44,240 nt of DNA from the NCBI GenBank assembly GCA_014360065.1, contig JACIYF010000011.1, positions 1-44,240 of the forward strand. The letters are read 5' to 3'. The position numbers were made by a program, and so were the translations under genes. Origin of the DNA: Clostridia bacterium. GTDB taxonomy: Bacteria > Bacillota > DSM-521 > Neomoorellales > JACIYF01. Within the stretch, counting starts at the first letter, position 1. Every line of letters starts with the position of its first letter. Positions 1-44,240 of the stretch are shown here, piece by piece. The notes under the pieces were generated by a model, which did not search any database, had not been told where the DNA came from, and saw only the letters and a list, made by a program, of their open reading frames with translations.

Positions 1-60
1 GGCCTGACCTCGCTAAGGTATTTCTCTTTTAGGCGGGGCAAACCCATCTGCCAAACCTCC

Positions 61-390
61 TCACTTGTCCAGCACCTCGCCGCATTTCTTGCAGTAGCGC
101 ACTTTCTTTCCATCTGCCAGGAATTTCCGCCCCACCCGGGTAGGAGTATTGCAGCTTCCGCAGACTACCATAACCTTGCAGGCAGGAAAGGGGGCCTCGC
201 GCTCTTGGATGCCGCCCTGCTGCATTTTTGGCGTCGGCTTGAGGTGCTTCTTAACAATATTTATTCCTTCCACCACCACCCGGCCCTGGTCCGGAATGAC
301 GGTAAGGACTTTTCCCCTTTTTCCAGCATACTTCCCGCTCAATACCAAAACCGTGTCGCCCTTCTTAACGTGGCATTTGGCCGAACTCAC
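61..390 (-). CDS. rplX: 50S ribosomal protein L24
   Basis: Large-subunit protein that binds 23S rRNA early in assembly. About 109 residues. A KOW segment lies near the N-terminus ([20 protein letters not shown]), and two CxxC pairs in the C-terminal half (CGSC and CKKC) suggest a zinc-ribbon-like tail, as in many Firmicutes L24. The frame stays open upstream to 462, but a strong SD (GGAGGTGA) sits 5 nt before the GTG at 390, giving [12 protein letters not shown], so that start was chosen over the upstream ATG at 417. It is the last complete gene of the S10/spc cluster in the window; rpsN/rplE would be expected beyond position 1. Confidence 0.95.
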
Positions 391-539
391 AGGTATCACC
401 TCCGTCAAAACCGCCATTGTCGGTGGACAGCCGCCACAACCGCCGTCCACCCCCGTCCCCAAGAACCATCGAGCTCGACTCCGATGGGGGATGCGCCCAG
501 ACGGCGGCTCTTGCCACTGCCCACCAACAATCGGAGCAT

Positions 540-908
540 TTACAGCACCTCCGGTGCCAGAGAGACGATCTTCATGAAATCGCGCTCCCTTAGCTCCCTA
601 GCCACCGGTCCAAAGATACGGGTTCCCCTGGGCGTCCCCTGGTCATTGATAATTACAGCTGCATTCTCATCAAAGCGAATGTGGGAGCCGTCTGGCCTGC
701 GAATTTCCTTTTTGGTACGAACCACCACCGCTCGCACCACTTCACCTTTCTTGACCACACCGCCGGGGGCCGCCTCCTTGACCGAAGCGATGATGACATC
801 GCCAACGCTGGCATAACGGCGCTTAGAACCCCCCAAGACGCGGATGCAAAGCAATTTCTTCGCGCCGGTATTGTCTCCCACCTTTAAGATTGACTCCTGC
901 TGTATCAT
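540..908 (-). CDS. rplN: 50S ribosomal protein L14
   Basis: Large-subunit protein at the subunit interface, contacting 23S rRNA and L19. The 122 residues are the usual full length and begin [19 protein letters not shown], the canonical L14 opening; the conserved [12 protein letters not shown] and [15 protein letters not shown] blocks follow. It lies between rpsQ and rplX in standard order. The 149-nt gap to the rplX start holds nothing I recognise. Confidence 0.97.
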
Positions 909-938
909 GGCCTTCCCTCCTATAACTTAGAGGTCACC

Positions 939-1232
939 CTATTCTTCCCCCAGGTCGTGCTCGGGCACTGGCTGGGCAGAAGTCTCTAGGATTTCTGCTA
1001 CCCGCCAGCGCTTGCGGGCGCTGAGCGGTCGAGTCTCCATGATCAACACTTTGTCGCCTACCCGGCATCGATTCTCCTCGTCATGGGCTAGGTAGCGCTT
1101 GCTGGTCCGCATCCGCCGCCCGTAGAGATCGTGCTTGCGAAAAGATTCCACTAGGACAACCACGGTCTTATCCATCTTGTCGCTAACGACCCGGCCCAAC
1201 CGAACCTTGCGCTTAGGCCTTATATCCGCCAA
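939..1232 (-). CDS. rpsQ: 30S ribosomal protein S17
   Basis: Small-subunit primary rRNA-binding protein with an OB-fold. 97 residues, slightly longer than the ~85 common form because of an acidic C-terminal tail ending EHDLGEE. The family pattern [14 protein letters not shown] and [16 protein letters not shown] is clear. The start codon is TTG at 1232, behind an AGGAGGAACTAGGT SD; no ATG fits. Part of the co-directional rpmC-rpsQ-rplN run. Confidence 0.95.
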
Positions 1233-1249
1233 ACCTAGTTCCTCCTTCC

Positions 1250-1492
1250 TCAGCTACCCTGAGCTGCCCGGCGGGCTGGATCGCCCATCTGGGCGCGCTC
1301 CTCCTTCAATTCCCGCTCCCGGAGTATGGTCTTCACTCGGGCTATATCCCGTCTAACCTCGCGAATCCGAAGGGGGTTATCCAGCTGGCCAGTGGCCATC
1401 TGGAAACGCAGGTTAAAGAGCTCTTCCTTGAGGTCCTCCACCTTGCGCTCCAATTCCTCATTTGACAGTTCACGGATTTCCTCCGGCTTCAT
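1250..1492 (-). CDS. rpmC: 50S ribosomal protein L29 with C-terminal extension
   Basis: Two-helix large-subunit protein near the polypeptide exit tunnel. Residues 1-65 match L29 ([20 protein letters not shown], then [19 protein letters not shown]). At 80 residues it is about 15 longer than the usual 63-68, because of a charged tail ([16 protein letters not shown]). Its ATG overlaps the rplP stop by 4 nt (ATGA), so the two are translationally coupled. Confidence 0.95.
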
Positions 1493-1923
1493 TCCTTGCC
1501 ACCCCCCAATTCCTGACGTTTCACGAAACGAGTCTTGATGGGCAATTTATGGGCAGCTAGCCGTAGCGCTTCCTGGGCTACCTCCTCGCTCACTCCAGCT
1601 AGCTCAAACAGCACCCGCCCAGCTTTAACCGGCGCCACCCAATATTCCGGCGCTCCTTTGCCGCTACCCATCCGGGTCTCAGCCGGTTTGTCGGTAACCG
1701 GTTTATCTGGAAAAATCTTAATCCAGACCTTGCCGCCCCTCTTGATATAACGGGTCATGGCTACCCGCGCCGCCTCAATCTGGCGCGCTGTTATCCAAGC
1801 CGGCTCTAGGGCTTGCAGTCCAAACTCACCAAAGACCACTTCATTCCCCTTGGTAGCCGTCCCCCTGATGGTACCGAGGTGTTGTTTCCGATGTTTAACT
1901 CGTTTTGGCATTAACATGCTCAT
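1489..1923 (-). CDS. rplP: 50S ribosomal protein L16
   Basis: Large-subunit protein near the peptidyl-transferase centre and A site. 144 residues with typical blocks [32 protein letters not shown] and [20 protein letters not shown]. The ATG at 1923 overlaps the rpsC stop (ATGA); in-frame ATGs at 1917 and 1911 are possible alternative starts (MLMPKRV, MPKRV). The GGGGGG-rich SD just upstream fits 1917 at least as well, so the N-terminus is uncertain by 2-4 residues. Confidence 0.96.
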
Positions 1924-2585
1924 TGCCCCCCTTCGGCGCTCGCCTTAGCAACCTCGGGCCGGGTGAGTACCTCGCCTTTATAAATCCACACTTTGACCCC
2001 GATCTTGCCGTAGGTGGTATTGGCCTCAGCGAACCCGTAATCAATGTCCGCCCGCAGGGTGTGCAAAGGCACCTTGCCTTCGCTGTACCATTCGGTGCGC
2101 GCAATTTCCGCCCCTGCCAGCCGGCCGGCGCAGCTGACTCTAATACCTTCTGCTCCCATGCGCATAGCCCGGCTGACTGCTTGTTTCATGGCCCGGCGGA
2201 AGGATACCCGGCGCTCCAGGCTGGAGGCGATGCTTTCGGCCACCAGCTGGGCATCTAGCTCCGGCTTCTTGATCTCCACTATGCTTAGGTTGACCTGTCT
2301 ACCAGTAAGCGCTTCCAGCTCCCGCCGCAGGTGCTCCACCTCGGTCCCGCCCCGGCCAATGATGATACCCGGCCTAGCTGCATGGACGGTAACTTTCAGC
2401 CGGTTGGCAGCTCTCTCTATCTCTATCCGGGAAATACCAGCCGCATAGAGCTTTTGCTTGAGCAATTTGCGAATGCGGACATCCTCCAAGAGGAGCTCGG
2501 AAAACTGCTTGCGGCTAAACCACCGGGCATCCCAATCCTTGATGATACCTATGCGCAGGCCCTTGGGATGAACCTTTTGTCCCAC
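1920..2585 (-). CDS. rpsC: 30S ribosomal protein S3
   Basis: Small-subunit head protein lining the mRNA entry channel. 221 residues; starts [19 protein letters not shown] with GTG behind AAGGAGG. The KH-domain signature GIIIGRGG (about residues 74-81) and the C-terminal half ([21 protein letters not shown]) are intact. It follows rplV by 3 nt and overlaps rplP by 4 nt, so the rplV-rpsC-rplP-rpmC run is tightly coupled. Confidence 0.97.
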
Positions 2586-2588
2586 TAA

Positions 2589-2927
2589 TCACTCCTCCTT
2601 CTGGCCAACTACTACCGTTATGTGGCTAGTTCTCCGCCGCCTAATGTTGGCCCGACCCATGGCCCGAGGTTGCCAGCGCTTGAGGGTAGGGCCCTCGTCC
2701 ACAAAAATGCGCTTAACGTAAAGGCTCTCAGGATCCATCTCGTAATTGTGTTCGGCATTAGCCACAGCCGAATCCAAGCACTTGCCGATGGCCCTGCCAC
2801 CCCGCTGCGGCACCGCCCGAAGGATGGCTCGAGCCTCAGCTACGCTCTTTCCGCGAACTAGATCGGCCACCGGCCGCACCTTGCGGGGGCCGATACGGAT
2901 GAACTTGGCTACTGCCTTAGCTTCCAA
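2589..2927 (-). CDS. rplV: 50S ribosomal protein L22
   Basis: Large-subunit protein whose beta-hairpin lines the exit tunnel. 112 residues: [20 protein letters not shown] near the start and the hairpin region [17 protein letters not shown] later, both canonical. The start appears to be TTG (MEAKAVAKF) with GGAGGGATAGGCA upstream; no suitable ATG is nearby. No macrolide-type insertion or deletion is evident in the hairpin. Confidence 0.95.
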
Positions 2928-2945
2928 TGCCTATCCCTCCAGGTT

Positions 2946-3230
2946 TTATTTCAGGGCGGTAGAGCGCTCGGTGTGGGCTCCATGTCCCCGGAAGTGCCTA
3001 GTGGGCACAAATTCCCCTAGCTTATGGCCCACCATGTCCTCGGTAATATAGATGGGAACATGGCGCCGCCCATCGTGAATGGCTAGGGTGTGACCCACCA
3101 TCTGCGGAAAGATGGTGGAGCGCCGCGACCAGGTTTTGATTACTCGTTTTTCGCCTTTTTCATTCATAGCCTCAATCTTGGCGAGAAGCTTAGGGTCACA
3201 GTACGGACCCTTTTTTAAAGAGCGGCCCAC
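2946..3230 (-). CDS. rpsS: 30S ribosomal protein S19
   Basis: Small-subunit head protein that contacts S13 and tRNA. 94 residues beginning [20 protein letters not shown], with [22 protein letters not shown] and the [15 protein letters not shown] block. The GTG start is behind a GGAGGCGG SD. It sits between rplB and rplV in canonical order. Confidence 0.97.
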
Positions 3231-3276
3231 TGCGCACCGCCTCCTTTACCCCTCAATTGACTGAAGTCCTCCTTAA

Positions 3277-4101
3277 TCACTTCCGTCGCTTGACGATATA
3301 CTTGTCGGAAGGCTTATTCTTCTTGCGCGTCTTGGCGCCCAGCGCCGGCTTGCCCCAAGGCGTTACCGGGTTGCGGCCCACTGGCGCTTTCCCTTCGCCG
3401 CCCCCATGGGGATGATCCACTGGGTTCATGACTACGCCCCGCACGGTAGGCCGAATGCCCAGCCAGCGCTGGCGACCAGCCTTGCCCAGGCTAATGTTCT
3501 CGTGGTCCAGGTTCCCCACCTGGCCAATGGTAGCCCGGCAGTCCTGGCGCACCAAGCGTATTTCTCCCGAAGGCAAACGTAAATGGGCAAACTCGCCCTC
3601 CTTGGCCATCAGCTGCACCGAAGCCCCGGCCGACCGAGCCAACTGGCCACCCTTTCCCGGCTTCAACTCCACATTGTGGACCACGGTACCCAACGGGATG
3701 TGGCGCAACGGCAAGCAGTTGCCCACCTTGATGTCGGCATCGGGCCCCGATTCCACCCGGTCGCCAACTGAGAGCCCGTTGGGAGCAAGTATATACCGCT
3801 TCTCCCCATCAGCATAAGCCAGGAGGGCAATCCGGGCCGAGCGGTTAGGATCGTACTCAATGGCGGCCACCCGAGCCGGCACTCCGTCCTTGTCGCGCTT
3901 AAAATCAATAATCCGGTACAATTTCTTATGGCCGCCGCCGCGGTGGCGCACCGTGATCCGGCCCTGATTGTTGCGGCCAGCCTTCTTTTTCTTGGGAGCC
4001 ACTAGCGACCGTTCCGGCCTAACCTTGGTAATCTCCTCAAAGGTAGAAACGGTCATCTGCCGCCTACCTGGAGAAGTTGGCTTGTAGCTCTTTACCGCCA
4101 T
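3277..4101 (-). CDS. rplB: 50S ribosomal protein L2
   Basis: Large-subunit protein needed for subunit association and peptidyl-transferase function. 274 residues, full length. Contains the [20 protein letters not shown] block and the conserved [15 protein letters not shown] motif near residue 230, including the functionally important histidine. ATG preceded by GGAGGGAGAGGT. A member of the S10 operon with no unusual features. Confidence 0.98.
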
Positions 4102-4142
4102 ACCTCTCCCTCCTTAACAGTCTTCTACCAACACCTTGCCCT

Positions 4143-4439
4143 TTATAGACCCTCGACGATCTGGATCTTGTCGCCCGGCTTTAAGGTGACAATGGCCTTC
4201 TTCCGCGCCGGAGTGTACCCTTGGGTCCGCCCCTGGCGCCGCAATTTACCTCGAACCTTGACCGTGTTGACCTTGGTCACCGAAACCTTAAAAATAGCCT
4301 CCACCGCTTTCTTGATCTGGCTCTTGTTGGCCCGGGGGTGGACGATGAAGGTATATTTGTTCCCTTCCATTAGTTGGGTTGACTTTTCGGAGATAACCGG
4401 CCGGATAATTATGTCCCGCGGATTTTCAAAAAGGCTCAT
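4143..4439 (-). CDS. rplW: 50S ribosomal protein L23
   Basis: Exit-tunnel-rim protein that docks trigger factor and SRP. 98 residues with [20 protein letters not shown] and [19 protein letters not shown]. The ATG overlaps the rplD stop by 4 nt (ATGA), indicating translational coupling. Confidence 0.96.
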
Positions 4440-5062
4440 CCCGCCAGCACCTCCTCTATCTTTTGTACCGCGTCTCGGGTAAACACCAGCTTATCAAAAG
4501 CCAGCAGTCGGTAGACCGATAGCTCCTGGGCCTTTATCGGCAAGACTCCAGCCAGGTTACGAGCCGAGCGGTGAATAATCCTGTCATCGCCTGCAGTCAC
4601 GATCAAGGCGCTATCCTCTACCTTTAGGTTGCGCAATACCTGGGCCATAGCCTTGGTTTTAGGGGCCTCAAACCGAAGTCCGTCCACCACAATGAAATCG
4701 CCATCAGCTACCCGAGCCGATAGGGCTGACTTCAGCGCCGCCCGCCGCATCTTCTTGGGCATGGCCTGGGAATAGTCTCGGGGCTTGGGCCCAAATACGA
4801 TCCCACCATGCCGCCAAAGTGGCGATCGGATAGTCCCGGCCCGGGCTCGACCGGTGCCTTTTTGGCGCCATGGTTTCTTTCCGCCGCCGGCCACCTCTCC
4901 CCGCTCCTTGGTTGAGGCCGTGCCCCGGCGGGCATTGGCCATATCCCGTACCACCGCTTGGTGCAACAGGGCCTCGTTCAACGGGACCCCGAATACTTCT
5001 TCCTTTAGTTCGATTTCATCTATTTGCTGCCCCTCCGGGTTGTAAACTGGCACTCTGGGCAT
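4436..5062 (-). CDS. rplD: 50S ribosomal protein L4
   Basis: Large-subunit protein with a tunnel-lining loop; in some bacteria it also regulates the S10 operon. About 208 residues. The loop [20 protein letters not shown] (about residues 60-80) is intact. The frame could begin at a GTG at 5071, but that codon overlaps the AAAGGAG SD; the ATG at 5062 (MPRVPVYN) has 8-nt spacing and is preferred. No typical L4/S10 leader is apparent upstream of rpsJ. Confidence 0.96.
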
Positions 5063-5086
5063 CCCTCTCACTCCTTTCCGTACGGT

Positions 5087-5713
5087 CTAGCGAGCTTTGG
5101 CCGGGCTCTTCACTACCACCAGGCCCTTAGCTGGACCGGGTACGGAACCTTGCACCAAAAGCAGGTTGCGTTCAGCATCGGCACTTACCACTTTCAGGTT
5201 CTGAACCGTCACTCGGGCTGCACCCAAGTGGCCTGGGAGCTTACGGCCCTTGAAAGTGCGCGCCGGTCCCTTAGCTCCCAAGGATCCCGGGCGGCGATGG
5301 TACTTGGAACCATGGGCCATGGGCCCCCGCTGGAAGCCATGCCGCTTGATTCCGCCTGCAAAACCTTTACCCTTGGAGGTAGCAGTTACATCTACCAGCT
5401 CCCCGGCGCTGAAAACATCGGCTTTGATCTCCTGCCCAACCGAGTACTCTTCGCCCTCGCCTACTCGAAATTCACGCAGGACCCGGAACGGCCCCACCTT
5501 AGCCTTGGCAAATTGCCCTCGGACCGGCTTGGTCAGCTTGGACTCCTTTACGGCCTCAAACCCTACCTGGATGGCATCGTATCCATCCGGATCTTTGCGT
5601 TTCCGCCGTACTACCACGCACGGCCCAGCCTTGATTACAGTCACGGGCACCGCACGACCTTCTTCATCAAAAACTTGGGTCATGCCCAGCTTTCTTCCTA
5701 AAATGGCTTTCAT
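5087..5713 (-). CDS. rplC: 50S ribosomal protein L3
   Basis: Early-assembly large-subunit protein near the peptidyl-transferase centre. 208 residues, beginning MKAILGRKLGMTQVFDEEGR and carrying the GFAGGIKRHGFQRGPMAHGS block. The loop residues around W255 (E. coli numbering) look normal. ATG start with GGAGGTGAGCC upstream. Confidence 0.97.
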   Translation of the reverse strand: MKAILGRKLGMTQVFDEEGRAVPVTVIKAGPCVVVRRKRKDPDGYDAIQVGFEAVKESKLTKPVRGQFAKAKVGPFRVLREFRVGEGEEYSVGQEIKADVFSAGELVDVTATSKGKGFAGGIKRHGFQRGPMAHGSKYHRRPGSLGAKGPARTFKGRKLPGHLGAARVTVQNLKVVSADAERNLLLVQGSVPGPAKGLVVVKSPAKAR

Positions 5714-5732
5714 GCAGGCTCACCTCCTACCC

Positions 5733-6041
5733 CTAGAGCTTGATCTCAATATCTACGCCCGCGGGTAAATCTAGGCGCATCAGCGCATCTACCGTCTTGG
5801 GAGTAGGATTCAAGATATCGATGAGCCGCTTGTGGGTGCGCATCTCAAACTGTTCCCGCGAGTCCTTGTTTACGTGCGGCGACCGCAAGATAGTATATAT
5901 GCTTTTTTCCGTAGGTAGCGGGATAGGACCAGACACCGTGGCTCCGGTGCGCTTAGCCGTCTCAACTATCCGCACCGAAGAGTGGTCCAACAGCCGGTGA
6001 TCAAATGCCCGCAAGCGAATACGGATCTTGTCCTGCGCCAT
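5733..6041 (-). CDS. rpsJ: 30S ribosomal protein S10
   Basis: Small-subunit head protein, also the NusE transcription antitermination factor. 102 residues: [20 protein letters not shown] and the [20 protein letters not shown] block are canonical. The frame is open upstream to 6134, but the ATG at 6041 (MAQDKIR) follows GGAGGAGGATAAAT and matches family length. The 215 nt between tuf and this start show no gene and no convincing terminator, so co-transcription with tuf is possible. Confidence 0.97.
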
Positions 6042-6256
6042 ATTTATCCTCCTCCAGCTCGCCTGATCTACAGGCCTTCTCCGCGGAAATTCCCCGCTTG
6101 GCCAAGGCTGAGATTCCGCCCGACCAAGCGGCAACCTCCCGCTTCATCGCCCTACTCATCATCCTTAACCCTTGGCCCGAGCTTGGGCCTAGCGCTCCCT
6201 CGCGGGGCCAGCAGCAAGCCGGCACCCACTTTACGCCTAGGCCCTTGGGCCCCCGG

Positions 6257-7459
6257 CTACTCGATAATGTGGGTAACTACCCCAGCGCCAACGGTACGAC
6301 CACCTTCACGGATAGCAAAGCGCAAGCCCTCTTCAATGGCAATGGGGGTGATCAGTTCCACGTTCATCTTGATGTTATCGCCGGGCATTACCATTTCCAC
6401 GCCTTCAGGCAGCTTGATGACCCCGGTAACATCGGTGGTCCGGAAATAGAACTGCGGCCGGTATCCGGGGAAGAACGGAGTATGGCGCCCGCCCTCCTCT
6501 TTGGTCAGGACGTAAACTTCAGCGTCAAACTTGGTGTGCGGGTGGATGGACTTGGGCTTGGCCAGCACCTGGCCGCGCTCCACTTCCTTCTTGTCGATGC
6601 CGCGCAGCAGCACGCCGATGTTGTCGCCCGCCTCGGCTACCTCCAAGATCTTCCGGAACATTTCCACCCCGGTAGCCACCGTCTTTCGAGGCTCGGGGCT
6701 TAGACCAACGATCTCCACCTCGTCGCCCACCTTGATGGTACCCCGCTCAACTCGGCCGGTAACCACGGTGCCGCGGCCGGTAATGCTGAATACGTCCTCA
6801 ATGGGCATGAGGAAGGGCTTATCCTTATCCCGCTGGGGAGTAGGAATATAGCTATCCACCGCATCCAAAAGCTCCCAGATCTTGCTGCACCACTGGCAGT
6901 CCCGCTTGCCGCAAGCACACTCCATTGCCTTTAGAGCCGAGCCGGCAATGATGGGAATTTCGTCGCCGGGAAACTCATACTCATTTAATAGATCCCGAAC
7001 TTCGATTTCCACTAGCTCCATCAGCTCGGGATCGTCCACCATGTCCACCTTGTTCAGGAAGACTACAATGTAAGGAACGCCTACTTGGCGGGCCAGGAGT
7101 ATGTGCTCACGGGTCTGAGGCATGGGGCCGTCGGCAGCCGAGACTACCAGAATCGCCCCGTCCATCTGCGCCGCGCCAGTAATCATGTTCTTGACATAGT
7201 CGGCGTGGCCCGGGCAGTCAACGTGGGCATAGTGACGCTTGTCGGTCTCGTATTCCACGTGGGCGGTAGCAATGGTAATACCCCGCTCCCGCTCTTCCGG
7301 AGCGTTGTCGATGGAGTCGAAGCTCCGAGGGGTCGCCTTCCCTTCCTTGGCCAGGCACAAGGTAATGGCAGAAGTCAGGGTGGTCTTGCCGTGATCTACG
7401 TGCCCGATGGTGCCCACGTTGACGTGGGGCTTGGTCCGCTCAAATTTTTGTTTGGCCAT
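6257..7459 (-). CDS. tuf: Translation elongation factor Tu with Cys-rich insert
   Basis: GTPase that delivers aminoacyl-tRNA to the ribosome. 400 residues; G1 GHVDHGKT (19-26), G3 DCPGH (81-85) and G4 NKVD (136-139) are intact, followed by domains II and III. Domain I holds a short cluster, C181-x-C183-x4-C188-x2-C191 ([12 protein letters not shown]), just before the [15 protein letters not shown] helix. From memory the same insert occurs in Moorella and Peptococcaceae EF-Tu, so it is lineage-typical rather than a local oddity; metal binding is only a possibility. Downstream of fusA in str-operon order. Confidence 0.98.
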
Positions 7460-7479
7460 AATTCGTCCTCCTTCTTGAA

Positions 7480-9573
7480 TTAGGCTTGCAACTCTATCTT
7501 GCCTTGCCTTTTGGCCACAATACCGTCAGCAATGGATTTGGGAACTTCCCCATAATGGTCAAACTGCATTACGTAGGTGCCCCGACCTTGGGTTCGCGAG
7601 CGCAAGTCGGTGGCATACCCAAACATGGTAGCCAACGGAACATAACCTCGGATCACCTGAACATTGCCTCGCTGTTCCATCCCTTCAATTTGCCCTCGCC
7701 GCGAAGTTAGATCTCCCAGCACATCGCCTAGATACTCCTCGGGAACCACCACCTCCGCCTTCATCACCGGCTCTAGCAGTACCGGCCCTGCTTGTTCCAC
7801 CGCTCGCTTGAAAGCTTGGGCGCCAGCAATCTTAAAGGCAATTTCCGATGAATCTACCTCATGGTAAGAGCCATCGACCAAGCTAACCCGCACATCTACC
7901 GTGGGATAGCCAGCCAAGACTCCGTTTTCCATGGCTTCCCGTACCCCGGCGTCTACAGCCGGGATAAACTCCTTGGGCACAACCCCGCCCACAATGCGGT
8001 CCACGAATTCATACCCTTGGCCGCGCTCCAAGGGCTCAATTTCTAACCAAACATGGCCGTACTGGCCGCGGCCTCCGGTCTGCCGGATATAACGCCCCTC
8101 GGCTTTAGCCCGCCGGGTAATGGTCTCCTTGTAAGCCACCTGCGGCCGGCCCACTCTGGCATCCACATGGAACTCCCGCAATAAGCGGTCAACAATTATT
8201 TCTAGGTGTAGCTCTCCCATGCCGGAGATCAGGGTCTGCCCCGTCTCCTGGTCGGTGTAGGTGCGGAAGGTAGGATCCTCCTCCGCCAGCTTCTGCAAGG
8301 AAATGATTAGCTTCTCCTGGTCAGCCTTGGTCTGAGGCTCAATGGCCACCGAGATCACCGGCTCCGGGAAGCTGATGGACTCAAGCCTTATGGGGTGGTC
8401 CTCGGAGCACAGAGTGTCGCCGGTAAAGGTATTTTTAAGGCCCACCGCCGCTCCGATGTCGCCGGCATACATCTCCAGGGTTTCTTCCCGATGGTTGGCA
8501 TGCATGCGCAGGATCCGGCCGATGCGCTCCTTCTTGCCAGTATTGGCATTCAAAACATAGGAACCCGCTTTTAGGGTTCCAGAATAAATCCTAAAGAAGG
8601 TAAGGCGGCCCACATAAGGATCGGTCATAACCTTGAACGCCAAGGCAGAGAAAGGAGCTCCATCATCGGCTAAGCGCTTTTCTTCCTCACCTGTGTCCGG
8701 ATTTACACCCTCCACTGCCGGAATATCGATGGGGGAAGGCAAATAATCCACCACCGCATCCAAAAGCGGCTGCACGCCGCGGTTCCTGAAGGCGGAACCG
8801 CATAGCACCGGGACGACGGCTCCGGACAAGGTGCCACGCCGCAAAGCTTGCCGGATTTCTTCCGGAGTCACGGTTTCCCCGTCCAGATACTTGATCATGA
8901 TCTGGTCATCAATCTCCGCCAAGGCCTCCAGCATCTTATCCCGGTATTGCCGGGCCTTTTCTTCCATATCAGCCGGGATGGGCTCCTGGTGATAAATGGT
9001 ACCAGCCTCATCCTCCCATACTAGGAAGCAACTATTGATAAGGTCAATAATGCCCGAAAAACTATCCTCAGCCCCCACCGGCAACTGGATAGCCACCGGG
9101 TTGGCCCCCAGCCGATCTTCAATTTCCTTCAGTACCCGGTAGAAATCGGCGCCCAGGCGATCCATCTTGTTTACAAAGGCTATCCGCGGGATGTGGTACT
9201 TATCGGCCTGGTGCCAGACGGTTTCTGATTGGGGCTCAACCCCTCCCACAGCGCAAAAGACGCCAATAGCCCCGTCCAGTACCCGCAGCGAGCGCTCTAC
9301 CTCTACTGTAAAGTCCACGTGTCCGGGCGTGTCAATGATATTGATACGGTGATCGCGCCAGTGACAAGTAGTAGCCGCGGAGGTAATAGTAATACCCCGT
9401 TCCTGCTCCTGGACCATCCAATCCATGGTAGCCGCGCCGTCATCGACCTCGCCGATGCGGTGAACTCTGCCGGTATAGAATAGGATCCTTTCGGTTGTGG
9501 TGGTTTTGCCAGCATCGATATGAGCCATGATGCCGATATTGCGCGTCCTCTCCAGGGCAATTTCTCTGGCCAT
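7480..9573 (-). CDS. fusA: Translation elongation factor G
   Basis: GTPase that drives ribosomal translocation. 697 residues, full length; G1 [15 protein letters not shown] (17-31), [17 protein letters not shown] (G3) and [10 protein letters not shown] (G4) are present, then domains II-V ending with [23 protein letters not shown] behind GGAGGGATAGTA. It lies between rpsG and tuf; the 82-nt gap to rpsG is AT-richer and has short TTTCTAGA repeats of no clear function. Confidence 0.98.
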
Positions 9574-9655
9574 TACTATCCCTCCTTTCTAGATTTCTAG
9601 ATTCTTGATTTCTATACCTTGATTCACCCGCCTGCCCGCCTCGCTGCCGATTGAT

Positions 9656-10126
9656 TTACCAGCGGTAATGGGCAAAGGCCTTGTTGGCTTCTGCCATGCG
9701 GTGGGTGTCTTCCTTTTTCTTTACTGCCCCTCCGGTGTTGTTGGCTGCATCAATAAGCTCGGCAGCCAGCTTTTCCTCCATGCTTTTTCCGGAACGCTGC
9801 CGCGCATACTCTACCAGCCACCGGATGGCTAGGGATTGGCGGCGCTCAGGTCTCACTTCCACCGGCACCTGATAGTTGGCGCCACCTACCCGGCGCGCCT
9901 TGACTTCTAGGAGCGGCATGGTGTTCTTTAGGGCCTGCTCCAGTACCTCCAGAGGCGGCTTGCCAGTCTTCTCGGCCACAATGTCGAAGGCCCCATAGCA
10001 GATCGACTCAGCTAGCCGCTTCTTACCATGTAGCATGACTTTATTGATTAGCTTGGCTACGGGTACACTATTGTAGACTACATCAGGCGGCACCTCGCGC
10101 CTTGGTGCCCTTCCTCGCCGTGGCAT
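9656..10126 (-). CDS. rpsG: 30S ribosomal protein S7
   Basis: Small-subunit head organiser next to the E site. 156 residues, usual length, opening [20 protein letters not shown], with VARLGG-like block [20 protein letters not shown] and the end [18 protein letters not shown] start behind AAAGGGGGGATACG. It lies 17 nt downstream of rpsL. Confidence 0.97.
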
Positions 10127-10143
10127 CGTATCCCCCCTTTGCT

Positions 10144-10527
10144 TTAACGCGCAGCCTTCTTGGGCTTCTTGGCTCCATACTTGGAACGCCCTTGGTTGCG
10201 ATTGGCTACCCCGGTAGCATCCAGGGTTCCCCGCACGATATGGTAACGTACCCCTGGAAGGTCCTTAACCCGGCCTCCCCGGATCAGCACCACCGAGTGC
10301 TCCTGCAGGTTGTGGCCGATGCCGGGAATGTAGGCGGTCACTTCGATGCCGTTGGTCAACCGCACCCGCGCTACCTTGCGCAAGGCCGAATTGGGCTTTT
10401 TCGGGGTAGTGGTGTAAACTCTAGTGCACACGCCCCGCTTTTGCGGCGACTCCCGCAGAGCCGGAGCCGACGATTTCTTGGTTACCTTTTCCCGCCCTTG
10501 CTTTACCAACTGATGAATAGTAGGCAC
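10144..10527 (-). CDS. rpsL: 30S ribosomal protein S12
   Basis: Decoding-centre protein, the classic streptomycin-resistance locus. About 127 residues. [16 protein letters not shown] and [17 protein letters not shown] carry the wild-type lysines equivalent to E. coli K42 and K87, so no resistance substitution is visible. The frame is open to 10554, but AGAGGAGGTGGGATT followed by GTG at 10527 ([13 protein letters not shown]) is clearly the start. The 30 nt before the start abut the structured repeat at 10558-10698. Confidence 0.97.
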
Positions 10528-10557
10528 AATCCCACCTCCTCTTTCGAAAATCATTTC

Positions 10558-10698
10558 CCAGCACTCAATTCGCCTATCCCACCCATCAGGCGTTGCCCAG
10601 CCATGCTAAGTCACCCTTACTAAGTCCCAGTTGCCTGCTGGTTAAGTGCTGGATCGCTTCCGGCCCAGCCCCCGAGGTGCCGCTAGCAAGCGGCATGG
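10558..10698 (-). repeat. Structured ~140-bp intergenic element, copy A
   Basis: This fills the gap between the L7Ae-like gene and rpsL. It aligns almost end to end with 38346-38485 in the rplJ-rplL gap, same orientation relative to transcription. On the minus strand it starts with a perfect hairpin (GCCGCT-TGCT-AGCGGC). Then CCAGCACTTAA can pair with TTGAGTGCTGG (11 pairs, one U-G) around an inner CAGGC/GCCTG stem. In the other copy the U-G becomes C-G, a structure-preserving change. It could be a cis-acting RNA, a processing site or a small mobile element. I do not recognise a named family. Confidence 0.75.
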
Positions 10699-10714
10699 GG
10701 GGGGACTTCCCCGG

Positions 10715-10966
10715 TTAATCTCTCAATATTGCCGCCGAGGCCGAGCCTACGTCAATGCCGCAGGCCGCCCCTAGTTCTTCCATATCATCTACCATCACTA
10801 CTTCTACTGCCTTTTCCTGGCATAACCTCAATAATGGCTCCGTCACATGAGGCTCGGCGTTGCGAGCCACGAAGACTGCCCGGGCTAGGCCCTTCTGCAC
10901 TGCTTTAGTGGTCTCCCGGGTACCAACGCTCCTGCGCTTAGCCTTCCTCAGGTCCTCCAGAACCAT
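10715..10966 (-). CDS. L7Ae-family ribosomal protein-like (YbxF/RplGB type)
   Basis: Small kink-turn RNA-binding protein of the L7Ae/L30e/S12e fold. 83 residues from the ATG at 10966 (MVLEDLRKAKRRSVGTRETT), chosen because GAAGGAG lies 5 nt upstream and the extra 24 residues of the open frame are not family-like. The core (GTRETTKAVQKGLARAVFVARNAEPHV, then VVMVDDMEELGAACGIDVGSA) is typical. Its position between rpoC and rpsL is that of B. subtilis ybxF/rplGB. Its exact ribosomal or kink-turn target is not shown by the sequence. Confidence 0.88.
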   Translation of the reverse strand: MVLEDLRKAKRRSVGTRETTKAVQKGLARAVFVARNAEPHVTEPLLRLCQEKAVEVVMVDDMEELGAACGIDVGSASAAILRD

Positions 10967-11055
10967 GGTTTCTCCTTCTCCCCTTTTGCTTACGCACGCA
11001 CGCGTGAGATTGTACCACGCTTCAAGGCCAGCTGTCAACTGGAGTTTTCCCTGCC

Positions 11056-14000
11056 CTATGCCGGGGCGGGAGCAGGCGCCGGTGCCTGTTCGACCGCCTC
11101 GCCGGCCGGCAGTACCCGCTCTTCGGCCTCGCCCTCTGCCCCCTCAGCCTTGGCCACCTTGGCTTCCCCGTCTACCAGTACCGGCTTTAGGCTGCGGTAG
11201 CGGCTCATGCCGGTGCCGGCTGGAATAAGCTTGCCGATGATTACGTTTTCCTTTAGCCCGAGCAGCAGATCCGTCTTGCCCTTAATGGCAGCATCGGTAA
11301 GCACCCGGGTAGTTTCCTGGAAGGAAGCTGCCGATAAGAAGGAATCGGTAGCCAGGGAAGCCCGGGTGATCCCCAGGAGCACCGGCCGGGCGGTGGCCGG
11401 CTCCCCTCCTTGTTCCATCACCCGCCGGTTTTCCTCTTCAAACTCAAAGCTGTCCAGTATACCCCCGGGCAAAAGCCCGGTATCACCAGGGTTATCTACT
11501 TTTACCTTGCGCAGCATTTGGCGAATGATAATCTCGATGTGCTTGTCGTTAATATCCACTCCCTGCATACGGTAAACCTGCTGCACTTCCCGTAAGAGGT
11601 AGGTCTGTACCGCCTTAGGCCCCTTGATCTTTAAAAGATCATGGGGGTTAATTGGCCCTTCGGTGAGGGGATCGCCCGCCTCCACCCGCTGGCCGTCCTC
11701 TACTCTCACCCGGGACCCATGGGGAATGACATAGCTCTCGTACAACCCATCATCGGTCACCACTTGGATCTCCCGCCGCCCGCGGGCCTCGCCTATCTTT
11801 ACCGTCCCGGAAACCTCGCTGAGGATACAAAATCCCTTGGGCTTTCGAGCTTCAAACAGCTCCTCCACCCGAGGCAGGCCCTGGGTGATATCTTCCCCGG
11901 CCACGCCGCCGGTGTGGAAGGTACGCATGGTCAGCTGGGTGCCTGGCTCGCCAATGGACTGGGCAGCAATGATGCCCACTGCCTCCCCGATCTCCACCGG
12001 GCTGCCGGTGGCCAAGTTGCGGCCGTAGCACTTGGCACAAACTCCATAGCGAGTCCGGCAGGTAAGAACCGAACGGATCTTTACCTTCTTAATACCCGAC
12101 TCAACGATCCGGGCTGCCGCATCCTCATCGATCTCGTTATCGGCGGCTACCAAAACCTCGCCGGTCTCCGGGTGGCGCACATCCTCCAGGGCATACCTGC
12201 CGATGATGCGTTCCGCTAACCCTTCAATGACTTGGTCGCCCTCACGAATTTCCTCCACTTCAATGCCGTCGGTGGCATGGCAATCTTGCTCGCGAACAAT
12301 AGTATCCTGAGAGACGTCCACCAGCCGCCGGGTGAGGTAGCCTGAGTCAGCCGTCCGCAGAGCGGTATCCGCCAAGCCTTTGCGGGCCCCGTGGGTGGAA
12401 ATGAAGTACTCTAGAACCGTAAGTCCTTCTCGGAAGTTGGAACGGATGGGCAGGTCAATGATCCGGCCCGCTGGGTCGGCCATCAATCCCCGCATGCCAG
12501 CCAGCTGGCGGATCTGCTGGACGTTGCCTCGGGCTCCCGAGTTGGCCATCATGAATACCGGGTTAAACTGGTCCAGGCCCGACATGAGCTGATCTGTCAC
12601 TTTCTCGGTGGCCTGGTTCCAATCCTCGATGATGCGTTCATAGCGCTCGTCCTCGGAGATCAACCCGCGGCGGTACTGATCTTCGATTTGCTCCACCTTA
12701 GCCTCAGTCTCGCGAATGATCTCGTCCTTCTCGGTGGGGACAATAAGATCGCCTATGCCAATGGTGACCCCGGCTTTAGTAGCAAAGTCATAGCCCACCT
12801 TTTTGATGCCGTCCAGCACCTTGGCAGTGCCCGAAGCCCCCAGGCAGCGATAGCACTGGTCAACCAGGTGACCTAAGTCCTTTTTCCCTACCTCGTGATT
12901 GATAAACCCTAGCTCTTTGGGAATGGGAACTTCAAAATTGAAGATCAGGCGGCCAACGCTGGTCTCCACCATCTTGCCATCCAGCCGCACTTTAATCAGG
13001 GCGTGTAGGTCCACCACTTTCTCCCGATAGGCTGCTAAAGCCTCCTCATAGCTGGCAAAGATGCGACCTTCGCCCTTAGCTCCCCGCCGTACAGCAGTAA
13101 GGTAGTAAACTCCCAGTACCATATCCTGGGTGGGGGTGACCACCGGGCGCCCGTCCTTGGGGTTCAGGATATTTCCAGTGGAGAGCATCAACAACCTGGC
13201 TTCAGCCTGGGCTTCAGCAGAAAGGGGTACGTGCACCGCCATCTGATCGCCGTCAAAGTCAGCGTTATAAGCCGTACATACCAGGGGATGGATCTGGATC
13301 GCCCTTCCCTCCACCAGGATGGGCTCAAAGGCCTGAATGCCCAGCCTATGCAGGGTAGGAGCTCGGTTGAGCAATACCGGATGCTCCTTGATTACTTCCT
13401 CCAGCACATCCCATACTTCATCTTTGACCCTCTCGACCATCCGCTTGGCGCTTTTGATGTTGTGGGCATACCCCTTGTCGACCAAGCGCTTCATGACGAA
13501 GGGCTTGAACAGCTCCAGCGCCATCTCCTTGGGCAGCCCGCACTGATGCATCTTTAGGGTTGGGCCTACCACGATAACCGAGCGGCCCGAGTAATCAACT
13601 CGCTTGCCCAGCAGGTTTTGGCGGAACCGGCCCTGTTTGCCTTTAAGCATATCGCTCAAGGACTTGAGGGGGCGATTTCCAGGCCCGGTAACCGGCCGGC
13701 CCCGACGTCCATTGTCGATCAGAGCGTCCACCGCTTCCTGGAGCATCCGCTTTTCATTGCGGACAATAATGTCGGGAGCGCCCAGATCCAAGAGTCTCTT
13801 CAGACGGTTGTTGCGGTTGATGACTCGGCGATACAGGTCGTTTAGATCAGAAGTGGCAAAGCGGCCGCCGTCCAGCTGTACCATGGGCCGCAGTTCCGGG
13901 GGAATAACCGGGATGACATCCAGGATCATCCACTCTGGCCGGTTGCCCGACTGCCTAAATGCCTCTACCACCTCCAGCCGACGGACCGCCCGCACCCGCC

Positions 14001-14604
14001 TCTGGCCACTGGATTCTTTGGCCTCACGCCTGAGCTCCTGGCTGAGCTTATCCAGGTCAATTTCCTGGAGCAATTGCTTAATGGCTTCGGCTCCCATGCC
14101 AGCTTGGAAACGGTTGCCGTAGCGCTCGCGGTATTCCCGGTATTCGGTTTCCGTCAACAGCTGTTTTTTCACCAAAGGCGTATCGCCCGGATCCAATACT
14201 ATATAGGAAACAAAGTACAGCACCTTCTCCAAGGCCCGAGGGGACAGATCCAGGATCAGGCCCATACGGCTAGGAATGCCCTTAAAATACCAAATATGGG
14301 AAACCGGGGCCGCCAGCTCTATATGCCCCATGCGTTCGCGCCGGACTTTAGCTCGCGTGACCTCAACCCCGCAGCGATCGCAGACTACACCCTTGTAGCG
14401 TACCCGCTTGTATTTGCCGCAGTGGCATTCCCAGTCCTTGGTGGGACCAAAGATTTTCTCACAAAACAATCCTTCCCGCTCGGGCTTTAAGGTCCGGTAG
14501 TTTATGGTCTCTGGTTTTTTCACTTCACCGCTGGACCAAGCCCGGATCTGCTCCGGAGAGGCCAAACCTATCCGCAAGCGGTCGAAGTTACTTACGTCTA
14601 GCAC
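11056..14604 (-). CDS. rpoC: DNA-directed RNA polymerase subunit beta'
   Basis: Catalytic beta' subunit. 1182 residues. Zinc site 1 ([20 protein letters not shown]) lies near residue 70 and the second cysteine cluster ([11 protein letters not shown]) near 850. The active-site Mg motif [12 protein letters not shown] lies near 450; the rudder/lid region and the switch element [18 protein letters not shown] precede it. The end is a low-complexity Ala/Pro tail ([11 protein letters not shown]). GTG start behind GGGAGGAG. It follows rpoB by 23 nt, so the two are co-transcribed. Confidence 0.98.
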
Positions 14605-14627
14605 GCTATCGCTCCTCCCTGACCTCT

Positions 14628-17600
14628 TTACTTTCCGCGTGCCGTGCGGCGCCGGCTTCTGGGCGTTGGCAGCTCCTCCCTGTCCAGGTCTTCCAAGTCT
14701 AAGCCGCTTTCTTCCTCGTCTTCAAGTTCATCGGCTTCCGAGATTAGGGCGCGCCGCTTCGATCTTTGCCGCTTCAGGAATACCTCGTCATCATCGGCAC
14801 CCAAGTCTTCGTCATCAAGATGGATGTCATCAAGGGTATCTTCATCGGCCAGGATCGGAAGCTCCACCTCTTCCTCTCCATCGCCCTCATCTACGCCTTC
14901 TTCACCAAAAGCCACCAAGTCTTCGCCTTCTTCCTCTTCCTCTTCCTCTTCTTCCTCTTCTCCCTCCGGCTCCTCTATTGGTAGCTCGTCTTCCCGCTTT
15001 CGCACCGGCTCTTCCCCTTTAATATCAATGCCCAGTTCTTTGGCGGTTTCCCCGATATCGTCGTCATCTTCGCGGATCTCGATCTCCTGGTTTTCTTCCG
15101 AGAGGACTTTTACGTCCAGCCCTAGGCTCTGCAGCTCCTTGATCAGCACCTTGAAGGACTCGGGTACGCCAGGCTCAGGCACATTTTCTCCTTTCACCAC
15201 CGCTTCGTAGGTGCGCACCCGGCCCACCACGTCATCCGATTTGACGGTCAATATCTCTTGCAAGGTATAAGCCGCGCCATAAGCTTCTAGAGCCCAAACC
15301 TCCATCTCTCCGAAGCGCTGGCCGCCAAACTGCGCCTTGCCGCCCAAGGGCTGCTGGGTAACCAAGGAATAAGGTCCGGTAGAACGGGCGTGGATCTTGT
15401 CATCCACTAAGTGGGCTAGCTTCAGCATGTAGATGTAGCCCACCGTGATTTCGTTGTCGAAAGGCTCGCCGGTACGGCCATCGCGCAGCTTGGTCTTACC
15501 GGTAGGTGGTAAACCAGCTTTTTGCAACATCTTGATGATATCGTCCTCGTCGGCGCCATCAAACACAGGCGAGGCAACATATAAGCCCAAGGCTTTGGCC
15601 GCCCAGCCCAAATGGCATTCTAGGATCTGGCCAATGTTCATTCGCGAGGGCACGCCTAGAGGGTTGAGGACAATATCCACTGGAGTGCCGTCTGGCAAGA
15701 ACGGCATATCCTCCACGGGCAGGATACGGGAAATAACCCCCTTGTTTCCATGGCGCCCCGCCATCTTGTCGCCCTCGGAGATCTTGCGCTTCTGGGCCAC
15801 GTAAACCCGCACCAGCTGGTTGACCCCCGGAGCCAGCTCATCTCCCTTGTCCCGGGAAAAGATCTTAACGTCTACTACAATACCCGACTCGCCGTGGGGC
15901 ACGCGCAAGGAGGTATCTCGAACTTCCCGAGCTTTTTCTCCAAATATGGCCCGAAGCAACCTTTCTTCAGCTGTAAGCTCGGTTTCGCCCTTGGGAGTAA
16001 CCTTGCCCACCAGGATATCCCCAGGGTGGACTTCCGCTCCTACCCGGATGATGCCGCGCTCGTCTAGGTCGCGCAGGATTTCCTCGCCGACATTGGGGAT
16101 ATCGCGGGTGATCTCCTCCGGGCCTAGCTTGGTATCGCGGGCATCGCACTCATATTCTTCGATATGAATGGAAGTAAACACGTCGTCCCGGACTAGGCGC
16201 TCGCTAATGAGGATGGCGTCCTCGTAATTGTAGCCCTCCCAGGGCATGTAGGCTACCAATACGTTCTTGCCCAAAGCCAGCTCTCCCTGATCGGTGGAGG
16301 GCCCATCCGCCAGTACCTGACCGGCTTCCACCCGGTCACCCTTGCGAACTATAGGACGCTGATTGATGCAAGTACCTTGATTGGAGCGGGAGAATTTCGC
16401 CAGCCGATAGGTGCTCACCGTGCCATCATCGTTGCGGACCAGGATCTCAGTAGCAGTCACCCGCTCCACCTTGCCTGGCTTCTCGGCCAGCACCACTACG
16501 CCGGAATCATGGGCCGCCTTCTGCTCCATCCCGGTCCCCACCAAGGGAGCCTCGGTACGGATAAGGGGTACCGCCTGGCGCTGCATATTGGCGCCCATCA
16601 GGGCCCGGTTGGCATCGTCATGCTCCAGGAAAGGAATGAGGGAAGTAGCCACGCTCCAAACCTGCTTGGGAGTAACATCCATGTATTGCACCCGTTCGGC
16701 TGGGACCGTCAGGATCTCATCGGCGTAACGGGCATCTACCCGTTTCTCCAGGAAATGGCCCTCATCGTCCAGAGGGGCGTTGGCTTGGGCAATGACATAA
16801 TTGTCCTCTTCATCGGCGCTGAAGTACTCGATCTCGTCGGTAACTACGCCTCGCTCCTGATCCACCTTGCGATAAGGGGTCTCTATGAAGCCGAACTCGT
16901 TGATGCGGGCGTAGGTGCTCAGCGAACCAATGAGGCCGATATTGGGTCCTTCTGGAGTTTCAATAGGACAGATGCGCCCGTAGTGGGAGTAGTGTACATC
17001 TCGGACTTCAAAGCCAGCTCGCTCCCGGCTCAGACCTCCCGGGCCTAGGGCCGAAAGGCGCCGCTTGTGAGTAAGCTCGGCCAAAGGGTTAGTCTGGTCC
17101 ATAAACTGGGAAAGCTGGCTGGAGCCGAAGAATTCCTTGACCGCCGCCACCACCGGCCGGATGTTGATGAGCACTTGGGGGGTGATGGCCTCCACGTCCT
17201 GGATGCTCATTCGTTCCTTGACCACCCGTTCCATCCGGGCCAAGCCAATGCGGAACTGGTTTTGCAAAAGCTCCCCTACCGACCGTAGCCGCCGGTTGCC
17301 CAGGTGGTCGATATCATCAATGGGGGCCTCGCCGTTCATTACCTTAATGAAATACTTGATGGTGGCTACCACGTCTTCTTTGGTGAGAATGCGCAAGTAA
17401 GCCTTGCCTTCGCCGTTGGCAGGTCCACCTGCACTGGCTCCAGGTACAGCGCTAGGTATAACGCCCTCGCCCGGTCTGGCCACCAAGTCTTCTTCCCACA
17501 GGATGCCGTGCTTGAGCTTCTTCTGGAGCTTGTAGCGGCCCACGTTGCCCAAATCATAATGTTTGGGATCAAAAAAGAGGTTGATCAAGAGGTTGCGGGC

Positions 17601-18350
17601 GCTCTCCACCGTAGGCGGCTCACCGGGGCGCAGCCGCTTATAAATCTCCACCAGGGCTTCTTCCTCAGAATCGGTATTATCGCGCTCCAAGGTAGCCTGG
17701 ATATGGGGATCGTCTTCAAAAAGCTCTAAGATCTTAAACTTATTGCCATAGCCCAAGGCCCTAAGCAGAACCGTGACCGGAAGCTTGCGGGTGCGGTCTA
17801 CCCGGACGTAGATGGCGCCGGCAGCATCGCTCTCCAGCTCCAGCCAAGCCCCCCGATTGGGAATAATGGTAGCCTCGTAAACCTTGTTGCCGGCGCTGTC
17901 CTGTTGCTCCCCGTAGTATACGCCGGGGGACCGTACCATCTGGCTGACGACTACGCGCTCAGCCCCGTTGATGACGAAGGTGCCCTTCTCTGTCATCAAA
18001 GGAAATTCGCCCATGAACACTTCCTGTTCCTTGACCTCTGCCGTCTCCCGGTTAATCAAGCGCACCTTGACCCTTAGGGGAGCGGAGTAGGTCATGTCCC
18101 TCTCCTTACACTCTTCGATGCTATATTTGGGTTCTCCCCGGGTATAATCTACAAACTCCAAAACCAAGTTTCCGGTAAAGTCTTGGATGGGAGAAATGTC
18201 CCGAAAAGTCTCGCGCAAGCCCTCCTTCCAAAACCACTCGTAGGACTTCTTCTGTACTTCGATGAGGTTGGGCATCTCGAGAACCTCATGGATCTTACCA
18301 AAGCTATAGCGCGTCCTCGAGCCTACCGGAACCGGGTATGGATATTCCAC
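14628..18350 (-). CDS. rpoB: DNA-directed RNA polymerase subunit beta with long acidic tail
   Basis: Beta subunit of RNA polymerase, 1240 residues. The rifampicin region is wild type ([27 protein letters not shown]), and the [15 protein letters not shown] and [21 protein letters not shown] blocks are intact. The body ends near residue 1110. The last ~120 residues are an acidic, low-complexity extension with a run of about 11 Glu, closing in a basic patch ([12 protein letters not shown]). A Gly/Ala/Pro-rich insert occurs around residues 280-300. GTG start behind GGGGGTGA. It has its own promoter at 18545-18573 instead of following rplL directly. Confidence 0.98.
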
Positions 18351-18393
18351 AGGCTCACCCCCACAAAATTAAAAGCAAAAGACAAAAGAAACC

Positions 18394-18457
18394 TTCATTC
18401 GAGGGAATGTAAAAGCAAGGTTTTCCGTTTAAAACCTCGCTTTTTCCCCCAATGAAG
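18394..18457 (-). promoter_or_regulatory. rpoB leader hairpin, possible attenuator
   Basis: The rpoB transcript should have a ~190-nt untranslated leader. In it, AAAAGCGAGGTTTT (18444-18431) pairs over 14 positions, with one G-U, with AAAACCTTGCTTTT (18424-18411) across a 6-nt loop. The 3' arm ends in a short U-rich run (TTTTACATT). An outer CTTCATT/AATGAAG pairing extends the stem. It could be a partial intrinsic terminator controlling rpoBC or a 5' stability element; the T-run is short, so termination may be weak. Confidence 0.5.
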
Positions 18458-18544
18458 ACAAAGACCCCTATCTTTGATATTATTTACCCAAGTAGGAAAA
18501 CCTTATACTCGGATCCAGATAAGTGCATACCAATGCATCCTGAG

Positions 18545-18573
18545 ATGATACTTCAAGGCAGGGCAGTTGTCAA
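18545..18573 (-). promoter_or_regulatory. Sigma-A-type promoter of rpoBC
   Basis: Perfect -35 TTGACA (18573-18568), 17-nt spacer, and -10 TATCAT (18550-18545), reading toward rpoB. Transcription should start near 18538. The -35 lies 15 nt from the edge of the shared upstream repeat at 18589. It explains how rpoBC is expressed although the accessory block separates it from rplKAJL. Confidence 0.8.
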
Positions 18574-18588
18574 GAAAAAATTTGGCGT

Positions 18589-18644
18589 GTGTCACGGGAG
18601 GTGATATTGTCACGTGGGCGCGGACAGAGAAAATGTTGGCATGG
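18589..18644. repeat. Shared promoter-upstream repeat, copy 1 (IS21-end-like)
   Basis: About 56 bp, matching 41851-41907 with only a few differences. The core contains TGTCACGGG, TGATATTGTCACGTG and GCGCGGACAGAGAAAATG. Repeated TGTCAC units resemble the multiple terminal repeats of IS21-family elements (from memory, unverified). No istA/istB gene is nearby. The alternative is a genuine upstream regulatory element, since both copies sit 15-16 bp behind a -35 box. Confidence 0.7.
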
Positions 18645-18672
18645 GTTACTGGGGCTTAGACGGTTCTTCTCC

Positions 18673-18702
18673 TTGATAGACCCAGTGACGGTGTGATACT
18701 AA
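18673..18702 (+). promoter_or_regulatory. Probable promoter of the nucleotidyltransferase/HEPN pair
   Basis: TTGATA (18673-18678), 18-nt spacer, TACTAA (18697-18702), reading rightward into the gene at 18776. This is one of the few plus-strand signals in the window. The match is moderate and the 73-nt leader holds no other recognised signal. Confidence 0.4.
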
Positions 18703-18775
18703 TATTTGTAAGATGAAGTAGCGCACGGCATCTGGGAGGTCCGCTGCGGCGTACAAGAAAGCGAGGCAAGCGGCC

Positions 18776-19087
18776 GTGAATGAAGTAGTACAGTTAATGG
18801 CCAAACGGATCGTAGAAAAGTTTAACCCCCAGAAGATAATTCTTTTCGGCTCATTGGCAAGAGAAGATGCTGGAGCAGATAGTGATATAGACCTTTTAAT
18901 TGTTATCCGCTGTAGGCGGGAGCAGAAGCGCAAGCTACAGGTAGCCATTAGAAGAGAGCTGCGGGATTTCAAGGTTCCAAAAGACATTATAGTTGCTTGC
19001 CCGGAAGACGTTAGAAAGTACAACGAGGCCTGGTGGACAGTATACCACCCCGCCCTCCACGAGGGGAGGGTGCTTTATGAGCAGTGA
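18776..19087 (+). CDS. Minimal nucleotidyltransferase (MNT, MntA-like antitoxin)
   Basis: 103 residues of the minimal nucleotidyltransferase family. The signature GSx10DxD is intact (G25 S26 ... D37 x D39, in LFGSLAREDAGADSDIDLLI). In characterised MntA-HepT systems such proteins neutralise a HEPN RNase by adding AMP to a Tyr; HepT's target Tyr is not obviously conserved in the partner here. The GTG start (GAGG 10 nt upstream) gives MNEVVQLMAKRIVEKFNP; an ATG at 18797 is the alternative. It overlaps the HEPN gene by 11 nt on the plus strand, opposite to all neighbouring operons, which suggests a mobile defence-like cassette. Confidence 0.85.
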   Translation: MNEVVQLMAKRIVEKFNPQKIILFGSLAREDAGADSDIDLLIVIRCRREQKRKLQVAIRRELRDFKVPKDIIVACPEDVRKYNEAWWTVYHPALHEGRVLYEQ

Positions 19088-19478
19088 AGTAAGAAAGCAG
19101 GAAGCCGCAAAGTGGCTAGATAAGGCCAGAAGAGACCTGCGCGTAGCCAAAATGGCATTTAACGACAGGGATCCTGAGACTGACCTAGCGTGTTACCTCT
19201 CACAGCAATGCGCCGAGAAAAGCCTGAAAGCCCTTCTGATTCAGCACGGAATTAGGTTTGCCTATAAACATGACCTGGCTTATCTTGTTGATCTCTTGCC
19301 GCCTAATGAGCAACAACTGCTTGCTAAATTTGACCTAGATTGGCTTACCGATTGGGCTACCGAGGGACGTTACCCTGGGGATGCACCGCCGGCTACCAAT
19401 GAAGAAGCTAAGAAGGCCATAGAAATGGCGGAGGCCATCTACAACACCTCAAGAAGATGCCTTCTCCATTCCGAGTGA
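19077..19478 (+). CDS. HEPN-domain protein, partner of the MNT gene
   Basis: 133 residues of the HEPN fold (PF05168-like). The helix CYLSQQCAEKSLKALLIQHG is characteristic, and R60-x4-H65 (RFAYKH) matches the Rx4-6H motif of HEPN RNases. The ATG at 19077, behind AGGGGAGGG, lies inside the end of the MNT gene, so the two are translationally coupled as expected for a toxin-antitoxin pair. Toxicity is inferred; some HEPN proteins of this type are not RNases. Order is antitoxin-like gene first. Confidence 0.82.
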   Translation: MSSEVRKQEAAKWLDKARRDLRVAKMAFNDRDPETDLACYLSQQCAEKSLKALLIQHGIRFAYKHDLAYLVDLLPPNEQQLLAKFDLDWLTDWATEGRYPGDAPPATNEEAKKAIEMAEAIYNTSRRCLLHSE

Positions 19479-19537
19479 TATATCCCTGCTCACTTAATAG
19501 GACGAGGGCCAGAATTGCACTTCTCTGGGCTAGGAAA

Positions 19538-19611
19538 ATCGAGTAGGAGGGGGCGGCTAGCCCCCGTCCTCTCACACCACCCGGCATGCGGGTCCGCACC
19601 GGGCGGTTCGC
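19538..19611 (-). ncRNA. Group II intron domain V and VI
   Basis: On the minus strand GAACCGCCCGGTGCGG pairs with the following CCGCATGCCGGGTGGTGTG as a domain V-like hairpin (19574-19611). Next come GAGGACGGGGGCTAGCC and GCCCCCTCCTACTCGAT, the domain VI hairpin and 3' end. The whole string matches my memory of bacterial group II intron 3' ends very closely. The exact 3' splice site (about 19538) is an estimate. Confidence 0.8.
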
Positions 19612-19811
19612 CAAGTTTGACGAATGCTACGGTAACGTGCGGTCAAACTCATCAAGCCCTGGGCTTCCCAGTAGGTGTTGCCCAGGGCTCTATTCATCGG
19701 CCCGCGGGCCATCCGCCATGGTCCCTTACGAGAGTTGGCGAACTCGTGTACAACCCATTCTGGTAAGTCTAGTGCGCGTAGTTCGCGGTAGCGGGTTCGG
19801 ACTCGCTTACA

Positions 19812-20153
19812 CTACCTCCAGAGGCACAGGCGAAGGCGGCGTCTGAGCCACTCCTCGAGGCCCTTGAAGACACTGGGGGTTTCAGCTAAGGCGAAGTACC
19901 CCATCCAGCCACCCAGATAGGCGTTAATGCGCGGAATCCTGGCCTCCATGCTCACGGGTTTGCTCCGGGAGGTAAACTCTCGGATTCTGTTCTTGACCCG
20001 TTCGATGGTTTGCGGAGCTAGGCGAATGAGGACTTTCCCCTTATTCTTGTACATGCTAAACCCCAGGTATTTCAGTTTCCACGGCCGGTCTACCGCGCTC
20101 TTCTGTTCATTAATCTTGAGCTTCAACCCAAGCTGGAGATGCTTCCAAAACAA
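19812..20153 (-). pseudogene. ltrA: Group II intron reverse transcriptase/maturase, C-terminal fragment
   Basis: 113 codons covering only the end of a maturase-type RT. LKLKINEQKSAVDRPWKLKYLGFS is the RT7/thumb junction; INAYLGGWMGYFALAETPSVF and EEWLRRRLRLCLWR are the maturase X domain. The catalytic YADD region and everything N-terminal are absent (full proteins are 400-600 residues), and the HNH endonuclease is not seen. The TTG that opens the frame is probably not a true start. Not expected to splice or reverse transcribe. Confidence 0.88.
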
Positions 20154-20196
20154 ATTTCCTAAACCTATTGCAGCACAAGTACTCTGCCGTTATGAA

Positions 20197-20470
20197 GGTT
20201 ACCCCCCTCCCTGTGGAGAATCTTGTACCTCGACCAAACGCCAGTAAAGGAGGGTAACCAAACTTCGAGCCGTAAAGCTTTTAATAACCCGTCTTGCCCC
20301 AGGTGCGGGTGGCACGCCAGAAAGAACGGCCACCAGCCAGGACCTGGAGGAAGACCGCCTGATCCCGGCCTGGTTCTTCTCAGAGTACCGGGATGCTCTG
20401 GCTGCTTTCAACTTCCTAAGGCAGCTTGGCGGTAACAAAAAAAGCCTTGGGAGATAAAACCCCGGCCGAG
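20197..20470. other. Unassigned stretch with an inverted repeat and zinc-ribbon-like ORF scraps
   Basis: GGTTACCCCCCTCC (20197-20210) faces GGAGGGTAACC (20249-20259), an imperfect inverted repeat. Rightward from there one frame reads SCPRCGWHARKNGH, reminiscent of transposase N-terminal zinc ribbons. Another frame reads LIPAWFFSEYRDALAAFNFL before a stop near 20458. Neither has a credible start and the frames do not join. Best described as debris of an unidentified insertion, placed exactly where the intron fragment and the broken HEPN gene end. Confidence 0.3.
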
Positions 20471-20480
20471 CATGCGGCGC

Positions 20481-20570
20481 TTAATAAGAACCAGCTTCTA
20501 AAAGCTGTTCCCCTTCCTTAAAGGTGTTCTTGGCTTTTTCCAATCGCCACCGACATAAATCCATGCTCAT
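20481..20570 (-). pseudogene. HEPN-domain gene cut after 29 codons
   Basis: Reading on from the MNT gene, an ATG overlaps its stop (ATGA at 20567-20570) and encodes MSMDLCRWRLEKAKNTFKEG and nine more residues ending EQLLEAGSY, then TAA. This is the opening helix of HEPN proteins, which normally continues with a DAVNRAYYA-type helix. After the stop no HEPN-like sequence follows in any frame. The toxin-like half of this second pair was therefore lost by a rearrangement near 20483. Confidence 0.65.
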
Positions 20571-20902
20571 AGCGATATTCCTTCTTCTTGGATGGATTTA
20601 TAGAAATAGGTTTCTTGAAATAAAGGCCTGGAAAAGCTTTCTACGGACATAATGATCGGCGATATCACAACATCGTATTGCAAATTAATATCTACGGCTA
20701 GATCTATTATCACTTCTCTGTAAGCCTTATCGTTGTCCTGGACAATTACCAGAATATCGATATCCGACTGGGGAGTAAAAGTACCACGAGCCACTGAGCC
20801 GAACAAGCGAGTTTCTATAACTTTTGGGCCCAAACGTTTTCTCAATAGATAGCAGAACTCTTGGATAGCCCTGCTTATCCGATCAGGTATTTGTTCCTTC
20901 AT
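20567..20902 (-). CDS. Minimal nucleotidyltransferase, orphaned
   Basis: 111 residues with GSx10DxD intact (G35 S36 ... D47 x D49, in FGSVARGTFTPQSDIDILVIV). Unrelated in detail to the plus-strand MNT at 18776, so not a local duplication. ATG behind AAAAAGGTGATACC. Its HEPN partner downstream is cut to 29 codons, leaving an antitoxin-like gene alone. Persistence of an intact solo antitoxin suggests recent loss of the partner or activity against another HEPN protein. Confidence 0.85.
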   Translation of the reverse strand: MKEQIPDRISRAIQEFCYLLRKRLGPKVIETRLFGSVARGTFTPQSDIDILVIVQDNDKAYREVIIDLAVDINLQYDVVISPIIMSVESFSRPLFQETYFYKSIQEEGISL

Positions 20903-21015
20903 GGTATCACCTTTTTCCTCTTCTCACCATTTACAGCTTTTCCCATGTAACACCATGATACCACACTGTGCCAGGAAAGCCAACTTCTTCGCAGAACTGC
21001 ATTGCTCCGGGCCAG

Positions 21016-21051
21016 GAAAAACCACTTGGCTGCCCGCTTGGGGGCAGCCAA
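21016..21051 (-). terminator. Intrinsic terminator after the enoyl-CoA hydratase-like gene
   Basis: On the minus strand TTGGCTGCCC pairs with GGGCAGCCAA (10 bp, 6-nt loop), followed after four bases by TTTTT. It lies about 40 nt past the crotonase stop and marks the end of the accessory catabolic block. Confidence 0.8.
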
Positions 21052-21092
21052 GGGTTGGGTTATATTTAGGAAGTGGAAGCTAGCCAAAGCGC

Positions 21093-21863
21093 TTAGGATT
21101 TATGGCGGGGCCGCTCTAGAAACGAAGCTATGGCGCGCTTTGGGGCGCAAGAAGCAAAGGCTAGGGCAAAAGCATTGACCGAATACTGTATGCTCGCCTC
21201 CAGCGGCAACTCCATCCATTTGTTGAAGATCTCCTTTTGGAGAGCAATAGCCCTAGGGTCGAGTCTCAATATCCTCTCTGCCAGCCGATAACATTCGGGC
21301 AAGAGTTCAGGTAAAGGCACAACCCGGTTAACTAGCCCTATCTTATTGGCCTCCTGAGCCGAAATCCGGGAAGCGGTAAAGATCATCTCCTTGGCTTTAC
21401 TTACCCCCACCAAACCAATTAGCAACGCTCCTTCGACCGGCACGGGAACGCCCATTTCCAGCTCAGTTAAGCCGAGGACGGCATGCTCAGAAGCTATCCT
21501 GAAGTCGCAAGCCATAGCCAAACAGCAGCCACCGCCAAGTGCATATCCGTTGATGGCGGCGATGACCGGTTTTCGGCAATCGCGAATCGAGGTATAAGCC
21601 GTCCGCTCTCGTTCAATGAATTGCTTGGCTTCCCCCGGTGACAAATCTTTCATTTCATTCACATCAGTGCCCACCGAAAAGGATTGCTCGCCTTCACCGG
21701 TGAGAATTACTGCTCGGACATCACGGTCGGCCGATAGACCAGTCATAACTTGAGCAATTTCCGCCTTCGTATTTAGGGTCAGCGCATTAAGCTTCTTTGG
21801 CCTAGAGATAACCACAGTGGCAACCTGGTTCTTAAGCTCTATCCGCAGATCTTGAAATGCCAC
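21093..21863 (-). CDS. Crotonase-family (enoyl-CoA hydratase/isomerase-like) protein
   Basis: 256 residues of the crotonase fold acting on CoA thioesters. The oxyanion-hole segments SFSVGTDVNEM (61-71) and NGYALGGGCCLAMACDFRIA (105-124) are present. Of the two glutamates used by classical hydratases (E144 and E164 in rat crotonase), the second is kept (E134 in GLTELEMG), but the first position is Cys (C114 in GGGCC). It may therefore be an isomerase, hydrolase or other crotonase rather than a standard hydratase. ATG behind GGAGGGGCGG, 16 nt after the CoA-transferase, so the two probably act in the same pathway. Last gene before a terminator. Confidence 0.85.
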   Translation of the reverse strand: MAFQDLRIELKNQVATVVISRPKKLNALTLNTKAEIAQVMTGLSADRDVRAVILTGEGEQSFSVGTDVNEMKDLSPGEAKQFIERERTAYTSIRDCRKPVIAAINGYALGGGCCLAMACDFRIASEHAVLGLTELEMGVPVPVEGALLIGLVGVSKAKEMIFTASRISAQEANKIGLVNRVVPLPELLPECYRLAERILRLDPRAIALQKEIFNKWMELPLEASIQYSVNAFALAFASCAPKRAIASFLERPRHKS

Positions 21864-21879
21864 CGCCGCCCCTCCTCAG

Positions 21880-23394
21880 CTAGAATACATCCATCACCCC
21901 AAGCTGATCGGCAACTGAAAACTCGAACTGGACCACCGGCCGGATGTGTTCATCCACCCTAATCCCGGGAGCCACTTCAACTAGCTGCAAGCCATTAGGA
22001 GTTAACCTAAACACGCATCGATCAGTGACGTACAGCACCTGTTGGTTTTTCCGGACTGCCTCCCGGCCATTGAGAGTGATCTGCTGTACCTGGGGAACGA
22101 ACTTCTTCACCGTCCCTTCTTGAACTATGACCAGTTGCCCATCCCTTATCTCTTCCCTCAGCCCTTTGGCGGTCATGGTGCCGCAAAAGATGATTTTTTT
22201 GGCCTTAAAGGTAATATCAATGAAGCCGCCACAGCCAGGCTTTCTTTCGCCAAAAGCACTCACATTGACGTTACCTAGGGCATCTACCTCGGCCATACCG
22301 AGGCAGGTAACATCCAGTCCACCCCCGGCGTAAAGATCAAATAATGAAGAAGAATCAAGGAGCATGTCCGCATTATAAGCGGTCCCAAACAAGGTCCAGC
22401 CGGCCGGAATCCCACCAATGGTACCATGCTCAGTGGTAAACTTAACCTGGTCGTGCAGGCCGAGTTCTACCGCCACCCAAGGCATATAAGCCGGCAACCC
22501 AAACCCAAGATTGACCAGATCCCCGGGCTGTAACTCTTTCGCTGCCCGTTTGAGAATCGCTTTTTCAACCCCTTCATCCATACGAGGAATTTGATCCAGG
22601 GGAACCCGAAGCTGCCCGGTCAAGCCCGCTTCAAACCGCTCAACTGATTGGGGCTGGTCGGGATCAATTACTACCGCGTCCACCAGGACACCCGGTACCG
22701 CCACCAGCCGCGGGTGGAGCGAACCCCTAGCGGCTTTGCGCTTGACTTGGGCAATAACCACGCCCCCGCTGTTCTTAGCAGCCATAGCAAACGGCAGTAT
22801 GCCTAGAGTGGACGGTTCGTCTTCCACCGATATGTTGCCGTCCTCGTCAGCGGTGGTGCCCATAATGATGGCCACATCTATGGGATAACCTCTATAAAAG
22901 AGGAACTCTTGCCCTTCCAGATTGATAACCTTAACCAAGCTATCGTCCTTTGAGATCTCGTTCCACCCGCAGCCTTCTACCCGTGGGTCTACATAGGTAT
23001 GAAGGCCTACTGGGGTTATCAGGCCCGGTTGCCCGGCAGCAATGGCCCGCATCAACTGAAACAATACTCCCATGGGAAGGTTGTAGGCTTCAACCTTACA
23101 CTGCCGGATCATTTCATTCATGTTTCTCAACTTCCAAACCCCGTACCCGCTGCCTATTACTCTCTTGGTCATGCCCTCATGAGCAAAGCGGTCGATGCCA
23201 GTCCCCGGGTGAAAGCCCATAACCACCGGGTGAACCTCAGTAAGGCTCTGAGGATGGCCAGTTTCAAGAAACCGCTTCTCCAAAGCAGCTAAGACCGTGT
23301 CCGGGTTTAACACCGAGCCGTTCCCGCACACCAGTACAGTAGCGTTATCAGGGATTAACTCTACCGCCTGGTCAGGACTTAGAAATCGTACCAA
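21880..23394 (-). CDS. Family I acyl-CoA:carboxylate CoA-transferase (Pct/YdiF-like), paralog 1
   Basis: 504 residues, single-chain fused alpha-beta CoA-transferase like propionate/acetate CoA-transferase. It moves CoA between an acyl-CoA and a free acid through a glutamyl-CoA thioester; the catalytic Glu is E322 (FTTEHGTIGGIPAGW). The glycine-rich GCGGFIDIT motif is present, as is RFAHEGMTKRVIG. The open frame reaches 23553, but GAGGAGG lies 8-9 nt before a TTG at 23394 (MVRFLSPDQAVELIPDN), which matches the N-terminus of paralog 2. It is closer to paralog 2 (24762-26285) than to paralog 3. Followed by the crotonase gene. Confidence 0.9.
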   Translation of the reverse strand: MVRFLSPDQAVELIPDNATVLVCGNGSVLNPDTVLAALEKRFLETGHPQSLTEVHPVVMGFHPGTGIDRFAHEGMTKRVIGSGYGVWKLRNMNEMIRQCKVEAYNLPMGVLFQLMRAIAAGQPGLITPVGLHTYVDPRVEGCGWNEISKDDSLVKVINLEGQEFLFYRGYPIDVAIIMGTTADEDGNISVEDEPSTLGILPFAMAAKNSGGVVIAQVKRKAARGSLHPRLVAVPGVLVDAVVIDPDQPQSVERFEAGLTGQLRVPLDQIPRMDEGVEKAILKRAAKELQPGDLVNLGFGLPAYMPWVAVELGLHDQVKFTTEHGTIGGIPAGWTLFGTAYNADMLLDSSSLFDLYAGGGLDVTCLGMAEVDALGNVNVSAFGERKPGCGGFIDITFKAKKIIFCGTMTAKGLREEIRDGQLVIVQEGTVKKFVPQVQQITLNGREAVRKNQQVLYVTDRCVFRLTPNGLQLVEVAPGIRVDEHIRPVVQFEFSVADQLGVMDVF

Positions 23395-23449
23395 CGTATC
23401 TTCCTCCTCGCATGCTCTTTGCTTGCCCAAGTACGTGCCTGCGGGGCGT

Positions 23450-23481
23450 GGGCCGGAGGGCCGCAAGCGGCCCTCCGGCCC
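23450..23481. repeat. Perfect 15-bp GC hairpin upstream of CoA-transferase 1
   Basis: GGGCCGGAGGGCCGC, then AA, then its exact complement. It lies between the transporter remnant and the CoA-transferase start (56 nt away). There is no T-run on either side, so it is not a standard terminator; it could be a REP-like palindrome or a 5' stabiliser of the downstream mRNA. Confidence 0.7.
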
Positions 23482-23503
23482 GATCTCGCTTCTCAGCAAT
23501 CTC

Positions 23504-23695
23504 TTACTCAGCACCGCCCAAGAGCTTAAAGTCCTCTTCCACCTCGTCCTCATTGGGCTTCTTAGTCAACAAGCTTACCACAATTACAATCAACGCCGCC
23601 CCAACTACTGCCGGCAATCCTTCAAACATCCAGTCCCGGAGCATGGCGTTTGATTTCCAAAGGTAGGCTATCATGGGGCCGGAGATCATGCCGGC
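23504..23695 (-). pseudogene. C-terminal remnant of a membrane transporter, possibly sodium:solute symporter
   Basis: About 63 codons in frame: AGMISGPMIAYLWK, then LPAVVGAALIVIVVSLLTKK as a terminal membrane helix, then an acidic tail (PNEDEVEEDFKLLGGAE). This is the look of the last helix and tail of SSS-family symporters, with the ~450 preceding residues gone. The open frame upstream to 23839 crosses two hairpins and does not look coding. Family assignment rests on one helix and tail, so it is tentative. If right, module C (CoA-transferase + crotonase) once had its own importer. Confidence 0.5.
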
Positions 23696-23760
23696 CACCG
23701 CATGTAGATCAACTCCTTTACCGCTGGCGTGATCAGTGTTAAAATCACAAAAAGGGTAGA

Positions 23761-23830
23761 CCTGGGGATGATATCCCCAGGGGCTACGACCGGACCACCT
23801 GGTGTTACTCTTGGCGGAGGGACCAGGTGG
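23761..23830. other. Two tandem hairpins after the IclR gene
   Basis: CCTGGGGA-loop-TCCCCAGG (23761-23781) and CCACCTGGT/ACCAGGTGG (23795-23830, 18-nt loop) follow the IclR stop within 100 nt on the minus strand. A CCCTTTTTG run lies beyond the first hairpin. Probably a terminator-like or processing region; no coding sequence is convincing here. Confidence 0.45.
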
Positions 23831-23862
23831 CCTTTCCATTTTGCTCCCGAGTTACTTGCTAG

Positions 23863-24636
23863 TCAGCTGTCACTCCCACGGTCCTGATATCCCAACTCCT
23901 TGGAAATAGCCTCGCAAGCCGTTACCACCAGCTCAATCAGTTGAGGAATGGTCTCATCATTAAGCCGGGTGGTCGGCCCAGAAAGGCTTAGCGACGCTAT
24001 CACTTCCCCCTTGGAGTTTTTGATGGGAGCGGCTACTCCCCGAAGCCCTATTTCCAGCTCCTGATCATCGATAGCGTACCCCTGGTGCCGGATCTTTTCT
24101 AATTCACACTTGAGCTTGGCTCCATCGGTAATGGTGTAATCGGTATATCTTGTTAGGCCTCTGGCAATAAGTCGTTCCAATTCTTCCTCGGACTGTCCCG
24201 AAAGCAGGACTTTTCCGGTGGTAGTGCAGTGTGCCGGGCCTCGACCCCCATACATGGAGACAACCCTGACATCCTTGGGCACTATGTTCTCCACATAAAG
24301 GATTTCGCCCCGATCGTAAACCGCTAGATTGGCGGTCAGCCCGGTCTGATTGACCAATTCGATCATGTAGGGCCTAGCAATGGGCCTAAGCTGCATATTC
24401 TTGGCTACGATGTTGCCCAGCTCCAGGAGCTTAAGGCCAAGTTTATAGCCAGCCCTTTCCCTGGCCAGCATCTGATATTGCTCGAGGACATCAAGAAACC
24501 GGTACAAAGTGCTTCTTTTAATACCCGTAAGTGAACCGATTTCTTGCGCTGATAACACCGGCCTTTCCTGGCTAAAGGCAAGGAGGATGCTAAGCGCCCG
24601 TTCTAGAGTAACTATCTGGTTCGGTCTCTCCGGCAC
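23863..24636 (-). CDS. IclR-family transcriptional regulator 1
   Basis: About 257 residues. Winged helix-turn-helix at the N-terminus (VTLERALSILLAFSQE, then SAQEIGSLTGIKRSTLYRFL) and IclR effector-binding domain (VVSMYGGRGPAHCTTTGKVLL, then ATTISLSGP-like ASLSLSGPTTRLND). Such proteins sense small organic acids and repress or activate catabolic operons. The frame opens with an ATG at 24651, but an SD touches that ATG directly. A GTG at 24636 (MPERPNQIVTLERAL) has GAGGG at 8-nt spacing and matches the length of IclR 2, so it is preferred. It lies downstream of CoA-transferase 2, separated by a 13-bp inverted repeat. Confidence 0.9.
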   Translation of the reverse strand: MPERPNQIVTLERALSILLAFSQERPVLSAQEIGSLTGIKRSTLYRFLDVLEQYQMLARERAGYKLGLKLLELGNIVAKNMQLRPIARPYMIELVNQTGLTANLAVYDRGEILYVENIVPKDVRVVSMYGGRGPAHCTTTGKVLLSGQSEEELERLIARGLTRYTDYTITDGAKLKCELEKIRHQGYAIDDQELEIGLRGVAAPIKNSKGEVIASLSLSGPTTRLNDETIPQLIELVVTACEAISKELGYQDRGSDS

Positions 24637-24653
24637 CCGGACATCCCTCATCT

Positions 24654-24709
24654 CCTAAGGTGTTCCCATAGAATGGGACTAAGATCTCACTTTCTAGGAA
24701 CACCTTAGG
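24654..24709. promoter_or_regulatory. 13-bp perfect inverted repeat in front of IclR 1
   Basis: CCTAAGGTGTTCC (24654-24666) and GGAACACCTTAGG (24697-24709) are exact complements with a 30-bp spacer. The inner arm reaches almost to the IclR start, so as RNA the hairpin could hide the ribosome-binding site; as DNA it could be a two-site operator for IclR autoregulation. No T-run follows, which argues against a terminator. An insertion scar is the third option. Confidence 0.6.
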
Positions 24710-24761
24710 TATTCGACAGTCTTACGCCGATTCCTCCCTATGCTAATAAACTTCCACTAAA

Positions 24762-26285
24762 TTACTCTAAAAGCAGGGCCTGGTCCATAATTTTGAGGTT
24801 CGGGCTGACCTGAGCTGGAAAATCGATATTCTCCAAGACGTCTTCCTTAAGCCTCACGCCTGGAGCAATTTCTGTGAGAACCGGGCCTTGGGCCGTGAGC
24901 TTAAACACCGCCCGCTCAGTAACGTAGGTAACCTCCTGGCCGCACCTTTTGGCGTTCTCGGCATTGAAGGTTATCTGCTCCACCCTTTTGACCAGCTTGC
25001 GGAACCTTCCCTCCTTGGATATAACCAGCTTGCCGTGTTTTACTTCCGCTTCCAACCCTCCGGCAGTCAGGGTTCCGCAGAAGACGATCTTTTTGGTGCG
25101 GTGGGTGATGTCGATGAAGCCGCCGCAACCGGGAACCACATTATTGAATTTGCTGACGTTGACGTTGCCGAGCTCATCGATCTCGCCAAAGCCGAGGAAG
25201 GTGGCGTCCAGACCGCCCCCCTGGAAACAGTCAAACACCTGGGTCGAATCGATGATGGCTTCGGGGTTGATGTTGGCGCCAAAGACCTCGCGCCCGGCCG
25301 GGACGCCTCCCACCGACCCGTGCTCGGGGAAGAAAGTAAGCCGATCGATGATACCGGTTTCCAGGGCAATCCTCGGGATCTCCACCGGAATTCCAACCCC
25401 CAGATTCACTATCCGGGCCTCCCCAAGCTCAGCCGCCGCCCGCCGGACAATTATTTTCCTTATATCTAGCGGCAGCGGCTCGATGGCTTCTAGTGGCATT
25501 CTGATCTCTCCGGTGAGAGCGGGATTTAGTTCTTTGCCTCCGGAAATGGTTTGATCGGGGTCCACCACGATGGCGTCCACCATGATGCCCGGCACCACCA
25601 CCTCCCTGGGCTTTAAGCTCCCGGCTTCGGCCAGGCGCCTGACCTGGGCGATCACTTTGCCGCCGCTGTTTTTGGCCGCCATGGCCAGGGTGGCGATGCC
25701 TAAAGTGACCGGTTCATCCTCCAGGGTGATGTTGCCGTGGGTATCGGCGGTGGTGCCGCGGATGATGGCCACGTTAATGGGGAAGGTGGGATAACATAGG
25801 TATTCCTTGCCGTCGATTACCCTTAGAGAACATATATCGGCAGTGGTGCGCTGGTTCAGCCGGCCGCCCTCGATACGGGGGTCGACAAACGTATTTAGGC
25901 CCACGCTGGTCAGGTGGAAGTCCCGCCCGGAGGCGATATCCCGGAGCAGGCCAAACACGGTCCCCATGGGCACCACGTAGGCTTCCACCTCGCCCAGAAG
26001 GGCCATCTGGCTCATGCGGGAGGTCTTCAGGTAGCTGTAGCCGCTGCCGATGACCCGGCGGGTCATGCCCTCATGGGCGAAATGCTCAAGCCCCAGGCCC
26101 ACCCCCATGCCGTAGATGATGGGATGGACTTCGGTCAGGTTTCTTGGATGTCCGGTTTTTAAAAACCTTTCTTCCAGGGCGCTGACCACCTTTTCCGGAA
26201 GCAGGAGGTTCTCGCACCCGCAGACAGCTACGGTGTCGTTGTCCTGGATTAGCTCTACTGCCTCTTCGGCTGTCATGACCCTCAT
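24762..26285 (-). CDS. Family I CoA-transferase (Pct/YdiF-like), paralog 2
   Basis: 507 residues. Same architecture as paralog 1: EHFAHEGMTRRVIGSGYSYL, GGCGGFIDITH-type glycine motif, and catalytic Glu at E321 (FFPEHGSVGGVPAGR). Donor and acceptor are unknown; the family uses acetate, propionate, lactate, acrylate and relatives. Its ATG overlaps the MaoC 1 stop (ATGA), so the two are translationally coupled and very likely share a substrate chain. Last enzyme of module B (importer, flavoprotein, MaoC, CoA-transferase), followed by IclR 1. Confidence 0.92.
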   Translation of the reverse strand: MRVMTAEEAVELIQDNDTVAVCGCENLLLPEKVVSALEERFLKTGHPRNLTEVHPIIYGMGVGLGLEHFAHEGMTRRVIGSGYSYLKTSRMSQMALLGEVEAYVVPMGTVFGLLRDIASGRDFHLTSVGLNTFVDPRIEGGRLNQRTTADICSLRVIDGKEYLCYPTFPINVAIIRGTTADTHGNITLEDEPVTLGIATLAMAAKNSGGKVIAQVRRLAEAGSLKPREVVVPGIMVDAIVVDPDQTISGGKELNPALTGEIRMPLEAIEPLPLDIRKIIVRRAAAELGEARIVNLGVGIPVEIPRIALETGIIDRLTFFPEHGSVGGVPAGREVFGANINPEAIIDSTQVFDCFQGGGLDATFLGFGEIDELGNVNVSKFNNVVPGCGGFIDITHRTKKIVFCGTLTAGGLEAEVKHGKLVISKEGRFRKLVKRVEQITFNAENAKRCGQEVTYVTERAVFKLTAQGPVLTEIAPGVRLKEDVLENIDFPAQVSPNLKIMDQALLLE

Positions 26286-26713
26286 TCTTCTTCACCCCGC
26301 AGGACTTTTACGGTGGCCGAGCCTTGGGCTACCGTGGTCCCATCCTGGTTGGTTATCTCTGCCTTCATAATGACCTTGCGGCGCTCGGCCAAAATCTCGG
26401 CCACGGTCAAGGTGACAGTGACGGTGTCCCCGAAGTAGACCGGGGCCACAAACTTGGCCTGATACTCCTGGGCCATATAGCCGGGCGGCTCAAGCACATC
26501 CCTAAGCTGGGTAGTGGCCGCCGACATGAACCCTATCAAAAGGGCGCCGTGCACCACCCGATGCTTAAACATCTTGGTGGAAGCATACTGCTCGTTGACG
26601 TGGTTGGGATGAAAATCGCCGGTTATGCCGGCATACAAGTACACATCGCTTTCGGAAATGGTCTTGGTTACCGAAAAGCGACCTCCAACTTGAATTCGCT
26701 CTTTCCAGCTCAT
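26282..26713 (-). CDS. MaoC-like (R)-specific enoyl-CoA hydratase, paralog 1
   Basis: 143 residues, single hot-dog fold. The hydratase-2 motif is intact: GITGDFHPNHVNEQYA with D33 and H38, the catalytic Asp/His pair of PhaJ-type enzymes, which add water to a trans-2-enoyl-CoA to give the (R)-3-hydroxyacyl-CoA, or reverse. Sits between the flavoprotein and CoA-transferase 2, overlapping the latter by 4 nt. Its partners suggest it acts on a CoA ester made by that transferase; chain type is unknown. Confidence 0.88.
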   Translation of the reverse strand: MSWKERIQVGGRFSVTKTISESDVYLYAGITGDFHPNHVNEQYASTKMFKHRVVHGALLIGFMSAATTQLRDVLEPPGYMAQEYQAKFVAPVYFGDTVTVTLTVAEILAERRKVIMKAEITNQDGTTVAQGSATVKVLRGEEE

Positions 26714-26755
26714 CTCGATTCCGGGCTCCTTTAATTGGTAGTAATAGTCTTTTGC

Positions 26756-28462
26756 CTAGCTAAAACTCTTGGTGCCAAGAACCGGCTCCCGGCCGGCCCT
26801 GTAGGTGCAGGTTATCACCCTCTCCCAACCAGGGTCCTTTTTGGGAAAGTCCTCCCGGTAGTGGCCGCCCCGGCTCTCGGTGCGGAGGCCGGCCGCTGAT
26901 GCCATGATGCCGGCCACATCCAGGAGGTTTTTCAGCTCCTGGGTTTTCCAGACGCTTTCCGGGCTGGCGCCCAGGGAGGACTTGTCCGAAACCTCAAGCC
27001 GGAGGGCATCGATGGTGTTCTTAAGCCTGGCCAGAGAGGACGCATCCTTCACGATCAGGTAGTCCCGGTACATGGCCTCCTGGAGCCTTCTGCGTATTGA
27101 GGAGAAGGTGGTCTGGTCCACCCCCGCCCAGCGGTTGGCAAGAAAGCCGCGTACCCAACGGGGCTCGCCCAGGCTGGGACGATGGCCTTCCAGGGCGTAC
27201 CGGGCCGCCGCTTTTCCGGCCCGGCGGCCGAACACCTGGCAGGCAAGGAGCATGTTCCCTCCCAGGCGGTCGGCCCCGTGGGGGCCGCCGGCCACCTCCC
27301 CGGCGGCATAAAGGCCGGGCAGGTCGGTATCGCCCTCGGGGCCGATCTTCGCCCCGCCGTTTACGGCATGGCCGACGCAGGTTACTTCTACCGGACTTTT
27401 TAAGAGATCGACGCCGCGGGCAGCGTACCATTCCCGGGTAGCCTGAAAGACCGATTTGAGGTTGGGGTCGCTCAAGCCTTCGGGGGATGCCCCGGTGAAG
27501 TCAAGGTAAACCTTTCCTTTTATGCTTTCCTTCTTGACCGCTATTTCAAGGTAGCGGGAGGCATCGGCCACCGAGAAGGGGAAGTGCCCCTTGTCCCGGT
27601 AGCACTGCTCCATAAGGTCAGGATCGGGGAGATACCGGTAGAGGACCTCATCACCTTCCTCATCAATCAGCCTGGGTTTCAGCTTCCACAGCCAGGCGTT
27701 GAGGAGGGAGGGAGGATACCCGGGGATGAGGATCCCCAGCCCGGCCTGCATGAACTCCATGTTCACCAGGGTGGCCCCGGCCCGGTAGGCCAGGGCGTAC
27801 CCGTCGGCGGTGATGCTTTCCGGGTAGAGGCTGGGAGAGAAGAGATGCCCCGCTCCCCCGGCGGCCAGCACCACCGCCCCGGCGGTGATGAGAAGGGGCT
27901 GGCCGTCCTTTCCCATGGCCAGGGCCCCCATGCACCTCTTCTCCTTCACCGCCAGGTCCAGCACCAGGTGCTCCTCCAGAAACTTGACCGGATAGCGGGA
28001 AAGCTCCCGGCGGAGGGCGGAGAGGATGGGCTTTCCGTGGCCGGGGATGATGTGCATCCTCGGCCGGGTGGCAAAGCAGCCGGAGATGGCCACCGGCCTT
28101 CCTTGCTCCTCCCTAAAGGGCACGCCAAAGCCCTTTAAGTCTTCATAGGCCAGGGGAGCCTCCTCGGCCAGCATCCGGGCCAGGACCGGGTCGGCCATCC
28201 CCTGGGCGGCCCCCATGATGTCCCGGTAGTGCTCCCCGGGGTTGTCCAGGGGATCGGTAGCCCCGTCGCCCACGTTGAACCCGGCCACCTCCGAGGCCCC
28301 GTAGCCGGTGGCCCCGCCCTCATTAAGGCGGTCTTTTCCTACCACCAGGACCTCTGCCCCGGCCCGGGCCGCCTCCAGGGCCGCCCGGAGGCCGGCGGAG
28401 CCGAAGCCGATGATGAGGACGTCAGCATTTAGAGCCATAACATCGCTCTGACCCTTGGACAC
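26756..28462 (-). CDS. Fumarate-reductase/SdhA-like flavoprotein 1
   Basis: 568 residues. The FAD-binding beta-alpha-beta opens the protein (ADVLIIGFGSAGLRAALEAA). The family blocks GLYAAGEVAGGPHGADRLGG and RTESRGGHYREDFP lie near residues 390 and 535. However, the HPTG and RGEGG segments that hold succinate/fumarate in FrdA/SdhA are not found; after NMEFMQ comes AGLGI, then LWKLKPRLIDEEGDEVLYRY. The substrate is thus probably not fumarate. No iron-sulfur or membrane subunit is adjacent. The gene is visibly GC-richer than its neighbours. GTG start (AGGTGG upstream); ATG at codon 9 is an alternative. 27 nt after the ABC permease, so part of its operon. Confidence 0.87.
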   Translation of the reverse strand: MSKGQSDVMALNADVLIIGFGSAGLRAALEAARAGAEVLVVGKDRLNEGGATGYGASEVAGFNVGDGATDPLDNPGEHYRDIMGAAQGMADPVLARMLAEEAPLAYEDLKGFGVPFREEQGRPVAISGCFATRPRMHIIPGHGKPILSALRRELSRYPVKFLEEHLVLDLAVKEKRCMGALAMGKDGQPLLITAGAVVLAAGGAGHLFSPSLYPESITADGYALAYRAGATLVNMEFMQAGLGILIPGYPPSLLNAWLWKLKPRLIDEEGDEVLYRYLPDPDLMEQCYRDKGHFPFSVADASRYLEIAVKKESIKGKVYLDFTGASPEGLSDPNLKSVFQATREWYAARGVDLLKSPVEVTCVGHAVNGGAKIGPEGDTDLPGLYAAGEVAGGPHGADRLGGNMLLACQVFGRRAGKAAARYALEGHRPSLGEPRWVRGFLANRWAGVDQTTFSSIRRRLQEAMYRDYLIVKDASSLARLKNTIDALRLEVSDKSSLGASPESVWKTQELKNLLDVAGIMASAAGLRTESRGGHYREDFPKKDPGWERVITCTYRAGREPVLGTKSFS

Positions 28463-28489
28463 GGTCTAGCCACCTTTCATAGGCCAGGA

Positions 28490-29470
28490 TCAGCCGCCGG
28501 CCCGCCTGGACCTCAAGATGTCAATGCCAACTGCGATGACGATGATTACCCCTCGGATCACGTACTGCCAGTAGGAAGAAACGTTTAGGAGGTTTAGGCC
28601 GTTGCCGATTACCCCTAGGATCAACACGCCCAGAATGGTGCCGCTGATGGTGCCGATGCCGCCGGTCATGCTGGTGCCGCCGATTACGGCCGCGGCGATG
28701 GCATCGAGTTCGAAAAGCTCCCCGGCGGTGGGCTGGGCTGAGTTTACCCGGGCGGTAAGGATCAGGGCCGCCACCGCGCAGAGCAACCCGGACAATACGT
28801 AGGTCAGGCCCTGAACCAGCTTGGTATTGATGCCGGAAAGGCGGGCCGCCTCCTCAGAACTTCCCAGGGCATAGACGTGGAGGCCGAACTTGGTGTTCTT
28901 GGAGATGATATGGCAGACGATGGCCACCAACGCTAGGACAATCAAGGGAAAGGGCACCGGGCCTAACAGGCCGTTGCCAATGAAGCTCAATACCGGATTA
29001 TAGTCAAAGGTTATGGGCGTACCTTCAGATATAATCAGCACCGCGCCCCGGCAGACGCTCATGGTGGCCAGGGTGGCAATGAAGGGGGTGATCCTGGCTT
29101 TGCTCACCAAAAGCCCGCTTATGGCCCCTATGGCTGCTCCTGCCAAAAGGGCAGCCAGGATAATCACTACCGTAGGCGTGCCCGCCTTGGCCAGCAAGGC
29201 AATTTCAGCTGAGACTAGAGCTACCACTGCTCCTACCGAAAGGTCGATGCCGCCGCCGATGATCACAAAGGTCATGCCCAGGGCCAAAAGGCCGTTGATG
29301 GACACCTGCCTTCCTACGCTGAACAGGTTGACCGGCGTCAGGAAGACGTCGGAAAGGCTGCTTAAAGCTACCACCAAGGCTAAAAGGAGCAATAGCAGCG
29401 GTATATTCTGCGATGTTTTCAGCTTATCCATCCATGGTCTGGCAATGGTTTTTGGTTCTGCCGACATGCT
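28490..29470 (-). CDS. Rbs-type (CUT2) ABC transporter permease
   Basis: Inner-membrane permease of the ribose/monosaccharide importer family, about 326 residues with 8-10 hydrophobic helices. Hallmarks: VGRQVSINGLLALGMTFVII, GGGIDLSVGAVVAL and AAVIGGTSMTGGIGTISGT. The frame opens at an ATG at 29494, but AGAGGTGG lies close before the ATG at 29470 (MSAEPKTIARPW); either start leaves the membrane part unchanged. Co-transcribed with the ATPase upstream and the flavoprotein downstream. Confidence 0.93.
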   Translation of the reverse strand, partial: SMSAEPKTIARPWMDKLKTSQNIPLLLLLLALVVALSSLSDVFLTPVNLFSVGRQVSINGLLALGMTFVIIGGGIDLSVGAVVALVSAEIALLAKAGTPTVVIILAALLAGAAIGAISGLLVSKARITPFIATLATMSVCRGAVLIISEGTPITFDYNPVLSFIGNGLLGPVPFPLIVLALVAIVCHIISKNTKFGLHVYALGSSEEAARLSGINTKLVQGLTYVLSGLLCAVAALILTARVNSAQPTAGELFELDAIAAAVIGGTSMTGGIGTISGTILGVLILGVIGNGLNLLNVSSYWQYVIRGVIIVIAVGIDILRSRRAGG

Positions 29471-29500
29471 GCCCACCTCTTCCTTTGTTGCCATATTCGA

Positions 29501-31012
29501 TCAGACCGCCTCCTTGAAGGCAATGCGCTTTCCGGAAGCCAGCATCATGATGTTTTCTTCCGTAGCCTGGGAGCGAGGAAGCTCTCCCATTACCTCCCCC
29601 TCGTGCATAACCAGGATGCGGTGGCTCATGCCCAGGATCTCCGGCAGCTCGGAGGAGATCATGATGGCGGCTCCGCCATTTTCCACAAACCGCTTCATGT
29701 GCTCGTAGACTTCAAATTTGGCCTGAACATCGATGCCTCGAGTAGGTTCGTCGAAAATAATGACCTTGGAATGGGTGCAGAACCACTTGGCCAGGGCAAT
29801 CTTCTGCTGGTTGCCGCCGCTAAGGTTTACGATCTTTTGGCTCAGAGAGGGAGTTTTGATACGCAAGGCCTCCCGGTATTCCTGGGCCAGGTTTCTGGCT
29901 TGCGCCAGGTCAATAAAGCCCAGCCGGCACATCTTGGGGATGGCGGCGATGACGATGTTGTTCATTACATCCTGCTTAAGCAGGAGCCCCTTCTTGCGAT
30001 CTTCAGTGACAAAGCCGATCCCGGCAGCAATGGCGTCCATGGGATCCCTGATGGTTACTTCTTTGCCCTCGATGAATACCCGGCCGCTGTCTTTGGGATC
30101 TAGGCCGAAGATGGCTCTGGCCACCTCGGTCCGCCCTGCTCCCACCAGCCCGAATATCCCGAGGATCTCTCCCCGGCGTACGCCCAAGTTAACGTTCTGG
30201 AATTTCTTCCCGCGGCTGAGATTCTCAACTCTAAAGATCTCTTCCCCCTTGGGACTTTCAACCGCAGGAAACTTGGATTCCAGGGGCCGGCCCACCATCA
30301 TCAGGACCATTTTGTCTTCATCGCACTGCTCGATGGGCAGGGTACCAACCAATGCCCCGTCTTTAAGCACCGTTACCCGGTCAGCAATCTTGGGAATTTC
30401 GTGCAGCCGGTGGGAGATGTAGATAATGCTTACCCCTTGCTGCTTTAACGAACGGATGACGCCAAAAAGATGCTCAATCTCGCTATCGGTAAGCGATGAT
30501 GTAGGCTCGTCCATGATTATGATCTGGGCTTTAACGTACAAGGCTTTAGCAATAGCTACCATCTGCTGGATGGCGGTACTCAAGCGGCCCACCGGCACAT
30601 TGACATCGACGCTCACTCCCAGGCTCCCCAGAAGCTCTTTGGCTTTGCGCCTCATGGCCGACCAGTCGACTATGCCCGGCACCTGACCTTTGACTTCCTC
30701 GCCCAGGAAAATGTTCTCGGTCGCCGTCAGGTGGGGCGCTAGATTAATTTCTTGAGGTATCATGGCGATACCGGCCTGCAAAGCATCATGAGGGCTCTGG
30801 AAGTTAACTTCTTTTCCCCTCAGGATCACCCTACCGTGGTCCTTCTGGTAGGCGCCATAGAGAATCTTCATCAGGGTGGATTTCCCGGCGCCGTTTTCGC
30901 CCAGTAAGGCCAGGACCTCACCTTCGTAGAGGTCGATGCTTACATTCTTTAGAGCCTGGGTGCCCGGAAAAGCCTTGGATATTTCTTGCATTTCCAGTAC
31001 CAGGGATTGCAT
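29501..31012 (-). CDS. Rbs-type ABC transporter ATP-binding protein (double ABC)
   Basis: 503 residues, two fused nucleotide-binding domains as in RbsA/MglA. Domain 1 has a full Walker A (GENGAGKST) and Walker B (IIIMDEPTSSLTD). Domain 2 has the degenerate P-loop typical of the family (GLVGAGRTE) with LSGGNQQKIALAKW and FDEPTRGIDV. Start: ATG at 31012, with CGGAG 8 nt upstream, rather than the GTG at 31021. It energises import with the permease and binding protein; the hairpin between it and the binding-protein gene probably sets relative expression. Confidence 0.95.
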   Translation of the reverse strand: MQSLVLEMQEISKAFPGTQALKNVSIDLYEGEVLALLGENGAGKSTLMKILYGAYQKDHGRVILRGKEVNFQSPHDALQAGIAMIPQEINLAPHLTATENIFLGEEVKGQVPGIVDWSAMRRKAKELLGSLGVSVDVNVPVGRLSTAIQQMVAIAKALYVKAQIIIMDEPTSSLTDSEIEHLFGVIRSLKQQGVSIIYISHRLHEIPKIADRVTVLKDGALVGTLPIEQCDEDKMVLMMVGRPLESKFPAVESPKGEEIFRVENLSRGKKFQNVNLGVRRGEILGIFGLVGAGRTEVARAIFGLDPKDSGRVFIEGKEVTIRDPMDAIAAGIGFVTEDRKKGLLLKQDVMNNIVIAAIPKMCRLGFIDLAQARNLAQEYREALRIKTPSLSQKIVNLSGGNQQKIALAKWFCTHSKVIIFDEPTRGIDVQAKFEVYEHMKRFVENGGAAIMISSELPEILGMSHRILVMHEGEVMGELPRSQATEENIMMLASGKRIAFKEAV

Positions 31013-31029
31013 AATCACCACTCCGTCCC

Positions 31030-31081
31030 GACCGTCGGGCCCGGAAGACTGCCTCGATCTTCTTCCTAGGCCCGTCGGTCG
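31030..31081 (-). other. Intercistronic hairpin between binding-protein and ATPase genes
   Basis: On the minus strand GACCG-A-CGGGCC-TA-GGAAGA and TCTTCC-G-GGCCCG-A-CGGTC form three stacked helices (5, 6 and 6 bp) around a 12-nt loop. Such hairpins after binding-protein genes often protect the upstream mRNA from 3' decay, so more binding protein than ATPase is made. There is no T-run, so full termination is unlikely. Confidence 0.75.
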
Positions 31082-31094
31082 ATTATTACTTCGC

Positions 31095-32084
31095 TTATTG
31101 ATAAATCTTCAAGAACTGATCCACGTTATCCTTGGTAATAACTGGCATGGGCGGTGAGACGTAAGAATCCACTTTCTCACCACGAATTACCTTGAAAGCA
31201 CTATCTACAGAGATCTGAGCAATAGAGATGGCATCGTTGTAGATGGTGGCATCCAGGCGCCCAGCCTTGATGTTTTCAAGACCTTCTTTGATGCCGTCAT
31301 ACCCAACCACCACTACCTTGTGGAGCTTGCCAGCAGCCTCGATTGCCTGCAACCCACCAATAGCCATGTCGTCATTTTCATAGAAGATGCCGGCGATGTC
31401 GGGATGCGCCTGCAACAGGTCCTCGGTGAGGTTCAGGGCTTGATCCCGCTTGTAGTTTCCAGGGCGCTGGTAGACTAGAGTTATCCCTGGATATTGAGCG
31501 ATGCCCTGTTTGAATCCGGTGGTCCGATCAGTGGTAGAAGAACTGCCTGGCGTCCCTTCGATCAAGGCAACCTTTCCTTTGCCGTTAATCTTCTCAGCAA
31601 TGATCTTGGCAGCGAGCTGCCCGCCTTTTATATTGTCGCAGGCGACAAACTGGGTCATCTCCGCGCCCTCTACCCGGCGAGCAGTTGCTATTACCGGGAT
31701 GCCTGCTCTATTGGCTTCCGCCACTGCCGGAGCTACCGCCTTGCCATCAATGGCGTTGAGCAGAATGGCGTCAACCTTCCTGGTAATCAAGTCCTCAATG
31801 TCAGAAGTCTGCTTATCGACCTTGCCTTGGGCATCGAGAACTATAGCCTCGCCGCCCATTTTTTCGATTTCTTTCACTGAAGTATCGGTGAGGAACTTCT
31901 GCCAAGGAAACGAAAGGGTAGAGATAGACAACCCGATCACCGGTTTCTTATTCTGACTTCCACCCTGGGAACCAGAACCCGCCGATGGCTTGCTGCCTCC
32001 GCATCCACCAACAAGTACGGTGCTTACGGCTACGATTAAAGCGAGCGATATGAGCCTTAAGGATTGCTTTAGAGATCTTGGCAT
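31095..32084 (-). CDS. Sugar-type periplasmic/lipoprotein substrate-binding protein (RbsB-like)
   Basis: 329 residues. A signal peptide ends in a lipobox (VLVGGC, Cys near residue 28), so the mature protein is a lipoprotein on the outer face of the membrane. Then comes the type I binding fold: KPVIGLSISTLSFPWQKFLT, DAILLNAIDGKAVAPAVAEA, IAGIFYENDDMAIGGLQAI. The last two segments are typical of the ribose/galactose/AI-2 group. The ligand cannot be deduced. A Gly/Ser linker follows the Cys. First gene of the importer, 98 nt after MaoC 3, with no clear promoter in that gap. Confidence 0.93.
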   Translation of the reverse strand: MPRSLKQSLRLISLALIVAVSTVLVGGCGGSKPSAGSGSQGGSQNKKPVIGLSISTLSFPWQKFLTDTSVKEIEKMGGEAIVLDAQGKVDKQTSDIEDLITRKVDAILLNAIDGKAVAPAVAEANRAGIPVIATARRVEGAEMTQFVACDNIKGGQLAAKIIAEKINGKGKVALIEGTPGSSSTTDRTTGFKQGIAQYPGITLVYQRPGNYKRDQALNLTEDLLQAHPDIAGIFYENDDMAIGGLQAIEAAGKLHKVVVVGYDGIKEGLENIKAGRLDATIYNDAISIAQISVDSAFKVIRGEKVDSYVSPPMPVITKDNVDQFLKIYQ

Positions 32085-32182
32085 TCTTTATTGTCATCTC
32101 CCTTCATTCTCAGTCGCTTTGCCGACATTTCACAAGTAACGTTAGCCACGCTACAATAGGACATAAAACCATAAGCTGCAGT

Positions 32183-32611
32183 TTACAGTACTTTTAGGGT
32201 TGTCTGGCCTTCCATCACCTTCTCTCCACTGGCGGTATAACAGTTGGCATTAAAGTAAATCTCATGGCGCAGAACGTCTTTGCCGATCACCTCCAAAGAT
32301 GCGGTTACTGTCTCCCCGGGAAGCACCGGTTTAAGAGCCGTCAAGGCGTAACGGTACGATACCCCTCCCGGAGGCGGCACATGGGCCGTCATCTTGGCCA
32401 TCACCGCCGATACAATACCGACAAGCAGGGCGCTGGGAACCACCATTCCCCTTTCCCCGGCCCGCTTGGCGGCCACCTCATTGATATATAGGGGATTTAA
32501 GTCCCCGCTAATAGTTAGGAAATTGGCCACATCGGCCTGGGTGATGGTCTTGGTATGCTCTTCTCTGTGCCCCATGGGCAGGGCCTCCATGCGTTGCGCT
32601 CGTTCATCCAT
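32183..32611 (-). CDS. MaoC-like hot-dog protein with catalytic His replaced, paralog 3
   Basis: 142 residues from the ATG at 32611 (GGGGAGGAG 7 nt upstream; the frame is open to 32677). It has the MaoC fold and the motif TISGDLNPLYINEVAAKR. Asp is kept (D37), but the usual His five residues on is Tyr (Y42). A classical hydratase mechanism is therefore doubtful; it may bind CoA esters, act as a thioesterase or dehydratase of altered chemistry, or form a heteromer with MaoC 2 (32926-33330). It lies between the GC-rich element and the importer genes. Confidence 0.82.
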   Translation of the reverse strand: MDERAQRMEALPMGHREEHTKTITQADVANFLTISGDLNPLYINEVAAKRAGERGMVVPSALLVGIVSAVMAKMTAHVPPPGGVSYRYALTALKPVLPGETVTASLEVIGKDVLRHEIYFNANCYTASGEKVMEGQTTLKVL

Positions 32612-32629
32612 GTGGTTTCTCCTCCCCAA

Positions 32630-32910
32630 ACGCCACTCGATGCTTCCGAAACACTTCCCATGCCGGGGCGCTGGCACCGGCGAAAGACTGGCCTCGCCAG
32701 CGATCCGTATGGCTCCCCCTCACCCTTCGGCGGGGTTCCCGGCCAATTCGACCTCCTGTCTCAAGAGGCCGGCCTCGGACGTCCTGTCCTCGGCCCCGCC
32801 TCCGAGCTCGGTCTCGTCAACGGCTCGCACGGCTCGCCCAAAGTCGCCTTACGCCAGCATCCCCGGCCATTTTCATACTTCTTTCGGATGCACCCGCCGC
32901 TCATCACCTT
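32630..32910. other. GC-rich, highly foldable intergenic block, possible structured RNA or repeat
   Basis: The 314-nt gap between MaoC 2 and MaoC 3 has no credible gene. On the minus strand it holds many nested complements: GGCGGGG with CCCCGCC, GGCCTC with GAGGTC around a 9-nt loop, CTGGC-GAG-GCCAG, the palindrome CCGAGCTCGG, and a direct repeat CGAGCCGTGCGAGCCG. Composition is far from its neighbours. It reads like an interspersed repeat or structured RNA of thermophilic Firmicutes, but I cannot name one. Confidence 0.5.
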
Positions 32911-32925
32911 TTGTCTCAAATCGGC

Positions 32926-33330
32926 TCACAGAACCTGGGCAACGGTTTCACCCTTAAGGATTCTTACTCCCGACTGGTTGACGCAATTGACCGTGAGCCT
33001 GTACCTGCCCTCCCCCAGCGCTTCTTCAGTCGTCACCTCCGTAGTCACGGTGTCTCCAAGCTTAATGGGGCCGGTAAACTTGACATCGTACCCCACCGGA
33101 TAGCCCGTAACTCCGGCCAGGGCCAGCAATCTGGAAACGGCTGCCGAAACCAACCCTACTGAATAAGCCCCGTGGGCGATGCGCCCGCCAAACTGAGTTT
33201 TGCGGGCAAACTCTTCATTGACGTGAACGTCATAGAAGTCTCCAGTAATGCCAGCAAACAGGTTGACGTCGCTCTCGGTGACGGTCTTGGTAAACTGGCC
33301 TTTACTCCCTATAGCTAATTCCTGCGCCAT
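32926..33330 (-). CDS. MaoC-like (R)-specific enoyl-CoA hydratase, paralog 2
   Basis: 134 residues. ATG at 33330 (MAQELAIGSKGQF) with GGAGG 8 nt upstream is preferred over ATGs at 33345 and 33363. The motif GITGDFYDVHVNEEFARK keeps the catalytic Asp (D31) and His (H36). Closely related to MaoC 1 (26282-26713), including YVFAGITGDF-like and GARIAHGAY-like segments. Module A member, 35 nt after CoA-transferase 3. Confidence 0.88.
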   Translation of the reverse strand: MAQELAIGSKGQFTKTVTESDVNLFAGITGDFYDVHVNEEFARKTQFGGRIAHGAYSVGLVSAAVSRLLALAGVTGYPVGYDVKFTGPIKLGDTVTTEVTTEEALGEGRYRLTVNCVNQSGVRILKGETVAQVL

Positions 33331-33364
33331 TGCCGATGCCTCCATCCGCCTATTACTTCGCATC

Positions 33365-34960
33365 TCAGTTGCCGTACATGGCCTGGCTTTGTCTCTTTGC
33401 TTTCGCCAATATCTCCTCTCTTATCCCCATGGGCTCATCCCTAAAGATCCGGGGGTCCATGACCTTTAGGTCTTTGGCGATCCGGGGCTCGAAGTCCATG
33501 TAGGGGAGGATGTGGGTTTTAGGGTCGATCCCGGGGGCCACCTCGGTGAGGGTAAGGCCCTCAGGGAGGAGCCGGAATACCGCCCGCTCGGTAACGAATA
33601 GAACTTCCTGGTTCATCTTTTTGGCATAGGAGCCGCTGAAAGTTATCTGCTCCACCTTGGAGATGAACTTCTTGTACTTGCCTTCCTGGAGGATGTTCAC
33701 CCGGCCGGAGGAAAAGTCTACTTTCAGGCCTCCGGAGGTAAAGGTGCTGCAGAAGACCACCTTTTTAGCATTCTGGGAGATGTCGATGAAGCCGCCGCAG
33801 CCGGCCAGGGTGCTCCCGAACTTGCTTACGTTGACATTCCCTTCCTGGTCGGCCTCGGCCATGCCCAAAAAGGTCACTTCAAGACCCCCGCCGTCGTAAA
33901 AGTCGAACTGGTAGGGCTGGTCGATGATGGCGATGGGGTTTCTGGATACGCCAAAGATGATGCCGGATACCGGGGTTCCCCCGGTCGGGCCCTGCTCGAT
34001 GGTGAAGATCACATCCTCTTCTAGACCTTCCTCAAAGGCAATGGTAGCCACCTGGGAGGACATGCCAAAGCCTACGTTTAACGCCACTCCGGGGACCAGC
34101 TCCATGGCAGCGCGGCGGGCTACCACCGTGCGCTCGTTTAAGGGGCTTTTTTCCATCTGGGCCCGGGGGGCGCGGTGCTCGCCGCAGTAAGCGGGGTTGT
34201 ACTCGGCTTCATAGGTCTGCCACTGGTCCTCCACCACCACCAGGGCGTCTACTAGGAAGCCGGGGACCTTAACCAGGCGGGGATCTAAGCTTCCGGACTG
34301 GACCAGGTGCTTTACCTGGGCGATCACCATGCCGCCGGAGTTTTTGGCGGCCTGGGCGGCGGAGAGGACCTGGAAGGTTCCGGTTTCATACTGCATGCTC
34401 AAGTTTCCGTCGGTATCGGCAAGGCTGGCCCTAAGGAGGACCACGTCGGGCTTAAAGGCGGGATAAAAGAGGTACTCCTCTCCTTCAAACTCCACCAGCT
34501 TCACCAGATCCTCCTTGGTTATCTCGTTTAGCTTTCCCCCCTCCAGCCGAGGATCCACGTAAGTATGAAGGCCTACCTTGGTGATTACGCCCGGCCTTTT
34601 GGCAGCAATCTCCCGGTAGAGCTGGGCCATGGGCCCCTGGGGGAAGTTGTAAGCTTCGATCTTATTCTCCAGGGCGAGCTTTCCCATCTTGGGGCAAAGC
34701 CCCCAGTGGCCGCCAATGGCGCGCTTGATGAGGCCCTCATGGGCTAGGTGCCCGATGGAGCGATCCCCCCGGTCCCCAAGGCCGTTGGAGTGATACAGGG
34801 TGAGGTCCCGGGGATGGCCGGTTTCCAAAAACCGCTCCTCTATGGCAGAAAGGATGGCTTCGGCATCGGCCAGGCCTCCGCTTCCTCCTTCCACGCACAC
34901 CACCCAGTTATCCTTAATGAGCTCGGCTGCTTGTTGGGGGGAGATGATGGGTTTTTGCAT
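33365..34960 (-). CDS. Family I CoA-transferase (Pct-like), paralog 3
   Basis: 531 residues and the closest of the three to clostridial propionate CoA-transferase: LAHEGLIKRAIGGHWGLCPK, LENKIEAYNFPQGPMAQLYR, AGCGGFIDIS. Catalytic Glu E322 (FTIEQGPTGGTPVSG). ATG at 34960 (MQKPIISPQQAAELIKDN) is placed behind GGAGG (10 nt); a GTG one codon earlier is equally possible, and the frame is open to 35011. Probable job: activate a carboxylic acid at the expense of acetyl-CoA or another acyl-CoA. Between flavoprotein 2 and MaoC 2 in module A. Confidence 0.93.
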   Translation of the reverse strand: MQKPIISPQQAAELIKDNWVVCVEGGSGGLADAEAILSAIEERFLETGHPRDLTLYHSNGLGDRGDRSIGHLAHEGLIKRAIGGHWGLCPKMGKLALENKIEAYNFPQGPMAQLYREIAAKRPGVITKVGLHTYVDPRLEGGKLNEITKEDLVKLVEFEGEEYLFYPAFKPDVVLLRASLADTDGNLSMQYETGTFQVLSAAQAAKNSGGMVIAQVKHLVQSGSLDPRLVKVPGFLVDALVVVEDQWQTYEAEYNPAYCGEHRAPRAQMEKSPLNERTVVARRAAMELVPGVALNVGFGMSSQVATIAFEEGLEEDVIFTIEQGPTGGTPVSGIIFGVSRNPIAIIDQPYQFDFYDGGGLEVTFLGMAEADQEGNVNVSKFGSTLAGCGGFIDISQNAKKVVFCSTFTSGGLKVDFSSGRVNILQEGKYKKFISKVEQITFSGSYAKKMNQEVLFVTERAVFRLLPEGLTLTEVAPGIDPKTHILPYMDFEPRIAKDLKVMDPRIFRDEPMGIREEILAKAKRQSQAMYGN

Positions 34961-34998
34961 CACAACTCTTCCTCCGTCTACTAAAGTTAACTCGCTTT

Positions 34999-36756
34999 TC
35001 ACCATTGACACGGAAAGACCTGGGGATTCCCTTCCTTAGCCCTAACGGCTAGAGGATAGGCAAATCTTTCACTCGTATAGGGATGGTCTTCTCGATAATG
35101 GCCGCCACGGCTTTCCGCGCGTTTTCGAGCCGCGGCAGCTATGACCCGGGCCACGGTGATTAGGTTAGCGGTTTGAACTAAAGTTTTATTCGTCTGCCAG
35201 GGTTGGCCCAGCCTGGTCAGGTCGTCTTCCATGACGTCTAGTTCGGCCAGGAGCGCTTCGAGGCCCGGTTCCGTCCGTACCACCAAAAGCCCTTGCCAAC
35301 ATGCCTCTTGCAATCGGTGCCGGATCTCTTTGGCCCTGGCCACAGCTATTTCGCTGTTCTCAATTCCAGAGCTTGTACCCGCAAGGGAAAAAGCGGCTTG
35401 CAGCCGGATTTGGGCTTGAGCATTAGCTTTAGATTGTAAGGCTTTGGTAGAGCTGGTCGCTGCTTTGGCTCGCCTAGCTGCCGCCCTCCCGGCGCGGGCG
35501 CCAAATACCTGACAGGTTAAAAGCATGTTCCCGCCTAGGCGATCAGCCCCATGGGGACCACCGGCCACTTCGCCGCAGGCGTAAAGGCCGGCGATGGTGG
35601 TTTCTCCCCATTCGTCGATCTTTAGCCCACCATTGATGGCATGGGCGTAAACCACTACCTCCAGCGGCAGCCTAGAAATATCCACGCCGCGGGCCAGCAG
35701 CCAGTCTTTAACCGCGCCATACACGCCCCGCAAAGGGCTATCAGCTGGCAGAGCTTGGATATCTTGGTCGCCGATGCCGGTCAAATCCACGTAGACGCCG
35801 CCGTGACTAGAGCCCCGCCCGGCCAGCTTCTCCTTTTGGATAGCAATCTCTACGTACCGGCCGGGATCGGCCACACTAAAGGGGAAATGCCGCGACTTGT
35901 AGTCCATGGCTTCGGCCGGGGTCAGCCCCGCCGGCAAGTAGGAGGACAGGAATTCCTCCCCGGTAGCATTGTATAGCCGGGGATGGAGCGCCCACAAAAA
36001 GGCGTTGAACTGGCTTTTAATGGGGTGAATGATCCCCACCACCGCTTGCATGAATTCCATATTCACCAGCTCAGCCCCGGCCCGATAACCCATGGCGTAG
36101 CCGTCGCCGGTAATGTCTCCAGGAGCTAAGCTGTACTTGAAGAGCTGCCCCGCCCCACCGGCGGCCAGGATGGTGCTTGGGGCAGCTAGGACTAAAGGTT
36201 GGCCGTCAGCGCCGATGCCCCAAGCACCGACGCAAATCCCATCCTCCACCAGCAAGTCAACTACAGTAACATCCTCCACTACGGTGATGCCAAGCTGCCT
36301 TACCAGCGGGACCAAGGCGTTCATAATGGCAGTGCCGTGGTCGCGAAGGATGTGCATGCGGGGCTTAGAAGCGAAGCAGCCGCGCACTTCCACGTACCGG
36401 TCGCCCTGGCGCTCAAATTGTACCCCCAGGCTCTCCAGATATTTCGCGCTGGGAACGGCTTCGAAAGCAAGAATTTCGGCTAGCTTGGGGTTAGCCATTC
36501 CCTGGCCGGCCTGGATAATATCCTGGTAGTGCACCTCCGGTGCATCCGAGGGGTCAACTATACCATCGGCGGCATTGTAGCCAGCGGTATCGGCTACGTG
36601 GGCGGCAGTGGTACCGGAATGCCCCAGCTTCCCTTTTAGGACCATGGCTACCTGGGCTCCTGCCTGAGCCGCCTCCACAGCGGCCCGGCAAGCTGCCCCA
36701 CCGCCTCCGATTATTAAGACATCTGCCGTTAGCATTTGGGGGTCGCGGCAGGTCAA
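34999..36756 (-). CDS. Fumarate-reductase/SdhA-like flavoprotein 2
   Basis: 585 residues and a clear paralog of flavoprotein 1. The dinucleotide motif is slightly divergent (GGGGAA). Shared blocks are HFPFSVADPGRYVEIAIQKE, GLYACGEVAGGPHGADRLGG and RAESRGGHYREDHP. As in paralog 1 the HPTG/RGEGG substrate segments are replaced (NMEFMQAVVGI, then FLWALHPRLYNATGEEFLSS). An Ala/Ser/Lys-rich insert near residues 435-470 is extra. The start is taken as TTG at 36756 (GGGAGGGG, 8 nt spacing); the frame is open to 36813. Lies between IclR 2 and CoA-transferase 3. Confidence 0.87.
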   Translation of the reverse strand: MTCRDPQMLTADVLIIGGGGAACRAAVEAAQAGAQVAMVLKGKLGHSGTTAAHVADTAGYNAADGIVDPSDAPEVHYQDIIQAGQGMANPKLAEILAFEAVPSAKYLESLGVQFERQGDRYVEVRGCFASKPRMHILRDHGTAIMNALVPLVRQLGITVVEDVTVVDLLVEDGICVGAWGIGADGQPLVLAAPSTILAAGGAGQLFKYSLAPGDITGDGYAMGYRAGAELVNMEFMQAVVGIIHPIKSQFNAFLWALHPRLYNATGEEFLSSYLPAGLTPAEAMDYKSRHFPFSVADPGRYVEIAIQKEKLAGRGSSHGGVYVDLTGIGDQDIQALPADSPLRGVYGAVKDWLLARGVDISRLPLEVVVYAHAINGGLKIDEWGETTIAGLYACGEVAGGPHGADRLGGNMLLTCQVFGARAGRAAARRAKAATSSTKALQSKANAQAQIRLQAAFSLAGTSSGIENSEIAVARAKEIRHRLQEACWQGLLVVRTEPGLEALLAELDVMEDDLTRLGQPWQTNKTLVQTANLITVARVIAAAARKRAESRGGHYREDHPYTSERFAYPLAVRAKEGNPQVFPCQW

Positions 36757-36847
36757 AGCTTTCCCCTCCCTAAGGACAATCTTCGTACAAGATATTGAAC
36801 CAATGTTTGTCACGCTGGTAGAGGTTTCCCAGCATCGGCATCTTTAT

Positions 36848-37615
36848 CTACTTCGAGGAATTGTATCCCAGCTCCCGGGATATTTCCATGCAAGCCTCGG
36901 TGATTATTTGGCTAACCTCGGGAATGCTGTCATCCCTTAGTCTGGTGACCGGTCCGGCTAAGCTCATGGCCGCCACCATAACCCCTTGGGCATTGTAGAT
37001 AGGGCCAGCTACGCTCCGCAAGCCCTCCTCCAGCTCCTGATCGTCGATGGAGTAGCCCCGCCGCCGGATGGCCTCAATTTCCTCCCTGAGCTTTTCTGGA
37101 TCGGTAATGGTGTTGGCGGTAATCCGACGCAGGCCCCGTTGGATGATCCGCTCTAGCTCCTCGGCTGGCTGACCAGTCAAGAGCATCTTGCCAGTACTGG
37201 TACAGTAGGCCGGAGCTCGGCCACCATGCATGGATACCACCCGCACGTGCCGGGGGACGATATTCTCAATGTAGACGATGTCGCCATCATAATAGGCGGA
37301 AAGGTTGCTGGTCATTCCTGTCCGGTTAACTATCTCCACCATCACCGGTTTGGCAATAGCCTTGACTTCCAGGTTGGCCCCAGCAATATCCCCCAGCTCG
37401 ACCAGCTTGAGCCCGGGCATGTAGACGGTGCCCCGCTTGCTGATGTAACCCCTTCTCGCCAACACATGCAAAAATCGGTAAAGGGTGCTTTTGCTTAGCC
37501 CAGTAACTTCTGCGATCTCCGCCGCAGTCAACGACGGCCTCTCCCGGCTGAACGCTCCAAGAATATCTAAGCCTCGCTCCAAACTAGTAATTTGAGTGTT
37601 TTCCAAATTAGACAT
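36848..37615 (-). CDS. IclR-family transcriptional regulator 2
   Basis: 255 residues. N-terminal HTH (ITSLERGLDILGAFSRERPS, then AAEIAEVTGLSKSTLYRFL) and C-terminal effector domain (VVSMHGGRAPAYCTSTGKML, VAAMSLAGPVTRLRDDSIPE). Very similar to IclR 1, so the regulators were duplicated with their modules. First gene after the rplL terminator and divergent from nothing: it heads module A on the minus strand. Two inverted repeats lie just upstream (37636-37664) and are likely its own operator. Confidence 0.93.
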   Translation of the reverse strand: MSNLENTQITSLERGLDILGAFSRERPSLTAAEIAEVTGLSKSTLYRFLHVLARRGYISKRGTVYMPGLKLVELGDIAGANLEVKAIAKPVMVEIVNRTGMTSNLSAYYDGDIVYIENIVPRHVRVVSMHGGRAPAYCTSTGKMLLTGQPAEELERIIQRGLRRITANTITDPEKLREEIEAIRRRGYSIDDQELEEGLRSVAGPIYNAQGVMVAAMSLAGPVTRLRDDSIPEVSQIITEACMEISRELGYNSSK

Positions 37616-37629
37616 GGAGCACCTTTCCC

Positions 37630-37664
37630 ATTGTATGAAACCGAAGTTTCACCTGTTTGGAAAC
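37630..37664 (-). promoter_or_regulatory. Putative IclR operator with possible -10 box
   Basis: TGAAAC-CGAA-GTTTCA (37636-37651) and GTTT-GG-AAAC (37655-37664) are adjacent perfect inverted repeats 20-50 bp upstream of IclR 2. GAAAC/GTTTC half-sites are plausible for IclR-family binding. A TACAAT-like -10 (37635-37630) touches the first repeat, but no good -35 is seen, so the promoter part is weak evidence. Confidence 0.5.
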
Positions 37665-37814
37665 TGTTAAGATATTTCGCTACTCAGGTTAAGATTCCTG
37701 CTGGGTGACAAAATTTTTTGGAGAGATTTTGCTGCGACACTAGAGGCAGCTTAAGAGAGGAAAGCAGTGAGGTCTGGTGCCACCGCTGGCAACCGGGGCT
37801 AAGCCTGCTTAATT

Positions 37815-37847
37815 AAGTACCCGGTAGCATCGCCCTACCGGGTACTT
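37815..37847. terminator. 13-bp hairpin after rplL, bidirectional terminator candidate
   Basis: AAGTACCCGGTAG and CTACCGGGTACTT pair perfectly around a 7-nt loop, about 48 nt past the rplL stop. On the plus strand TTATTTAT follows; on the minus strand TTAATTAAG, a weak tail. It very probably ends the rplKAJL transcript and shields the ribosomal operon from the accessory block. Confidence 0.7.
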
Positions 37848-37894
37848 TATTTATCTGCCTGCAAGTCATTCCAAAGTTATGGGGCGAGGTGCTG

Positions 37895-38281
37895 TTACTT
37901 GATCTCTACCTCAGCGCCTACTTCGGCCAGCTTGGCCTTGATGGACTCGGCCTCCTCGCGGCTCACCTTTTCCTTGATAGGCTTCGGAGCCTCGTCTACC
38001 AAAGCCTTGGCTTCCTTGAGGCCAAGGCCGGTAATCTCGCGGACTACCTTGATGACGTTAATCTTCTGCTGACCTACAGAAGTCAAGATGGCATCAAACT
38101 CGGTCTGCTCCTCAGCTGCTTCCTCGGCAGCCGGGGCAGCGCCAGGTGCAGCCGGAGCGGCCACCGCCACTGGGGCGGCAGCGGTAACTCCAAACTCATC
38201 TTCCAAAGCCTTTACTAACTCCGAAAGCTCAAGCACGGTCAGTCCCTTGACCGCTTCTACGATCTCGCTAACCTTGGACAT
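37895..38281 (-). CDS. rplL: 50S ribosomal protein L7/L12
   Basis: Stalk protein that recruits translational GTPases. 128 residues: N-terminal dimerisation domain ([20 protein letters not shown]), an Ala/Pro-rich hinge (about residues 35-60) and the C-terminal domain ([20 protein letters not shown]). ATG behind AAGGAGGCAGGATA. It ends a transcript rather than running into rpoB, which in this window is 19.5 kb away. Confidence 0.97.
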
Positions 38282-38345
38282 TATCCTGCCTCCTTAAGAA
38301 TAACTTACTCTAACTTGGGGGCTGGCCCTCCGCTCCGTAACCCGT

Positions 38346-38485
38346 CCAGCACTCAATTCACCTATCCATCCACCAGGCATCACCCAGTCGGGTGCTAAGA
38401 CACTATTTAGTCCTGGTTGCCTGCCGATTGAGTGCTGGTTCGCTTTCAGACCAGCTCCCCTGTGGTACCGCAATTAGCGGCATGG
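38346..38485 (-). repeat. Structured ~140-bp intergenic element, copy B
   Basis: Occupies the rplJ-rplL gap, starting 10 nt after the rplJ stop. On the minus strand it has a hairpin GCCGC-TAATT-GCGGT, then CCAGCACTCAA pairing fully with TTGAGTGCTGG around CAGGCA/TGCCTG and CCAG/CTGG inner stems. Conserved with 10558-10698, including GCAGGCAAC and GAATTGAGTGCTGG. It could tune the L10:L12 ratio (L12 is needed in 4-6 copies), for example by RNA processing, but the second copy before rpsL suggests a more general role or a mobile origin. Confidence 0.75.
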
Positions 38486-38495
38486 AAACTGCACC

Positions 38496-39035
38496 TCAAG
38501 CAGCCTCGCCACCCGCAGCTTGCTTTTCCCGGACCGCATCCAGGACATAGACCAACTGGCGTATGGTCCCCTGCAGCACCGAGACCAAGCCGCTGATGGG
38601 GGCTTGGAAGCCTCCCACCACCCGGGCCAGCAATTCCTCCCGGGATGGCAGGCTGGCCAAGGCCTGCACGCTTTCCGGGCCAATCACCTGACCCTCGAGA
38701 ACCCCGGCTTTGATAGAGAACACCTTATGGGTACGGGCAAAATCGTTTAAGGCCTTAGCCATTGCGGCCGGGTCTTTACCGCTGAAAGCAATGGCCACCG
38801 GTCCTTCCAGCCACGGCTCCAATCCCTTTATGCCGGCTTTAGCAGCCGCCCGGGCGGTAAGGGTATTCTTGACCACCCGGTACTCAGCCCCAAGCTCCCG
38901 CAACTTGCGGCGCAGCTCGGTAATCTCGGCCACCTTAAGGCCCCGGTAGTCGGTAAGGATGCTGGCGCTGGAATTGGAAAGCAACTGGGTAAGCCTCTCT
39001 ACTACTTCAACTTTCTCTTGCCGCCTTAGGCTCAC
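38496..39035 (-). CDS. rplJ: 50S ribosomal protein L10
   Basis: Stalk base protein that anchors L7/L12 dimers. 179 residues; EKVEVVERLTQLLSNSSASI and YRGLKVAEITELRRKLRELG are typical. The C-terminal helix that binds L12 follows (GTIRQLVYVLDAVREKQAAG). GTG start with GGGAGGTGAGCAA. Preceded by an L10 leader with terminator, so it should be autoregulated by L10-L12. Confidence 0.97.
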   Translation of the reverse strand: MSLRRQEKVEVVERLTQLLSNSSASILTDYRGLKVAEITELRRKLRELGAEYRVVKNTLTARAAAKAGIKGLEPWLEGPVAIAFSGKDPAAMAKALNDFARTHKVFSIKAGVLEGQVIGPESVQALASLPSREELLARVVGGFQAPISGLVSVLQGTIRQLVYVLDAVREKQAAGGEAA

Positions 39036-39125
39036 TTGCTCACCTCCCTAAACTGTACACTCGAAGCCCTCAATCCTCGCCAGTGCTTCCTGGCGATTCA
39101 CCGCCCTAGGCTCTCCTTGCGGCCT

Positions 39126-39170
39126 TAAATAAAAACCAGGCCCCGTAGACTACCCTCCTACGGAGCCTGG
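39126..39170 (-). terminator. Attenuator terminator in the rplJ leader
   Basis: On the minus strand CCAGGCTCCGTAG and CTACGGGGCCTGG pair around a 9-nt loop, followed by TTTTTATTT. It lies about 90 nt before the rplJ start and directly after the L10 leader, as in other Firmicutes where L10(L12)4 binding decides between readthrough and termination. Confidence 0.85.
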
Positions 39171-39345
39171 CCAATTGCACACCTACCCTGGGGACCGTGC
39201 TCCCGGGCCTTGTGCACTTGGTTATTCTGGCTCCACTTGGCACCTAGGCAGGCCGTGGATTGGCTCCACAATTAAGCTTCGCCCTTTTCAGGCGATAGCG
39301 CCGACCGTCTACGGTGATCGATTCTTATTCTGCTAAGCTGGTTTC
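39171..39345 (-). promoter_or_regulatory. L10 (rplJ) ribosomal leader RNA
   Basis: The 386-nt gap between rplA and rplJ holds a structured leader. On the minus strand CCGTAGACGGTCGGCGC, then CTTAATTGTGGAGCCAATCC and CCTGCCTAGGTG appear in the order remembered for the L10 leader family (RF00557), ending at an intrinsic terminator. L10-L12 would bind it and promote termination. Bounds are approximate. Confidence 0.75.
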
Positions 39346-39421
39346 CTTCTAAGTTGGCTTAACCCATTTATTTCTTTATTTCGGGCTTAACCCCTTATTG
39401 TCCATTTACTCCTGGCTTTCG

Positions 39422-40123
39422 CTACCTGGCCCCTACAGCCCGCAACGGGTTGACCTTAACCCCCGGGCTCATGGTGGTGGAAACGGTAATACTCTTCAAG
39501 TACTGACCTTTGGCCGCCGCTGGCTTGGCCCGTACCAAAGCGTCAATCAGCACCAAGAGGTTCTCGGTAAGCTTTTCTTTGCCAAAGGATACCCGTCCAA
39601 TTGGGGCATGGATTATACCGGCTTTATCGGTGCGATACTCGATTTTACCAGCCTTGACTTCCTGCACCGCTTTAGCTACATCAAAGGTGACGGTACCGGT
39701 CTTGGGGTTGGGCATCAGGCCTCGAGGGCCTAGGATCCGGCCCAATCGGCCCACCGTGCCCATCATATCAGGGGTAGCGATGGCCACATCAAAATCAAGC
39801 CAGCCTCCTTGGATTTTGGCAGCCAACTCCTCATCGCCAACCACATCGGCCCCGGCTGCTTCCGCCTCCTTAGCCTTTTCGCCCTTGGCAAACACCAGCA
39901 CCCGGCGGGTCTTGCCGGTGCCGTGGGGCAGCACTACTGTCCCCCGCACCTGCTGATCAGCATGGCGCGGGTCAACCCCCAACCTCACCGAAACTTCAAC
40001 CGTCTCATCAAATTTGGCAGTGCCGATCTTTTCTATGACTTCCATGGCCTCTGCCGGTTCATATAACCTTTCTCGATCAATCAGTTTGAGCGCTTCTCGG
40101 TATCTTTTTCCTGGTTTGGCCAA
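39422..40123 (-). CDS. rplA: 50S ribosomal protein L1
   Basis: L1 stalk protein and translational repressor in some bacteria. 233 residues, with [20 protein letters not shown] and the [15 protein letters not shown] motif. The start is TTG at 40123 ([16 protein letters not shown]), with a GGGGG SD 8 nt upstream; the nearby ATG is out of frame. 53 nt after rplK. Confidence 0.96.
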
Positions 40124-40176
40124 CTTTCATTCCCCCTAGTGGTATTAACGGAAGTCCTTCCTCCCACTTGCTGTTC

Positions 40177-40605
40177 TTAGCCCTCAACGATCTCGATGCC
40201 CATGCTTCGAGCCGTCCCCTCGATCATGCGCATAGCCGCCTCAATATCGTTGGCATTCAAATCCTTCTTTTTGGTCTCGGCGATCTCCCGCACCTTGGAA
40301 CGAGGCAACTTGGCCACTTTCTTGCGGTTAGGCTCCCCAGAAGCAGTCTCAATACCGGCTGCTTTCTTGAGTAAAACCGCCGCCGGCGGCGTCTTGGTCA
40401 CAAAGGTGAAGGAGCGGTCCTCATAGACCGTCAGCTCCACCGGAATAATCATGCCTTCTTGAGCAGCGGTGCGCTCATTGAATTCCTTGCAGAAAGCCAT
40501 AATATTGACGCCGTGCTGGCCCAGAGCCGGCCCCACGGGTGGTGCCGGGTTAGCCTTGCCGGCGGGTACTTGCAGCTTGACAATGGCAGCCACTTTCTTG
40601 GCCAT
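40177..40605 (-). CDS. rplK: 50S ribosomal protein L11
   Basis: GTPase-centre protein and thiostrepton target. 142 residues; [20 protein letters not shown] is the canonical N-terminal motif with its proline pair intact. ATG at 40605 (MAKKVAAIV) has GGAGGTGA 5 nt upstream; a GTG three codons earlier is less likely. Between nusG and rplA. Confidence 0.97.
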
Positions 40606-40641
40606 AAATTTCACCTCCGATCTGCAATTAATCCAATCTGT

Positions 40642-41169
40642 CTAATCCAGCTTCTCAACCTGGGTATACTCGAGTTCCACCGGAGTTTCCCGCCCAAACA
40701 TAGAAACCAGGACTCGAAGCTTGCCCTTTTCGGGATGAATCTCGCTAACGGTACCAATGAAGTTCTCAAACGGCCCGGTGGTTACCCGGACGCTTTCACC
40801 TAGGGCAAATGTAATCCGCGGTCGCGCTTCCTCCCCGCCCATTTGGCGCAGGATCTGCTTTACCTCGTGAGGCTGCAGAGCAATCGGCTTGGATGGAGGG
40901 CCAACGAAGCCGGTCACCCCAGGGGTATTCCGAACCGCATACCAGGAATCGTCGGTTAGGATCATTTCCACGAGAACGTAGCCGGGATAGATCTTCTTCT
41001 TAACGATCTTTTTCTTGCCGTCCTTGATCTGTAGCTCGTCCTCCATGGGAATTACTACCTGGAAGATCTTGTCTTCCAAATTCATGGATTGGATGCGCTT
41101 CTCCAGATTAGCCTTAACTTTATTTTCGTACCCGGCATATGTGTGGATGACGTACCAATTCTTTTCCAT
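40642..41169 (-). CDS. nusG: Transcription antitermination/elongation factor NusG
   Basis: Binds RNA polymerase through its NGN domain and links it to Rho or S10. 175 residues: NGN domain (NWYVIHTYAGYENKVKANLE, then YPGYVLVEM) and KOW domain (GESVRVTTGPFENFIGTVSE). Usual length, no inserts. Between secE and rplK. Confidence 0.98.
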   Translation of the reverse strand: MEKNWYVIHTYAGYENKVKANLEKRIQSMNLEDKIFQVVIPMEDELQIKDGKKKIVKKKIYPGYVLVEMILTDDSWYAVRNTPGVTGFVGPPSKPIALQPHEVKQILRQMGGEEARPRITFALGESVRVTTGPFENFIGTVSEIHPEKGKLRVLVSMFGRETPVELEYTQVEKLD

Positions 41170-41281
41170 AACCTTGGCTTATTCTTCCCTCCGCCGCGTA
41201 GGGCATATGGCTTTACTACCTATTGTTACCACCAAAGGCTTTTTCTAGCATGGAGGCCGAGCTAAAACCAAAGCCTTAGAA

Positions 41282-41506
41282 TTAGAGGATGAGTCCTAAC
41301 AGAAAGCTGAAGACGGAGTCAATGATCCACAGAGCCACAGCTACAATAATTACCGAGACTATGACCACGCCTGTATAAGTGACCAACTCTTTTCGAGTCG
41401 GCCAATGAACTTTTTTCAGCTCCGCCCATACGCCTTTAAAATAACCACTGACCCGCTGGCCAATGTTGCCACGGCCCACGGCAACTGCTTTGGGATTAGG
41501 AGGCAT
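41282..41506 (-). CDS. secE: Preprotein translocase subunit SecE
   Basis: Small essential membrane subunit of the SecYEG channel. 74 residues: the conserved amphipathic segment WAELKKVHWPTRKEL and one C-terminal transmembrane helix (TGVVIVSVIIVAVALWIID). ATG at 41506, GGAAG 8 nt upstream, preferred over the GTG at 41515. Standard rpmG-secE-nusG order; a 112-nt gap before nusG holds nothing recognised. Confidence 0.95.
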   Translation of the reverse strand: MPPNPKAVAVGRGNIGQRVSGYFKGVWAELKKVHWPTRKELVTYTGVVIVSVIIVAVALWIIDSVFSFLLGLIL

Positions 41507-41521
41507 AATTCCCACTTCCTA

Positions 41522-41671
41522 TTACTTAATCTCCCGGTGCAGGGTATGGGAGCCGCAGTACTTGCAGTATTTGCGAAGCTCCAAACGATCGGTATGAGTC
41601 TTTTTGTTCTTGGTGGTAGTGTAATTGCGATGCTTACATTCGGTACAAGCTAAAGTTATGTTAACGCGCAT
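41522..41671 (-). CDS. rpmG: 50S ribosomal protein L33, zinc-binding form
   Basis: 49 residues: [20 protein letters not shown], then [16 protein letters not shown]. Both CxxC pairs (CTEC, CKYC) are present, so this is the zinc-binding form. ATG behind CGAGGTGAAAATAA. First gene of the operon, 135 nt after the promoter -10. Confidence 0.95.
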
Positions 41672-41805
41672 TTATTTTCACCTCGCCCGGCCATTGTCCA
41701 ACTAAGCTAAGCAGCCAATAATAACTAATCAATAAGTTTCACCGGGAAAGTGCCGAAAGCTGCAAGGAGTGCAGGCATACAGGTACCCGCTGAAACACCT
41801 GAACT

Positions 41806-41834
41806 ACTTTAGCATACCAAACAAGCACTGTCAA
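41806..41834 (-). promoter_or_regulatory. Sigma-A-type promoter of rpmG-secE-nusG
   Basis: -35 TTGACA (41834-41829), 17-nt spacer, -10 TAAAGT (41811-41806), reading into rpmG. The -35 is 16 nt from the shared upstream repeat, the same layout as at the rpoB promoter. Confidence 0.75.
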
Positions 41835-41850
41835 TAAGGACTGCCCTGGC

Positions 41851-41907
41851 GTGTCACGGGACTGTGATATTGTCACGTGAGCGCGGACAGAGAAAATGTC
41901 ACCATGG
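41851..41907. repeat. Shared promoter-upstream repeat, copy 2 (IS21-end-like)
   Basis: Matches 18589-18644 over about 56 bp. This copy keeps three TGTCAC units (TGTCACGGG, TTGTCACGTG, ATGTCACC) around GCGCGGACAGAGAAAATG. It lies between the arsenite exporter stop and the rpmG promoter. No transposase is near. Confidence 0.7.
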
Positions 41908-41950
41908 AGAGAGACCTTCTATGTCAATAGGGTGAGCTTCTGGATTAGCC

Positions 41951-43051
41951 TCACGGGACAATCCCCGCCCTGGATTTGGGTAGCCCGTCGGGGGTGAAGT
42001 ACTTGCGGCTGAAAGCGAGAGCAACGTTCACCAGCCCGATCATCACCGGAACCTCGATCAGCGGCCCGATTACCGCAGCAAAGGCCTGGCCAGAATTGAT
42101 GCCAAACACCGCCACCGCCACCGCGATGGCCAGCTCAAAATTGTTGCTGGCAGCGGTAAAGGACAGGGTGGCAGTCTGCGGGTAGTTGACGCCTAGGTTC
42201 ATGCTCAAGAAAAAGGAGACCAAAAACATGACTACAAAGTAGACCACAAGCGGCACAGCAATCCGCACCACATCCAGCGGCAAGGAAACGATGTACTGCC
42301 CCTTTAGGGAGAACATGACCACGATGGTGAAAAGCAGAGCTACCAAGGCCAGGGGGCTGATTTTGGGCACAAAGGTTCTCTCGTACCAGTCTTTGCCTCG
42401 AATGGGCAGAAGCACTCGCCGGGTCACAAAGCCGGCCACAAAGGGGATGCCAAGGTAAATGGCAACGCTGGTAGCTACTTCGCCGATGGATACCTTTACC
42501 TGCATGCCTTTAAGGCCCAGCCATTCGGGGACCAAAGTAATGAAGATGTAAGCATATAGGGAGTAAAACAGCACCTGAAAAATAGAATTTAGGGCCACCA
42601 GGGCAGCAGCGTATTCCGAATCACCGTGGGCCAAGCTGTTCCAGACGATGACCATGGCGATGCAGCGAGCCAGGCCGATCAAGATTAGGCCAGCCATGTA
42701 TTCCGGATAGTTATGCAAGAAAAGGATGGCCAGAAAGAACATTAGGATAGGGCCGATGATCCAGTTTTGCACCAGGGAAAGGGCCATCACCCGGCCATTG
42801 GTGAATACTTTACCCAGCTCCTCATATTTGACCTTGGCTAAAGGCGGATACATCATCACAATCAGGCCGATGGCGATGGGAATGGAGGTGGTACCAATGG
42901 ATAACCGGTCCAAGGCCCGGGCTACGCCCGGAAACACGTACCCGAGACCCACCCCGAAAGCCATGGCCAAAAAGATCCACAGGGTCAGAAAACGGTCGAG
43001 CAGGGAAAGTGTTGTGCTGTTACCAGTAGGGGCAGCATGGTTGGCAGTCAT
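41951..43051 (-). CDS. acr3: Arsenite efflux transporter, ACR3 family
   Basis: 366 residues, about ten membrane helices. The family's essential cysteine lies in [19 protein letters not shown] (about residue 130), and the conserved Glu in [19 protein letters not shown]. It exports As(III) using the proton-motive force. ATG behind AAGGAGGTATATTGG. It follows arsR by 120 nt on the same strand, a standard resistance pair; no arsenate reductase gene is visible here. Confidence 0.95.
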
Positions 43052-43171
43052 CCAATATACCTCCTTAAACCAAGTCCCTTATCCCAAGTACCTTGATTAA
43101 AGCAAATACCCGATGTTAGTGGGAGCTAACTGACCGGCATCTGCCCCCGAGCCAACTCAGGATCCAACCGG

Positions 43172-43624
43172 CTAGCTTGAGCAACCGGAGCCAGAGGCCA
43201 GCTTATCAAAATCAACTGGGCCAGGCGAGCCACCGCCAACTCCCTGCCGCGGTGAACAACCGCTCCCGGCCGGCCGGCAGGAGACCTTGGGGTTCTCCTC
43301 CAGATATTTAACCTTTTTAAGTTCAGCCCCCATGCCGGGTTTTTGCTCCAGGGGAAGTTTGAGGTACTCCTGCCATTCTTGAAAGAACTTGTCTATCTGA
43401 TCTCGCCGCAAGTGGTAAAACACCCACTGGCCAATCTTTTCTTCCTCGACCAAACCAGCTTGCCTGAGCACCCGTAGGTGCTGTGATACCGCCGATTGGG
43501 TAATCCCCAAGATTTCCTCCATTTCGCAAACGCAGAATTCATGCTCCGCCAATAATGAGATGATCTTCAGGCGGATTTCTTGGCCTAACGCTTTGAACAC
43601 TTCCGCAAATTCACGGCTGACCAC
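43172..43624 (-). CDS. arsR: ArsR/SmtB-family arsenic-responsive repressor
   Basis: 150 residues. Winged helix core (FKALGQEIRLKIISLLAEHE, then ITQSAVSQHLRVLRQAGLVE). The metal-sensing CVC of the alpha-3 site is present (EFCVCEM). The C-terminal ~45 residues are an extension with three more cysteines (CRPAGSGC, then GSGCSS), which could add an As(III) ligand site. GTG start behind GGGGAGGTGAG. Expected to repress itself and acr3 until arsenite binds. Confidence 0.93.
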   Translation of the reverse strand: MVSREFAEVFKALGQEIRLKIISLLAEHEFCVCEMEEILGITQSAVSQHLRVLRQAGLVEEEKIGQWVFYHLRRDQIDKFFQEWQEYLKLPLEQKPGMGAELKKVKYLEENPKVSCRPAGSGCSPRQGVGGGSPGPVDFDKLASGSGCSS

Positions 43625-43659
43625 TCGACCTCACCTCCCCTGCAGTAACAACGCTGTTG

Positions 43660-43675
43660 GCCTAGTATTCTAGGC
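43660..43675 (-). promoter_or_regulatory. Inverted repeat in the arsR leader, possible operator
   Basis: GCCTAG-TATT-CTAGGC is a perfect 6-bp inverted repeat, about 36 bp upstream of the arsR start and downstream of its promoter. Suitable for a dimeric repressor, though not the typical ATCAA/TTGAT ArsR site. Confidence 0.4.
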
Positions 43676-43722
43676 TCACGTTTGACCAAATCGGTATTAG
43701 CAATCTATAATATACTTCTTTT

Positions 43723-43751
43723 AATGTACATCATGCCCGCTTACCCGTCAA
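43723..43751 (-). promoter_or_regulatory. Probable arsR promoter
   Basis: -35 TTGACG (43751-43746), 17-nt spacer, -10 TACATT (43728-43723), reading toward arsR. An AT-rich stretch follows. Moderate match to sigma-A consensus. Confidence 0.5.
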
Positions 43752-43858
43752 CAGGTAACCCCTGTCTCGCCCTCGCCCCCGCCCTCCTCCCCTGCCTCCT
43801 GCTCCTGCTGAAACCACGCTTCCATGCCCCATTGTGGCGCCGTCTCAGGAGGGACAGC

Positions 43859-44174
43859 CTAAGCTTCCTGCCGGCTAGGCACCAATGCTGGCCCTGGTTG
43901 CACCACTAGCCGTGCCACTACGGCCAATGCCAATAGCGCTAAACCGTAATCTCGGAAAAAGGAGGTAAAGCCGCAGATTCAGTGGCAACGGTTAAGAAGA
44001 TAGAGTGCGCAAACATGAACCCGAGGCCGAGAAGGATCAGGCGGTTCCAGCCCGCACCAGATCGACGTGCAAATTGGCTGAGATGGCTGCGAGAATAGGC
44101 GAGACCACCCAGTTATCGGTCATAGTCACAAACCCCGCTAGGCCAAGGATGAGAAGAATCATACGCTTAGACAT
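43859..44174 (-). pseudogene. Decayed MFS transporter, three frames
   Basis: The start is intact (GGAGG, then ATG at 44174): MSKRMILLILGLAGFVTMTD, an MFS first helix, through HVDLVRAGTA to a stop at 44037. In the next frame the sequence jumps to a late helix (WNRLILLGLGFMFAHSIFLT). In the third frame it resumes with CGFTSFFRDYGLALLALAVV and ends at 43859. About 100 codons remain of a normal ~400, so large internal deletions plus frameshifts have killed it. Confidence 0.75.
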
Positions 44175-44240
44175 TGCTTCAGACCTCCGGTTAAGATTTT
44201 GTTCAGAGATCATGCTCGGGGTAAGAAAGGTAAGCATGCC

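Follow-up and report, generated by a model that had tools for sequence, protein, structure and literature searches.

What occupies the 314 nt between two MaoC-like genes of one operon in a Clostridia bacterium, where most neighbouring genes almost touch? A preliminary description of the window (the whole stretch of 44,240 nt that was analysed) had suggested a structured RNA, an interspersed repeat or a remnant of a mobile element at positions 32612-32925. This gap exactly fills the space between two minus-strand genes, both assigned as MaoC-like by Pfam PF01575, and it is indeed GC-rich (64% GC compared with 56% in the window; 3.0% of 314-nt stretches are equally GC-rich). The complementary pairs that had been named are all present, with GGCGGGG/CCCCGCC at 32729-32735 and 32794-32800, as is the tandem CGAGCCG repeat at 32821-32836. 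The view that no open reading frame explains the gap holds in part: plus-strand frames of 182 and 187 aa cross it, but neither has a Pfam match, and the downstream gene, if started at a GTG, would reach into it, although its most likely start is the ATG at 32611. Likewise, most neighbouring gaps are short or overlapping, but the one at 32085-32182 measures 98 nt and exceeds the 10-40 nt given for them. A decayed coding gene is scarcely credible as the origin of the block, since the two open frames that span it lack Pfam matches and the same non-coding structure recurs in copies at many loci.

The 256-nt element and its copies

The gap itself proved to be the wrong unit. The true unit covers 256 of its 314 nt and is flanked by an 8-bp duplication on each side, as follows.

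32183-32611, minus strand: downstream MaoC-like gene; the likely ATG start at 32611 is the 28th base past the element
32619-32625, minus strand: Shine-Dalgarno (SD) motif GGAGGAG of the downstream MaoC-like gene, just past the element and its duplication
32631-32638: target duplication CGCCACTC, 7/8 identical to the opposite side
32639-32651, no strand: terminal inverted repeat GATGCTTCCGAAA
32639-32894, minus strand: complete 256-nt element copy, 5'-GGTGCATCC...GGAAGCATC-3' in the RNA sense, which is the operon sense; boundaries from 29 full copies
32882-32894, no strand: terminal inverted repeat TTTCGGATGCACC
32895-32902: target duplication CGCCGCTC
32926-33363, minus strand: upstream MaoC-like gene

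A genome-wide BLASTN search returned 47 matches in the element's own genome, nearly all of them strong and some being pieces of one interrupted copy, so that the block is an interspersed repeat and not a single copy; in all, copies number about fifty. Alignment of the copies gives a unit length of about 256 nt, and the window copy is 97.7% identical to the genome consensus. Full copies bear inverted repeats at both ends (GGTGCWTCCGAAA / TTTCGGAAGCATC). Among the 29 full copies with both ends, which come from two genomes, the 8-bp duplications match at 7 or more of the 8 positions in 18, compared with 0.9% of shuffled pairs, and the remaining 11 fall below this level. The block is a non-autonomous transposable element (MITE). 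Being multi-copy and transposon-derived, it bears out both the interspersed-repeat and the mobile-element proposals, and the outcomes named beforehand as speaking against them (a single copy, no conserved structure, a decayed gene) were not found. We are highly confident of the mobile element, its ends, its landing site and the conserved structured module described below.

Like other bacterial MITEs, the element is short and ORF-less, has inverted ends and a duplication of constant length, exists in many copies and has one end in common with an autonomous insertion sequence (IS) of the same genome. It departs from them in two ways: its landing site, immediately before SD motifs, and its orientation hardly vary, and it has a structured module that is also found in MITEs with other ends. 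We also observed a second small palindromic element, CCCAGCACTCAAC...GTTGAGTGCTGGG, of about 95-110 bp, that has inserted into copies of the first, using a small number of positions repeatedly (L062, L063, L065, L068, L072, L073, L135, L136, L144 and L147; L038 in Moorella; L278 and L283 of the Desulfofundulus type). Very short derivatives that keep the ends of the main element but lack the module likewise lie just upstream of SD motifs (L150 1934-1982, L136 2575-2733, L044 and L045).

Landing site and candidate parent

In the sense of the downstream gene, the order is element, 8-bp duplication, SD motif and start codon. At 47 of 48 own-genome ends an SD motif lies just beyond, in a single orientation throughout (this set omits L023 and L066, whose ends are unclear), and the landing site of the element and the IS is about 13 nt upstream of the motif. 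A count of 52 ends (48 MITE-family and 4 IS, still including the wrongly placed Moorella IS L221) yielded an SD-like 5-mer within about 30 nt at 51, and a start codon with an ORF of at least 40 codons at 46, the start lying at a mean of 26.8 nt (sd 2.6). Under stricter limits, SD, start codon and ORF of at least 40 codons were found together at 37/48 MITE-family ends and at all three IS ends tested, L221 being omitted here as a mini copy adjoins it. Controls passed the same SD-plus-start test at 3.4% of random positions and at 0/20 opposite flanks. Only 6 of 14 ends passed in G014, the other genome that harbours this element. Distances from the insertion point to the SD and to the start codon are about equally constant, and the position upstream of an SD may reflect targeting of a DNA motif or selection following random insertion.

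A coherent regulon downstream of the copies was considered and rejected. The 20 downstream proteins scanned have mixed functions (for example AIR carboxylase, ALAD, UvrA, RadC, GatC, B3/4 domain and rubredoxin) and belong to unrelated housekeeping genes. As a separate observation, six Moorella copies (L085, L092, L098, L102, L112 and L120) run straight into the SD, with GTTATTTTC followed by GGAGGA, and carry a further SD-plus-ATGG motif at the opposite end, as would be expected from a duplication of the SD itself.

Scanning with the element ends located an insertion sequence, L138, that begins GATGCTTCCGAAACAAATTTCC. Its left end GATGCTTCCGAAAC is common to the element and to the IS copies L138 and L140, the latter a second IS left end located at a contig edge, while the right end GGTCCTTCCGAATC is less alike. 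Because the left end and the landing site are shared with the element, this IS is the likely source of the transposase. The main frame of L138 carries a DDE_Tnp_IS240 domain (35.1 bits; cut-off 27), and its best NCBIfam match is IS6, at 51.2 bits and thus under the equivalog cut-off of 125. Given this domain and the weak similarity to IS6, we call the candidate parent IS6-like and do not place it in the IS6 family. Its transposase is divided over two frames, the preceding one being a zinc ribbon with a Pfam match just under the cut-off, and the L138 copy has no target duplication of its own. IS6 elements duplicate 8 bp of their target, and the MITE shares this length; in contrast, the parent candidate lies far under the equivalog cut-off, has a separate N-terminal zinc-ribbon frame and lands upstream of SD motifs. 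Judged from the shared left end and landing site, an IS6-like DDE transposase very probably mobilised the element. Two Moorella genomes, G010 and G020, contain related remnants whose left end is similar, and parent-IS matches at E ≤1e-10 were found only in 4 of 61 genomes, the own genome counted. ISL3 was rejected as a parent, PF01610 giving no own-genome match over its cut-off. Another IS, with ends GAGACCTCA... and possibly of another family, was seen at L227 (about 940-1700) and L061, with a weak ISL3 match in L061.

A structured module carried between transposon ends

The suggestion of a structured element is well founded. On either strand the gap folds more stably than every one of 100 dinucleotide shuffles (z -4.7 on the minus and -3.5 on the plus strand), and covariation across genera is strong. 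The Rfam scan proposed as a check gave no gathering-score match for the block (best sub-threshold score 14.5 bits, E 0.9) or for the module, which sets aside a known RNA family. Elsewhere in the window, an S10-Clostridia ribosomal leader was found at 6059-6155, with a score barely over the gathering cut-off. The structured part consists of the following features.

32700-32837, minus strand: outer module helix, in which GCGAGCCGT at 32829-32837, alternatively the tandem repeat of it at 32820-32828, pairs with ACGGATCGC at 32700-32708
32723-32806, minus strand: 84-nt module core, covariance model R1
32729-32800, minus strand: central helix GGCGGGG/CCCCGCC enclosing both hairpins, with covariation
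32741-32770, minus strand: core hairpin 2, GGCCTCTTGAGACAGGAGGTCGAATTGGCC, loop CAGGAGG, GGA at 32754-32756
32773-32793, minus strand: core hairpin 1, CCGAGGACAGGACGTCCGAGG, loop CAGGACG, GGA at 32782-32784

Three alignments carry the evidence for these helices. Alignment A1, from which model R1 was built, holds 48 core sequences: 194 BLAST places gave 166 that were long enough and not due to chance, 107 of them unique and 48 kept below 93% identity, with 11 chance loci of other phyla excluded. It contains 68 double-changed cells, as against 15.7 ± 4.2 when shuffled and 3 to 18 when slid. Alignment A3 comprises 31 diverse loci, chosen sources and no random sample, and was fitted to the model and so leans towards it; 15 of its 20 pairs changed on both sides, with 105 double-changed cells against 27.1 ± 4.1 in shuffles (30 distinct sequences) and far fewer when slid. 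An unfitted MAFFT alignment of 19 longer stretches gave a similar picture, 24 of 32 pairs being double-changed, with 107 such cells against 30.1 ± 4.8 in shuffles and again far fewer when slid. This last alignment includes the outer helix, which covaries across the 19 sequences and is almost wholly different between genera (the own-genome row aligned only partly). Of the cells counted in A3, 591/618 are Watson-Crick paired, and tandem GA mismatches persist in the module.

Of 398 phylum genomes searched with the covariance model, 75 contain the module core, as do 54 of 267 genera, often with at least 11 scored copies per genome. In relatives only the interior of the element recurs, and the outer arms are different ones. 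A module of about 200 nt has been kept across the 54 sampled genera while transposon ends were exchanged. In genome G266, 10 of 11 module copies lie between direct repeats scoring 11-22, whereas 110 mismatched pairs reach at most 9; in this test, L266 and L267 had poorly located ends. These repeats are mostly terminator-like hairpins, and the module ends there are CAGACTGTAGACAAAC and TTTGTCAACAAACTGA. A second genome of the same genus holds IS1182 transposase copies with nearly the same ends in similar palindromes. According to the available excerpt of PMC4923244, IS1272 (IS1182 family) targets terminators and the family targets palindromes. The G266 ends thus resemble the IS1182 family (e.g. 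IS1272/TnSha1) in matching the IS1182 copies of their genus and in sitting at palindromic terminators, but this association is seen only in the G266 genus and not in the window genome. Moreover, IS1272 is reported to delete part of the terminator, whereas in G266 the terminator is duplicated.

A third end type, TATCCCCAG...GTGGGGATA, surrounds module copies in Desulfofundulus-type genomes. We observed this third type, read as ATCCCCA...TGGGGAT, around the same module at L279, L281, L282, L248 and L245, in genomes of the Desulfofundulus type and others. Of the 53 Moorella copies, 10 are next to a gene start on their other side alone. In genus g91, the module was seen as a single copy at one syntenic locus in three species (L250, L251 and L252), inverted in L251; we read the neighbours of this locus as genes for a TPR protein and a glycerate kinase. 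The module is kept while ends and target habits change and is a cargo common to several transposon families. It is not simply a transposase site, because the ends differ between lineages while the module stays. The MITE kind itself is known; neither a structured cargo with CsrA-like loops shared by MITEs nor a target upstream of SD motifs was found described in the open-licence PMC full text searched.

What the module may do

Both core hairpin loops keep the pattern C-A(N)GGAN-G while their stems vary. GGA is present in loop 1 in 29/31 and in loop 2 in 30/31 of the A3 sequences (both loops in 28, at least one in all 31), and in 39/48 and 44/48, respectively, in A1, as read from its loop table. 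The loops thus qualify as candidate CsrA sites, with A-N-GGA or AGGA in at least two hairpin loops, both in 28/31. A third GGA site (CATACGGATCG) does not count as a loop, since it forms the 3' strand of an outer helix. CsrA sites have a spacing preference, and the two GGA of the window lie 28 nt apart, a distance that a CsrA dimer can bridge. We know of no CsrB-like RNA in these bacteria. The available excerpt of PMC6692469 gives (A/U)CANGGANG(U/A) as the CsrA consensus and AnGGA in hairpin loops; the module shares with CsrB/CsrC/RsmZ-type sRNAs and CsrA leader sites the GGA in hairpin loops, the A-N-GGA context and two sites 28 nt apart. It differs from those RNAs in being mobile, repeated and found in Clostridia, with only two such loops per unit.

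The own genome encodes csrA, and the gene is present in 70/75 module genomes and in 215/323 others (285/398 in total; p 7e-7, statistics that ignore phylogeny), leaving 5/75 module genomes without it. Flagellin shows a weaker association (71/75 against 251/323; p 3e-4, again ignoring phylogeny). Within the 322 flagellin-positive genomes, the module occurs in 70/280 with csrA and in 1/42 without it (p 2.5e-4, also without regard to phylogeny). Because the element's orientation is the sense direction of the operon, it would become part of the leader transcript of the second MaoC-like gene, and its insertion would leave the SD of that gene intact. The two C-A(N)GGAN-G hairpins could then bind one CsrA dimer, and such putative binding might tie the adjacent mRNA to CsrA, or dozens of copies might titrate it. 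In the window, some 130 to 160 nt separate the GGA loops from the SD, too far for direct SD blocking, and the mixed housekeeping genes downstream, which form no regulon, count against a role of CsrA. That the module functions as an RNA through putative CsrA binding is, of the functions considered, the likeliest, and a real possibility, if a little short of even. The fuller proposal is more tentative: a deeply conserved structured RNA may be a mobile CsrA ligand, moved between IS6-like, IS1182-like and at least one other type of ends and landing before ribosome-binding sites, so that dozens of mRNAs would gain a double CsrA site or the copies would form a CsrA sponge.

Other explanations deserve comparison with this one. 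The mixed downstream genes, together with the numerous decayed, truncated or interrupted copies, are what an ordinary MITE might show if it had no selected function and its structure were inherited from one ancestor. However, common descent alone would not produce compensatory changes on both sides of 24/32 pairs in different genera while the loops stay constant; this takes selection or templated repair, and we consider such a passive element quite unlikely. A stronger contender, which we hold possible without favouring it, is that the structure is maintained at the DNA level: single strands or cruciforms folded from the module would help the element to move or be repaired by hairpin templating, and the RNA would be inert. 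In true RNA helices G-U is expected to be clearly commoner than A-C. Here, the counts of G-U and A-C are 25 and 22 in A1, 8 and 6 in A3, and 9 and 6 in the outer helices; no selection on the RNA strand is apparent from them, and it could be as DNA that the pairs are preserved. The near-perfect Watson-Crick pairing, the presence of the module in copies that look mobile and differ in their type of transposon end, and the inversion of the single g91 copy at the same locus (L250 compared with L251) also fit this explanation. Yet the module is kept despite differing ends, and templated repair leaves unexplained both the C-A(N)GGAN-G pattern in the two loops and the persistence of the tandem GA mismatches.

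A structured leader RNA with another partner, for example one whose SD-like loops act as a ribosome standby site or decoy, appears unlikely. Loops such as CAGGAGG do resemble an SD, and the own-genome element sits just upstream of a real one, but the G266 copies are located in terminators and the 10 Moorella copies have their gene start on the other side only. For the same reasons, lying before an SD is no general trait of the module. Taken as a whole, the block is probably best explained as a MITE whose structured cargo also occurs in other transposon families, the proposed RNA role included.

A transposon that lands about 26 nt before start codons in one orientation has a notable target specificity even without CsrA, and a structured module kept while different MITEs exchange their ends is an unusual shared cargo. 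The covariance model makes the questions of CsrA binding and target specificity directly testable. If the module does bind CsrA, Clostridia would gain a candidate antagonist of the CsrB type, and transposition could rewire or buffer a global regulon.
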